A stretch of DNA of 52,209 nucleotides. It comes from Flavobacteriales bacterium. GTDB lineage: Bacteria > Bacteroidota > Bacteroidia > Flavobacteriales_C > GCA-002722245. The stretch is from the NCBI GenBank assembly GCA_029251005.1, contig JAQXEE010000085.1:1-52209 (forward strand). Direction: 5' to 3'. Both the position numbers and the translations under genes were made by a program. The notes under the pieces were generated by a model that was not told the origin of the DNA, made no database searches, and saw only the letters and a program-made list of their open reading frames with translations. This document shows positions 1 to 52,209 of the stretch, piece by piece (the stretch's first letter is position 1; each line of letters starts with the position of its first letter).

Positions 1-52
1 AAATATAATAAGTTTAAAAAAAATTTACTTTATTTAAATAAAACACACAAAA

Positions 53-658
53 ATGGAAATATTTGGAATACCGCTAATTGATAGCAATGACTTCTTAAAA
101 TTAATTTTTAAATTTTCAATCAACTTACTTTTCTTATTTATTACGATAAGATTTATTTTTTACCGTAATAACCGTGACAAGGATTACTTGTTTACGTTCT
201 TTATGTTTAACCTGATGACATTTTTCATCTGTGTGCTTCTGAGAAAAGTACCTATGGAAATGGGGTTTGCAATGGGGTTATTTGCGGTGTTTGGGATTTT
301 AAGATATCGTACAGAAGCCTTACCTATTAAGGAAATGACTTATTTATTTATTGTTATTGGTTTAGCAATGATTAACGCTTTAACAAATAAGTCAATCAGT
401 ATGGTTGAACTACTATTTACTGATTTTGTAATTGTAGGTGTTACCTTGGGGATTGAATTAATTTGGTTTAATAATCACGAGAGAAGTAAAACAATTGTAT
501 ACGAAAAAATCGAAATGATTAAGCCTATTCATAATGATGAGTTAATGGCTGATTTAAGAGAAAGAACAGGTTTAGATGTTTTTAAATTTACGATTGGAAA
601 CGTTGATTTCTTGAAAGATGTAGCTTCAATTAAAATATATTACAAAGAAAAAAAATAA
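53..658 (+). CDS. DUF4956 family integral membrane protein
   Basis: This 201-residue protein has four to five hydrophobic segments (about residues 17-37, 46-64, 68-84, 95-113 and 118-137) followed by a charged C-terminal region of about 60 residues that is probably cytosolic. The pattern GLFAVFGILRYRTE followed by IKEMTYLF is what I recognise as DUF4956. The biochemical function is unknown. Members of this family are often found beside VTC-type polyphosphate polymerase genes, but any upstream partner lies outside the window. The stop codon is separated by one base from the ATG of the pyrophosphatase gene, so the two are very probably co-transcribed and translationally coupled. The family call is from memory of the pattern, not from a search. 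Confidence 0.8.
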   Translation: MEIFGIPLIDSNDFLKLIFKFSINLLFLFITIRFIFYRNNRDKDYLFTFFMFNLMTFFICVLLRKVPMEMGFAMGLFAVFGILRYRTEALPIKEMTYLFIVIGLAMINALTNKSISMVELLFTDFVIVGVTLGIELIWFNNHERSKTIVYEKIEMIKPIHNDELMADLRERTGLDVFKFTIGNVDFLKDVASIKIYYKEKK

Positions 659-659
659 A

Positions 660-1292
660 ATGAGATTGCTTATTGCTTTATTCTTTGCTTTTGGCTTAGT
701 TTCTTGTTCTTCTGATGGAGTTCCTGTTGAGGCACAAAACCTGGAGGTTATTAAACCTAAAAAAGAATTAAACTTCGGTAAATTACCACTTAAAAATCAT
801 TTGGGGCAGTTAACTGCTGTTATTGAAATTCCTGCTGGAACAAGTCATAAATACGAATACAATTATGATTCGAATGAATTTGAATGTGAAATTGTTGATG
901 GTAAAGAACGGATTGTAAAGTTTTTACCTTACCCCGGAAACTACGGATTTCTTCCTGGGACTTTAATGGATAAAGAAAGAGGTGGAGATGGTGATGCTCT
1001 AGATGTTTTAGTTTTAGGAGAAGCTGTTAAGCAAGGGACGATTATTCCAATTAAAGCTATCGGAATTGTTCGGCTTTTAGATAGAGGTGAAGAAGATCAC
1101 AAAATTGTTGCAGTGCCAATAAACGAAACTCAAAACACTTTAGGAATTAATGAATTCAGTGAAACTCCAAAAGCAGTATTGGATATTGTAAGTTTATGGT
1201 TTCAGTCTTACAAAGGACCAGGAAAAATGGAATTCCAAGGTTGGGATTCTGATTCCTTAACAAATATTGAAATTATGAAATGGGCTAAATAG
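660..1292 (+). CDS. ppa: Inorganic pyrophosphatase, lipoprotein form
   Basis: This is a family I soluble-type pyrophosphatase (PPi to 2 Pi) carrying a lipoprotein signal: MRLLIALFFAFGLVSC gives a lipobox ending at Cys16. Active-site landmarks are visible: KYEY (K64, E66), YPGNYGFLPG near residue 91, and the acidic signature DGDALD at residues 110-115, with Ala where Pro is usual. A short MDKERGG insertion precedes that signature. The signal peptide predicts that the enzyme acts outside the cytoplasm, anchored in the membrane, which is unusual for the classical housekeeping enzyme. It is coupled to the DUF4956 gene upstream. A terminator hairpin overlaps its last codons and stop. Confidence 0.92.
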   Translation: MRLLIALFFAFGLVSCSSDGVPVEAQNLEVIKPKKELNFGKLPLKNHLGQLTAVIEIPAGTSHKYEYNYDSNEFECEIVDGKERIVKFLPYPGNYGFLPGTLMDKERGGDGDALDVLVLGEAVKQGTIIPIKAIGIVRLLDRGEEDHKIVAVPINETQNTLGINEFSETPKAVLDIVSLWFQSYKGPGKMEFQGWDSDSLTNIEIMKWAK

Positions 1293-1303
1293 CCCATTTT
1301 TTT
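1281..1303 (+). terminator. Intrinsic terminator overlapping the ppa stop codon
   Basis: TGGGCT-AAAT-AGCCCA forms a perfect 6-bp stem with a 4-nt loop and is followed by seven T. The stem includes the last sense codons and the TAG stop of ppa. Confidence 0.8.
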
Positions 1304-1307
1304 GTGT

Positions 1308-1538
1308 ATGGAAGCAATAAAATTAATTTGGGATATTAGAAGTTTAGATGCTCAAGTAGTAACCGATGGTTTAATCGCGAATCTTAAAAACTACATTAAA
1401 GAAAATCAGATTGAGAATTCAGAAGTTGGATTCGAAACAATTATGTCTCATTATCATGTTGTTTATCTTAAAACAACAAAGAATTACATGATAGAGCTAA
1501 GAGATAAATTCACACCCGATAGAGGTGAATATCTTTAA
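1308..1538 (+). CDS. Small hypothetical protein, 76 aa
   Basis: I do not recognise this protein. The ORF track opens at a TTG (1302), but the ATG at 1308 (MEAIKLIWDIRSLDAQ) is a more natural start. It has mixed hydrophobic and charged segments, with no signal peptide, membrane span or known motif. Codon use looks like that of its neighbours, and the ORF ends 7 bp before the convergent nadB stop, which supports a real gene. The start lies only four bases after the T-tract of the ppa terminator, so expression would need read-through or a promoter inside ppa. Confidence 0.55.
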   Translation: MEAIKLIWDIRSLDAQVVTDGLIANLKNYIKENQIENSEVGFETIMSHYHVVYLKTTKNYMIELRDKFTPDRGEYL

Positions 1539-1545
1539 GGTTTTA

Positions 1546-3105
1546 TTATTTAGAGTAATCTAAAGAATAATGTAACCCAATACTTTCCTTTCTGTTGGAA
1601 GCGAACTTAATAATTAGGTAAGCAATGTTGATTAAGTTACGCGTTTCACAAAGTTTTTGGGATGGTGTTGTTTTCTCGTATAACTCTTCAACTTCACGAT
1701 ACAAAATCTCTAACCTTTCAATAGCACGTTTAAGCCTTAAATCGCTTCGTACAATTCCAACGTAAGTACTCATAATCCCTTGAACTTCTCTTTGACTTTG
1801 CGTAATCAATACCATCTCCTCTGGAGCTTCAGTTCCTGATGCATCCCATTTTGGGACATTAACAGCAATAGTTTCTTCAGATATGCTTTTACTCGCTTTT
1901 AAGAAGGCTCTGTGTGAAAACACAATTGCCTCTAATAAAGAATTACTAGCCAATCTATTGGCGCCATGTAATCCCGTACAAGAGCATTCGCCAATTGCAT
2001 ATAAGCCTTTAATAGATGATTGACCATGTTCATCAACTAAAATACCACCACAAGTGTAATGCGCAGCTGGAACGACAGGAATAAAATCAAATGCAGGATC
2101 AATTCCAAGTGACTTACATTTAGTATAAATATTAGGAAAATGAGCTTTGAATTTTTTCATATTTAGATTAGTACAATCTAAATACATAAAGTCAACCCCA
2201 TGAATTTTCATTTCAGCATCAATCGAACGCGCAACAATATCTCGCGGAGCAAGTGATCCACGTTCATCGTATTTGTTCATGAACTGGTTTCCATCTTGGT
2301 CTCTTAATACAGCTCCAAAACCTCTTACAGCTTCGGAAATTAAAAAAGAAGGAAACGATCCTGGATTGTGTAATGAAGTAGGATGGAATTGAACAAACTC
2401 CATATCTCTAACTTCCGCTTTAGCCCTGTAAGCCATTGCAATTCCGTCGCCGGTTGCAATTAATGGATTAGTGGTTACTTTGTAAGCTAATCCAGCTCCA
2501 CCCGTTGCCATAATTACATTTTTAGCAAGTACGGTATTAATTTCTTTCGTTTTTTTATTGAGGACATAAGCCCCATAAGTTTCAACATCACAATCCTTTC
2601 TGGTTATTTTGATCCCTAAATGGTGTTGTGTAATAATGTCAATTGCAAAATGATGTTGTAATATTTGAATATTCGGGTGCTTTTGAATTGCACTAAACAA
2701 AGCTCTAATTATTTCTTTACCTGTAATGTCTTTGTGATGTAATATTCGGTTGTCTGAATGACCACCTTCTTTTGCTAAATCATACGCCCCAGAAGTAGTT
2801 TTATCAAATTGAGTTCCCCATTCTATGAGTTCATTAATTCGGTCTTTAGCTTCCTTAACTACAATTTCAACAATTGTTTTATTATTTAAACCAGCTCCAG
2901 CATCAAGCGTATCAGCGACATGTTTTTCAATACTATCCGGTTCATTCCAAACGCCAGCTATTCCACCTTGTGCATAAGATGTATTTGATTCTTTAGCATT
3001 GTCTTTAGTAATTATTCCAACGGTTCCTTTTTCCGCAGCTTTTAAAGCAAAGCTTAGTCCAGCTATTCCTCCACCAATTACTAAAAAATCGAATTGAGTA
3101 TTCAT
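1546..3105 (-). CDS. nadB: L-aspartate oxidase
   Basis: NadB oxidises L-aspartate to iminoaspartate with FAD, the first step of de novo NAD synthesis. The N-terminal dinucleotide motif VIGGGIAGLSFAL, the segment SYAQGGIAGVW, the FAD/substrate motif HHKDITGKEI, and the C-terminal GECSCTGLHGANRLASNSLLEA identify the succinate dehydrogenase/fumarate reductase flavoprotein family. The length (about 519 aa) and the NadB-type GLHGANRLASNS favour NadB over SdhA/FrdA. The ORF track start (3156) adds 17 unlikely residues, and the ATG at 3105 (MNTQFDFLVIGGG) fits the family. nadA and nadC are not adjacent. It converges on the small gene at 1308. Confidence 0.94.
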   Translation of the reverse strand: MNTQFDFLVIGGGIAGLSFALKAAEKGTVGIITKDNAKESNTSYAQGGIAGVWNEPDSIEKHVADTLDAGAGLNNKTIVEIVVKEAKDRINELIEWGTQFDKTTSGAYDLAKEGGHSDNRILHHKDITGKEIIRALFSAIQKHPNIQILQHHFAIDIITQHHLGIKITRKDCDVETYGAYVLNKKTKEINTVLAKNVIMATGGAGLAYKVTTNPLIATGDGIAMAYRAKAEVRDMEFVQFHPTSLHNPGSFPSFLISEAVRGFGAVLRDQDGNQFMNKYDERGSLAPRDIVARSIDAEMKIHGVDFMYLDCTNLNMKKFKAHFPNIYTKCKSLGIDPAFDFIPVVPAAHYTCGGILVDEHGQSSIKGLYAIGECSCTGLHGANRLASNSLLEAIVFSHRAFLKASKSISEETIAVNVPKWDASGTEAPEEMVLITQSQREVQGIMSTYVGIVRSDLRLKRAIERLEILYREVEELYEKTTPSQKLCETRNLINIAYLIIKFASNRKESIGLHYSLDYSK

Positions 3106-3153
3106 TACTATAAAAATAAAGAATTTTAAACTTTTTGTTCCTAGAAAATAGGA

Positions 3154-3185
3154 CAAAAAAAAGACCGTCTCAATGGACAGTCTTT
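3154..3185 (-). terminator. Intrinsic terminator downstream of tatA
   Basis: On the minus strand AAAGACTGTC-CATTGA-GACGGTCTTT forms a 10-bp stem (one G-T pair) followed by a long T run. It separates tatA from nadB. Confidence 0.85.
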
Positions 3186-3206
3186 TATAAATATTCTAAT
3201 TCATTA

Positions 3207-3404
3207 TTATTTTTTTGGTTCTTCAACTTCCCCTTTCGAATTTTCATCCTCCGTGTTGGTTGCATTTTTAAACTCTTTGACCCCTTTTCCAAGACCTTTC
3301 ATTAATTCTGGAATCTTTCTTCCTCCAAAAAGAACTAAAACAACCACAAGAATAATCCATACTTGAGGCATTCCTATCATTCCTGCCAATACTGCGTTCA
3401 TCAT
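3207..3404 (-). CDS. tatA: Twin-arginine translocase subunit TatA/TatE
   Basis: The 65-residue protein has one N-terminal transmembrane helix (about residues 15-29, [13 protein letters not shown]) followed by the family hinge and amphipathic helix, [19 protein letters not shown], and a short charged tail. TatA forms the protein-conducting element of the Tat pathway for folded proteins in the inner membrane. No tatC lies next to it, as is common in this phylum. Two adjacent ATG codons could both start it. It has its own terminator. Confidence 0.93.
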
Positions 3405-3495
3405 AATTGAAAATTTACAACTTAAAGTTACAAAAAAATATATTCTAAATCATTTTGAATTTATGAACGATATGATATTCAACACTAAGGAACAT

Positions 3496-5538
3496 TTAAA
3501 CCAATCCCACCTGATCTAAAAGAAAGGCATAGTCTAAGGCAACTTCTTTGTAGTATTCGTATCTACCCGATGCACCGTCGTGCCCAGTTTCCATATTTGT
3601 CTTTAAAAGCAAGTTATTATTATCGGTTTTTAATTCCCTTAATTTAGCAACCCATTTTGCAGGCTCCCAGTATTGTACTTGCGAATCATGCAAGCCTGTA
3701 GTGACTAATAATGCAGGGTAATCCTTCGCCTCAACTTGGTCATAAGGACTATAACTCAGAATGTACTTATAATATTCCTCATCATTTGGATTTCCCCATT
3801 CGTCGTACTCTCCAGTGGTTAACGGAATTGTATCATCCAGCATCGTTGTTACAACATCAACAAATGGAACGGCAGCAATCGCAGCTTTCCAAATTTGAGG
3901 TTTAAGGTTAACAATAGCGCCCATTAACAAACCACCAGCACTTCCTCCCATTGCACAAAGCTTTTCGGAATTGGTGTAGTTTTGTTCGATTAAAAACTCC
4001 CCACAAGAAATGAAATCGGTAAACGTGTTTATTTTATTCAACATTTTTCCATCCTCATACCAATGTCTTCCCAAGTCATCACCACCTCTAATATGTGCTA
4101 TGGCAAACACAAAGCCACGATCTAATAAACTTAATCTCGCTGGACTAAAACTAGGGTCTACAACATGACCGTAACTTCCGTATCCATAAAGTAAGGTTGG
4201 GTTTTCTCCATTCAATTTAGTTCCGTTTTTATAAACGATACTCATCGGAATCATAGTTCCATCTTCAGCTTTTGCTTCAACTCTTTTCGTTGTATATTCC
4301 TTAGGGTTATGACCGCCAATTATAGCTTGAACCTTTTTTACAGCCTTTGTCTTCGATTCTAAGTTGTAATCAAATATCGTAGATGGTGTTTTTAAACTTG
4401 TAAATCCAAATCGAAATAAGTTCGTGTCGAAATCAACATTTGTACTCATATACGCCATGTAGCTTTCTTCCCCCATATCGATAAGATGCTCACTTTGGTT
4501 GATTTGATTCATCACTCTAAATTGAGTCAACCCACCTTTTCTTTCATCAACAACAAGGAAATTATTAAATATTTCAACCGATTCTAATAATACATCTTCA
4601 CGATGAGCAATTACTTCCTTCCAATTATCCGAAGTCGTGTTTTCTTCATCACACTTCATTAATTTAAAATTCTTCGCACCATCAAGGTTCGTAACAACAA
4701 AGAAATTCCCACTCTTATGATCAATCGAATATTCATGATCTCTTTTACGAGGTTCAAATAATTGGAACTCACCATTCGGATCGTCTGTTTTTAAAATTCT
4801 AAACTCAGTTGAGACTGTGCTATAAGAACCAATTATTATATAATCTTTTGATTTAGATCTGTAAACACTCGAAATAAATGCATCTTCATCCTCACAAAAA
4901 ATCTCAATATCTTCACTCACGTCAGTTCCTAAAATATGTTTAAAAACCTTATTACTTCTTAACGTTTGTTCATCTTTTTGTGTGTAAAAAATAGTCTTCC
5001 CATCTAAAGCCCAAGCAAAACCTCCAGAAGTATTCGGGATTTCATCCTCAAGAATTTCCCCCGTTTCTAAGTTTTCAAAGTAGATTGTATAGAGTCTTCT
5101 CGAAACAAAATCTACCGAATAAGCTAAAATTTTGTTGTTGCTACAAATGCCTAATTTTCCAATTCCGCAATAAGATTGATCTTGCGCTAATTCGTTTTGA
5201 TCAATTAAAACTTCTTCTTTCGCTTCTAAACTTCCTTTTTTACGACCGAAAATTGGATATTCCTTTCCTTCTACATATCGTTGAGAATAATAATATCCGT
5301 CGGAGAAATAAGGAACAGACTGCTCATTTTTGTCTAATCTACCAACAATCTCTTCATACAATTCATTTTGTAGCTCTTTTGTATGCTTTAGTTTATCATC
5401 TGTGTAATTGTTTTCATCTTTCAGGTAATCAAGGACTTCCTGATTTTCACGGTCATTAAGCCAATAGTAATTATCTGTTCTTGTATGATTATGTATCGTT
5501 AATTCCTTTGCAATTTTCTTAGCCTTGGGTGTTTTCAT
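3496..5538 (-). CDS. ptrB: Oligopeptidase B (S9A serine peptidase)
   Basis: The 680-residue protein has an N-terminal seven-bladed beta-propeller region (about residues 1-400) and a C-terminal alpha/beta-hydrolase domain. The catalytic triad can be placed at Ser533 (GGSAGGL), Asp618 (GLHDSQV) and His653 (ETGHDGASGR), the same spacing as in known oligopeptidase B enzymes. IRGGDDLGRHWYEDGK and YGSYG are family hallmarks. It is expected to cleave short peptides after basic residues. No signal peptide is seen, so it is probably cytoplasmic. It appears to be transcribed alone. A related prolyl oligopeptidase is less likely given the RGGDDLG motif. Confidence 0.93.
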   Translation of the reverse strand: MKTPKAKKIAKELTIHNHTRTDNYYWLNDRENQEVLDYLKDENNYTDDKLKHTKELQNELYEEIVGRLDKNEQSVPYFSDGYYYSQRYVEGKEYPIFGRKKGSLEAKEEVLIDQNELAQDQSYCGIGKLGICSNNKILAYSVDFVSRRLYTIYFENLETGEILEDEIPNTSGGFAWALDGKTIFYTQKDEQTLRSNKVFKHILGTDVSEDIEIFCEDEDAFISSVYRSKSKDYIIIGSYSTVSTEFRILKTDDPNGEFQLFEPRKRDHEYSIDHKSGNFFVVTNLDGAKNFKLMKCDEENTTSDNWKEVIAHREDVLLESVEIFNNFLVVDERKGGLTQFRVMNQINQSEHLIDMGEESYMAYMSTNVDFDTNLFRFGFTSLKTPSTIFDYNLESKTKAVKKVQAIIGGHNPKEYTTKRVEAKAEDGTMIPMSIVYKNGTKLNGENPTLLYGYGSYGHVVDPSFSPARLSLLDRGFVFAIAHIRGGDDLGRHWYEDGKMLNKINTFTDFISCGEFLIEQNYTNSEKLCAMGGSAGGLLMGAIVNLKPQIWKAAIAAVPFVDVVTTMLDDTIPLTTGEYDEWGNPNDEEYYKYILSYSPYDQVEAKDYPALLVTTGLHDSQVQYWEPAKWVAKLRELKTDNNNLLLKTNMETGHDGASGRYEYYKEVALDYAFLLDQVGLV

Positions 5539-5732
5539 AGTATTTTATTTTTAAGCGCCAAATGAGAGACCCTATTCTGCTAACTTATTAACAATATTTC
5601 GATATTCAATCCCTTTTAAAATGGGGTTTTCAAAATGTGATTGTGAATTTATTAACATAAAACTATTTTTATTCTAAATAGTGAGGAGCTATCTTGTTCG
5701 AGAGTAAATCAATAATATTTCTAATTAATTAG

Positions 5733-5951
5733 ATGTTTATGGGAAGTTTATTTTCAAGAGATGAGTTAATGTATCAATTAACTGAGTTGAGAAACAAACG
5801 GGATTTGGTACAAAAAAACAGAGTAGCAATTCTTAAAAAGTATACAAGAAAAGCTACTCAAGAGAAAAAAGAAGTTGAGGCTAATCTTGAAATGAACGAC
5901 CTTGAAATGAGAATTGAAAACATTGAGGGAAAATTAGACAGGTTGTTTTAA
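5733..5951 (+). CDS. Small charged, probably helical protein, 72 aa
   Basis: I do not recognise this protein. After a short hydrophobic start (MFMGSLFSRDE) it is highly charged and heptad-like (LTELRNKRDLVQKNRVAILKKY, then NLEMNDLEMRIENIEGKLDRLF), predicting a coiled coil. The ATG at 5739 is an alternative start. It converges with the FAD oxidoreductase gene, with stop codons sharing the palindrome TTTAAA and the ORFs overlapping by 4 bp. Consistent codon use and the heptad pattern support a real gene. Confidence 0.55.
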   Translation: MFMGSLFSRDELMYQLTELRNKRDLVQKNRVAILKKYTRKATQEKKEVEANLEMNDLEMRIENIEGKLDRLF

Positions 5952-7015
5952 ACCTCTTTCCAATATTTTTTGAAACACCTTTTTACCGAAACCTCAGGGT
6001 GTATCTCATTACCATTGATTAAAAAACTGCAAAATTCTTGAGCTAATAATGGGCCTAGGAATACGCCTTTAGACCCTAATCCATTAAAAATCAACAGGTT
6101 TTTATGTTTTGGATGTTCACCAATAACTGGCCTTCGGTCATGTGATGCAGGGCGAATTCCTGCTTTGTGATCAATTATTTCATAAGTGCAATCCGAAATT
6201 TTTTCGAATTTCTCTAAAATTTCAGCTTTCCCCTTTTCACTAGGTTCCCAACTTTTATCTTCCCAATCGTAGGTAGCTCCAACTTTGTAAACGTCGTTGC
6301 CAATTGGTAAAATAAAGATATTTTTCTTTCGAATCTTATCCACTTTTAAATCGGCAGACTTGATCGTTAATATATCTCCTTTCGTACCTTTAAAAGGTAG
6401 CCAGCTGAAGTAGGGATTGTTAGAAGTATACGTTCCTTCTGCAAAAAGTATTTTATCGGTTTTAATAGTTTTGTAGCTTACCGCTTCACCTGTGATAGAA
6501 ATGTTATTGTAATCAAAGTTTTCATTTACCAATAATTCTAAGTTTGCAAAATACTTCCTTAGCAATGTCAGAAATTCAGGAAGATCTAATCTGCCTGTTT
6601 GTTTTACAATTCCAGCGTATCTTTCTTCCCCTTTTAAATTAATAATGTGTGGGTCACTATTAAGGAAATCTTTAGAAATATCAGTAAGAGCTTGAGTTTT
6701 CCAAAAATCAATTTCTTGTTCATTTGCTAAAACTTTCTCTACATCAATCATCTTTAATAATTGTGTGTCTAAAACAGTTTCAATCTCAGAATATACTTCC
6801 AGCATTTTATCAATCATCTCTTGGGCGCGCCAAGTAGGAATCATTTTTCGGAAAGTAATAGGGTTCCAAGTTCCAGCAGCAACACTTGAAGAAGCAGGCT
6901 GATTATTAGAGAAAATAACAAACGACTTGTTTCGTTTATTTAATTCCCAACCTAAAAGTAGTCCGGCCAAACCGCCGCCAACAATAATGTAATCGTAACT
7001 AGATTTCAAACTCAT
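5948..7015 (-). CDS. DAO-type FAD-dependent oxidoreductase
   Basis: The 355-residue protein starts with a classic Rossmann FAD motif (YIIVGGGLAGLLLGWELNKR) and continues with the SSVAAGTWNPITFRK segment typical of glycine/D-amino-acid-oxidase-like proteins (DAO fold). The C-terminal region contains GIRPASHDRRPVIGEHP and NGLGSKGVFLGP, which close the FAD site in this family. The substrate cannot be read from the sequence, and neighbours give no pathway context. No signal peptide is present, so it is probably cytoplasmic or peripherally membrane bound. Confidence 0.85.
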   Translation of the reverse strand: MSLKSSYDYIIVGGGLAGLLLGWELNKRNKSFVIFSNNQPASSSVAAGTWNPITFRKMIPTWRAQEMIDKMLEVYSEIETVLDTQLLKMIDVEKVLANEQEIDFWKTQALTDISKDFLNSDPHIINLKGEERYAGIVKQTGRLDLPEFLTLLRKYFANLELLVNENFDYNNISITGEAVSYKTIKTDKILFAEGTYTSNNPYFSWLPFKGTKGDILTIKSADLKVDKIRKKNIFILPIGNDVYKVGATYDWEDKSWEPSEKGKAEILEKFEKISDCTYEIIDHKAGIRPASHDRRPVIGEHPKHKNLLIFNGLGSKGVFLGPLLAQEFCSFLINGNEIHPEVSVKRCFKKYWKEV

Positions 7016-7022
7016 ATGTTAA

Positions 7023-7030
7023 CAAATTTA
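7023..7030 (-). promoter_or_regulatory. -7 element (TAnnTTTG) upstream of the FAD oxidoreductase gene
   Basis: TAAATTTG on the minus strand matches the Bacteroidota -7 consensus. It lies only 7 nt before the start codon, which would give a nearly leaderless message, so it may be fortuitous. Confidence 0.35.
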
Positions 7031-7101
7031 CAAACTAGACTTCTATTCATCTAATTATAATTAGTTCTTTGGTATTACAATTGTTTTTACCAAAATCTGT
7101 T

Positions 7102-8496
7102 ATGAAAAAAATAATCTTATTTCTACCCATTTTAATACTAGGAATTTCCGCTACAACTTCCAATTATTTAAAAACTTGGCTATCGGATGAAATGCTCCAG
7201 CCAGCAACAGTAGGTTTAGCAGTTTATGATTTAGATAGCAATGAATATGTCTTGCAACACAATAGTCAAAAGGTTCTACCGGCAGCATCTGTTCAAAAGT
7301 TAATTACAACAACAATAGCATTAAAAACATTAGGTCCCGGTCATCAATTTGAAACGATTTTAGCACACACAGGTGATATAAAAGACGGTATTTTACGAGG
7401 AGATATTTACATCTTCCCGAATTTTAATCCAACTCTAGCAAATAAACGATTCGGTAAAAATATTTCTGAAATAACAGGAGCAATAAAAGGCTGGTTGTCT
7501 AAAAATAACGTGAAAGTTATTGCTGGGATTAAAGTAATTGATCCAACAATGAAGTCGGAAACTTTGCCGAGAACTTGGATTTGGGAAGATATCGGAAATT
7601 ATTATGGCGCCAATCCATGTGGAACTGTTTTAAATGAAAATATATTAGAATTTTATTTTGAAAGCGGTGCCGCTGGTGAACCTACAAAAATCGTAAAAAC
7701 GATTCCTGATTTACCTTTATTAAGAGTAACAAATAGAGTACTATCTTCGGAAAACAATAGAGATTTAGCTTACGCATTTGGGGGGCCTTATGAACGAGGT
7801 TTAGTAGTTGAAGGAACAATTCCTGCTAATCGTAAAAACTTCAAAGTAAAGGCTGCATTACAAAATCCACAAAAGGCTTTGGCGTATTTGGTTTATGAAG
7901 AATTGAATAATTCACCGTTTCTTACTATTAAAGGAAAGTACGGAACACTCGAAAAAAACAAGCGACCATACAAGCAATTTGGAGTTGTAAAAAGCGCATC
8001 AGTAAACGATATTGTTAAAAAAACAAATCATAAAAGCATTAATATTTTAGCTGAAAATTTACTGCAAAATAGTCATATGCATTCTGGATCTCAAAAGACA
8101 ATGGGAATATGGGCTAAAGATTATTTAGCAAATAACTTGAATATTAATGTAGCTGGCATGCAATTAAAAGATGGAAGTGGGCTTTCACGATTTAATGCAA
8201 TTTCGTCAAAGCAATTAGTTGAGTTATTGATTGTGATGAAAGACAATAAAGCTTTTCAAAACTCATTACCAACAGCTGGTAAGTCAGGAACTGTAAAGTC
8301 GTTTTTGAAAAATAGTAGTTTAAATGTAAGATGTAAAAGTGGATCAATGCAAGGAGTGATAAGTTATGCAGGTTATGTTAAGACAAAATTAGGAAGGAAA
8401 TTAGCTTTTTCTATTATAATTAATAATGCAGATGCAAAAGGATCTAAAGTTAAAAAGAAGATTGAGGAGTTATTAAATCAAGTTGGAGGTTTATAG
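7102..8496 (+). CDS. dacB: D-alanyl-D-alanine carboxypeptidase/endopeptidase (PBP4, peptidase S13)
   Basis: This class C low-molecular-weight penicillin-binding protein trims or cleaves peptidoglycan stem peptides in the periplasm. The three active-site motifs are present: SxxK as ASVQK (Ser63, Lys66 from the chosen start), SxN as GLSRFN, and the KTG equivalent as KSG in CKSGSMQGV. An N-terminal signal peptide (MKKIILFLPILILGISA) is clear. The ORF-track start is a TTG that adds 11 residues, and the ATG at 7102 gives a proper signal peptide. The length of 464 aa fits the family. It stands alone, divergent from the FAD oxidoreductase gene. Confidence 0.93.
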   Translation: MKKIILFLPILILGISATTSNYLKTWLSDEMLQPATVGLAVYDLDSNEYVLQHNSQKVLPAASVQKLITTTIALKTLGPGHQFETILAHTGDIKDGILRGDIYIFPNFNPTLANKRFGKNISEITGAIKGWLSKNNVKVIAGIKVIDPTMKSETLPRTWIWEDIGNYYGANPCGTVLNENILEFYFESGAAGEPTKIVKTIPDLPLLRVTNRVLSSENNRDLAYAFGGPYERGLVVEGTIPANRKNFKVKAALQNPQKALAYLVYEELNNSPFLTIKGKYGTLEKNKRPYKQFGVVKSASVNDIVKKTNHKSINILAENLLQNSHMHSGSQKTMGIWAKDYLANNLNINVAGMQLKDGSGLSRFNAISSKQLVELLIVMKDNKAFQNSLPTAGKSGTVKSFLKNSSLNVRCKSGSMQGVISYAGYVKTKLGRKLAFSIIINNADAKGSKVKKKIEELLNQVGGL

Positions 8497-8680
8497 TTAA
8501 TTTAGATTTTAAATGTGAGATTACTTGAGTACGCGTTTTTTTCATATTTCATCCAAAGTTCAGAAGTCTAATTGACTAACCTGTCTGAAAAGAACATCAC
8601 GGGCGAGAAGTCGGGAATTTGCGTCCAAACCAAAAGTTATTATTTCAGGGAGGTTTGTTTTTTCCTACCCGAATGCGTTG

Positions 8681-9142
8681 TTAAAAAAGAAACTTCTCCA
8701 TTAAAGCATTTACAAAAACCTCACCCTTAACCTCCTTCCTTTCCATTTTTAAAATAGAATACCCCTTACTTAAAAAGAAAGGTTGAGCAGTAATACTCAC
8801 ACTAGCAAATACTTTTGAATTTCCTTGAAGCCTGGCTTCTTTTTCAACTTTCTCTTGTAAAAGAGAAGCAACACCAGTTCGCTGATGGCCATGATGAACA
8901 TATAAAAAGTCAAATAATCCATTAGTTGTTAGGGAGCCAAATCCTACAATTTGGGTCTCAATTTCTACCACCCAAAATTTTTGAATAACAATTATTTTTT
9001 TCCATTCATCTGCATCGTTAAAAGAAGACCAAACTTTAATTTGATTATTAGTGTAATCTTTCGCATTTACAATCTGAATTGTATTAAGATTTAAAGTTTT
9101 AATTGATTCAACATCAATTAAAGCAGCACGTCTTATAAGCAT
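8681..9142 (-). CDS. GNAT family N-acetyltransferase
   Basis: The 153-residue protein has the GNAT layout: an N-terminal strand MLIRRAALIDVESI, a central strand pair ending in FDFLYVHHGHQRTGVASLL, where QRTGVA is the acetyl-CoA pyrophosphate-binding loop, and a C-terminal FFLSKGYSILKMERK segment. It resembles the YafP-like single-domain enzymes, but the substrate is unknown. It is monocistronic. A TATCTTAG sequence about 20 nt upstream is a one-mismatch -7 element. Confidence 0.85.
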   Translation of the reverse strand: MLIRRAALIDVESIKTLNLNTIQIVNAKDYTNNQIKVWSSFNDADEWKKIIVIQKFWVVEIETQIVGFGSLTTNGLFDFLYVHHGHQRTGVASLLQEKVEKEARLQGNSKVFASVSITAQPFFLSKGYSILKMERKEVKGEVFVNALMEKFLF

Positions 9143-9270
9143 ATGTGAAAATTGTCGAACTAAGATATAAGATTGCGTAAAAAAATGGAGGAGTAAAATA
9201 AATTATACCTAATTAATGATTGTAGATGATACAATCAAATAATTACCGACGATTACACGAATAAAAAGTT

Positions 9271-9278
9271 TATTTTTG
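9271..9278 (+). promoter_or_regulatory. -7 element (TAnnTTTG) upstream of the purF-like gene
   Basis: TATTTTTG lies 28 nt before the ATG and matches the Bacteroidota housekeeping -7 consensus exactly. No clear -33 TTTG is visible. Confidence 0.6.
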
Positions 9279-9306
9279 CGAACTAACATTACATAACTTT
9301 GGTTAA

Positions 9307-11208
9307 ATGAGTGATCCTATAAAGCATGAGTGTGGAGTTGTAATGATTCGCCTTAGAAAACCGCTAGAGTATTACCAAAAGAAATATGGTACAGCATTGT
9401 ATGGTTTAAATAAACTGTACCTTCTCATGGAAAAACAACACAACCGTGGTCAGGATGGAGCTGGAGTTGCAACCATTAAACTTGATGTAGAGCCTGGACA
9501 CAGATATATTTCTCGTCACAGAAGTAATAGTTCAAAGCCAATTAAAGATATTTTTGATAAGATTAATGGGAAATTTCAAGAGATTGCAGATACACAACCT
9601 GAGAAATTAAGAGATCCTGAATGGTTAAAAGCGAATGTTAGTTTTGTAGGTGAGTTACTTTTAGGTCATTTAAGATACGGTACTTTCGGGGGAAATAACA
9701 TCGAATATTGTCACCCATTTCTACGTCAGAATAACTGGAAGACAAGAAACCTTGTTTTGGCAGGGAACTTTAATTTGACAAATGTTGATGAATTGTTTGG
9801 CCTGCTACTAAACCTTGGTCAACACCCAAAAGAAAAATCGGATACAGTTACAGTTCTTGAAAAAATAGGTCATTTTATCGATGTTGAAAATCAAGAATTA
9901 TTCGCGAAATTCAAAAAAGAAGATCGTCCAAATAAAGAAATATCTGGATTAATTGGAGATAAAATGAATATCCCTCGTATGTTAAAACGTGCATCAAAGG
10001 AATTTGATGGAGGGTATGTAATGTGTGGACTAATTGGGCATGGAGATGCTTTCGTATTAAGAGATCCAGCAGGAATTCGTCCTTGTCATTATTACATCGA
10101 TGATGAAATCGTTGTAGTAGCAAGTGAACGCCCAGCTATTCAAACTGCGATGAATGTTACTTTGGAAAAAGTAAAAACATTAGATCCCGGAACAGCTTTA
10201 GTAATTAAGAAAAACGGAGATATTTCGTTTGACAAGATTAATCCGCCATTACCAAGAAAAGAATGTTCGTTTGAACGTATTTACTTTTCAAGAGGAAGTG
10301 ATGCGGATATTTATAAAGAGCGTAAAAAACTAGGTAAGTATCTTGTCCCAAAAGTCTTAGAATCCGTTGGGCAAGATTTTAAAAATACGGTTTTCTCTTA
10401 TATTCCAAATACTGCAGAATCATCTTATTATGGTATGGTGGCAGGATTGAATCAAGAGTTAACGAAGCAACAAACAAAAAAAATTCTGGATTTAGGAGAA
10501 GCTGTTTCAGAAGAAAAATTGAAGGAGATTTTCTCAATTAATTGTAGAGCTGAAATGGTACCCATTAAGGATGCTAAATTAAGAACCTTCATTTCTCAAG
10601 ATTCAGGAAGAGATGACCTAGTTGCTCACGTTTACGATTCAGTTTATGGAGTTGTAAAAAGAGGAGAAGATAATTTGGTGTTAATTGATGATTCGATTGT
10701 AAGAGGTACTACTTTAAAGAAAAGTATTCTTAGAATTATGGATCGTTTAGGCCCTAAAAAAATTGTAATTGTTTCATCTGCACCTCAGATAAGATTCCCT
10801 GATTGTTATGGGATTGATATGGCTAAATTAGGAGACTTTATTGCTTTTGCTGCAGCAATTACTTTGTTAAAAGAAAGTAATCGTCATCATATAATTACCG
10901 AAGTTTATGACGAGTGTATCAAACAATTAGGTTTACCAAAAGAGGAAGTAGTAAATCACGTTAAGAAAATTTATGATCCATTCACGGATGAGCAGGTTTC
11001 TGCAAAAATTTCGGAAATGTTAAGACCTACTGATTTGAATGCTGAAGTGGAAATAATTTACAATTCGGTAGACAATTTGCATAAAGCATGTCCTGAGCAT
11101 TTAGGAGATTGGTATTTTACAGGAGATTACCCAACACCTGGAGGGAATGCTGTTGTTAATCAAGCATTCATAAACTATGTTGAAGGTAGAAACGTTAGAG
11201 CATATTAA
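9307..11208 (+). CDS. purF: Amidophosphoribosyltransferase, long Bacteroidota form
   Basis: PurF transfers glutamine-derived ammonia to PRPP to give 5-phosphoribosylamine, the first committed step of purine synthesis. The N-terminal class II glutaminase domain begins at Cys9 (HECGVVMIRL, implying removal of a short propeptide) and contains RGQDGAGV and LGHLRYGTFGG. The C-terminal phosphoribosyltransferase domain has the PRPP loop VLIDDSIVRGTTLKKS. At 633 aa it is well over the usual 470-510 aa, with extra sequence in the glutaminase domain and at the C terminus. A second, shorter PurF may exist elsewhere in the genome, so this copy could be a paralogue. Confidence 0.88.
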   Translation: MSDPIKHECGVVMIRLRKPLEYYQKKYGTALYGLNKLYLLMEKQHNRGQDGAGVATIKLDVEPGHRYISRHRSNSSKPIKDIFDKINGKFQEIADTQPEKLRDPEWLKANVSFVGELLLGHLRYGTFGGNNIEYCHPFLRQNNWKTRNLVLAGNFNLTNVDELFGLLLNLGQHPKEKSDTVTVLEKIGHFIDVENQELFAKFKKEDRPNKEISGLIGDKMNIPRMLKRASKEFDGGYVMCGLIGHGDAFVLRDPAGIRPCHYYIDDEIVVVASERPAIQTAMNVTLEKVKTLDPGTALVIKKNGDISFDKINPPLPRKECSFERIYFSRGSDADIYKERKKLGKYLVPKVLESVGQDFKNTVFSYIPNTAESSYYGMVAGLNQELTKQQTKKILDLGEAVSEEKLKEIFSINCRAEMVPIKDAKLRTFISQDSGRDDLVAHVYDSVYGVVKRGEDNLVLIDDSIVRGTTLKKSILRIMDRLGPKKIVIVSSAPQIRFPDCYGIDMAKLGDFIAFAAAITLLKESNRHHIITEVYDECIKQLGLPKEEVVNHVKKIYDPFTDEQVSAKISEMLRPTDLNAEVEIIYNSVDNLHKACPEHLGDWYFTGDYPTPGGNAVVNQAFINYVEGRNVRAY

Positions 11209-11231
11209 GACTAATCATGAATTAAATATTA

Positions 11232-11262
11232 AATCCCAACAGCCTTGCTGTTGGGATTTTTC
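11232..11262 (+). terminator. Intrinsic terminator downstream of the purF-like gene
   Basis: AATCCCAACAGC-CTT-GCTGTTGGGATT is a perfect 12-bp stem followed by T residues, 24 nt after the stop codon. Confidence 0.92.
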
Positions 11263-11337
11263 TGTTTTTCAATCGAATATTTCTGTACGCATGTCATTTC
11301 TCTAATATTTCCCTATTTTTATAAAAAGTCGTCAAGT

Positions 11338-12114
11338 ATGTCATTCGAAAATTTATTAGTGAATTATAAGGACAAAATAGCTGTTCTTACAGTGAATCGT
11401 CCCGAAAATTTGAATGCGTTAAACAAGCAAACAATTGCAGAATTAAGAGCTTGTTTTTTGGATTTAGAAGCTAATAAAAATGTTCGTTGTATTGTAATCA
11501 TAGGTGCAGGAGATAAAGCATTTATTGCTGGAGCAGACATTAAAGAGTTTGTAACTTTTTCGGAGGAAGAAGGAAAAGAATTGGCTCGTGAAGGACAAGA
11601 AAAATTGTTTAATACTATTGAAAACTTATCCACTCCTGTAATTGCAGCAATTAACGGTTATGCTTTAGGAGGAGGGTTAGAATTGGCAATGGCCTGTCAC
11701 ATTAGAATGGTAAGTGATCGATCTCAATTGGGATTGCCGGAAGTAACTTTAGGTTTAATTCCAGGTTATGGAGGAACCCAAAGATTGGCACAGTTAGTAG
11801 GGAAAGGTAGGGCAATGGAAATGATTACATCTGCCAATTTTATTGATGGCAAACAAGCTTACGTTTACGGATTAGCAAATAGTGTAGTTTCTGCTTCCAC
11901 TTTATTAATGGAATCTTTAAAACTGGCTATAAAAATAGCGGGAAATTCTCCTTCAGCAGTCGCTGCTGGAATAAAAGCAGTAAATGCAGGTTACAAGGAA
12001 GGTGAAAATGGATACGAAGTAGAAATGGATGAATTTGGCAAATGTTTCGGAACCGAGGATTTTAAAGAAGGGACTGATGCATTTTTAACAAAAAGAAAAC
12101 CAAGCTTTAACTAA
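11338..12114 (+). CDS. Enoyl-CoA hydratase/isomerase (crotonase family)
   Basis: The crotonase fold is clear. The oxyanion-hole segment is AFIAGADIKEF, and both catalytic glutamates of true enoyl-CoA hydratases are present with the right spacing: Glu115 in GGGLE and Glu135 in GLPEVTLGLIPGYGGTQRL. It should hydrate 2-trans-enoyl-CoA in fatty-acid or amino-acid degradation. The track start at 11245 runs into the upstream terminator, and the ATG at 11338 (MSFENLLVNYKDKIAVLTVN) gives the standard 258-aa protein. It lies 22 nt before the flippase GTG and may lead that operon, although the functions differ. Confidence 0.92.
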   Translation: MSFENLLVNYKDKIAVLTVNRPENLNALNKQTIAELRACFLDLEANKNVRCIVIIGAGDKAFIAGADIKEFVTFSEEEGKELAREGQEKLFNTIENLSTPVIAAINGYALGGGLELAMACHIRMVSDRSQLGLPEVTLGLIPGYGGTQRLAQLVGKGRAMEMITSANFIDGKQAYVYGLANSVVSASTLLMESLKLAIKIAGNSPSAVAAGIKAVNAGYKEGENGYEVEMDEFGKCFGTEDFKEGTDAFLTKRKPSFN

Positions 12115-12136
12115 TAAATAATCGTTTAGAACTTTA

Positions 12137-13651
12137 GTGGGTAATCCAATAAAAAAATTAGCAGGTCAGACAGCCATTTATGGTTTGAGCAGTATTGTTG
12201 GTAGACTAGCCAACTATTTACTTCTAACTCCACTATATACTAACGCAAGTGTTTTTACAACTGAACAGTTTGGTGTCGTAACTAACACATATGCTTGGGT
12301 AGCCGTTTCAATAATTTTTTTCACTTATGGAATGGAAACAGGCTATTTTAGATTTGCCAGTAAATTACAGGATGTAAAGGAAAAAGTTTTTTCAACTTCT
12401 TTAATTTCGGTTTTTTTCACCGCCTTTATTTTTGTTTTTTTAATTCTGATCTATTCTACTGAAATTGCATCGGCTATTGGATATCCCAATCATTCAGAAT
12501 ATATAGAGTATTTAGCAATAATAATTGGTTTAGATGCCGCAGTTTCCATTCCTTTTGCTAGGCTAAGACTGGAAGAAAAACCAATAAGATTTGCATTTAT
12601 TAGATTGTTTAGTTTGGGAATTAATGTAGGACTAAACTTCTTTTTTTATGTTATTTGTCCTTGGTATATCGAGCATTATAATTACGAATCTATAAATTCA
12701 ATTGTATACTTATTTTATGACCCATCAGTAGGAGTTGGATATGTTTTTATATCTAATTTGATAGCAAGTTTTATTACTTTTTCTTTGTTAAGTCCACAGA
12801 TATTAAACCACAGTTGGAAGTTTGATTTTTCTTTATGGAAGCAATTGCTAAAATATTGTTGGCCACTTCTTATTGTTGGTTTAGCAGGTGCTTTAAATCA
12901 GCATTTCGATAAGCTTATTATAAAGTATCTGGTTCCCGATAATTTAGGAGATACTGAAACAGGTATTTATGGAGCAATTTACAAGCTTAGTATTTTTATT
13001 ACATTATTTATTCAGGCTTTTCAATACGCGGCAGAACCTTTCTTTTTTAATCAGGCAAAAGAAAAAGATTCTAAGAAAACATATGCGAAGGTGCTTAAGT
13101 ATTTCACAATTTTAACTTCAACAGTGTTTTTGGGGATTTTACTTTTTATTGATGTTGTAAAACACTTCATAAGAAGTGACGAATATTTTCAGGGGTTATA
13201 TGTGCTTCCATGGTTATTGATGAGTGCTGTTTTTTACGGGATTTATTATAACCTTTCTTTTTGGTATAAATTATCAGGGAAGACTTATTTTGGAGCAATT
13301 ATAAGTGGGATTGGAAGTATATTAACTATAGTTGGTAACATTTTATTAGTGCCTTATTTTGAAAATTTAAATCCTGGTAATGGTTACTTTGGAGCGGCCA
13401 TTACTACTTTCTCTTGTTTCTTAATTATGTCAATTTTATCTTATGTTATAGGGCAAAAGCATTATTTTGTAAATTATGAAATAAAAAGAATTTTGGGTTA
13501 TATTATTTTGGCTGTTTTACTCTTTTTAACATCTGATTTCTTAATAAGTGACTTGTCTATACCTGTTAAATTATCGATTAATACGCTTATTTTGGCAGGA
13601 TATTTAGGAATAGCTTTTAAGTTGGAGCGACAACAAAAAATAAATCAATGA
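12137..13651 (+). CDS. MOP-superfamily polysaccharide flippase (Wzx-like)
   Basis: The 504-residue integral membrane protein has about 12-14 hydrophobic helices. Its N terminus, [19 protein letters not shown], is typical of Bacteroidota polysaccharide biosynthesis/oligosaccharide flippases. It should move a lipid-linked glycan or similar precursor across the inner membrane, though the substrate is not evident. The start is a GTG, and no upstream ATG keeps the family N terminus. Its stop overlaps the dut ATG by 4 bp (ATGA), indicating translational coupling into the envelope operon. Confidence 0.9.
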
Positions 13652-14085
13652 CATCAATTCAAGTAATAAATAAATCAAAGCATGATTTACCCCAGTATGA
13701 AACTGGACAGTCAGCAGGGATGGACATTAGAGCTAATATTAGCGCACCTTTAGTGTTAAAACCTCTTGATAGAGAGCTAGTTAAGACTGGCTTGTATATT
13801 GCGCTACAACCAGGTTATGAGGCGCAAGTTAGACCAAGAAGTGGTTTGGCATATAAGAAAGGGATAACTGTTTTAAATGCACCAGGAACAATTGATGCAG
13901 ATTACCGTGGGGAAATTGGAGTTATATTGGTAAATTTGTCAAACGAAGACTTTATCGTTGAAGATGGTGAAAGAATCGCCCAACTTGTAATTGCAGAATA
14001 CCAACAAACTAATTGGGAGCAAGTTGAAGAATTAAGTGAGACAAGAAGAGGTGCTGGAGGGTTTGGCAGTACAGGAGTTAAATAA
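13648..14085 (+). CDS. dut: dUTP diphosphatase
   Basis: The five trimeric dUTPase motifs are all present in order: [42 protein letters not shown] and the C-terminal [12 protein letters not shown]-loop-like arm. The enzyme hydrolyses dUTP to dUMP, preventing uracil incorporation and feeding dTMP synthesis. The length of 145 aa is normal. It overlaps the flippase gene by 4 bp and precedes the nucleotidyltransferase by 25 bp. The association with envelope genes appears to be conserved operon structure in Flavobacteriales as I recall it, rather than a shared pathway. Confidence 0.96.
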
Positions 14086-14110
14086 TTAAGATTACTAAAA
14101 AAAAGCAAAG

Positions 14111-15115
14111 ATGAAGATTATTGTACCAATGGCAGGAATGGGTAAACGTATGAGACCACATACTTTAAAAGTACCTAAGCCATTAATTCCGGTTGCTGGA
14201 AAACCTATTGTTAGACGTTTAGTTGAAGACATTGCGGCTGTTTGTGAAGAGAAGATTGATGAAATAGCTTTTATCATAGGACCTACTTTTGGTGAAGAAG
14301 TTGAAACAATGCTCAAAGGTGTTGCTGAAAGTTTAGGCGCTAAAGGAACTATTTGTTATCAGCACGAAGCATTAGGAACTGCTCATGCTATTATGTGTGC
14401 GGAAGCTGCTTTAGATGGTAAAACAATTATTGCATTTGCGGATACATTATTTAGAGCTGACTTTAAGCTAGACGATGATGCTGATGGAATTATTTGGGTT
14501 CAACAAATTGAAGATCCAAGTGCATTTGGAGTAATTAAATTGGATGAAAACAATATAATTACCGATTTTGTTGAGAAACCAGTAGATTTTGTAAGTGATT
14601 TAGCAATTATTGGAATTTACTATGTAAAGGACGGGAATGCTTTAAAAACTGAACTTAAATACTTAATTGACAACAACATTCTTGATAAAGGGGAATACCA
14701 ATTAACGAATGCATTAGAAGCCTTAAAGAAGAAAGGGACTAAGTTTGTTCCTGGTCAAGTAAATGAGTGGTTAGACTGTGGAAATTATAAAGCTACAGTT
14801 TACACTAATCAACGTGTTTTAGAATTTGTTAAAAACGAAAAGATAGTTGCTGATTCAGTTAATACTGTAAATTCAGTAATAATCGAACCTTGTATGATTG
14901 GTGAAGGAGTTGTGATTGAAAATTCAGTTGTTGGTCCTCATGTGACCTTAAGTGCTGGTTGTGTAGTTACTAATTCTATTCTTAAAAATTCAATTGTGTA
15001 TGAAAATACAACAATTGAGAATGAAGTTATTGCTAATTCAATGATTGGAACAGAGGTCACTCTAAAAGGTCAGGAAAGAGAAATTAGTATTGGTGGCTTC
15101 AGTAGCGAATTATAA
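14111..15115 (+). CDS. Sugar-phosphate nucleotidyltransferase with left-handed beta-helix tail
   Basis: The N-terminal domain shows the NTP-transferase signature GMGKRMRPHTLKVPKPLIP followed by VAGKPI, the metal/nucleotide Asp in FADTLF, and FVEKPVDF. It should activate a sugar 1-phosphate to an NDP-sugar. From about residue 255 the sequence becomes hexapeptide-like (VVIENSVVGPHVTLSAGCVV), predicting a left-handed beta-helix. The overall form resembles RmlA/GlmU-like pyrophosphorylases, but the sugar and nucleotide cannot be named. It is followed after one base by the TPR lipoprotein gene. Confidence 0.88.
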   Translation: MKIIVPMAGMGKRMRPHTLKVPKPLIPVAGKPIVRRLVEDIAAVCEEKIDEIAFIIGPTFGEEVETMLKGVAESLGAKGTICYQHEALGTAHAIMCAEAALDGKTIIAFADTLFRADFKLDDDADGIIWVQQIEDPSAFGVIKLDENNIITDFVEKPVDFVSDLAIIGIYYVKDGNALKTELKYLIDNNILDKGEYQLTNALEALKKKGTKFVPGQVNEWLDCGNYKATVYTNQRVLEFVKNEKIVADSVNTVNSVIIEPCMIGEGVVIENSVVGPHVTLSAGCVVTNSILKNSIVYENTTIENEVIANSMIGTEVTLKGQEREISIGGFSSEL

Positions 15116-15116
15116 T

Positions 15117-16823
15117 TTGAAGAAACTAATTGTTTTAATACTATTAACGGGTGTACTCTTCTCCTGCAAAACAGGAGGAGCTGGACGCTCGTTTTTTTCT
15201 GCTTCAAATTCAGAGAAGAAAATTGCCAATGACTTAAAATTTATTGATGCAATCGCAGAGAAGAACTCTGGAAACTACGAGAAATCAATTGTCTTATTCG
15301 AAGAGATTTTAAAGTCGAATGATAATTCCGCTCCAGCTCATTTTGAGTTGTCAAAATTGTACTGGCAAAAAAGGAATAACGACAAAGCAATTCAGCGCAT
15401 AAATTCCGCTGTTGATTTAAATCCTAAAAATAAATGGTTTATCAATTATAAAATTGAGCTTACTAAAAAGTTAGCTCTTTACGATGATTGTGAAAAAACA
15501 TATAAGCAAAGAAAGAAATTATTCCCTTCTTCTACAGCTTATGAAATTGAATTTTCTGAATTCTACATTAATCGAAAAAAGTATTCAGAAGCACTTAAAT
15601 TATATGATGGTCTTGAGAGTAGAATTGGAATCTCTCATGAGATAAACATCAATAAGTTTCTCATTTATAAAGGTCTTGATGAGTATGGAAAATGCGAAGA
15701 AGAGATTAAAAAATTAATTCAAACATTTCCTGCAAAAACGAGCTATTATATTCAGTATGCTGACTTTAAATTAGAGCATGGAGAAAGTGATAAAGCATTC
15801 GATATTTATAACCAAGCATTACAAGTAGTACCAAACAACCCATCAATTTATAATGAAATGGCGAGGTATTATTTCAGTAATCATGAAGAAGAAAAAGCAT
15901 TTGATTTATACGTGAAAATATTAGCCGACCCTTCATATAAAGCAAGTTATAAAATTGATATTTTAAGAAAATTCTCAAGATTGGCTAAAGTGGAAAATAG
16001 AATTCATGCTCAAACAAAAAAGTTCATGGAAATAGCTTCCAAAGCACATCCTTATAATCCTCAACTCAACAATACTTTTGCTGATTTTTTGTATGAAGAA
16101 AATAGTTTTAAAATGTCTGCAACATATTATAAAGTAGTCGTTGATTTAATACCTAATAATTATAGAGCTTGGCAGCAATTAGTTTTGTGTTATTACAATT
16201 CGGATGATTATGAAAATATGATTCAAAGCTCTGAAGATGCTTTAGAGTTATTTCCAACATTACCACAAATGTACTTTTACAATGGTATGGGGCTAATGCA
16301 GAAAAAGAAATATGAAAAATCTATCGAGGTATTAGAGGAGGGAAACGATTTAGTGTTAAGTTCAGATAAAGGATTGAAAGCTCAGTTCTTAAGTTCACTT
16401 GGAGATGCTTATCACGCATTAAAGAAGCATATTCGATCAGATGAATACTTTGATTTAAGTTTAGAAGTCGAACCTAAAAATTATTACGTTTTAAATAACT
16501 ATGCTTACTATTTATCGGAAAGAAATACTTCTTTAGAAAAAGCAAAGAAGATGAGTAGATTATCGAACTCGTTAAAACCAGAAGAAGCTTCTTTTCAAGA
16601 TACTTACGGTTGGATTTTGTACCAACTTGGAGAATTTGATGATGCGTTAAATTGGTTGAAAAAATCGGAAATTAATGGAGGGAATAATAGTGGTGTAATT
16701 AATGAACATCTTGGAGATGTATATCAAAAATTAGGCAATTCAAAAATGGCTCAAACTTATTGGGAAAAGGCTTTTGAGATTGGAGATGCATCTGATGAGT
16801 TAAAAATTAAATTGAATAAGTAA
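15117..16823 (+). CDS. TPR-repeat lipoprotein
   Basis: From a TTG at 15117, one base after the upstream stop, the protein begins LKKLIVLILLTGVLFSC, a good lipoprotein signal with Cys at about residue 17. The ORF-track start at 15090 is an in-frame extension into the preceding gene. The remaining 550 residues are tetratricopeptide repeats, for example PAHFELSKLYWQKRNNDKA, PSIYNEMARYYFSNHEEEKA and FQDTYGWILYQLGEFDDA. TPRs mediate protein-protein contacts, so this is probably a periplasm-facing scaffold or assembly factor. It is followed after 2 bp by the DUF4292 gene. Its specific partner is unknown. Confidence 0.87.
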   Translation: MKKLIVLILLTGVLFSCKTGGAGRSFFSASNSEKKIANDLKFIDAIAEKNSGNYEKSIVLFEEILKSNDNSAPAHFELSKLYWQKRNNDKAIQRINSAVDLNPKNKWFINYKIELTKKLALYDDCEKTYKQRKKLFPSSTAYEIEFSEFYINRKKYSEALKLYDGLESRIGISHEININKFLIYKGLDEYGKCEEEIKKLIQTFPAKTSYYIQYADFKLEHGESDKAFDIYNQALQVVPNNPSIYNEMARYYFSNHEEEKAFDLYVKILADPSYKASYKIDILRKFSRLAKVENRIHAQTKKFMEIASKAHPYNPQLNNTFADFLYEENSFKMSATYYKVVVDLIPNNYRAWQQLVLCYYNSDDYENMIQSSEDALELFPTLPQMYFYNGMGLMQKKKYEKSIEVLEEGNDLVLSSDKGLKAQFLSSLGDAYHALKKHIRSDEYFDLSLEVEPKNYYVLNNYAYYLSERNTSLEKAKKMSRLSNSLKPEEASFQDTYGWILYQLGEFDDALNWLKKSEINGGNNSGVINEHLGDVYQKLGNSKMAQTYWEKAFEIGDASDELKIKLNK

Positions 16824-16825
16824 TC

Positions 16826-17629
16826 ATGTGGAAATGGTTGTTCATATTATCCATTGCGCTTATAGGGTGTAAAGCACGACAAAAAATAATTTCGGACACA
16901 GAGCTTTATCCTGATTGTAAGTATGCTGGCTATGACAAAAAAGATATTCTTAGAAATTCAGATTCAACCGAAATTGACTTCACTTGGTTAAAAATAAAAG
17001 CGAAAGTAGACGCTGAATTTAATGATCAATCTTTAGACTTTCAGGTCCAACTTAGAATTAGAAAAGACAGTTTAGTTTATGCAAAAATTTCTAAATCTGG
17101 TTTTACCGGTTTGAAACTACTGGCAACAAATGATACTATTATTTTAGTAGATAAACTTAATAAGCAATATTTTTCTGGAGATTATAATTCTCTTGAGAAA
17201 ATACTTGGAATTAGTGTTCCTTTTGAGGTTTTACAAAACTTATTGTTGGGGACTTCAACATTTTTATACAAAGAGGAAGGATTTAAAAAAATTGTCGAAC
17301 CATTGATCTCATATTCTAGTAAACGATTTGATTCGGACTTGTTTGTAGATACTTTAGTGCATCAAGTGCAATCTTTCACTTGCGATAGTTTACGCTTGTC
17401 AACAGTAGGGGTTTTAGATGGAAGAACAAAAAAAGAAGTCTGGATTTCATACAGTGATTTTGGGGATATCAACGGGTACTTATTGAATAAAAAAATAGAA
17501 TTGAAAGGAATTGAAGGAGATAAACAGCTTATTTTGGCGGATATAGAAATTAAGCGTGTAAAAGCATTTCCAAAACTAGATGCTCCAATAGAGATACAAG
17601 ATGATTTTAAACCATTGGAAATTAAGTAG
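16826..17629 (+). CDS. DUF4292 lipoprotein, possibly LolB-like
   Basis: MWKWLFILSIALIGC is a short lipoprotein signal (Cys15). The body (FTWLKIKAKVDAEF, LRIRKDSLVYAKISKSG and LATNDTIILVDK) is a run of alternating beta-strand segments matching DUF4292. The stretch KILGISVPFEVLQNLLLG recalls the G-x-x-lPv-x-x-L-x-x-l-lG pattern of LolB, the outer-membrane acceptor of lipoproteins. A LolA/LolB-like half-barrel is therefore my inference, not a demonstrated function. It sits between a TPR lipoprotein and an EnvC-like protein, consistent with envelope assembly. The next gene overlaps its 3' end by 29 bp. Confidence 0.85.
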   Translation: MWKWLFILSIALIGCKARQKIISDTELYPDCKYAGYDKKDILRNSDSTEIDFTWLKIKAKVDAEFNDQSLDFQVQLRIRKDSLVYAKISKSGFTGLKLLATNDTIILVDKLNKQYFSGDYNSLEKILGISVPFEVLQNLLLGTSTFLYKEEGFKKIVEPLISYSSKRFDSDLFVDTLVHQVQSFTCDSLRLSTVGVLDGRTKKEVWISYSDFGDINGYLLNKKIELKGIEGDKQLILADIEIKRVKAFPKLDAPIEIQDDFKPLEIK

Positions 17630-18815
17630 ACTTTTCTTTTTAGGATTTTTCCTTTTAAGTATTCAGGGATTTCCTCAATCTAAAAATCAATTAAAACAAA
17701 AACGATCTCGAATTCAAAAAGAACTTCGTAAACTAAACGGTTTACTAGGAGAAACCCGCACCAATAAAAGAAAATCTGAAATTCAGTTACTTATCTTAAG
17801 TAAGAAAATCGGCGCAAGGGAAGAGCTTATATCAGCTATTGGAAATGAAGTAGTTTATATTAATCGAAGTATTGAAAAACAAGAAATTTTAATTGATACC
17901 TTAAAAAGTAATTTAATCCAGCTAAGGGTTCAATATGCAAAAATGGTTCAATTTGCCTATAAGAATAGAAACTCTACCAATAAATTAATTTTTATCTTTT
18001 CTTCTGAAGATTTTAATCAAGCTTATAAACGATTAAAATATATTCATGAAATCGGAGAGTATCGCGAATATCAGGCTGAACAAATCGCTTTAACTCAACT
18101 GAAAATTGAAGAAAAAATACTCGAGCTTAAAGAAAAAAAGACAAGAAAGTTAAACCTAAAAGAAAATAAAAAGGATGAATTTCAAAAGCTCCAATCTGAA
18201 CAAGGAGAGCGCAACGGCATTTATGATGAACTAAAAAAAGACGAAAAGAAACTTCGTTCTAATATTACTAAAAAACGAAACGAATCTAGGAGGTTACAAA
18301 TACAAATCAAGAAAATTATCGAACGTGAAATTGCTGAGGCAAAAAAACGTGCCGAGGCCTCAAATAAAGGACATAATTTAACTCCAAGAGCACAAAAACT
18401 TTCAAAAGATTTTACTAATAATAAAGGAAAACTCCCATGGCCTGTATCACGAGGAACTATAAGTGGAAAGTTTGGAAATCAGAAACATGCTTTTTTAGAA
18501 CATGTAACGACGATTAATAATGGAATAGATATTCTTACAAATAAAGGGACTAAAGCGAGAGTTGTCTTTGAAGGAATGGTTGTTGCTGTTATTGCTTTAC
18601 CTGGAGATAAAAAAGCAATTTTGGTTCAGCATGGTAACTTTTATACAATGTATTCTAATTTAGATAAGGTTTTTGTGAAGAAAGGCGATAAATTGGAAAC
18701 ACAAGAAGATATCGGTACTATTATTACAGATGAAAATGGAAAGACTGAAGTTCATTTTGAACTTTGGGAAGGCAATCAAAAGCAAAATCCAAGCTTTTGG
18801 ATTACTATTAAATAA
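17601..18815 (+). CDS. EnvC-like murein hydrolase activator (degenerate M23/LytM)
   Basis: After a signal peptide (LSRLFFLGFFLLSIQGFPQS) comes a long coiled coil (about residues 25-260, rich in K, E and Q heptads) and a C-terminal LytM/M23 domain (about residues 275-404). Zn-binding positions look incomplete: the usual H-x-G-x-D is NNGIDI, the Y-x-H-L position is MYSNL, and the H-x-H motif is EVHFELW. This matches EnvC-type activators, which switch on amidases at the division site rather than cutting peptidoglycan themselves. The ATG at 17601 overlaps the DUF4292 gene by 29 bp, and no better start is seen in frame. Confidence 0.88.
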   Translation: MILNHWKLSRLFFLGFFLLSIQGFPQSKNQLKQKRSRIQKELRKLNGLLGETRTNKRKSEIQLLILSKKIGAREELISAIGNEVVYINRSIEKQEILIDTLKSNLIQLRVQYAKMVQFAYKNRNSTNKLIFIFSSEDFNQAYKRLKYIHEIGEYREYQAEQIALTQLKIEEKILELKEKKTRKLNLKENKKDEFQKLQSEQGERNGIYDELKKDEKKLRSNITKKRNESRRLQIQIKKIIEREIAEAKKRAEASNKGHNLTPRAQKLSKDFTNNKGKLPWPVSRGTISGKFGNQKHAFLEHVTTINNGIDILTNKGTKARVVFEGMVVAVIALPGDKKAILVQHGNFYTMYSNLDKVFVKKGDKLETQEDIGTIITDENGKTEVHFELWEGNQKQNPSFWITIK

Positions 18816-18947
18816 GTATTATTCGCATCAGGATAATTTTAATTATTTCACGGAAATAATGGATTTGATTCCCGGTTGCTGGTAAATATTTTTCACCTCA
18901 AAAATACTTTCTTTCAAATTTTCATACACTTATTCAAACAATGTCAT

Positions 18948-18974
18948 AAAAAAGTGCTCCTCAAGGAGCACTTT
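18948..18974 (-). terminator. Intrinsic terminator for the lipoprotein gene at 18998
   Basis: AAAGTGCTCC-TTGA-GGAGCACTTT on the minus strand is a perfect 10-bp stem followed by T residues, 24 nt past the stop. It also lies in the convergent gap after the EnvC-like gene. Confidence 0.9.
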
Positions 18975-18997
18975 ACGATAAAAAAAGCTATTTGAAT

Positions 18998-20278
18998 TTA
19001 TAAGTTTTCAATTCGTTTAACTAGGGCATCAATATCGTCTAATTCAATAATATTGGCAACGTTGAAATTCATGTCTTTAGATGCGGTAATTGTTTCTAAT
19101 CCAAACATTATTTTACCATCTTGTTTATAATACAAAACAACTTGAATTGGCATTCCAGTTGGAAGACGATCTATATTAAACTCTTCATCCTTTAAAGACC
19201 AACTTGATAATACACCATTTAAATCGGGAAAAACAAACTGCACTTTCGCTGTTTTAGGAATTCCAATTGCATTAATCTTACAATCATATGAAGCGCCATA
19301 TTTAGATATTAATTGATCAATATTACACCAGTTAAGCGTATTGAAATTTAATGAGATAACATTAGGATTAAGGTTAAATGAGAATGTAGAATCCAGTAAA
19401 ATTTCGCACCCAATATTATAAACGTCTTCTCCAAAATCATAGTTTGTATATGCAGTTGTTTCTTGATCTCTTAATCCATACTTAGTAACCCAATCAATTG
19501 TTGTATAATAAGCCCATTCATCATTTTCGGAATTAAAAGCTATGTGAATTTCTCCTTCGCTTTCGATTGTTGACCAAATTACATAATCAAAAGGACCATC
19601 TTTATTTAATTCTTTTTTTATGTTGGGTTCCAACAAAGACTTCATTTCTTGGATTATCTTCCAAATTTCTTGTGGACCTGTTTCATTGATTGTTAAAGAT
19701 AAATCGAATAAGAGGTTGCTGAATATATCGCAAGAATTATTCCCTGCATATTCTGTAGCTGTCCAAGTTCCATTTTGTCCTAAAGTAGTTACTTCACTTT
19801 CCTCTTTTTCAATCCAATTCCACCCTTGAATATTTGAATTAATGGTTGAGTTTGGGTTTTGGATACTGAACGAAACACCATCTGCAAGTTTTAATATATT
19901 ATTGTTTTGTTTGACTTCAACTAAAAATTCACCTTGGGATTCTAATGGACCTTGATCTGAATTTGTAGGCATATTCGATAGAATCATTTCAGCTTTAGTA
20001 GTGATCTCGATAATACTCACTTCAACATTTCCAGTAATTGAATTACCGTTTTTATCAACAAAGGCATTTTTAGGGAAGGTTATTAAATTTCCTTTGTCAG
20101 TTGTTATAGAAATGACTTCGCTTGCATTAACAACGCTATATTTAGGTTGAGGAGCAAACTGAAGTAACTCCTCTTGGAGTGTTTCAATTTTATTAAGGTT
20201 TGTGTAAATTGGAGTTGGTTTTTTACACGATTGTAAAAACATAAACCCTACGATAGCTGTCAGAATAATTTTTTTCAT
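18998..20278 (-). CDS. Hypothetical lipoprotein, 426 aa
   Basis: I do not recognise a named family. MKKIILTAIVGFMFLQSC is a clear lipoprotein signal (Cys18). The N-terminal third has a segment seen in several large Bacteroidota surface or cell-envelope proteins as I recall them: ITFPKNAFVDKNGNSITGNV, then VSIIEITTKAEMILSNMPT and LESQGEFLVEV, suggesting a beta-sandwich domain. The C-terminal half is beta-rich, with aromatic and Asn/Asp-rich loops and no catalytic motif that I can identify. It is monocistronic with its own terminator. An outer-membrane or periplasmic location is likely. Confidence 0.8.
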   Translation of the reverse strand: MKKIILTAIVGFMFLQSCKKPTPIYTNLNKIETLQEELLQFAPQPKYSVVNASEVISITTDKGNLITFPKNAFVDKNGNSITGNVEVSIIEITTKAEMILSNMPTNSDQGPLESQGEFLVEVKQNNNILKLADGVSFSIQNPNSTINSNIQGWNWIEKEESEVTTLGQNGTWTATEYAGNNSCDIFSNLLFDLSLTINETGPQEIWKIIQEMKSLLEPNIKKELNKDGPFDYVIWSTIESEGEIHIAFNSENDEWAYYTTIDWVTKYGLRDQETTAYTNYDFGEDVYNIGCEILLDSTFSFNLNPNVISLNFNTLNWCNIDQLISKYGASYDCKINAIGIPKTAKVQFVFPDLNGVLSSWSLKDEEFNIDRLPTGMPIQVVLYYKQDGKIMFGLETITASKDMNFNVANIIELDDIDALVKRIENL

Positions 20279-20368
20279 TTTACTTGTTGTTATTGTGTTT
20301 GTATAATAAACAAGTGTTTAAAAGATACAAGGTGATGTTTAGAATTTAAGAAAACGATAACGGTAAAT

Positions 20369-20403
20369 AACAAAAACCCACTGATAATCAGTGGGTTTTT
20401 GTT
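20369..20403 (-). terminator. Bidirectional intrinsic terminator downstream of the NifU-like gene
   Basis: AACAAAAACCCACTGAT and its exact inverted complement form a long perfect palindromic stem with T runs on both strands, 28 nt past the stop on the minus strand. Confidence 0.92.
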
Positions 20404-20430
20404 ATTTATTTTTAAAAAAATAAGTTGAGA

Positions 20431-21051
20431 CTATAAGCTTACAGATTCAACTTCCTTTACCTCTGGGAACATTCTTGTAAGTAATCCTTGGATACCTTGT
20501 TTTAAAGTTACTGTGGATGATGGACAACCAGAGCAAGCACCTCTTAAGGCAACATGTACGACTCCTTCTTTAAACTCAACAAAATCAATTGATCCACCAT
20601 CACTTTCAACAGCAGGACGAATATATTCATTTAAGGCATCAATTATCTTCTCATCCAATTCACCTGTAGAGACGTTAAACTTGACCTCTTCTCCTTTTTT
20701 ATCGGCTAATTGGTCAGATTTAATAGCGTGCGGTTGCAGGGCGTCTTTTTTTATAATCTCTTTGTCATTTTTTAAATAATCAGAAATGAAATTACGTGTT
20801 TCCATAACAACCATATCCCAATCAATTTTATCGTTTTTTGTTACTGAAACGTAATTGCTAGAAATAAAAACGTTCTCTACAAAAGGGAAGTTTAAAACGG
20901 CTTCAGCTAAGGGAGAATTAGTTGCATCATCACTGCTTGAGTAGTCTAAAGGGGCACCCGGGTTAAGAACTTTATTTGCAACAAATTTCATAACGTCAGG
21001 ATTGGGAGTCATTTCCGCATATACTGTTATTGGTACTTGACGAGCAGCCAT
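20431..21051 (-). CDS. NifU/Nfu-type Fe-S cluster scaffold or carrier
   Basis: The 206-residue protein combines an N-terminal Nfu_N-like domain (TPNPDVMKFVANKVLNPGAP) with a C-terminal NifU domain (about residues 130-206, SDGGSIDFVEF and the CxxC cluster ligand in GACSGCPSS). Such proteins carry Fe-S clusters from the assembly scaffold to target apoproteins in the cytoplasm. This architecture matches the mitochondrial/bacterial Nfu1 type. It is monocistronic, with a perfect -7 element upstream and a strong terminator downstream. Confidence 0.93.
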   Translation of the reverse strand: MAARQVPITVYAEMTPNPDVMKFVANKVLNPGAPLDYSSSDDATNSPLAEAVLNFPFVENVFISSNYVSVTKNDKIDWDMVVMETRNFISDYLKNDKEIIKKDALQPHAIKSDQLADKKGEEVKFNVSTGELDEKIIDALNEYIRPAVESDGGSIDFVEFKEGVVHVALRGACSGCPSSTVTLKQGIQGLLTRMFPEVKEVESVSL

Positions 21052-21067
21052 AATTCTTAATTTTTTA

Positions 21068-21075
21068 CAAAGTTA
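21068..21075 (-). promoter_or_regulatory. -7 element (TAnnTTTG) upstream of the NifU-like gene
   Basis: TAACTTTG on the minus strand, 16 nt before the start codon, is an exact match to the Bacteroidota -7 consensus. Confidence 0.55.
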
Positions 21076-21194
21076 ATAAAGCTAGTCTTTTAGACCAATT
21101 TTAATCATTGAATTTAACGATATGGTCTTCATTGATTTTAGGTACAAAAAAGACTCCTAAAAAAGCGGCTTTAAATTTAAAGAAATAATAAATC

Positions 21195-21755
21195 TTACAA
21201 GTCGACTTTTCCGTTTGATAAATTGTAAAAAGCACTCACAATTTCAACACCTTCATTTTTTACAGCATCGCTAATAATTGATGATCTTGTTATTAAATTT
21301 TTAGCTGAAAACTGAGCATTTACTTTAACAACTTCGTTTATATCAGTTGATCCTGATTGCGAAATAGCGGGTTTAATTTCAGCCAATAAGTGATCTAGGC
21401 TTTCACTTCCGCCACCATTTGCCAAGGCAGCCCCAACCGCGCCACAGCTTTCATGCCCCATTACAACAATTAATTTTGTTCCTAGATGTGCAATTGCGTA
21501 CTCGATAGAAGCAACTGTTGATTTATTAGCAATGTTACCTGCAACTCTAATTACAAATAACTCACCTAAGCCTGTATCAAATGCTAACTCAGGAACAACA
21601 CGAGAATCTGCACAACTTAAAATGATTGCCCATGGAGCTTGTCCTTCTGTTAAACTTTGAATTCTTGCGGAGTCTTGATTGCTTCTTTCAACTTTTCCTT
21701 CTACAAACCGGATATTTCCAGCCTTTAAATTTTGTATTGCATCTTTAGCTTGCAT
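21195..21755 (-). CDS. Beta-class carbonic anhydrase
   Basis: The enzyme hydrates CO2 to bicarbonate. Zinc ligands and the catalytic dyad are visible: Cys48, Asp50 and Arg52 in SCADSRVVPE, and His101/Cys104 in GHESCGAV. The length of 186 aa is short but normal for bacterial beta-CAs. No signal peptide is evident, so it is likely cytoplasmic and supplies bicarbonate for carboxylases or pH balance. It is flanked by the NifU-like and DUF3078 genes on the same strand, with gaps over 140 bp, so it is probably a single-gene unit. Confidence 0.95.
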   Translation of the reverse strand: MQAKDAIQNLKAGNIRFVEGKVERSNQDSARIQSLTEGQAPWAIILSCADSRVVPELAFDTGLGELFVIRVAGNIANKSTVASIEYAIAHLGTKLIVVMGHESCGAVGAALANGGGSESLDHLLAEIKPAISQSGSTDINEVVKVNAQFSAKNLITRSSIISDAVKNEGVEIVSAFYNLSNGKVDL

Positions 21756-21850
21756 AATGAGCGTTTAAATTACGTAACGATAATATTAAGATAAAAGTTT
21801 AGGAAAGTATAAATAAAATGTTGCTAGTTAGATTTGTTAAATGAGCATAT

Positions 21851-21883
21851 AAAAAATACTGAGAGATTTACCTCAGCTTTTTT
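21851..21883 (-). terminator. Likely terminator downstream of the DUF3078 gene
   Basis: On the minus strand CTGAG-GTAAATCT-CTCAG followed by TATTTTTTA forms a short stem with a T-rich tail. Flanking A/T runs extend the pairing and make it roughly bidirectional. Confidence 0.6.
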
Positions 21884-21901
21884 ATGGTAATTCAAATAAA
21901 A

Positions 21902-22840
21902 TTATAATTTGTAAGATAATCCTAAAGTGATAATTTCTTTAAATTGAGTTCTTGGTCCGTTAACTTCATTAATTCCGTCTCCGTCATCATCTCTCGTAAT
22001 TTTAGCATCGTCATCATAAATAAGGTTCGTGTTAATACTAACAGTAATTAACTTATTGACTTTCATTAAGATCATTAAATCCCAGTTAATATCAATGTTT
22101 TGGGGATTTTTCAAATAATTAGAGAATAAGCCTAAAGTAGTTGTTAATTTAACATTCTCCATGATGTTTTTTTGGTAATTAGCACGTATATACCCTCCAA
22201 TTTCATGTCTAACATGTTTTCCTTCACCAACACCAAAAGCACCTGCATCGGCTAGTTTTTCGTCTAAAACAAAAGTTGACTTAGATGTAATAGGAGAGAG
22301 AAATAAACCTAAAACATCTTTATGTTTGTAGTTCATTCCTCCGGCACCTAATAAATAACCAGGTGCCATAAATGAAGATATTGAAACGGAATCGTTTGGA
22401 TAGTTATATCCGTTAGCAAATTGGGTTTTAAAGTTTAAAAGTCCTGCATAATACCATTTTTCGGTCGCTTTTAGTCCGTACTTGGATGTTAACTCTATAT
22501 TATCATCTGTTTTCTGAAGATCCGCCTTATCTTGTTTAAGTAAACCATACCCCAAATTCAATGTGTTTTCCCAAGATGATTTTTTTCCTGTAAAGTTTAA
22601 GTGAAAGTTTGTTATTCCATTTACAGAAATAGAATTGTTACCTCCTGCAGCCCAGTTTGATAAAGTTACTTGACTAAATCCAAGGTTAAATAATGCTCCT
22701 TTATCCCAAGATTTTACAGTATCCGTTTTCGACTCTATTTTTAAGTTTTTCTCAGCATCTGTAACTTGCGAAAAAGTAGAAATTGTGCATGTTAAAGCTA
22801 TTGCTATTAGTAAATATTTCATCTTAAAAAGTCTTTGCAT
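21902..22840 (-). CDS. DUF3078 family protein, predicted outer-membrane beta-barrel
   Basis: The 312-residue protein has a signal peptide (MKYLLIAIALTCTISTFSQ) and the DUF3078 hallmark GALFNLGFSQVTLSNWAAGG, followed by alternating beta strands (SWENTLNLGYGLLKQ, NIMENVKLTTTLGLFSNYL) and a C terminus ending in an aromatic-rich strand (GLSYKL). This pattern predicts an outer-membrane barrel of unknown function. The first ATG (22840) shares one base with the mscS stop (TAATG), suggesting coupling. A second ATG at 22822 starts directly at the signal peptide and is equally plausible. Confidence 0.87.
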   Translation of the reverse strand: MQRLFKMKYLLIAIALTCTISTFSQVTDAEKNLKIESKTDTVKSWDKGALFNLGFSQVTLSNWAAGGNNSISVNGITNFHLNFTGKKSSWENTLNLGYGLLKQDKADLQKTDDNIELTSKYGLKATEKWYYAGLLNFKTQFANGYNYPNDSVSISSFMAPGYLLGAGGMNYKHKDVLGLFLSPITSKSTFVLDEKLADAGAFGVGEGKHVRHEIGGYIRANYQKNIMENVKLTTTLGLFSNYLKNPQNIDINWDLMILMKVNKLITVSINTNLIYDDDAKITRDDDGDGINEVNGPRTQFKEIITLGLSYKL

Positions 22841-23646
22841 TAATTATTTTGAACGTGAACATCCATTTGAGGGTAAGGGATACTTAATCCTTCTTTATCA
22901 AATGTCTTGTATACATTTTCATTCATTGCGAAGTAAACACCCCAGTAATCTGAAGCATCAACCCAAACTCTAACGGCAATATTAACCGAACTATCACCTA
23001 ATTCACTAACTGCAATAAAGGGCTCAGGATCTTGTTTAATTCTTGAATCAATTTTAATAAGGGTACTTAAAACTTCTTTTGCTTTATCAATATCATCACC
23101 ATACCCAATTCCAAAAGTCCAATCTACTCTTCGAGTTGCTTCCTTTGAAAAGTTTACCATCGAACCAGTTGAAAGTTCGCCATTTGGAATAATAATATGC
23201 TTGTTGTCTGGTGTTTTTAAAATAGTATTGAAAATTTGAATTTCAAATACACTTCCAGTATGCCCCTGAGCAGTAATTACATGACCAACTTCAAATGGTT
23301 TGAAAATAAGAATCATAATTCCACCAGCAAAGTTTTGTAAAGTCCCACTTAATGCTAGTCCAATAGCTAAACCCGCTGCACCTAATATAGCAACGAAAGA
23401 GGTCATTTCAACACCTAGCATACTTAATACACTAATAACCAAAAGTGCTTTTAGAGAAATGTCCAACATGCTTCTTAAAAATGGTTGAAGAGAATCGTCA
23501 ACATTTTTTGAATGCATTACTTTTGCAACAGCCGCAACGAATTTTTTAATTATCCATAGTCCGATGATTAAGGCAAGAATAGCTCCAGTAAGCCGGTAGC
23601 CAAAGTCGAGGGCATAAGTTTTAATCAGATTGATTATTTGTTCCAT
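22840..23646 (-). CDS. mscS: Small-conductance mechanosensitive channel (MscS family)
   Basis: The 268-residue protein has three N-terminal membrane helices, and the third carries the pore-lining Ala/Gly pattern AAGLAIGLALSGTLQNFAGG typical of MscS. It is followed by the beta domain (FKPFEVGHVITAQGHTGSV) and the cytoplasmic vestibule (IIIPNGELSTGSMVNFS). The channel releases solutes on hypo-osmotic shock. The length matches E. coli MscS. Its stop overlaps the DUF3078 start, making a two-gene unit behind a perfect -7 element. Confidence 0.94.
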   Translation of the reverse strand: MEQIINLIKTYALDFGYRLTGAILALIIGLWIIKKFVAAVAKVMHSKNVDDSLQPFLRSMLDISLKALLVISVLSMLGVEMTSFVAILGAAGLAIGLALSGTLQNFAGGIMILIFKPFEVGHVITAQGHTGSVFEIQIFNTILKTPDNKHIIIPNGELSTGSMVNFSKEATRRVDWTFGIGYGDDIDKAKEVLSTLIKIDSRIKQDPEPFIAVSELGDSSVNIAVRVWVDASDYWGVYFAMNENVYKTFDKEGLSIPYPQMDVHVQNN

Positions 23647-23666
23647 TTTTGCTAAATTTAATTTGG

Positions 23667-23674
23667 CAAAAATA
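23667..23674 (-). promoter_or_regulatory. -7 element (TAnnTTTG) upstream of mscS
   Basis: TATTTTTG on the minus strand, 20 nt before the start codon, matches the Bacteroidota -7 consensus exactly. Confidence 0.55.
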
Positions 23675-23783
23675 GGTATATAAATTTGGTTAGAGAATCT
23701 TTTATCAGATGAAGAGTAAAAGACAAAACTTATTGACTAATAAATAAATGTCAAATGGGTTAGGAGGGGATTGAGATATAAGA

Positions 23784-23821
23784 ATCCCTTTTAAAAATCC
23801 GATTGGACCTTTAAAAGGGAT
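23784..23821 (-). repeat. Perfect 12-bp inverted repeat, possible terminator of the small lipoprotein gene
   Basis: ATCCCTTTTAAA at 23784-23795 is the exact reverse complement of TTTAAAAGGGAT at 23810-23821, with a 14-nt spacer. It lies 9 nt after the stop of the gene at 23831. There is no strong T run after it on the minus strand, so termination is uncertain. Confidence 0.6.
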
Positions 23822-23830
23822 AATTGAATG

Positions 23831-24232
23831 TTATTTTTTTACTAAAACAATTTTACCAGTTTCTTGGTCACCATCTTCATTAAACAAAATAATTAGATTT
23901 GCTTCTTCATTTTTGACATGTAACGAAAATTGAGATCCTTTTCCTAATTCAACATCAAGCTTACCATCTTTAACAGTGTAAGTCCCTTTTCTGTTTCCAA
24001 CAACAGGCCCTTTCATATTTACGTTACCTTCTTTAAATTCAACTTCACCATCTTTAAACAATGAAACGATTGAATTAATCATTGCAGCGCTTTGAGCATT
24101 TAGTTCTGCTTTTCCTTCAATATGTTGTTCAAACTTCCAAGCACCTTCAACATTAATTTTTTTAGTAGGTTCCTGATTACAGGCGGTAAAGAATAAAACC
24201 GCCGAAAATAAAATTGTTATTGTCTTTTTCAT
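23831..24232 (-). CDS. Small hypothetical lipoprotein, 133 aa
   Basis: MKKTITILFSAVLFFTAC is a lipoprotein signal (Cys18). The mature part opens with VEGAWKFEQHIEGK and continues as short beta strands (GEVEFKEGNVNMKG, RKGTYTVKDGKLDVELGKG, ANLIILFNEDGDQETGKIVLV). This resembles small lipocalin-like or DUF-type Bacteroidota lipoproteins in which a GxW motif starts the barrel, but I cannot name a family with certainty. It is probably periplasmic or outer-membrane anchored and appears monocistronic. Confidence 0.8.
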   Translation of the reverse strand: MKKTITILFSAVLFFTACNQEPTKKINVEGAWKFEQHIEGKAELNAQSAAMINSIVSLFKDGEVEFKEGNVNMKGPVVGNRKGTYTVKDGKLDVELGKGSQFSLHVKNEEANLIILFNEDGDQETGKIVLVKK

Positions 24233-24330
24233 AATTTGTTTTGATTATATAGTACTACAACACCTTTTTAAAAATAGGTTACACTAAAAAGACAAACTTA
24301 ATTAGGATTGTATTTCAGTGTTGTAGTTTA

Positions 24331-25044
24331 TTAAAATTCAATTTTTATTGGAACTGTATAAACCACAGGAACTGCTCTATCTAATTGCTTTCCAGGAATC
24401 ATACTCGGTAATTTTTTCACAGCCGCAACAGCCGCATCATTTAAAACAGGATATTCACCTTTCATTGTTGTAACATCGATTACTGCGCCAGAAGGAGATA
24501 CTACGAATCGAACATATACTGTTCCTTCATAACCCATATCTCTTGCAATATCTGGCATAACAAAAGCTTCATGAATTCGCTTGTTTAAAAGCTTTCTTGT
24601 ACAAGCGTTTCTTTGCATATTATTTCCTTCCGAACATTCCTTGTAATGAGGCATATTCTTTACGAAAAATAATGGTGCGGCTTCTACTTCTTCAGTGTCT
24701 TCATCTGAAGTATCTTCTTCAATTTCTAATTCTTCGTTATCTTCTTCTTCGAAATCTTCCTCTGGAATTTCAATTTCATCCTCAACAATTTCTAATTCAG
24801 GTTCTTTTGGTTGTTGTTTTGGAGGGAGAGTAACTGGTGGTGGAATTTGAATAGGTGGTGGAATTAAAGGAGGTAAATCTTCTTGCATTTCATCAATACT
24901 TACTTTGAAATTGTAAGAAACCTTGTCGTAAGATTTTAGAGAGAACGCCACAAATACTAAGCCTGTAATAGCTATAAATCCAAGTGCTAAAAACACTTGT
25001 TTAAATTTATCTAGATTAACATTATCGTTTTTTCTTTTTTTCAT
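24331..25044 (-). CDS. tonB: Energy transducer TonB
   Basis: The 237-residue protein has one N-terminal membrane helix (about residues 13-33), a proline-rich periplasmic stalk (LPPLIPPPIQIPPPVTLPP) that continues into a very acidic Glu/Asp stretch (about residues 80-120), and a C-terminal TonB domain (about residues 155-237, MGYEGTVYVRFVVSPSGAVI and AVPVVYTVPIKIEF). TonB passes proton-motive energy from ExbB-ExbD to TonB-dependent outer-membrane transporters. exbB and exbD are not adjacent, so this is a stand-alone TonB paralogue. Confidence 0.93.
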   Translation of the reverse strand: MKKRKNDNVNLDKFKQVFLALGFIAITGLVFVAFSLKSYDKVSYNFKVSIDEMQEDLPPLIPPPIQIPPPVTLPPKQQPKEPELEIVEDEIEIPEEDFEEEDNEELEIEEDTSDEDTEEVEAAPLFFVKNMPHYKECSEGNNMQRNACTRKLLNKRIHEAFVMPDIARDMGYEGTVYVRFVVSPSGAVIDVTTMKGEYPVLNDAAVAAVKKLPSMIPGKQLDRAVPVVYTVPIKIEF

Positions 25045-25240
25045 TTATCAAAATGATTAGTTGTTTGATACAACGCCATACTTCCCTTAAAATTACTAAG
25101 TAAATTAATGTGAACGTTTATTTTATCAAATTTTTACAAGCAAAAAGCAAATTTGTATTAATATTAACTACTAATATTGCATTTTTATATAATTTTTAGC
25201 CTTTTGGGATATTTGACTTTATGGTAAACAGGTTTTTTCT

Positions 25241-26350
25241 TTGAATAAGATTTTTAAAATAGTTTGCATTGCAATGTGCTTTTTTTTGGCAACTGGATTT
25301 TTCTTTTTTCCAGGTGTTTTCGAAAACAAAGCACAGCTTGCGTTGGTTATTGATTTTTCGAAAAGTAGTGAGAAAACGATAGAATCACTTACTCAAAACT
25401 ATTGGGAGTTATATACTGAATTCAGAGCTCAAAATCCATTTATAGAAATTGAAATCGCTTTGATTGGTTATTCTCGGAAAGCATTCAACGAGAAGAATAA
25501 TTATGTGAAAATAATTTCAGATTTTAAAGACCCTCCCGAGGTTGCATTCGAATATTTAGTTCACAATAAAATAGGAAGCAGTGTTGCCGAAAATAATGTT
25601 GGTTATGCTTTAGATATAGCCTTACAAGGTTTATCATGGAGTAATAGCGAAGCGGTTAAAAAGCAAATATTTACCATTGGGAATGGTGCTATAAATTCCA
25701 GTTTCTCTTTGGCAAAAAAAGTATGTGAAAAAGCTAAAAAACGAAATATTAAGGTTAACTTTTTATATTTACTACAAAAAGACAAAGATAAAAATTTTGG
25801 GTTTTGGAAAACCCTTAAAAAAATGTCTGGAGGAAAATTAACAACACTAGTTCCAAAATACTTAGTTGGTAACGGACTTCTTGAAGCTGAAAATAATATT
25901 GCAAGAATAATTAAGGAAAATGCGGTTTTAAATAGTACTTATGCCTTTTACGGTGATGGTAAAGAGAATTATGATTTCATGAACGATATAGATTCAAAAT
26001 CGATTGCGTTAGGGGACCGAGTTATTTCAAACAGAGTCCTTTTTAAGGCAAGTCCATTTTTTCAAGGTAAAAATGCAAATTGGGATTTAGTTGATTTTGT
26101 TAACTCTAAGAAGAATCAAGATTTTAATTTAAAAAATCTAAGTGTATTTGGGGATTATAAAAATATGGATGAAACACAATTAAAAAAGTCAATATTGACT
26201 TTAGCATCAGCACGGAAATCAAGCTTACAAATCATTAATAAGTTGTTTCAAGAGAATTTACAGATCAATGCATTGCGACCTAAGCAACCGGCTTTTAAGA
26301 AAGATTTTTCAGAAACAATTTTATCAATATTTTCAGAAGGTGGATTTTAG
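25241..26350 (+). CDS. vWA-domain protein with N-terminal membrane anchor or signal
   Basis: The protein starts with a hydrophobic segment (IVCIAMCFFLATGFFFFPGVF) and then shows a von Willebrand A-like strand with the MIDAS motif DxSxS: ALVIDFSKSSEKT (Asp38, Ser40, Ser42). Later MIDAS positions are less clear (QIFTIGNGAI), so metal binding is uncertain. The C-terminal 150 residues match nothing I recognise. The start is TTG, and no ATG in frame gives the hydrophobic leader. It overlaps the cvpA-like gene by 11 bp, implying a common envelope function. The role is unknown. Confidence 0.75.
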   Translation: MNKIFKIVCIAMCFFLATGFFFFPGVFENKAQLALVIDFSKSSEKTIESLTQNYWELYTEFRAQNPFIEIEIALIGYSRKAFNEKNNYVKIISDFKDPPEVAFEYLVHNKIGSSVAENNVGYALDIALQGLSWSNSEAVKKQIFTIGNGAINSSFSLAKKVCEKAKKRNIKVNFLYLLQKDKDKNFGFWKTLKKMSGGKLTTLVPKYLVGNGLLEAENNIARIIKENAVLNSTYAFYGDGKENYDFMNDIDSKSIALGDRVISNRVLFKASPFFQGKNANWDLVDFVNSKKNQDFNLKNLSVFGDYKNMDETQLKKSILTLASARKSSLQIINKLFQENLQINALRPKQPAFKKDFSETILSIFSEGGF

Positions 26351-26828
26351 TTATATCGATTTAATAATACTTATTCCTGTTGTTTATGGGATTTATAAGG
26401 GATTTACAAAAGGGATTATTCTGAGTTTAACTACTCTCATAGGATTAGTTTTAGGAATCTATGGAGGTGTTAAGTTTTCACATTTAACATCTAACTATTT
26501 ATTTGAAGAACATCAAATAGATATTCCTTTATTGGCATTTGCGCTTACGTTTTTACTCATAATGGTAGGAATGCATTTATTGGGTAAGTTACTCAGTAAG
26601 TTTGCGGATATTTTAGCACTTGGTTTAATAAATAATTTGGCGGGAGCTATTTTCGGAGCCGCCAAAGCGGTTTTAATTTTAGCAGTTGTATTGTTGTTTT
26701 TCGAAAACATCAATCAAAAGTTTCATTTGTTAGATATAGAAGAAGTGTCAAAATCTGAGCTTTACGGTTTTGTAAAACAAACCTCCGATATTGTTTTCCC
26801 ATATTTTGAGGAGCTGAAGAATAATTAA
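26340..26828 (+). CDS. CvpA family inner-membrane protein
   Basis: The 162-residue protein has four hydrophobic helices, starting with the CvpA-type N terminus SYIDLIILIPVVYGIYKGFTKG, and a characteristic central stretch LGLINNLAGAIFGAAKAVLI. CvpA proteins were named for colicin V production and are linked to envelope homeostasis, but no biochemical activity is established. The track ORF begins at 26268 inside the vWA gene, and the GTG at 26340 (VDFSYIDL) gives the family N terminus and an 11-bp overlap with the upstream stop. The two genes form one unit. Confidence 0.88.
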   Translation: MDFSYIDLIILIPVVYGIYKGFTKGIILSLTTLIGLVLGIYGGVKFSHLTSNYLFEEHQIDIPLLAFALTFLLIMVGMHLLGKLLSKFADILALGLINNLAGAIFGAAKAVLILAVVLLFFENINQKFHLLDIEEVSKSELYGFVKQTSDIVFPYFEELKNN

Positions 26829-26830
26829 TT

Positions 26831-26838
26831 TATCTTTG
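26831..26838 (+). promoter_or_regulatory. -7 element (TAnnTTTG) upstream of the aminotransferase gene
   Basis: TATCTTTG is an exact -7 match, and TTTG occurs 22 nt upstream (inside the end of cvpA), close to the expected -33 spacing. This is one of the better promoter candidates in the window. Confidence 0.65.
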
Positions 26839-26894
26839 CTCTCGAATAAATTTTCAAAATTCACAGAATTTAAAATGTTATATAAATTATAATT

Positions 26895-28136
26895 ATGAGC
26901 GATTTAGCTGCATTACAAGGAAAGTACGATGAAGCGAAGGCAAGGAACCTAGCTTTAGATATGACTAGAGGTAAGCCAGGATCTGAGCAATTAGATTTGT
27001 CTTTACCAATGTTAGATTTAGTAACCTCTTCAGATTATAAAACAATCGCAGGTGGTGACTCTAGAAACTATGGAGGATTGGATGGTATTCCTGAAGCTAA
27101 AGAATTATTTAAAGAATTTTTAGAAACTGAATCAACAAATGAAGTAATTGTTGGAGGAAACTCTTCCCTTACTTTAATGCATGATACTATAGCAAGATGT
27201 ATTTCTCATGGTAACTCATCTTCACCAGTTGCTTGGGGAAAATTAGAAAAAGTTAAATTTTTGTGTCCTTCGCCAGGATATGATCGTCACTTTTCAATTT
27301 GTGAGCATTTCGGAATTGAAATGGTTCCTGTTGATATGATTGAAGGTGGTCCCAATATGGATCAAGTAGAGGCTTTAGTTTCTGCTGATGACTCTATTAA
27401 AGGTATTTGGGTGGTACCCAAGTATGGTAATCCAACTGGAACATCAGTTTCTGATGAAGTAGTTGATCGTTTAGCAAAAATGTCAACAGCTGCTGCTGAT
27501 TTTAGGATTTTTTGGGATAACGCATATACAGTTCACCATTTATCGGATGATTTTGATGTAATTAAGAATTTATTTGCTGAATGTAAATCAGCTGGAAACC
27601 CTGATAGAGTTTTTGTTTTTGGATCTACGTCAAAAATTACATTTGCTGGTTCAGGAATTTCGGGGATTGGAGCTTCAGAAAGTAACATTAATTGGATGAA
27701 AGGTCATCTATCAATGAGTACAATTGGACCAGATAAAATCAACCAAGTCCGTCATATGAGATTCTTCAAAAACTTTGCAGGCTTGAAAAATCATATGAAA
27801 AAGCATGCAGTTTTAATCAAGCCAAAGTTTGATATTGTGATTTCTATTTTAGAAGCACAATTAGGAGGAAAGAGTTTAGCATCTTGGACAAACCCTAAAG
27901 GGGGTTATTTTATTTCTTTAGATACAAACAATGGATGTGCGAAAAGAGTTGTTCAATTAGCTTCAGAAGCTGGAGTTAAATTAACTGCTGCTGGTGCAAC
28001 ATTCCCTTACAAGAATGATCCAAAAGATAGAAACATTCGTTTAGCCCCAACTTTACCTTCAGTTGAAGAAATTAAGTTGGCGATGGAAGTTGTTTGTTTA
28101 TGTGTTGAGTTAGCTGACGCTGAGAAAAACGCTTAG
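26895..28136 (+). CDS. Aminotransferase class I/II, aspartate aminotransferase-like (MocR-type fold group)
   Basis: The 413-residue PLP enzyme has the N-terminal LDMTRGKPGSEQLDL motif, SRNYGGLDGIPEAKELF, the cofactor-contacting VVPKYGNPTGTSVS, and the Schiff-base lysine Lys247 in VFGSTSKITFAGSG. The MTRGKP signature and the P-x-Y-x-N-P-T-G spacing match the aspartate aminotransferase subgroup found in Corynebacterium-like enzymes rather than classical AspC. It probably interconverts aspartate and oxaloacetate, but substrate choice is not proven by sequence. It is monocistronic, with its own promoter element and terminator. Confidence 0.87.
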   Translation: MSDLAALQGKYDEAKARNLALDMTRGKPGSEQLDLSLPMLDLVTSSDYKTIAGGDSRNYGGLDGIPEAKELFKEFLETESTNEVIVGGNSSLTLMHDTIARCISHGNSSSPVAWGKLEKVKFLCPSPGYDRHFSICEHFGIEMVPVDMIEGGPNMDQVEALVSADDSIKGIWVVPKYGNPTGTSVSDEVVDRLAKMSTAAADFRIFWDNAYTVHHLSDDFDVIKNLFAECKSAGNPDRVFVFGSTSKITFAGSGISGIGASESNINWMKGHLSMSTIGPDKINQVRHMRFFKNFAGLKNHMKKHAVLIKPKFDIVISILEAQLGGKSLASWTNPKGGYFISLDTNNGCAKRVVQLASEAGVKLTAAGATFPYKNDPKDRNIRLAPTLPSVEEIKLAMEVVCLCVELADAEKNA

Positions 28137-28161
28137 TAAATAACATTTTTAATAAAATTGA

Positions 28162-28194
28162 AAGGCCCTTGGTTTATACTGAGGGTCTTTTTTT
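28162..28194 (+). terminator. Intrinsic terminator downstream of the aminotransferase gene
   Basis: AAGGCCCTTGGT-TTAT-ACTGAGGGTCTT forms a 12-bp stem with three G-T pairs, followed by seven T. Confidence 0.85.
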
Positions 28195-28307
28195 ATGCTT
28201 TTTGATTTATCCGAAGAATCATAATCCGAGTCGCATGTCATCTTTAGGATTAAGCATCAAAATGTTTAGCGCTTAATGTTCAGATAAAAAAGGATATCTT
28301 CGTAGTA

Positions 28308-29507
28308 ATGACATTTAAAGAACTAAATTTAGCGCCCGAAATTATTGAGGCAATCAGTTATATGGGGTTTGAGAAAGCTTCTCCAATACAAGAATTAGCA
28401 ATTCCAGTAGCGATTACTGGTAAAGACTTAATTGCTGTTGCTCAAACGGGAACAGGAAAAACAGCTGCTTTTACTTTACCTATTTTACACAATATTTTAA
28501 AAAATAAAATTAAAGGAACAAGTACCTTAATTATTACCCCAACTAGAGAATTGGCAATGCAAATTGATCGCCAAATTCAAGGATTTTCTTATTTCTTAGG
28601 AATCAACTCTATTGCTGTTTACGGTGGTGGAGATGCCAACGAATGGGAACAACAAAAGAAAGCTTTAAGAGATGGAGTTGAAGTTATTGTAGCTACACCA
28701 GGTAAGTTATTGTCTCACCTCAATATGGCTTATGCAAAAACAGATAAGATTGAACATTTAATCTTAGATGAAGCTGACAGAATGTTGGATATGGGGTTTT
28801 TAGATGATATTAAAAAGATCATCAATAAATTACCTAAAAAGCGCCAAACATTGATGTTTAGTGCTACTATGCCTCCAAAAATTGAAGCATTAGCAAGAAG
28901 CATTTTGAATGAGCCTGAACAAATAAGTATTGCAATTTCAAAACCTTCTGAATCAGTTTTTCAAGGAATATATTTATGTTATGACAATCAGAAGATTCCT
29001 TTGATTAATCACTTAGTTTCTGATGAGAATGAATATAAAAGCATTATTGTCTTTACTTCTACTAAGAAAAAAGTAAACGAAATCGTAAGAGGTTTAAGAA
29101 GCAAAAAATATAGAGTAGAAGGGATTTCATCAGATTTGGAGCAAAGTAAGCGCGAAGAGTTAATGAGAGATTTTAGATCAAATAAAATCAGACTTTTAGT
29201 TGCTACTGATGTTATTAGTAGGGGAGTAGATGTTCCAAATATAGATTTAGTATTTAACTTCGACGCACCAGGAAATCCTGAAGAATATGTTCACCGAATT
29301 GGGCGAACAGGACGAGCAGGAGCTGAAGGTGTTGCTTTATCTTTAATTAATGAACAGGATATGGAAAAGCTTGCAGATATTGAAAAGCTGATCGAAAAGA
29401 AAGTATATCGCGCACCCATGCCTGAATTTTTAGGAGATGGACCAAAATGGAAAGATAGAGCACCAAGAAATAAGAAACCTTTTAAAAAGAACTTTAAAAA
29501 GAGATAA
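28308..29507 (+). CDS. DEAD-box RNA helicase
   Basis: All SF2 DEAD-box motifs are present in order: the Q motif region (GFEKASPIQELAIP), motif I AQTGTGKT, Ia PTRELAMQ, Ib TPGKLL, II DEADRM, III SAT, IV IVFTST, V ATDVISRGVDVP and VI HRIGRTGR. The 399-residue core carries only a short basic tail (RNKKPFKKNFKKR) that probably binds RNA. It should remodel RNA during ribosome assembly or cold growth, as RhlE/DeaD-type proteins do. A TATCTTCG just upstream is a one-mismatch -7 element. Confidence 0.95.
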   Translation: MTFKELNLAPEIIEAISYMGFEKASPIQELAIPVAITGKDLIAVAQTGTGKTAAFTLPILHNILKNKIKGTSTLIITPTRELAMQIDRQIQGFSYFLGINSIAVYGGGDANEWEQQKKALRDGVEVIVATPGKLLSHLNMAYAKTDKIEHLILDEADRMLDMGFLDDIKKIINKLPKKRQTLMFSATMPPKIEALARSILNEPEQISIAISKPSESVFQGIYLCYDNQKIPLINHLVSDENEYKSIIVFTSTKKKVNEIVRGLRSKKYRVEGISSDLEQSKREELMRDFRSNKIRLLVATDVISRGVDVPNIDLVFNFDAPGNPEEYVHRIGRTGRAGAEGVALSLINEQDMEKLADIEKLIEKKVYRAPMPEFLGDGPKWKDRAPRNKKPFKKNFKKR

Positions 29508-29510
29508 TAA

Positions 29511-29539
29511 AAAAAACCCAAGCATTGCTTGGGTTTTTT
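29511..29539 (+). terminator. Intrinsic terminator downstream of the DEAD-box helicase gene
   Basis: AAAAAACCCAAGC-ATT-GCTTGGGTTTTTT is a perfect 13-bp stem with A and T tails, working on either strand. It starts 4 nt after the stop codon. Confidence 0.93.
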
Positions 29540-29973
29540 GTTTCATATGGAGACTTACTAAAGAAGTATACAGGTTTCATCATTAAATCATTGCTTCTTC
29601 CAAAAAATTAAATTCGAGATCTAATCTATTGTGGTAAATTTTATTTGATTTAATCAATGTTTTGAAATTCAAACCATTAACACCGATTTTTTCAAATAAG
29701 TTAGGTTTAATGCAAAAAAATGAACAAAATGATTGAAAATTAATCTGATTGTTCGTCCATTTCCTTTTAACTATTTGTAGTGAAGTTAAGGTCGTTTTCA
29801 CGATAAATATTTCAAATACAGCTACTTCGTTTGCATTTTATTTGGAAGTATTTGCCAAGTTAAATGATTAAAGGTTTGACTGCCTAAAATCTCATCTATG
29901 TATGAATAAGGAATTCTGCTTTAACAGTTTTCAGGCATCTTGGTAAAGATGCTATTTTGTAATTAATTTGTAA

Positions 29974-30002
29974 ATAAAAATAGGCCAACAAAAGTTGACC
30001 TA
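29974..30002 (-). terminator. Intrinsic terminator downstream of rpiB
   Basis: On the minus strand TAGGTCAAC-TTTT-GTTGGCCTA (one G-T pair) is followed by TTTTTATTT. Confidence 0.8.
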
Positions 30003-30030
30003 TAATACTATGTGAAAATAATTAAGTGTA

Positions 30031-30462
30031 CTAAGCACACTTAATTTTGACTACTCTTTTTTGATGACGACCACCTTCAAATTCAGTATTGATAAATGTA
30101 TCAACAATTTGTAACCCTAACTCCTCAGAAATGTATCTTGCTGGAATAGCCAATACATTTGCATCGTTATGTAATCTAGTCATTTCAGCTAAACCAGCTT
30201 CCCAACATAAACCAGAACGAATTCCTTGGTATTTATTGGCAACCATATTTACACCGTTACCACTTCCACAAATAACAATTCCAAAAGTAAATTCACCTTT
30301 TTCAACACCTTGTGCTAAAGGATGAACATAATCAGGATAATCACAACTTTCGCTTGAATAAGGCCCGAAATCTTTAACTTCATATCCTTCGTTTTGTAGT
30401 TTTTCAATCACTTTTAACTTCAGGTCAAAACCAGCGTGATCTCCTCCAATTGCTATTTTCAT
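30031..30462 (-). CDS. rpiB: Ribose-5-phosphate isomerase B
   Basis: RpiB interconverts ribose 5-phosphate and ribulose 5-phosphate in the pentose phosphate pathway. The N-terminal phosphate loop GGDHAGFDLK, the active-site cysteine in VICGSGNGVNMVANK, and HNDANVLAIPARYI are diagnostic of the RpiB/LacAB family, and 143 aa is the normal length. It is divergent from the histidine kinase gene, with only 47 bp between starts. A perfect -7 element (TACTTTTG) precedes it. Confidence 0.95.
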   Translation of the reverse strand: MKIAIGGDHAGFDLKLKVIEKLQNEGYEVKDFGPYSSESCDYPDYVHPLAQGVEKGEFTFGIVICGSGNGVNMVANKYQGIRSGLCWEAGLAEMTRLHNDANVLAIPARYISEELGLQIVDTFINTEFEGGRHQKRVVKIKCA

Positions 30463-30484
30463 TTTATTGTGGTGTTGTTTAATA

Positions 30485-30492
30485 CAAAAGTA
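30485..30492 (-). promoter_or_regulatory. -7 element (TAnnTTTG) upstream of rpiB
   Basis: TACTTTTG on the minus strand, 22 nt before the start codon, matches the Bacteroidota -7 consensus. It lies in the 47-bp divergent gap with the kinase gene. Confidence 0.55.
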
Positions 30493-30509
30493 ATTATTTT
30501 AGTGCTGTT

Positions 30510-31526
30510 GTGAGACTTAAAAAACATTTTATTGTAATATGGATATTGATAGGAATTGTTATTACAATACTTCCAATGGCCATTTTTTTAATGAACTTGT
30601 GGCTATTAATATTTTTAGTTGTTTTTACTGGGCTCTCTTTGTTCGTTCACTATAAAATTCAGGAACGTTTATTCGAGGAAATTCAAGGCGTGAAATCCGG
30701 GTCGAGAATACCATTAAGTCAGTTTAAAAAAAATATTTATTTCTCTTTATTTATTGGCGTTATTCAAGCATTTGTCTTGTATGCAATAGGTTGTTTTTTG
30801 ATTAGTACCAGTTACGAATTAGAAAAGTATCAAATTTACGCCTGTTTTGTAGGCGCTTTTCAACCTTTTGTTTTAAATTTTCTTTACCATTTGTTTTACT
30901 TAAAACAGCAAAATGAATTTTTGAAAAAAGAAACGAAAAGTTTTCATCAGTTATCACAGGTTACTCAAAAAAAAACATTGCAAGATTTAATGAGTCCGCA
31001 TTTCTTATTTAATTCTTTAAATACTGCTGTGAGTATTATTCCTGATCAACCCGAAAAAGCAATCGACTTTGTAAATAAGCTTTCGGATTTATATACGTTT
31101 ATTTTAAAAAACAACGAGAAGCAATTAATAGAACTGCACGAAGAATTAGAGATTGTCGAAAAGTATGGGTTTTTAATTCAGACCAGGTTTGGAAATCATT
31201 TTCAAATTAAAATAGATATTCCTTCAGAATATAATAATGCCTTAATTCCGCCTTTAACATTGCAGAATTTGGTAGAAAATGCATCAAAACATAACGCAGT
31301 AACTCGAAAAAAACCGTTGTTATTAAATATTGGAATTCAAGGAGATTATTTTATTATCATCAATAATATAAATCCTAAAAAAACATTTTCGAATGAATCA
31401 ACCAACTTGGGGTTGAATTATATTAAGACACGGATAAATCAATTTTCAAACTTGAAAGTTCATATCGAGCAAACTTCGGAATGTTTTAGAGTAGAAATTC
31501 CTATTATTTATCCGTCAACTATTTAA
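30510..31526 (+). CDS. LytS/YehU-type sensor histidine kinase
   Basis: The N-terminal half contains four hydrophobic segments in two pairs (about residues 8-50 and 70-130) with short loops and no periplasmic sensor domain. The kinase half belongs to the His_kinase (PF06580) type: the phospho-accepting histidine is in SPHFLFNSLN, followed by the N box LVENASKHN and the G2-like LGLNYIKTRI. It starts at a GTG and should phosphorylate the LytTR regulator encoded 67 bp downstream. The stimulus cannot be read from the sequence. Confidence 0.92.
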   Translation: MRLKKHFIVIWILIGIVITILPMAIFLMNLWLLIFLVVFTGLSLFVHYKIQERLFEEIQGVKSGSRIPLSQFKKNIYFSLFIGVIQAFVLYAIGCFLISTSYELEKYQIYACFVGAFQPFVLNFLYHLFYLKQQNEFLKKETKSFHQLSQVTQKKTLQDLMSPHFLFNSLNTAVSIIPDQPEKAIDFVNKLSDLYTFILKNNEKQLIELHEELEIVEKYGFLIQTRFGNHFQIKIDIPSEYNNALIPPLTLQNLVENASKHNAVTRKKPLLLNIGIQGDYFIIINNINPKKTFSNESTNLGLNYIKTRINQFSNLKVHIEQTSECFRVEIPIIYPSTI

Positions 31527-31593
31527 TAGTTGCGAATCAAAACCGAAGTAATTACATTAGCGTAACAACGAGTATAACTAAAACCACTCCCTT

Positions 31594-32355
31594 GTGAAAA
31601 TTTTAATAATCGAAGATGAAATTCCTGCAGCAAAACGATTAGAAAAATTAATTTTTGAATGCAGACCTGGTGCTGAAATATTAGATGTTATTGATACTGT
31701 TGAAGATGCGTTAGAGTGGTTTGAAAATAATGATGATCCAGATTTAATAATCTCGGATATACAGCTGGCTGATGGGATTAGTTTTGAAATTTATGAAAGT
31801 GTAGAAATAGATTGCCCAATTATTTTTGCCACAGCTTATGATGAATACGCAATTAAAGCATTTGAATTAAATAGTATCGATTACTTGTTAAAGCCATTTA
31901 GTCAGGAAACGTTAGAGAAAAGTTTTGTTAAATTGGAAAAACTTACCCCATCAATAGGCTCTTTTGAGGAGTTAGATTTGAAATCTATTGTTAAAGGTGT
32001 ATCTAGCGGTTTAGTTTATAAACAACGATTTTTAATTTCAAAGGGAGATGCTTTAATTCCTGTTCCCACTTCGGGAATTGCTTATATCTACACGGAGGAT
32101 AAAGCAGTAATGATTAAAACAATTGAAGGAAAAAGTTATTTCATTAACTATTCATTAGATGAACTTGAAGCGCAATTATCTCCAAAAGACTTTTTTAGAT
32201 TGAACCGCCAATTTATTACAAGTATAAAGGCAATTGCAAAAATATCACAGTATTTTAATGGTAAATTGAAGATAGAGTTAACACCTGCGCAAGAAGGAGA
32301 CGTGATTGTTTCTAGAGCGAAAACCCCCGTATTTAAAAATTGGTTAGAGCAGTAG
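31594..32355 (+). CDS. LytTR-family response regulator
   Basis: The N-terminal receiver has the acidic pocket EDE at residues 7-9, the phosphorylation site in LIISDIQLADG, the conserved Thr/Ala region FATAYDEYAIKAF, and Lys in YLLKPFS. From about residue 150 comes a LytTR DNA-binding domain (ISKGDALIPVPTSGIAYIYT and FFRLNRQFITSIKAI). It starts at a GTG. It forms a two-component pair with the upstream kinase. Targets are unknown, and LytTR proteins commonly bind paired direct repeats in promoters. Confidence 0.94.
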   Translation: MKILIIEDEIPAAKRLEKLIFECRPGAEILDVIDTVEDALEWFENNDDPDLIISDIQLADGISFEIYESVEIDCPIIFATAYDEYAIKAFELNSIDYLLKPFSQETLEKSFVKLEKLTPSIGSFEELDLKSIVKGVSSGLVYKQRFLISKGDALIPVPTSGIAYIYTEDKAVMIKTIEGKSYFINYSLDELEAQLSPKDFFRLNRQFITSIKAIAKISQYFNGKLKIELTPAQEGDVIVSRAKTPVFKNWLEQ

Positions 32356-32594
32356 TCATTAAAAAAAATTGAAATGATTAATTATTTGTGGTAAACAATT
32401 TAATTGCTTTTTTCAATAAAGTTGAAGCCATTTGCGTTTTCATGTTGAAGAAAACCTTTTAAAGAATCGTAAATAATTCATCCTTTCTTCAAATCTTTTT
32501 TATTATTGTTTGAGTTGAAAATAGTTGAATTCAATTAATTAACTCTTAAAAATAAAGTTTAAAACATTCGATTTTTATCTTGAGGTAAAAATTT

Positions 32595-32602
32595 TATCTT
32601 TG
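32595..32602 (+). promoter_or_regulatory. -7 element (TAnnTTTG) upstream of queA
   Basis: TATCTTTG, 28 nt before the ATG, matches the consensus exactly. It lies in a 275-bp AT-rich gap that otherwise shows nothing. Confidence 0.6.
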
Positions 32603-32630
32603 CACCTTCTAAAATAACAGAAATCCAAGT

Positions 32631-33680
32631 ATGAAATTATCGGCTTTTAAATACGATTTACCAGAGGAACTATTGTCAAAGCACCCAAGCGATCACAGAG
32701 ATGAGTCTCGTTTAATGGTTGTGCATAGAGATACAGGTAAGATTGAGCACAAAATTTTTAAGGACGTACTTGATTATTTTGACGAGGATGATACAATGGT
32801 ATTTAATAATACTAAAGTATTTCCAGCCAGAATGTATGGAAAAAAGGAAAAGACTGGAGCTAGAATCGAAGTTTTCTTATTAAGAGAACTAGATGGTGAA
32901 AGCAGATTGTGGGATGTTTTAGTAGATCCAGCAAGAAAAATAAGAATTGGAAACAAATTATATTTTGGTGAAAACGAAGAGTTTGTTGCTGAGGTAATAG
33001 ACAATACCACATCAAGAGGTAGAACATTAAGATTTTTATACGACGGACCTTACGAAGATTTTAGAGATAAGCTAAATAAATTAGGAGAAACGCCACTTCC
33101 AAAGTACATGGAACGTGAGCCAAATAATGATGACGTTGATCGGTATCAAACAATTTACGCTAAGCATGAAGGGGCTGTTGCAGCGCCAACTGCAGGATTA
33201 CACTTTTCTCGTCAGCTGATGAAGAGATTTGAAATCAAAGGTGTAAATTTCGCTGAGTTAACCTTGCATGTTGGTTTAGGTTCATTTAGAATGGTTGAGG
33301 TTGAGGATTTAACTAAGCACAAAATGGACTCTGAGGAAGTTATTATTTCTCAAGAGGCTTGTGATTTAGTAAACAAGACTAAGCGAAACAAAAAAAGAAT
33401 TTGTGCTGTTGGTACGACAACAATGAGATCGATTGAAACTTCGGTTTCTACAGATTATTTTTTAAAGCCATTCAATGGATGGACAAACAAATTTGTTTTT
33501 CCACCATACGAATTTGCAGTTGCTGATAGTATGATCACAAACTTTCACATGCCAGAAAGTACATTGTTAATGATGACTTGTGCATTTGGTGGTTATGATT
33601 TAATCATGGAAGCTTATAAAATAGCAATTAAAGAAAAATATAATTTTTATTCTTACGGTGATGCAATGTTAATCATCTAA
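32631..33680 (+). CDS. queA: S-adenosylmethionine:tRNA ribosyltransferase-isomerase
   Basis: QueA transfers and isomerises the ribosyl moiety of SAM onto preQ1-tRNA to make epoxyqueuosine at the wobble position. Family blocks are intact: [60 protein letters not shown] and [18 protein letters not shown]. The length of 349 aa is normal. Other queuosine genes are not nearby. It has its own promoter element and a strong terminator. Confidence 0.96.
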
Positions 33681-33701
33681 TTGTTTAAAAAAGTTAAGTT
33701 A

Positions 33702-33733
33702 AAAAGGGGTTGTATTTACAGCCCCTTTTTTTT
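33702..33733 (+). terminator. Intrinsic terminator downstream of queA
   Basis: AAAGGGGTTGT-ATTT-ACAGCCCCTTT is an 11-bp stem with one G-T pair, followed by T8. It ends four bases before the promoter element of the next gene. Confidence 0.92.
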
Positions 33734-33736
33734 GTG

Positions 33737-33744
33737 TATTTTTG
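33737..33744 (+). promoter_or_regulatory. -7 element (TAnnTTTG) upstream of the EEP-family gene
   Basis: TATTTTTG is an exact -7 match, 17 nt before the TTG start and directly after the queA terminator. Confidence 0.6.
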
Positions 33745-33760
33745 CATTCAAATTTCAAGG

Positions 33761-34876
33761 TTGAAACGATTTGTTAAAAAAGTATTAAAATTTATCTACT
33801 GGTTTTCCGGAGCCATGATTTTTATTAGTTTTTTTATAACCAATGTCTCTCCAGACAGCTTTTCTCCTTCTCCATTTATTTCCTATTCTCTCCCCGTTTG
33901 GATTTTGTTAAACATGTTGTACTTGATACTTGTGTTTTATAAAAAGAAGTATTGGCTAATATCAGGAGTATTCTTTTTAGTTGGTTTGTTTGGATTAAAA
34001 AATACATTTGCTTTAAATGTATTTCAAAAGGAAGGAGATCTAAGAGTTATGAGTTATAATGTTAGATTATTCGATGTGTATAATTGGGTTCAACGTAAAA
34101 CTTGGGACGATTGGGAAGAACGCAAGGATGGTGGTTTGATACTAGATAGTATTTATAGAACTATTCGTTTTGAAAATCCGGATATAATTAGCTTTCAGGA
34201 ATTTTACAATGAGCCCTTAGGTGAATATAAAACGAAGCGAGAATTAAAACGTAAACAAGGCTATTCATATGTGAATGACTCTTATTCTTTTAAAGAAAAA
34301 GGGAGTCACTACGGAATGGCTACCTTTTCAAAGTTCCCAATAATTTATAAAGAATTCATAGCTTTCCAAAACAATCAGAACAACGGTGTTTTAATTAGTG
34401 ACATCGTAAAAGGTGTTGATACAATTAGAGTATTAAATGTTCATTTGCAAAGTTTTAAATTAAGTAACGAGCACTATACTTATTTGCGAAGTTTAAAAGA
34501 CAGTACCTTAGAAGCCCTTAATATTCCAAAAACTAAAGAGCTTGCAAGTCAACTTTACAGAGGGTTTGAAAAACGAACTAGTCAAGTTAAACTGGTTTTA
34601 AAGCAGGTAAAGAGAAGTCCATATTCAGTAATCATTTGTGGAGACTTAAACGAAACAGCTTTATCCTACGTTTATGAGGAGTTAACGGATAAGCTTTGTG
34701 ATGCTTTTTTGGAATCAGGAAATGGACTAGGAATTACGCATACAAGTGGGTACCCTTTTATGCGAATTGATTATATCTTAACTTCTCCAGGAGTAAAACC
34801 AGTGAGTTTTCACGTTGTGGAAAAAGAATTAAGCGACCACTTTCCAATTGTGGCGGAGATTAGTTTTGAAGATTAG
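33761..34876 (+). CDS. Membrane-anchored endonuclease/exonuclease/phosphatase family protein
   Basis: Two or three hydrophobic segments occupy about residues 8-95 of the protein, then an EEP fold begins: LRVMSYNVRLFDV, the metal-binding glutamate in IISFQEF, the catalytic CGDLNET, and the closing Asp-His in SDHFPIVAEI. The fold cleaves phosphodiester bonds in nucleic acids, phosphoinositides or sphingomyelin, and the substrate here is unknown. The ORF-track start at 33710 reads through the queA terminator. The TTG at 33761 lies just past a perfect -7 element and opens a basic segment before the first helix. Confidence 0.87.
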   Translation: MKRFVKKVLKFIYWFSGAMIFISFFITNVSPDSFSPSPFISYSLPVWILLNMLYLILVFYKKKYWLISGVFFLVGLFGLKNTFALNVFQKEGDLRVMSYNVRLFDVYNWVQRKTWDDWEERKDGGLILDSIYRTIRFENPDIISFQEFYNEPLGEYKTKRELKRKQGYSYVNDSYSFKEKGSHYGMATFSKFPIIYKEFIAFQNNQNNGVLISDIVKGVDTIRVLNVHLQSFKLSNEHYTYLRSLKDSTLEALNIPKTKELASQLYRGFEKRTSQVKLVLKQVKRSPYSVIICGDLNETALSYVYEELTDKLCDAFLESGNGLGITHTSGYPFMRIDYILTSPGVKPVSFHVVEKELSDHFPIVAEISFED

Positions 34877-35024
34877 ACTTATTTTTAACATTTTTTCGAA
34901 ATTCAAGATTAGTATGTGTTTTAAAGTAGTACTTGAGAGCGTAAAAAAGGTCTTTATAGTGACGGGAATGGATACAGACATGAATTTATGAGTCTTATTT
35001 AGGAAATCTAAAGTTTTAAAACGG

Positions 35025-35032
35025 TAATTTTG
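35025..35032 (+). promoter_or_regulatory. -7 element (TAnnTTTG) upstream of the VOC protein gene
   Basis: TAATTTTG is an exact -7 match, 19 nt before the ATG. Confidence 0.55.
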
Positions 35033-35051
35033 TAATTCAATTTTTAAAGTT

Positions 35052-35582
35052 ATGGCAAATCAAAAAGAATTTCCAAAAATGCATGTTTCACTTTATGTAA
35101 GTGATTTAGCAAAGTCGGTACAGTTTTATACCGCGTTTTTTGGAGTAGTTCCAAATAAGGTGAAAAGTGGATATGCTAAGTTTATTTTAAATGAACCTGC
35201 TTTAATTATCTCATTTGTGGAAAATCCTGAAAAAGTACAAGCAAACTTTGGACATCTAGGTTTTCAAGTGGCTTCGAAAGAAGAAATGGAAGACCGTTTA
35301 GAATCAGCAAAACTTTTAGGACTTAAAACTAAAGAAGAAATAGGAACATCTTGTTGTTATGCTGTTCAAGATAAATTTTGGGTAGCTGATCCAGATGGAA
35401 CACAATGGGAGGTTTACTATTTTCATGCAGATGCTGAATTTAATGATCCACATTACACAACAGAAGAGGCTTCGGCTTGTTGTACACCTCCAGCAATGGA
35501 AGAAAAACCTAAAACTCAGTTTAAAACAATTGAAGTGAAAACCGACAATAATTCCTGTGCACCAGGAGGTGGTTGTTGCTAA
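35052..35582 (+). CDS. ArsI/CadI-like VOC-family metalloprotein
   Basis: The first 130 residues form a vicinal-oxygen-chelate domain: MHVSLYVSDLAKSVQFYTAF, a metal-binding His in FGHLGFQVAS and the closing Glu in DPDGTQWEVYYF. The vicinal pair in TSCCYAVQDKFWV corresponds to the thiols used by ArsI C-As lyases to hold trivalent organoarsenicals. An added tail of about 45 residues is rich in Cys (SACCTPP and CAPGGGCC), likely to bind soft metals. No ars gene or ArsR regulator is nearby, so arsenic specificity is inferred from the family alone. Confidence 0.85.
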   Translation: MANQKEFPKMHVSLYVSDLAKSVQFYTAFFGVVPNKVKSGYAKFILNEPALIISFVENPEKVQANFGHLGFQVASKEEMEDRLESAKLLGLKTKEEIGTSCCYAVQDKFWVADPDGTQWEVYYFHADAEFNDPHYTTEEASACCTPPAMEEKPKTQFKTIEVKTDNNSCAPGGGCC

Positions 35583-35728
35583 ATTGTTAAAAAGATCAGC
35601 TAAATCAGCTAGTTTTTTTTAAATAATTACCAATGCTTCTTGATTGGTGAAAGTCAGTTTATATTGACCCACTCACGGATTTTTGTGGTAATTAATGCAG
35701 AGTAGTCATTCTTGTTCTTATAATTTCT

Positions 35729-35736
35729 TATTTTTG
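35729..35736 (+). promoter_or_regulatory. -7 element (TAnnTTTG) upstream of ileS
   Basis: TATTTTTG, 47 nt before the ATG, matches the consensus. A TTG lies 14 nt further upstream, which is short for a -33 element. Confidence 0.5.
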
Positions 35737-35783
35737 CAGTCTGTTTAAAGAAATTACTGCTTTAAATTGAATATCAATATTTT

Positions 35784-38700
35784 ATGAGCAAAAAATATAC
35801 AGAGTACAAAGGATTAGATCTTCCTAAAATTGGGGATGATGTACGCGTGTTTTGGGATGAAAATTCAATATTTGAAAAATCTATTTCTACACGTGATGAG
35901 AATAAGCCATTTGTTTTCTTCGAGGGGCCACCATCAGCAAACGGAATGCCTGGTATTCACCACGCAATGGCGCGTTCTATCAAAGATATTTTTTGTCGTT
36001 ATAAAACTTTGAAGGGATACCGAGTAAACCGTAAAGCAGGTTGGGATACACATGGTTTACCGGTCGAATTAGGAGTTGAGAAGGAAATGGGAATTACCAA
36101 GGAAGATATTGGTACAAAAATTTCTATTGACGAGTATAATAATGCTTGTAAGAAATCGGTTATGCGTTACACGGACAAGTGGAATGAGTTAACCGAAAAA
36201 ATGGGATATTGGGTTGATTTGGAAGACCCATATATCACTTACACAAACAAGTACATGGAAACTGTTTGGTATTTGGTTAAGCAACTTTACAAAAAAGAGT
36301 TGATGTACCAAGGATACACAATCCAACCTTATTCACCAGCCGCAGGAACGGGATTATCTTCTGCGGAGGTTAACATGGAAGGATGTTATAAAGATGTAAA
36401 GGATACAACGATTGTTGCGCAGTTTAAAGTAACAAGTTCGGAATTTAAAGATAAATATGGAGTTGAAGGTGATGTGCATTTAATGGCATGGACAACTACA
36501 CCTTGGACGCTTCCTTCAAATACAGCACTTTGTGTTGGTCCAAAAATCGAATATTCGTTAGTGCACTCATTCAATCAATATACTGGAGAACCTATTCAAG
36601 TTGTAGTTGGAACACCATTATTGGCAAAACAATTCAACGGAAAATATGTTGCTGTTGAATCGATGGAAGACGTTTTGTACAACGAAGGGGATAAGAAAAT
36701 TCCTTATTTCGTTGGTAAAACATTTGTTGGAGCAGATTTGGTTGGAATTCGCTATGAGCAATTAATATCAGGACCATTACCTTACCAAGAAGCTGCTCAA
36801 GCATTTCAAGTGATTAAAGGAGATTTCGTAACAACTGAAGACGGTACAGGGATCGTTCATATCGCCCCAACATTTGGAGCAGATGATGCGTTAGTTGCTA
36901 AAGAAGCTGGAGTTCCACCAATGTTAATTTTAGACGAAAAACAAAACCCTGTTCCATTAGTGGATTTACAAGGTCGTTTCGTTCAAGCAATGGGTGGAGA
37001 GTTAGGTGGAATGTTCGTGAAAAACGAATATTATGATGATGCAGATCGTCCGGATAAATCGGTTGATGTATTAATTGCCATCCAATTAAAAACAGATAAC
37101 AAGGCCTTTAAGGTTGAAAAATACGAGCACAGTTACCCACATTGTTGGAGAACTCATAAGCCAGTATTGTATTACCCATTAGATAGTTGGTTTATTAAGG
37201 CAACTAAGGTTAAGGCAAGAATGACTGAGTTAAACAACACAATTAACTGGAAACCTGAATCTACAGGAACTGGTCGTTTTGGGAATTGGTTAGAAAATGC
37301 AAACGATTGGAATTTATCACGTTCACGATACTGGGGTATACCAATTCCAATTTGGAGCAACGAAGAAGGAGACGAGCAAATTTGTATCGGATCGGTAGAG
37401 GAATTAAAAGCGGAATGTGAAAAAGCGGTAAAAGCAGGGTTTATGGATGAAAATCCATTAGCTGAATTTGCTGTTGGAGACATGAGTAATGAGAATTATA
37501 ATACATTCGATTTACATAAAAACTATGTGGACGCTATTACATTGGTTTCTCCAACGGGAAAACCAATGCAAAGAGATTCGGATTTATGTGATGTTTGGTT
37601 TGATTCAGGCTCTATGCCTTATGCGCAATGGCACTATCCATTTGAAAACAAAGAATTAATAGATAATAATAAAGCTTTCCCCGCCGATTTTATTGCTGAG
37701 GGAGTAGATCAAACACGTGGGTGGTTTTACACCCTTCATGCAATTGCAACAATGTGTTTTGATTCGGTTGCATATAAAAATGTTGTAAGTAACGGATTGG
37801 TTTTAGATAAAACTGGTCAGAAGATGAGTAAGAGTAAAGGGAACGCAGTTGATCCTTTTTCAACATTATCCACTTACGGTCCTGATGCAACACGTTGGTA
37901 CATGATGAGTAATTCTCAGCCATGGGATAACTTAAAATTTGATTTAGAGGGAATTAAGGAAGTGCAGAGAAAGTTTTTTGGAACGATCTATAATACTTAC
38001 CAATTCTTCGTTTTATACGCGAATATTGATGGATTTGATTACAGTCAGAAGGATATTGAATTATCTAAGCGACCAGAAATAGATCGTTGGATTCTTTCAA
38101 AATTAAATAGCTTAGTAAAAGTTGTGGATGACGCTTATGGTGATTACGAACCAACAAAAGCTTCCAGAGCGATTCAAGAATTTGTTTCAGAGCAATTATC
38201 TAACTGGTATGTAAGATTATGTAGAAGACGTTTCTGGAAAGGTGAATATACAGAAGACAAGATTTCTGCATATCAAACATTGTATAAATGTTTAGAGACT
38301 GTTGCACAATTGTCAGCTCCAGTAGCACCATTTTTCATGGATAAGTTATTCTTGGATTTAGATGCAGTTGGTAAAAAGCATAACGTGGAATCAGTTCATT
38401 TATCAAACTTCCCAACGGTAAACGAATCTTATATCGATATCGATTTAGAAGAACGTATGGAAATTGCACAAAAGATTTCTTCTATGATTTTAGGAATGAG
38501 AAAGAAGAATAGGTTAAAAGTTCGTCAGCCTCTTGCTAAAATAATGGTGCCGATTTTAGATGAAAAATTCGAGCGCCAAATTGAGGCTGTTAAGGACTTA
38601 ATTCTTTCTGAAGTAAACGTAAAATCATTAGAATACTTAAAAGAAGACTCTGGAATTTTAGTAAAAAAGGTAAAGGCTAATTTTAAATTGCTGGGTAAGA

Positions 38701-39185
38701 AGTTTGGTAAACAAATGAAGGCGGTTGCCGGTGCAATTGCTCAATTTGATCAAGCGGATATTGCTAAAATTGAAAAAGACGGAAAATACGTTTTAACAAT
38801 TGAAGGCAAACCAGAGGTATTGCTAGAAGAAGTTGAAATTTCTACCGAAGATATTCCAGGTTTAATAGTGGCTAATGAAGGTAAATATACTGTTGCTTTG
38901 GATACTGAATTAACACATGAATTAAAAGAGGAAGGAGTCGCAAGAGAGTTAGTTAATAGGATTCAAAACCTGAGAAAAGAAAGAGAATTAGATTTGATGG
39001 ATAACATCAGTTTAGTTGTAAAAGAGGTTGATGGAATCGCGAATGTAATTAATAACTACAAAAATTATATCTGTAGTGAAACTTTAGCGACCAAAGTAGA
39101 GTTACTAAGAGAAATAAGTTTAGATGCATTTGAAGTTGAGTTAGATGATAATTTAATTACTTCGATTGACATCCAAAAAATTTAA
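35784..39185 (+). CDS. ileS: Isoleucyl-tRNA synthetase
   Basis: The 1133-residue class I synthetase charges tRNA-Ile. The HIGH-type signature appears as SANGMPGIHHA (about residues 51-61), followed by GWDTHGLPVE, the CP1 editing domain (about residues 200-400, with AWTTTPWTLPSNTAL), GVDQTRGWFYTLH, and the KMSKS loop in GQKMSKSKGNAVDP. The length exceeds that of E. coli IleRS by roughly 190 residues and fits the eukaryote-like form common in this phylum. The C-terminal Zn-finger of the E. coli type is not apparent. The TraR/DksA gene follows after 19 bp in the same direction. Confidence 0.97.
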   Translation: MSKKYTEYKGLDLPKIGDDVRVFWDENSIFEKSISTRDENKPFVFFEGPPSANGMPGIHHAMARSIKDIFCRYKTLKGYRVNRKAGWDTHGLPVELGVEKEMGITKEDIGTKISIDEYNNACKKSVMRYTDKWNELTEKMGYWVDLEDPYITYTNKYMETVWYLVKQLYKKELMYQGYTIQPYSPAAGTGLSSAEVNMEGCYKDVKDTTIVAQFKVTSSEFKDKYGVEGDVHLMAWTTTPWTLPSNTALCVGPKIEYSLVHSFNQYTGEPIQVVVGTPLLAKQFNGKYVAVESMEDVLYNEGDKKIPYFVGKTFVGADLVGIRYEQLISGPLPYQEAAQAFQVIKGDFVTTEDGTGIVHIAPTFGADDALVAKEAGVPPMLILDEKQNPVPLVDLQGRFVQAMGGELGGMFVKNEYYDDADRPDKSVDVLIAIQLKTDNKAFKVEKYEHSYPHCWRTHKPVLYYPLDSWFIKATKVKARMTELNNTINWKPESTGTGRFGNWLENANDWNLSRSRYWGIPIPIWSNEEGDEQICIGSVEELKAECEKAVKAGFMDENPLAEFAVGDMSNENYNTFDLHKNYVDAITLVSPTGKPMQRDSDLCDVWFDSGSMPYAQWHYPFENKELIDNNKAFPADFIAEGVDQTRGWFYTLHAIATMCFDSVAYKNVVSNGLVLDKTGQKMSKSKGNAVDPFSTLSTYGPDATRWYMMSNSQPWDNLKFDLEGIKEVQRKFFGTIYNTYQFFVLYANIDGFDYSQKDIELSKRPEIDRWILSKLNSLVKVVDDAYGDYEPTKASRAIQEFVSEQLSNWYVRLCRRRFWKGEYTEDKISAYQTLYKCLETVAQLSAPVAPFFMDKLFLDLDAVGKKHNVESVHLSNFPTVNESYIDIDLEERMEIAQKISSMILGMRKKNRLKVRQPLAKIMVPILDEKFERQIEAVKDLILSEVNVKSLEYLKEDSGILVKKVKANFKLLGKKFGKQMKAVAGAIAQFDQADIAKIEKDGKYVLTIEGKPEVLLEEVEISTEDIPGLIVANEGKYTVALDTELTHELKEEGVARELVNRIQNLRKERELDLMDNISLVVKEVDGIANVINNYKNYICSETLATKVELLREISLDAFEVELDDNLITSIDIQKI

Positions 39186-39204
39186 TCATTTAATACCGGT
39201 TATC

Positions 39205-39594
39205 ATGAGTGAAATTGCAAGATATTCAGACGGAGAATTAACGAAATTTAAAGCGTTAATAGATGAGAAAATTGAAAATGCAGAGAAAGATTTAAGACAT
39301 TTTCAAAGTCAGTTAGATTTTTCAGGAGGAAATTCTGGAAATGAAACAGGTAAAAAAGTGGGATCGATGGAAGATGGTTCAGAAGCTTTAGGCAGAGAAA
39401 AAATAGCTCAACTGGCATACAGACAACGAAAATTTGTCCAGCATTTAAAAGCGGCATTGGTTCGCATTGAGAACAAAACGTATGGTATTTGTAGAGATAC
39501 GGGTAAATTAATTTCTAAAGAAAGGTTAAAAATTGTGCCACATACAACGTTATCTATTGCTGCAAAAAATGCGCAACAAAAAGATGATGAATAA
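39205..39594 (+). CDS. TraR/DksA-type protein with a degenerate zinc finger
   Basis: The protein has the helical coiled-coil hairpin of the family (GELTKFKALIDEKIENAEKD) and the C-terminal finger region RIENKTYGICRDTGKLISKERL followed by KIVPHTTLSIAAK. Only one of the four usual Zn-ligand cysteines remains (GICRDTGKLIS), so it probably does not bind zinc in the normal way. DksA relatives bind the RNA polymerase secondary channel and can modulate stringent control. The ATG at 39205, 19 bp after ileS, replaces the ORF-track start (39166) that overlaps ileS. The length is 129 aa. Confidence 0.87.
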   Translation: MSEIARYSDGELTKFKALIDEKIENAEKDLRHFQSQLDFSGGNSGNETGKKVGSMEDGSEALGREKIAQLAYRQRKFVQHLKAALVRIENKTYGICRDTGKLISKERLKIVPHTTLSIAAKNAQQKDDE

Positions 39595-39623
39595 AAGAAT
39601 ACATTTTAAACTATATTTGTAAG

Positions 39624-39649
39624 AGGAGACTATAATGGTCTCCTTTTTT
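39624..39649 (+). terminator. Intrinsic terminator downstream of the TraR/DksA gene
   Basis: AGGAGAC-TATAATG-GTCTCCT is a perfect 7-bp stem followed by T6. It lies 25 nt before the lspA start. Confidence 0.85.
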
Positions 39650-39673
39650 GTTGTATTCTATTAATTATTTATA

Positions 39674-40312
39674 GTGAAGAAAAGATTTATAATAGCCTTT
39701 ATTACAATTTTCGCAACATTGTTTTTTGATCAATTGATTAAAGTGAATGTTAAATTAAATTTTTATTACGGAGAAAGCATTCCGTTTATTGGCGACTGGT
39801 TTAACATTCATTTTGTAGAAAACCCAGGAATGGCCTTTGGATGGGAGTTTCCGTTTTTAAGTAAGGAACAAGCAAAAGTTTTATTAAGTTCGTTTAGGTT
39901 AGTAGCAATTGGTGTGATTTTTTATTACTTGATTGGATTGATAAAACGAAAAGTATCAACAGGTTTAATTATTAGTATTTCATTAATATTTGCAGGTGCA
40001 TTTGGAAACATCATAGACAGTTTAGTTTATGGATTAATCTTTAGTGACAGTCCACAATACATGTCGGTAATTGCAGAAGTAGTGCCATTTGGAACAGGTT
40101 ATGCTTCCTTTCTTACAGGTAAGGTTGTAGATATGTTTAGTTGGAGCTTTTTTCCGCCAATATTCAATTTAGCAGATATGGCAATTTCGTTTGGAGTAGG
40201 TTTAATTATCGTATTCCAAAGAAACGTTTTTCAAAATGAATTTTTTTCAAAGAAAAAGGAAGTAATCGAACAGCAAAATGAACCATCTGAATCGGTAGAA
40301 AACCCCTCTTAA
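39674..40312 (+). CDS. lspA: Prolipoprotein signal peptidase (signal peptidase II)
   Basis: LspA cleaves the signal peptide of diacylglyceryl-modified prolipoproteins in the inner membrane. Four membrane helices are visible, and the two catalytic aspartates fall in the conserved blocks FGNIIDSLVYG and PIFNLADMAISFG, with VENPGMAFGW also diagnostic. At 212 aa it is longer than the E. coli enzyme because of an inserted loop (about residues 125-155), a Bacteroidota trait. It starts at a GTG. Its likely substrates include the many lipoproteins encoded in this window. GH3, dxr and rseP follow. Confidence 0.95.
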   Translation: MKKRFIIAFITIFATLFFDQLIKVNVKLNFYYGESIPFIGDWFNIHFVENPGMAFGWEFPFLSKEQAKVLLSSFRLVAIGVIFYYLIGLIKRKVSTGLIISISLIFAGAFGNIIDSLVYGLIFSDSPQYMSVIAEVVPFGTGYASFLTGKVVDMFSWSFFPPIFNLADMAISFGVGLIIVFQRNVFQNEFFSKKKEVIEQQNEPSESVENPS

Positions 40313-40353
40313 TAAAGTTTTTAATTAACTCTTAAAACCCTGAAAAAAATGGT

Positions 40354-40361
40354 TATTTTTG
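40354..40361 (+). promoter_or_regulatory. -7 element (TAnnTTTG) upstream of the GH3 gene
   Basis: TATTTTTG is an exact -7 match, 18 nt before the ATG, so GH3-dxr-rseP could be transcribed separately from lspA. Confidence 0.6.
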
Positions 40362-40379
40362 GGGAAATTCTTTTAATAA

Positions 40380-41876
40380 ATGGGTTTAAAAGCAAAGATT
40401 GCTTCGATATTCGCTAAGCGTCAAGCCAAGAAAATCAAAAAATGGTCCGATAATGCTGTTGAGGTTCAAGATAGAACCTTAAAAATGTTGGTATCTAAAG
40501 CTTCCAAAACAGAATTTGGAAAAGATCATAATTTCAAGGCTATTAAGAATTATAACGACTTCAAAAAAAACGTTCCTGTTCAAGATTATGAAGGACTAAA
40601 ATCATACGTAGAAAAAGTAGTAGAGGGTACACCTGATGTACTTTGGCCAGGATTGCCATTGTACTTTTGTAAAACATCAGGAACAACTTCAGGTGTTAAA
40701 TATATACCAATCTCAAAAGAATCGATGCAACATCACATTGATGCCGCAAAAAATGCGCTGTTGATGTACATGGAAGAAACTAAACGAACGGAATTTATAG
40801 AAGGTAAAATGATTTTTTTACAAGGTTCTCCGGTTTTGGATAAAAAAGGAAAAGTACCCTTTGGGAGATTAAGCGGAATTGTTGCGCATTATGTTCCAGG
40901 TTATCTTCAGAAAAACAGATTACCATCTTTGAAAACTAATTGTATTGAAGACTGGGAAACTAAATTGGAAAAAATCATCGATGAGACAATTGATGAAGAT
41001 ATGCGATTGATTAGTGGAATTCCGCCTTGGGTTCAAATGTATTTTGAAAGAATTGAAGCTAGAACAGGAAAAACTATACAAGAGGTATTCCCAAATTTCA
41101 CATTATTCGTTCAAGGAGGGGTAAATTACAAACCTTACCAACCAATTTTTGATAAGCTAGTTGGTAAAAGAGTACCAACAATTGAAGTATATCCTGCTTC
41201 TGAGGGGTTTATAGCATTTCAAGATTCTCAAAGTCGTGAAGGACTGCTACTAAATGTTGATGCTGGCATTTTTTTCGAATTTATTCCAGCGGATAAATTT
41301 TTTGATGAAAATCCACCAAGATTAAGTTTAAAAGACGTTAAGCTAGGTGAAAACTATGTTATAATTTTAAATACAAACGCTGGATTATGGGGTTATAACA
41401 TAGGTGATACGGTTGAGTTTACATCAATTAACCCTTACAGAATTATTGTTTCAGGAAGAATTAAGCATTTTATCTCTGCATTTGGTGAGCATGTTATCGG
41501 TAAAGAGGTTGAATCTGCAATGATTAAAGCGTGTGGTACAACTAAAGCTGAGGTCGTTGAATTTACAGTTGCTCCTCAAATTGATGGTGGAGAAGGAGGT
41601 TTACCTTATCATGAATGGTTTGTTGAATTCGCAAAGGAACCAACGGATATGGCTGATTTTTCCAAGATTATTGATGATGAAATGCAAAGTCAAAATGTGT
41701 ATTACAAAGATTTAATAGAAGGAAATATTTTAAAACCAATTGTGTTAAGTCCCTTGAAAAAGGATGGATTTATTGATTACATGAAATCGATTGGAAAATT
41801 AGGCGGACAAAATAAAGTCCCACGATTGAGTAACGATCGTAAAATCGCAGACCAACTTTCAAAGTTAAAGGCTTAA
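40380..41876 (+). CDS. GH3-family acyl-adenylating protein
   Basis: The 498-residue protein has the ANL-type ATP-binding motif FCKTSGTTSGVKYIPIS (about residues 95-111), the second nucleotide-binding block VEVYPASEGFIAFQ-like (as IEVYPASEGFIAFQ), and GYNIGDTVEFTSINPYRIIVSGR, which are hallmarks of the GH3 fold. Plant GH3 enzymes join amino acids to hormone acids through an acyl-adenylate. The substrates of bacterial members are not known to me. Its stop overlaps the dxr ATG by one base, followed by rseP, so a link to membrane lipid or lipoprotein metabolism is possible but inferred. Confidence 0.88.
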   Translation: MGLKAKIASIFAKRQAKKIKKWSDNAVEVQDRTLKMLVSKASKTEFGKDHNFKAIKNYNDFKKNVPVQDYEGLKSYVEKVVEGTPDVLWPGLPLYFCKTSGTTSGVKYIPISKESMQHHIDAAKNALLMYMEETKRTEFIEGKMIFLQGSPVLDKKGKVPFGRLSGIVAHYVPGYLQKNRLPSLKTNCIEDWETKLEKIIDETIDEDMRLISGIPPWVQMYFERIEARTGKTIQEVFPNFTLFVQGGVNYKPYQPIFDKLVGKRVPTIEVYPASEGFIAFQDSQSREGLLLNVDAGIFFEFIPADKFFDENPPRLSLKDVKLGENYVIILNTNAGLWGYNIGDTVEFTSINPYRIIVSGRIKHFISAFGEHVIGKEVESAMIKACGTTKAEVVEFTVAPQIDGGEGGLPYHEWFVEFAKEPTDMADFSKIIDDEMQSQNVYYKDLIEGNILKPIVLSPLKKDGFIDYMKSIGKLGGQNKVPRLSNDRKIADQLSKLKA

Positions 41877-43045
41877 TGGAGGGATTTAAGAAAAGGAAAG
41901 TAGCTGTTTTAGGGTCTTCAGGGTCAATTGGAACGCAAGCGCTAGAGGTAATTGAAGAACAAACTCATTTGTTTGAGGTTGAAGTTTTAACCGTAAACCG
42001 AAGTGCTGATTTGTTGATTGAACAAGCTAAAAAGTTCAAACCAAATGCTGTTGTTATTGTTGACGAATCTCAATACCAAAAAGTTAATGATGCACTTTTT
42101 GAAGAAGACATAATGGTATATGCTGGAGCAGCTGCTCTAGAACAAGTTGTTCAGTTTAAGCAAGTTGATATTGTACTAACGGCCTTAGTTGGATATGCCG
42201 GTTTGAAGCCAACAATTTCGGCCATCAATGCAGGAAAAGATATTGCTTTAGCAAATAAAGAAACATTAGTTGTTGCGGGTGAACTCGTAATGAACTTAGC
42301 CAAAGAAAAAGGCGTTAACATTTTCCCAGTAGATAGTGAGCATTCGGCTATTTTTCAGTGTTTAACTGGAGAATACATGAATCCAATAGAAAAGATTGTT
42401 TTAACCGCTAGTGGTGGTCCTTTTAGAGGGAAAACTACCGAAGAGTTAAAAACAGTTACGAAAGCACAAGCACTTAAACATCCTAATTGGGATATGGGTG
42501 CTAAAATTACAATCGACTCTGCAAGCCTTATGAACAAAGGTTTAGAGGTAATTGAAGCAAAATGGTTGTTTGATTTGAGGCCCGATCAAATTGATGTTAT
42601 TGTGCATCCTCAAAGTATTATTCACTCCCTTGTTCAATTTGAAGATGGGAGCATGAAAGCGCAATTAGGATTACCGGATATGAAATTGCCCATTCAATAC
42701 GCAATGGGCTTTCCAAAGCGATTAAAGAACAATTTCACAAGATTTAACTTTTTAGATTACCCTCAGCTTACTTTTGAAGCTCCTGATAAGAAAACTTTTC
42801 GTAATCTTGCACTTGCTTTTAAAGCACTTGATCAAGGCGGTAATATGCCTTGTATTTTAAACGCTGCAAATGAAGTTGCAGTAGCGGCCTTTTTAAATGA
42901 TAAGGTTGGATTTTTACAAATGAGTGATGTTATTGAAGAGTGTATGAACACTGCTCAATTTATAGCAAAGCCTCAGTTAGAAGACTACGTTAGTACTGAT
43001 ACTGAAGCAAGAGCAATTACCAACAGAATTATTGAAGCATTATAA
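41876..43045 (+). CDS. dxr: 1-deoxy-D-xylulose 5-phosphate reductoisomerase
   Basis: Dxr (IspC) converts DXP to MEP with NADPH, the committed step of the MEP isoprenoid pathway. Clear blocks are the NADPH-binding VLGSSGSIGTQALEVI, NKETLVVAG, the metal-binding VDSEHSAIFQC, TASGGPFRG, HPNWDMGAKITIDSASLMNK and VHPQSIIHSLVQFEDGS. The length of 389 aa is normal. The start ATG shares one base with the GH3 stop, and the stop shares one base with the rseP start, so the three genes are translationally coupled. The dxr-rseP order is widely conserved among bacteria. Confidence 0.97.
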   Translation: MEGFKKRKVAVLGSSGSIGTQALEVIEEQTHLFEVEVLTVNRSADLLIEQAKKFKPNAVVIVDESQYQKVNDALFEEDIMVYAGAAALEQVVQFKQVDIVLTALVGYAGLKPTISAINAGKDIALANKETLVVAGELVMNLAKEKGVNIFPVDSEHSAIFQCLTGEYMNPIEKIVLTASGGPFRGKTTEELKTVTKAQALKHPNWDMGAKITIDSASLMNKGLEVIEAKWLFDLRPDQIDVIVHPQSIIHSLVQFEDGSMKAQLGLPDMKLPIQYAMGFPKRLKNNFTRFNFLDYPQLTFEAPDKKTFRNLALAFKALDQGGNMPCILNAANEVAVAAFLNDKVGFLQMSDVIEECMNTAQFIAKPQLEDYVSTDTEARAITNRIIEAL

Positions 43046-44430
43046 TGGAAATTTTTACTAAAGCAGTCAGCTTAATATTTAGTCTTTCAATCCTTGTAGT
43101 ATTACATGAGTTAGGACATTTTATTCCAGCTAAATTATTTAAAACAAGAGTAGAAAAGTTCTACCTATTTTTTGACCCATGGTTTTCTTTGGTAAAAAAG
43201 AAAATTGGTGGAACAGTTTACGGAATCGGTTGGTTACCGCTTGGAGGCTATGTTAAAATCGCCGGAATGGTTGATGAAAGCATGGATAAGGAGCAAATGA
43301 GCAAGCCACCTGAGCCATGGGAATTCAGATCTAAAAAAACTTGGCAACGTTTAATTATTATGCTTGGTGGAGTTACCGTAAATGCTTTATTGGCGTGGGT
43401 AATCTATAGTTTTTCATTGTTTACATGGGGGGCTGAAAAAATGCCATTGGCTAATTTAGATAATGGAATTGCATGTACGCAAATTGCTTTAAACAACGGG
43501 TTTAAAGATGGTGATGTCCCAGTATCTATTAATGGTGAAAAGTTTGAGTATTTTTCTCAGTTTAGCGAAGAGTTATTATTAAATGATGAAGAGAAGGTAG
43601 TTGAGGTTATTAGAGACGGTAAACCACATACATTTAATCTTTACGGAGAATTTGGAGATCACGCTTTGGATTCGGGTATCCAAAGAATTGTTGGAGCAAG
43701 GATTCCATTTATCGTATCTGTAGTTCCAACTTTAGAACAAACAGAAAAAGCAACACCTGCGCAAGGTATATTTGAGGCAGGTGATCAAGTAATTAAAGTA
43801 AATGGAGACGCAACGCCTTTCTCTGTTGATGTTAGAAGAAAACTCTCAGCTACTAATAAGCCAGAGATGAACTTTACAGTTTTAAGAGCAGGTGACACAA
43901 TACAATTACAAACTCAATTAGGTTGCGATAAATTATTAGGAGTTGGATTATCCAGTACGAGTAATTTCTTAAAGTATGTTCATTATGATTATTCTTTATT
44001 AGAGTCTTTTCCTGCAGGCTTTGAAAAAGCAGTTGATGTTTTAGGAAGTTATGTTCGTCAGTTTAAAAAAGTAGCAAGGCATGCTGATAGTTTAGGTGGA
44101 TTTGGTGCATTAGGGAGTTTATTCCCTGAAAGCTTTTCAGATACTGATTACTGGCAAAAATTCTGGAGTATTACAGCATTGTTATCTGTGATCTTAGCAT
44201 TTATGAACTTATTACCTATTCCTGCACTAGACGGAGGACACGTGATGTTCCTATTATATGAAATGATTTTCAGAAGAAAGCCAGGTGAGAAATTCATGGA
44301 ATATGCTCAAATGTCTGGGATGATATTACTGATGGCATTAATGCTTTATGCAAATGGAAATGATTTAATTAAAGCTGCCTTTGGAGGTGATGATGCACCG
44401 CCAAAAAATTGCTGGGAGCAAACAAAATAA
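43045..44430 (+). CDS. rseP: RseP-type site-2 intramembrane metalloprotease
   Basis: The zinc site is visible as HELGH (His21, Glu22, His25) in the first membrane helix and as LLPIPALDGGHVM in a late helix carrying the third ligand Asp. One or two PDZ-like modules lie between them (about residues 130-310, for example GIFEAGDQVIKVNGD). RseP clips membrane-bound anti-sigma factors and remnant signal peptides in the inner membrane. The length of 461 aa fits. It closes the GH3-dxr-rseP unit, with a strong terminator immediately after. Confidence 0.95.
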   Translation: MEIFTKAVSLIFSLSILVVLHELGHFIPAKLFKTRVEKFYLFFDPWFSLVKKKIGGTVYGIGWLPLGGYVKIAGMVDESMDKEQMSKPPEPWEFRSKKTWQRLIIMLGGVTVNALLAWVIYSFSLFTWGAEKMPLANLDNGIACTQIALNNGFKDGDVPVSINGEKFEYFSQFSEELLLNDEEKVVEVIRDGKPHTFNLYGEFGDHALDSGIQRIVGARIPFIVSVVPTLEQTEKATPAQGIFEAGDQVIKVNGDATPFSVDVRRKLSATNKPEMNFTVLRAGDTIQLQTQLGCDKLLGVGLSSTSNFLKYVHYDYSLLESFPAGFEKAVDVLGSYVRQFKKVARHADSLGGFGALGSLFPESFSDTDYWQKFWSITALLSVILAFMNLLPIPALDGGHVMFLLYEMIFRRKPGEKFMEYAQMSGMILLMALMLYANGNDLIKAAFGGDDAPPKNCWEQTK

Positions 44431-44435
44431 ATTAC

Positions 44436-44467
44436 AAAACGCCATTTGATTTTCGAATGGCGTTTTT
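44436..44467 (+). terminator. Intrinsic terminator downstream of rseP
   Basis: AAAACGCCATT and AATGGCGTTTT form an 11-bp stem with a 9-nt loop and a T-rich tail, five bases past the stop. Confidence 0.92.
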
Positions 44468-44704
44468 GTTTACGCGCTTTATTTTTAACGCATAAGCAAC
44501 AATATGTAAACCCGGTAATGGCAATGAGAAGAAATAAAAGCGAGGCCTAAGCGTTTTTATTCCGTTCTTGAAACAGAAGTTACAAGAAAAAGAGATATGA
44601 CCTTAAAAGCAAACCTAGAACAACAAATTATAAAAGATAAGATTAGGTTACACTTTCTTTAAGCGCAGACGATTAAACCCAATTAAAAATATAATAAGCA
44701 AACT

Positions 44705-45586
44705 TTAAAAGCTCGGGGTTTTCACTGGTTGTAACTCCTTTTTCTGCTTCAATAAAGGAACATTAAACCCAAACAATAAAGTGTACTCTCCAAAAAAGAA
44801 ATGCTGATTAGCTTTATCTGATTTTCGCATTGTTGGCTGAATGTTTGGCATATGGATAAAACCACCTTTTACTTCCGATTGAATAAAGAAATAATCCCAG
44901 AACCTTAAATTTAAACCATATTTGATATCTAGTCCATAACCAGCAATTTGAAAATCATCATATCGATCGAGCCCGAGAAGAGTAGAGTTTGTTTTTGGAA
45001 GTATAAATCCAACTCCAGTCCCTCCAAGTCCTTGCAGTATAATTTTATTTTTCCATGACACTAAGCTGTGCCAATAATTAATTTCGGAATTTACATAGTT
45101 TAATCCATCACTGTGCTCAAACTTTAAAAAATCACGTGCCATAGTAATTTCATCGTTTTCATAAGTACCATCATAAGACCCGCCTGTATTAATATCTCCA
45201 GTAACAGATAGAACTTGAAATTGTTGAGCTACATACTTCATGTGATCTACACCAAAATTGATGCTTATGTGATCGTTAATAAAATAACCAAATTTTGTAT
45301 TTGTTTGAGGAATTGTTAGGTTTTCAGGAAGAAAATATGCCGCCCATCCAAAGGGTGTTTGACGGTCATATGCTTTTACATCATTAATTGTAAAGTCAAA
45401 TCCTTCACCTTTAAATGAAATATCAGATCTAGTGTATGCATCTCTGTTGTACCCCCAATAAAAATAAAGCTTGCCCTTATTTTTTACTTTAAAATTAAAA
45501 AAACACCAATCGCCAGATGTTGTGTCGTTATTAGAAAATAGACTTAAGCTTAAAGATAAAATTACTAGTAAAATCAAATTTTTCAT
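44705..45586 (-). CDS. Putative outer-membrane beta-barrel protein, 293 aa
   Basis: A signal peptide (MKNLILLVILSLSLSLFS) is followed by repeated amphipathic, aromatic-rich strands such as KLYFYWGYNRDAYTRSDISF, TKFGYFINDHISINFGVDHM and YGLDIKYGLNLRFWDYFFIQ, and a penultimate strand YTLLFGFNVPLL. This is what an outer-membrane barrel looks like. I recall similar uncharacterised proteins in many Bacteroidota but cannot name the family. It has a possible short stalk after the barrel (KQKKELQPVKTPSF). It is monocistronic, and function is unknown. Confidence 0.8.
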   Translation of the reverse strand: MKNLILLVILSLSLSLFSNNDTTSGDWCFFNFKVKNKGKLYFYWGYNRDAYTRSDISFKGEGFDFTINDVKAYDRQTPFGWAAYFLPENLTIPQTNTKFGYFINDHISINFGVDHMKYVAQQFQVLSVTGDINTGGSYDGTYENDEITMARDFLKFEHSDGLNYVNSEINYWHSLVSWKNKIILQGLGGTGVGFILPKTNSTLLGLDRYDDFQIAGYGLDIKYGLNLRFWDYFFIQSEVKGGFIHMPNIQPTMRKSDKANQHFFFGEYTLLFGFNVPLLKQKKELQPVKTPSF

Positions 45587-45682
45587 GGCAGCAGTTTGGA
45601 GTGTAAATTTACTATTATTTATAGTTTGAGCACATCTAAACTAATTTAGATGGAAAGTTGAATCATAAAACAAGGTTTTGAT

Positions 45683-45690
45683 TATCTTTG
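45683..45690 (+). promoter_or_regulatory. -7 element (TAnnTTTG) upstream of gcvH
   Basis: TATCTTTG is an exact -7 match, and TTG at 45658-45660 sits 22 nt upstream at about the -33 position. This is among the best promoter candidates here. Confidence 0.65.
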
Positions 45691-45711
45691 CTGTACCAAA
45701 AATAGATTAAG

Positions 45712-46089
45712 ATGAATATTCCAGCTGAATTAAAATACACAAAAGATCACGAATGGGTAAAACTTGAAGGTGATGTTGCAACAATAGGAATTACTGATTT
45801 TGCTCAAGGTGAATTAGGTGATATCGTTTATGTTGAAGTGGAAACAATTGGTGAGACTTTAGAAGCTGAAGAAGTTTTTGGAACTGTTGAAGCAGTAAAA
45901 ACTGTTTCAGACTTGTTTTTACCATTACCTGGTGAAGTTTTAGAATTGAACACAACAATTGAAGATGCTCCTGAAACAGTTAACGAAGATCCTTACGGAG
46001 AAGGTTGGATGATTAAAATGAAAGTATCTGATGTGGCAGCTTTTGAAGCGCTTTTGTCTGCTGATGATTACAAAGAGTTGATTGCCTAA
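45712..46089 (+). CDS. gcvH: Glycine cleavage system H protein
   Basis: GcvH is the lipoyl-carrying shuttle of the glycine cleavage complex. The lipoyl-lysine is Lys63 in GTVEAVKTVSDLFLPLPGEV, preceded by the family strand DFAQGELGDIVYVE and followed by NEDPYGEGWMIKM. The length of 125 aa is normal. The other subunits (gcvP, gcvT, lpd) are not in the window. It appears to be transcribed alone. Confidence 0.97.
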   Translation: MNIPAELKYTKDHEWVKLEGDVATIGITDFAQGELGDIVYVEVETIGETLEAEEVFGTVEAVKTVSDLFLPLPGEVLELNTTIEDAPETVNEDPYGEGWMIKMKVSDVAAFEALLSADDYKELIA

Positions 46090-46091
46090 TT

Positions 46092-46116
46092 AAAACATTT
46101 TTATTAATGTTTTTAG
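46092..46116 (+). terminator. Weak AT-rich terminator downstream of gcvH
   Basis: AAAACATT-TTTATT-AATGTTTT followed by T residues forms an 8-bp, mostly A-T stem, three bases past the stop. Confidence 0.5.
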
Positions 46117-46361
46117 TTTGACAATTTTTTAGCTCCAGTTTTCTTAAATGTAAATAAAACTTTACCAATATATTTTGGAGAGGCTTCTTTTAATTATTAT
46201 TTTCAGCACTATTCACCCAAAGGATATATAATCTTTCAGCACCCACTGGAGGATTTCTTTTTTTAAGCGTATTTGTTTCAGAACGGATTAGATTAAAGTG
46301 TAGTCGAAGAAATCGCCCATCAAACTTAATTTTGTAGAAATTACATAGGAGCGCGAAGGAT

Positions 46362-46565
46362 CTAAACCAAAACATTTTTCACTCTTCCAACTTTACCATC
46401 CTCCAGCATAACCTTAATTCCATGAGGATGCTGTGGTGATTTTGTTAAAAGTTTTTTAACAATTCCTGCTGTTAGCTCTCCAGTTTTTTGATGATGCTTT
46501 TGTACGATTTCAACCTCGTAACCAAACTTTATGTTTTTTCTATATTTCCCGTCTGTTTCGTCCAT
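46362..46565 (-). CDS. YwbE family (DUF2196) small protein
   Basis: The 67-residue protein matches the short YwbE family: GYEVEIVQKHHQKTGELTAG, then KLLTKSPQHPHGIKVMLEDG and KVGRVKNVL. The conserved SPxHPHGIKVxLEDGxVGRV block looks like an OB/SH3-like beta barrel, perhaps nucleic-acid binding, but function is not established. The ATG at 46565 (MDETDG) is preferred. An earlier in-frame ATG at 46583 abuts the T-tract of the argD terminator, so expression is by read-through or from a hidden promoter. Confidence 0.85.
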   Translation of the reverse strand: MDETDGKYRKNIKFGYEVEIVQKHHQKTGELTAGIVKKLLTKSPQHPHGIKVMLEDGKVGRVKNVLV

Positions 46566-46583
46566 ATTATAAATTTTTAGCAT

Positions 46584-46609
46584 AAAAAAAGGCGGGTCTA
46601 AAACCCGCC
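46584..46609 (-). terminator. Intrinsic terminator downstream of argD
   Basis: On the minus strand GGCGGGT-TTTAG-ACCCGCC is a perfect 7-bp GC-rich stem followed by T7. The T-tract runs straight into the first in-frame ATG of ywbE. Confidence 0.92.
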
Positions 46610-46630
46610 CCCGAAATTTTATATTGGTGC

Positions 46631-47758
46631 CTAAACTAATTCCGTTTTAATGGCGCTAATTAGAAGATCACATTCTTTTTTGGTAATGTTCATTGGAGGT
46701 AATAGCCTTAAAATATTTGGATTACCACAACCGCCAGTGAATATTTTATGTTTTGTTAATAAAGCCGATCGAAGTGCTTTTCCATCACCTTTAACAACCA
46801 AACCTAACATTAAACCTCTACCTGTAATTTTTTCAATCGCTTTAATTTTCGAAAGTTCTTCCGTAAGGTAAATTCCTAAGCTCCTAGCATTATTTAGTAA
46901 GTTTTCTTGCTCAATAATCTCTAAAACTGCAGTTGCTGCAGCACAAGCTAAGTGATTGCCTCCAAAAGTAGTTCCCAACAAACCGTAGCTTGCATCGAAT
47001 TTAGGATTGATAATAATTCCACCAATAGGAAAACCATTACCCATTCCTTTTGCCATTGTTACAATATCAGCTTGAATACCCGAAGCCTGATGTGCGAAAA
47101 AATCTCCCGATCGTCCAAAGCCACTTTGAACTTCATCTAATATTAAGACAACGCCATATTTATCAGCTAAATCTCTAAGTCCTTGTAAAAACTCATTCGT
47201 TGGCTCAATAATACCAGCAACACCTTGAATACCTTCAACAATAATACCCGCAACATCACCTTCTGATAAAGCTTCTGATACAGCGTTAAGGTTATTTAAA
47301 GGCAAGTATCTAGTATTAATTGCTCCATTAAATTCAGATTTTAACTTAGGGCCATCGGTTACCTGTAAGGCGCCTGATGTTCTTCCATGAAACCCTTTTT
47401 GAAAAGCTAAAATTTTAGAGTTTGCAGTTTTAAAACTAGCTACTTTTAAAGCGTTTTCAACTGCTTCAGCTCCACTGTTACAGAAAAATAAGCTGTAATT
47501 GTCGTACCCTGAAATTTTTCCCAACTTTTCAGCAAAATCAACTTGAAGATTGTTGATTACAGAGTTAGAGTAAAAACCAATGTTATTTAACTGGTTGGTA
47601 ATTTTCTCAACATAATAAGGGTGAGAATGACCCACAGACATTACAGCGTGACCACCATAAAAATCTAAATATTCAGTTCCTTCTTTATCATAAAGGTAAG
47701 CACCTTGAGCCTTTACAGGTTCAACTTGAAAAAGAGGATATACATCAAATAATTTCAT
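46631..47758 (-). CDS. argD: Acetylornithine (or succinylornithine) aminotransferase
   Basis: This class III PLP aminotransferase of 375 aa carries the PLP pocket FCNSGAEAVENALK, FHGRTSGALQVT, the cofactor Asp in LILDEVQSGFGRSG, and the Schiff-base lysine in TMAKGMGNGFPIGG. It lies downstream of argG and argC in the same direction, so it should act in ornithine formation during arginine synthesis. Some Bacteroidota use succinylated rather than acetylated intermediates, and the sequence does not decide between them. A hairpin precedes its start, and a strong terminator follows. Confidence 0.92.
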   Translation of the reverse strand: MKLFDVYPLFQVEPVKAQGAYLYDKEGTEYLDFYGGHAVMSVGHSHPYYVEKITNQLNNIGFYSNSVINNLQVDFAEKLGKISGYDNYSLFFCNSGAEAVENALKVASFKTANSKILAFQKGFHGRTSGALQVTDGPKLKSEFNGAINTRYLPLNNLNAVSEALSEGDVAGIIVEGIQGVAGIIEPTNEFLQGLRDLADKYGVVLILDEVQSGFGRSGDFFAHQASGIQADIVTMAKGMGNGFPIGGIIINPKFDASYGLLGTTFGGNHLACAAATAVLEIIEQENLLNNARSLGIYLTEELSKIKAIEKITGRGLMLGLVVKGDGKALRSALLTKHKIFTGGCGNPNILRLLPPMNITKKECDLLISAIKTELV

Positions 47759-47770
47759 CGTAATTTTTTT

Positions 47771-47792
47771 TTGATCACTTTAAAATGATCAA
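47771..47792 (-). repeat. Inverted repeat in the argC-argD gap
   Basis: TTGATCA and TGATCAA form a 7-bp stem around an 8-nt AT loop, directly between argC and argD. On the coding strand it is followed by A residues, not T, so it is not a standard terminator. It could be an mRNA-processing or regulatory element, or chance in AT-rich DNA. Confidence 0.45.
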
Positions 47793-47801
47793 TGATTAAA
47801 A

Positions 47802-48779
47802 TTAAAAAGCAACTGTTTTTAAACGAAGACCAGCTTTTTCTTCCAATCCAAACATCAAATTCATGTTTTGAACAGCTTGTCCTGAAGCCCCTTTTAGTAA
47901 ATTGTCAATTGCACTTTGGATGTAAATATTACCATCATGCAACTCAACCTGAAGCACACATTTGTTTGTATTTACAACTTGCTTTAAATCAAGTGCAACA
48001 TCTACAAAATGCACAAAAGGGTGGTTTGCGTAAAAGTCTTTATACAACTGCCTAGCCTCCTCTAATGTTCCATCAAATTTAGTGTAAACACTTGCTAAAA
48101 TTCCACGTGAAAAATTCCCACGGTAAGGGATGAAGTTTACAGCCTTGTTAAAGTTAGGTTGTAAATGCTTTAAGGTAGCTTTTATTTCTTTTAAATGTTG
48201 GTGAGAAAACTGTTTGTAAACACTTATATTTCCAGTTCTCCATGAAAAATGGGAGGTGTCACTTGGCACTCTTCCAGCCCCTGTAGAACCTGTTACAGCG
48301 CTTACATGAATATCATCCGAAATTTTCCCAGCCTTGGCCAAAGGAAGTAATGTAAACTGAATTCCGGTAGCAAAGCAACCAGGGTTAGCAACTTTTGTCG
48401 CCGATTTGATTGCTTCTTTTTGAAATTCAGGTAATCCGTAAATAAAACCAGATTGATCACTTTCGAACTCTTCAATTGAATGACGGAAATCGGTACTTAA
48501 ATCAATTATTTTTGTGTTTTCAGAAATCGTATTGTCTTGTAAGAATGTTTTTGAAGTCCCATGCGGTAAACACAAGAATAAAACATCAACCTCCAATAAC
48601 TCATTTGTAAAAACTAAATCAGTTTCTCCTAATAAATCCTTGTGTGTGTTGTGAACTGGGTTTCCAGCTTGCGAGGTGCTGTAAACGTATTTTATATCAA
48701 CGTTAGGGTGGTTAATGATGATTCGTAATAACTCACCACCAGTATACCCAGCACCTCCTGCTACTCCAACCTTTATCAT
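47802..48779 (-). CDS. argC: N-acetyl-gamma-glutamyl-phosphate reductase
   Basis: ArgC reduces N-acyl-glutamyl 5-phosphate to the semialdehyde with NADPH, the third step of ornithine synthesis. The dinucleotide motif GVAGGAGYTGGELLRII and the active-site cysteine in VANPGCFATGIQFTLLPL are diagnostic. VTGSTGAGRVPSDTSHFS is also typical. The length of 325 aa is normal. It lies 70 bp after argG and 43 bp before argD on the minus strand, most likely one operon. Confidence 0.95.
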   Translation of the reverse strand: MIKVGVAGGAGYTGGELLRIIINHPNVDIKYVYSTSQAGNPVHNTHKDLLGETDLVFTNELLEVDVLFLCLPHGTSKTFLQDNTISENTKIIDLSTDFRHSIEEFESDQSGFIYGLPEFQKEAIKSATKVANPGCFATGIQFTLLPLAKAGKISDDIHVSAVTGSTGAGRVPSDTSHFSWRTGNISVYKQFSHQHLKEIKATLKHLQPNFNKAVNFIPYRGNFSRGILASVYTKFDGTLEEARQLYKDFYANHPFVHFVDVALDLKQVVNTNKCVLQVELHDGNIYIQSAIDNLLKGASGQAVQNMNLMFGLEEKAGLRLKTVAF

Positions 48780-48849
48780 GATAAAAAATTTTAAATTTTG
48801 AAGTCCAAATTTTGAATGATCGAAACCGTTTAAAATTTAAACTTTTTAA

Positions 48850-50040
48850 TTAATCCAATATTGATCCGTTTACTGCGTTGAAAATAATATTTGGAACTGC
48901 AGCGATTTTAGAGAAACCTCTAACATCGTCACCGTTCCAAAGTGTATTAATTTCACCGTATTGTGCAGCATCACTATTCATTAAATCATGCTTACTTTCA
49001 ATTCCTAAAACTTGGAAATGGTTTGGCGATAATTTAACCTTAGCTGTACCCGTAACATACTTCTGAGTGTCTTGTAAAAAGGTTTCAATATTACGCATAA
49101 CAGGGTCTAAATACTGCCCTTCATGCAACAAGTTTCCGTACCAGTTTGCCAATTGTTCTTTCCAGTACAATTGCCATTTAGCCAATGTATGTTTCTCTAA
49201 AGTATGATGTGCTTTTATGATAATTAATGGTGCAGCAGCTTCAAAACCAACTCTACCTTTAATTCCAACAATTGTGTCACCAACATGAACATCTCGTCCA
49301 ATTCCGTACTGACAAGCAATTTCGTTTAATTTATTAATTGCCGAAACAGGATCTAATTCTTCTCCGTTAATTCCAACAACTTCACCTGCTTTAAAAGTTA
49401 ATTCAACCGCTTCAGAATCATTTTTTTGAATTTGCGACGGAAAAGCATCTTCAGGTAAAAACTGATCAGAAGTTAAGGTTTCTTTTCCTCCAACAGATGT
49501 CCCCCAAATTCCTTTGTTAATAGAGTATTCAGCTTTACTCCAATCTCCTTCAACACCATGTTTTGTTAAAAAATCAATTTCTTCCTGCCGTGTTAAGTTG
49601 TTGTCACGAATTGGAGTGATGATTTCAGCTTGAGGGTAAATAATATGGAAAGCCATATCAAAACGAACTTGGTCATTACCAGCTCCAGTACTACCGTGGG
49701 CAATAGCATCTGCCCCTAATTCTTTCGCATATTGCGCAATTGCAACCGCTTGAAAAATACGTTCAGCACTAACGGATAAAGGGTAAGTATTGTTTTTTAA
49801 GATGTTCCCGAATATTAAGTATTTAATACATTTATCGTAAAACTTATTCGTAACTCTAATTGCCTTATAGGAAGCAACACCAATTGTACTGGCTCTCTTC
49901 TCTACAAAAGCTAATTCTTCTTCAGAAAATCCACCTGTATCAACCAATACAGCATGAACTTCATATCCTAAATCTCCTAAGTATTTTACACAGTAAGTAG
50001 TATCTAAACCGCCACTGTATGCTAAAACCACCTTTTTCAT
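48850..50040 (-). CDS. argG: Argininosuccinate synthase
   Basis: ArgG joins citrulline and aspartate using ATP. The ATP pyrophosphatase P-loop VVLAYSGGLDTTYCVKYLGD opens the protein, and AHGSTGAGNDQVRFDMAF and the substrate-binding GIWGTSVGG follow. The length of 396 aa is normal. It is the first gene of argG-argC-argD and is divergent from the MenC-like gene across a 141-bp gap that contains a perfect -7 element (TAACTTTG). Confidence 0.96.
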   Translation of the reverse strand: MKKVVLAYSGGLDTTYCVKYLGDLGYEVHAVLVDTGGFSEEELAFVEKRASTIGVASYKAIRVTNKFYDKCIKYLIFGNILKNNTYPLSVSAERIFQAVAIAQYAKELGADAIAHGSTGAGNDQVRFDMAFHIIYPQAEIITPIRDNNLTRQEEIDFLTKHGVEGDWSKAEYSINKGIWGTSVGGKETLTSDQFLPEDAFPSQIQKNDSEAVELTFKAGEVVGINGEELDPVSAINKLNEIACQYGIGRDVHVGDTIVGIKGRVGFEAAAPLIIIKAHHTLEKHTLAKWQLYWKEQLANWYGNLLHEGQYLDPVMRNIETFLQDTQKYVTGTAKVKLSPNHFQVLGIESKHDLMNSDAAQYGEINTLWNGDDVRGFSKIAAVPNIIFNAVNGSILD

Positions 50041-50078
50041 TACTTAAAATTATTCGCAGAACACTGCAATTACAAGCA

Positions 50079-50086
50079 CAAAGTTA
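50079..50086 (-). promoter_or_regulatory. -7 element (TAnnTTTG) upstream of argG
   Basis: TAACTTTG on the minus strand, 38 nt before the ATG, is an exact -7 match. The AT-rich palindromic TGTATATATA further upstream could be an operator, but I cannot assign it to ArgR. Confidence 0.55.
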
Positions 50087-50181
50087 AGAATTAAACGGGA
50101 GTTAGGTACGGTATAGTATTGGTTATTTTGATGTGTATATATAGGTGTAAAAATAGTAATAATGATGCTTATCTTTAAGTC

Positions 50182-51237
50182 ATGTTAGAAGCGCCAATTA
50201 ATTTAACTCAAAAAAGATTAAAAGCCACATGGGAAAAACATGATTTGGTTTTTAAACGCCCAGCAAAAACTTCTCGTGAAACTTTTGAATCAAAGGATAC
50301 TTATTTGCTTAAAGTTTGTTTTATAGATGAAGCAATTGAAGGTGTTGGAGAATGTAGTCCACTATGGAGTTTAAGCATTGATCCGCGGGAGAATTACAGC
50401 GACAAACTAACCTGGGTTTGCGATCATATTAACAATTGGAAAAGCTTTATTTACAGCTCCGATTTAGCCGATTATCCAAGTATTCAGTTTGGATTGGAGA
50501 CGGCCTTATTGGATTTACAAAACGGTGGAAAACAAATAATTTATCCATCAGATTTTACGCAGGGAAAAACAAATATCGAGATTAACGGATTAATTTGGAT
50601 GGGTGATTATGACTATATGACTCAACAAATCGAAGCTAAAATTGCAGCTGGATTTAAATGCGTAAAATTAAAAATTGGCGCAATTAATTGGGAAAAAGAA
50701 AAGGCATTGTTGCAAAGTATCCGAAACCGATTTTCGGCGGGTCAAATAGAATTACGCGTTGATGCTAATGGAGCTTTTGATTCAACAACGGCAATGGAGA
50801 AACTAAAAGTATTGGCTGATTTACAAATCCATTCCATCGAACAACCTATTTTAGCGAAACAATGGGATAAAATGAAAGATCTATGTGCCAAAACACCAGT
50901 TCCTATTGCATTAGATGAAGAGTTAATAGGTGTTAAATTGTACGCCGAAAAAGAAGCTTTATTAAAAACCATTCATCCACAATACATTATTTTAAAACCA
51001 AGTTTAATAGGTGGAATTAAATCCTGTAATGAATGGATTAAAATTGCCGAAGAAAACAATGTAGGCTGGTGGTCAACATCAGCTTTAGAAGGAAATGTAG
51101 GACTAAGTGCAATTGCGCAATTTGCTTTCCAAACAGGCAATCAAATGCCACAAGGTTTAGGCACTGGGCAGTTGTTTGAAACCAATTTTGAAACGCCAAT
51201 TTTATTGGAAGGGAATACAGTAGTTTTTAAGAAATGA
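50182..51237 (+). CDS. menC: o-Succinylbenzoate synthase-like enolase-superfamily enzyme
   Basis: The catalytic set of the muconate-lactonising/MenC subgroup is present: KxK lysines Lys162/Lys164 in CVKLKIG, metal ligands Asp194 (RVDANGAF), Glu220 (HSIEQP) and Asp245 (ALDEE), and the opposing Lys272 in ILKPSLIGG. GVGECSPLWSLS and LETALLDL match MenC of Bacteroidota. MenC dehydrates SHCHC to o-succinylbenzoate in menaquinone synthesis. Related dipeptide epimerases share this active site, and no men gene lies beside it inside the window, so the exact reaction is not certain. The length of 351 aa fits. Confidence 0.85.
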   Translation: MLEAPINLTQKRLKATWEKHDLVFKRPAKTSRETFESKDTYLLKVCFIDEAIEGVGECSPLWSLSIDPRENYSDKLTWVCDHINNWKSFIYSSDLADYPSIQFGLETALLDLQNGGKQIIYPSDFTQGKTNIEINGLIWMGDYDYMTQQIEAKIAAGFKCVKLKIGAINWEKEKALLQSIRNRFSAGQIELRVDANGAFDSTTAMEKLKVLADLQIHSIEQPILAKQWDKMKDLCAKTPVPIALDEELIGVKLYAEKEALLKTIHPQYIILKPSLIGGIKSCNEWIKIAEENNVGWWSTSALEGNVGLSAIAQFAFQTGNQMPQGLGTGQLFETNFETPILLEGNTVVFKK

Positions 51238-51274
51238 AAAACCTCTACTCAATAAACATAACAAATGTAAATGA

Positions 51275-51379
51275 ATGAAAAATTCAGATTCACAGTACTT
51301 AAATTATGATGCGTTTATTCATGGGGATAAAAATGTTCTTAACCTTATAGACAAAAAAATAACTGATCCGATTGGGTAA
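51275..51379 (+). CDS. Very short ORF or gene remnant, 34 codons
   Basis: ATG at 51275 opens MKNSDSQYLNYDAFIHGDKN and runs to TAA at 51379. The amino-acid composition is protein-like and not low-complexity, but I recognise no family. It could be a short gene or a truncated remnant of one lost by rearrangement next to the repeats. The call is weak. Confidence 0.25.
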   Translation: MKNSDSQYLNYDAFIHGDKNVLNLIDKKITDPIG

Positions 51380-51564
51380 TTAGACTGATGTTGGAAGCAC
51401 TTCTTCCTTAAGTTAACCATGATTTAGAGGTTTTAAAATTATGGCTATATGTTTGTTGAATTTTTATAAGATTGCATTTGTAAAATTTAGTTCAGCAAGT
51501 ACCTCTCTTTGGTTCTTGTTCCGTTTGTCAACAAATGAAAAAGCGTATGTAATGTTCCCGCCAT

Positions 51565-51618
51565 TTTCCGTCACCCAGAGCGTAGCGTTGGATCTTTAAT
51601 TAATTACTTAAAGTTTCA
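51565..51618 (+). repeat. 54-bp intergenic direct repeat, copy 1
   Basis: It begins TTTCCGTCACCCAGAGCG and ends ACTTAAAGTTTCA, and it matches copy 2 at 51752-51805 at 50 of 54 positions. Downstream, CCTTCTGAATGACGG (51631-51645) is an imperfect inverted copy of its CCGTCACCCAGAGCG start, so the whole 51568-51645 unit looks like a palindrome-ended repeat. The sequence resembles the CCGTCAT-CC-AGAGCG type intergenic repeats common in Bacteroidota genomes. Confidence 0.85.
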
Positions 51619-51751
51619 GCAGTCGTACCTCCTTCTGAATGACGGTTTTGGTTGTTTTTTTCTTTTTAAAAGATAGAAGATGGTGTTTCATTTTTAAGTA
51701 AACTCCGTTTTTATTGTCTCTGTTTTTGTTTTTTCTGCTTTTGTTAGTTGA

Positions 51752-51805
51752 TTTCCGTCATCCAGAGCGCAGCGTGGGATCTTTAAATAATTACTTAAAG
51801 TTTCA
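51752..51805 (+). repeat. 54-bp intergenic direct repeat, copy 2 (lacks its right end)
   Basis: TTTCCGTCATCCAGAGCG to ACTTAAAGTTTCA matches copy 1 at 50/54, 187 bp apart. The inverted right end found after copy 1 is missing here. Instead the sequence runs within 3 bp into the 40-bp inverted repeat at 51809. Confidence 0.85.
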
Positions 51806-51808
51806 TAC

Positions 51809-51848
51809 ATACTTTATATCGAGAAATTTTTAGAATAAAATATCAGCT
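51809..51848 (+). repeat. 40-bp inverted repeat, left arm
   Basis: It begins ATACTTTATATCGAGAAATT and ends ATATCAGCT. It matches the reverse complement of 52170-52209 at 38 of 40 positions. Confidence 0.9.
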
Positions 51849-52169
51849 CTATGTTTTTGGCTCTCAGTTTTTTTCTTGAATAACAAACTAACCAGGGTTT
51901 TGTGATTTAATTTGTGCCCTTCGGATTTAATATTTTTTATTTTACAGCTATAAAAAAGATATTTACTAAATCATAAAAACCTAAATTACAATACTTTAAA
52001 GTTAATTAGTAGCTTTTTAAAAAACGTTTTTTTGAATTTTTTTTTTTGTGCACTGAAAAACTGTTTTTTATTTTTACTTTCTTTTTAAAACTATCTTAAG
52101 TTCTCTAACGTAATTAAGGAACTTTTGATTTAAGAATGCGATAAATGTATGACCAAGCCAGTACAAATA

Positions 52170-52209
52170 AGCTGATATTATATTCAAAAAATTTCTCGAT
52201 ATAAAGTAT
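52170..52209 (-). repeat. 40-bp inverted repeat, right arm (at window edge)
   Basis: It reads AGCTGATATTATATTC to ATCGATATAAAGTAT-like end (TCTCGATATAAAGTAT). It pairs with 51809-51848 with two mismatches. The match reaches the last base of the window, so the repeat may continue outside. Confidence 0.9.

Follow-up and report, generated by a model that had tools for sequence, protein, structure and literature searches.

The window that we analysed, a stretch of 52,209 nucleotides from a Flavobacteriales contig, carries a gene for a putative exported vWA-fold protein whose 3′ end runs into a cvpA gene on the same strand. The features of this locus are as follows.

24331-25044, reverse strand: TonB-C-like gene, the divergent neighbour of the vWA gene in the window
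25045..25240, no strand: divergent intergenic region from the TonB-C-like gene to the vWA gene, from the gene layout
25241..26350, forward strand: gene for a predicted exported vWA-fold protein, TTG start, 369 aa; open reading frame present
25241..25321, forward strand: signal peptide-like N terminus (residues ~1-27), from hydropathy and a motif scan; no lipobox
25352..25366, forward strand: DxSxS motif (D38-F-S40-K-S42), intact
25682..25684, forward strand: Asn148, in the place of the usual last MIDAS Asp, after strand 140-147
25880..26347, forward strand: helical domain predicted at the C terminus (vWA protein residues ~214-369), from DSSP on the model and column counts
26340..26350, forward strand: 3′ end of the vWA gene and 5′ end of cvpA, overlapping by 11 bp
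26340..26828, forward strand: cvpA, GTG start, 162 aa; open reading frame present

Both reading frames, their TTG and GTG starts and the 11-bp overlap are present as the initial annotation had claimed. The TTG start of the vWA gene is conserved in a sister species (87% identical; genome G001, where G is a genome code and G000 the window genome), and the single ATG upstream of it is out of frame. In a peptide-pattern scan of the genome contigs, this sister species (L062) was the sole match. Two observations support the GTG start of cvpA: the orthologue in G002 has an ATG at the corresponding residue (MDFSYIDL), and an invariant D7 lies just inside the start in the CvpA alignment. Comparison with G001 gave NG86 dN/dS values of about 0.23 (0.064/0.275) for the vWA gene and 0.05 (0.019/0.391) for cvpA. 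For each gene dN is lower than dS, which indicates that both are maintained by purifying selection. The overlap is consistent with translational coupling of the two genes, and the region at 25045..25240, parts of which are conserved in G001, is presumed to be the promoter region of a vWA-cvpA operon. An MscS-like mechanosensitive channel gene, read from the sequence, lies a few genes from cvpA in the window (22840-23646, reverse strand) and also in G004.

Predicted products of the two genes

The AlphaFold model of the vWA protein reached a pLDDT of 90.5 and a pTM of 0.86, and Foldseek matched it to solved vWA and I-domains with E values down to 4e-8, Rpn10 and TFIIH subunits being among the closest solved folds. 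The protein lies below all Pfam cut-offs (best match DUF1194, E = 6.5e-4, 19.4 bits versus a cut-off of 27), and its NCBIfam matches are likewise sub-threshold. A PDB sequence search with this single protein as the query returned nothing meaningful, and one with the vWA profile returned weak vWA matches. Among the 50 members of the vWA alignment, 32 matched PF00092 at E<=0.01, and a cvpA-linked relative (L086) exceeded the PF00092 gathering cut-off (27.9 versus 23.8 bits). Together, the model, the Foldseek matches and the PF00092 matches bear out the vWA fold that the initial annotation had assigned; as judged from the model, the upstream gene product is a genuine vWA (Rossmann-like) fold.

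That annotation had also described the protein as anchored or exported. Export to the periplasm is predicted by the signal-like N terminus, a hydrophobic stretch that was found in 50/50 vWA members by a crude test of hydropathy rather than a dedicated predictor; residues 21-27 have low pLDDT in the model. Anchoring, in contrast, found no counterpart in the window protein: a motif scan detected no lipobox there (some paralogues have one), and hydropathy detected a second stretch of transmembrane strength in none of the 50 members. Near-invariant residues of the C-terminal helical domain, from column counts, are R265, W281-D282-L283 and R325.

As read from the alignment, the vWA metal site is half canonical. 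The reported DxSxS motif (Asp38, Ser40, Ser42) is intact and strongly conserved, with D38 and S42 in 50/50 aligned members and S40 in 48/50 (Thr in 2), but the MIDAS as a whole, with its five residues, is incomplete. At position 148, that of the MIDAS Asp, 48 of the 50 members have Asn and 2 have Asp. The MIDAS Thr position, placed at about residue 116 via the alignment rather than from coordinates, is Ala in the window protein, Gly in 35/50 and one or the other in most members.

The downstream gene product matched Pfam PF02674 with an E value of 1.9e-23 (83.5 bits versus a cut-off of 29.3), and on this sequence evidence it is certain to be CvpA. Its model (pLDDT 91) has a helix at the C terminus in addition to four long hydrophobic ones, and had no significant match in the PDB. 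Positive charge is concentrated in loops 1 and 3 and negative charge in loop 2 and the tail, a distribution from which both termini, including the conserved C-terminal tail, are predicted to be periplasmic. This orientation agrees with that of MarP, in which a membrane part of this kind is followed by a periplasmic protease. CvpA is required for bile-salt resistance in several enteric pathogens, by a mechanism that is unresolved (PMC6705877).

Distribution and history of the locus

We surveyed 60 relatives and then 296 Bacteroidia genomes. The exported vWA clade was assigned in 31 genomes (30 of the 296 plus the sister species G001), counts that leave out a DTSGSM/DATGSM clade of partly lipoprotein type. 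In 12/31 genomes, from four families, cvpA directly follows the vWA gene on the same strand, with a gap of -20 to +6 bp. The 31 genomes are arranged as follows (f, family code).

Direct pair, f1: G000, G001, G004, G009
Direct pair, f10: G018, G061, G095, G123, G149, G172
Direct pair, f46: G054
Direct pair, f22: G201
One gene (TerB-DnaJ, DjlA-like) between vWA and cvpA, f61: G133, G181, G292 (intervening genes at L119:5166-5882, L120:3981-4742, L121:5319-6032)
Both genes present but apart (8/31): G030, G050, G055, G072, G104, G158, G222, G275
cvpA not detected (8/31): G005-G008, G012, G058, G092, G120

The neighbourhood survey that the initial annotation had called for thus found the direct pair in four families, and a looser form of it in a fifth, rather than in this genome only. 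A divergent CvpA overlooked in the eight cvpA-less genomes was ruled out with a lineage-specific CvpA profile. None of 17 further vWA loci inspected directly had an adjoining cvpA, and most cvpA genes and cvpA-bearing genomes have no vWA neighbour; in G002, cvpA was kept and the vWA gene was lost at the same site. We found no vWA-CvpA fusion among the long open frames searched, and the DTSGSM/DATGSM paralogue clade never adjoins cvpA in the loci inspected. New matches from a phylum-wide search, whose cvpA neighbourhood falls outside the systematic survey, resemble the DTSGSM paralogue clade.

Adjacency would be expected by chance with a frequency of <1 in 1000 in any one genome of ~3000 genes. 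On the tree the adjacency label changes six times, and 0/500 shuffles gave so low a number, a result to which near copies contribute. Co-occurrence was rejected as proof of dependence: cvpA is about as common in vWA-clade genomes (23/31) as it is class-wide (195/296). By co-occurrence, the vWA protein and CvpA do not form an obligate two-component system, and since either gene can be found without its partner, the pairing is not obligatory.

The usual order of the locus is pheS, PPIase, a small lipoprotein, a divergent 115-aa gene, vWA, cvpA and often pgk. The window's genus departs from it, with the 115-aa gene, PPIase and pheS together away from the pair (G000:C109; G004:C7 at 100 kb). In G004 the vWA-cvpA pair is at 167 kb, 67 kb from that block, and in G000 it is on another contig. 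The presence of the usual flanking genes elsewhere in these genomes indicates that vWA and cvpA came away together, the break falling beside vWA and not between the two genes. The reverse arrangement is found in G005-G008, where the vWA gene occupies its usual locus beside a UPF0102/YraN gene without cvpA; the order in G009 is vWA-cvpA-YraN. Tandem duplicate vWA genes are present at the usual locus in G005 and G007 (L131:4512-6738, L132:3676-5914), both of which lack cvpA.

The most constant neighbour of the vWA gene is the divergent ~115-aa gene, found beside it in 26/31 genomes, including those without cvpA; the figure for cvpA is 12/31, or 15/31 if one intervening gene is allowed. The proposal that the vWA protein is a 'dedicated' CvpA partner could not be upheld, given this ranking, the eight genomes without cvpA, the eight with the genes apart and the many cvpA genes without a vWA neighbour. 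Of 57 cvpA loci that lack vWA, 31 also have the ~115-aa gene nearby, so that the vWA-cvpA adjacency may partly be inherited gene order. The ~115-aa gene is a conserved Bacteroidia gene of unknown function (for example L135:1379-1720, reverse strand, with the motif LFLIGVQELG), and the one member scanned had no Pfam match.

Two further vWA arrangements were seen. Two genomes of one genus of f22 have a gene for a PF04020 (Phage_holin_4_2) protein 20-26 bp downstream of a vWA paralogue (L141:4687-6146 and L143:4463-5967), possibly a parallel pairing of a vWA protein with a small membrane protein other than CvpA. The window genome has a further vWA paralogue (G000:C87:5899-6978, L149; L151) that adjoins a superoxide dismutase-like gene, an arrangement also present in G004.

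Interpretation of the vWA-CvpA pairing

The vWA gene and cvpA probably share an operon, because the former directly precedes or overlaps the latter in several families. Such an operon, with some functional tie, is favoured by how tightly the genes overlap in unrelated families and by their joint displacement in the window's genus, whereas the freedom with which either gene is lost and the more constant 115-aa neighbour argue against a dedicated or obligatory partnership. We therefore favour, at a probability of roughly 0.45, a conserved and translationally coupled envelope operon in which the periplasmic vWA protein would be a facultative accessory that docks on the periplasmic face of CvpA. 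Ranking close behind is a serious competitor in which there is no functional tie: an ancestral Bacteroidia locus would have kept its gene order, leaving the two proteins with a shared promoter and independent envelope functions. The whole block is indeed conserved, divergent and unrelated genes included, and the ease with which either gene is lost alone, with eight cvpA-less genomes and most cvpA genes lacking a vWA neighbour, fits this account. However, the window's genus keeps the pair after the rest of the block has gone, and the gene ends overlap or nearly abut in 12/12 adjacent cases, which is more than mere neighbourhood needs. It is much less likely that the primary partner of the vWA protein is the ~115-aa gene product or another envelope component, with CvpA a secondary passenger of the operon. 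The constancy of the 115-aa gene as the immediate divergent neighbour, cvpA-less genomes included, recommends this idea, but the vWA gene parted from the 115-aa gene and remained with cvpA in the window's genus, and the 115-aa gene stays beside cvpA where vWA is absent. Moreover, the 115-aa protein, with no export signal noticed and no Pfam match, is probably cytoplasmic and could then not meet a periplasmic vWA protein.

A separate question is whether the vWA domain is a functional metal-dependent adhesion module or, as we consider conceivable but rather unlikely, a structural scaffold whose metal site has decayed. The missing MIDAS Thr and the Asp-to-Asn change point towards a scaffold, as does the company of Rpn10 and TFIIH subunits, proteins that act as scaffolds. 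Against this, the invariance of D38 and S42 and the near-invariance of S40 and Asn148 indicate selection on the site, and an Asn can still help to bind metal. A scaffold would be compatible with a facultative accessory, since it concerns the mode of binding only.

If the vWA protein is a facultative CvpA accessory, the pair would most likely work as follows. The vWA protein would be secreted via its signal peptide and fold in the periplasm into a vWA domain and a C-terminal helical domain, and CvpA would be a four-helix inner-membrane protein with both ends and its conserved C-terminal tail in the periplasm, as the loop charges predict. The vWA protein may then bind the periplasmic face of CvpA through either the half-conserved metal-site face (DxSxS and Asn148) or the helical domain, and so connect CvpA with a ligand, a substrate or a wall component in the periplasm. 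Such an arrangement would resemble MarP, whose CvpA-type membrane part serves as the tether of a periplasmic protease. The vWA protein would be a facultative partner that keeps a separate role where a lineage has lost cvpA. Co-translation, physical contact, a ligand role and metal binding are all features that we infer for this pair. We also put forward, as a doubtful proposal, that in part of the Bacteroidia a periplasmic vWA subunit binds the C-terminal tail of CvpA and controls it, making the pair a split counterpart of MarP; if true, this subunit would be a direct handle on CvpA function.

CvpA is widespread, and a partner that is conserved in its operon and has a recognisable binding fold offers a testable entry to its function: to its periplasmic face, its contacts and the generality of a MarP-like use as a membrane tether. 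The facultative pairing limits this claim, and strains that keep both genes together are the ones to choose.

Comparison with known systems

Enterobacterial CvpA (cvpA-purF; deoxycholate resistance, PMC6705877) is likewise a multi-helix inner-membrane protein of PF02674. Its gene has purF as a neighbour in E. coli, whereas the neighbours in the window are the vWA gene and an aminotransferase-like gene, and no vWA partner of CvpA is described in that study (PMC6705877). The initial annotation knew of no description of the pair, and likewise no study in the open-access literature that we searched connected CvpA with a vWA protein. Within the vWA superfamily (PF00092, VWA_2, DUF1194 PF06707), we compared the window protein with BatB of Bacteroides (PDB 3ibs), the anthrax toxin receptor and integrin I-domains. 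It shares the Rossmann-type fold and DxSxS, but differs in lacking the MIDAS Thr, in having Asn for Asp and in its own C-terminal helical domain.

MarP of Mycobacterium tuberculosis (Rv3671c; NCBIfam NF033740) combines a CvpA-type four-helix membrane part with a protease domain that is periplasmic (PMC4992679). The window CvpA aligns to NF033740 positions 1-123, in the N-terminal membrane part of MarP, with an E value of 1.1e-9 (37.9 bits versus a cut-off of 250). A protease domain is absent from this 162-aa protein, and Pfam and NCBIfam gave no protease match in the vWA protein; lacking MarP's defining protease, the window CvpA is not MarP. MarP is one fused polypeptide with a trypsin-like protease, whereas here the periplasmic part would be a separate vWA protein. 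By analogy, MarP is the nearest functional parallel to the vWA-CvpA pair.
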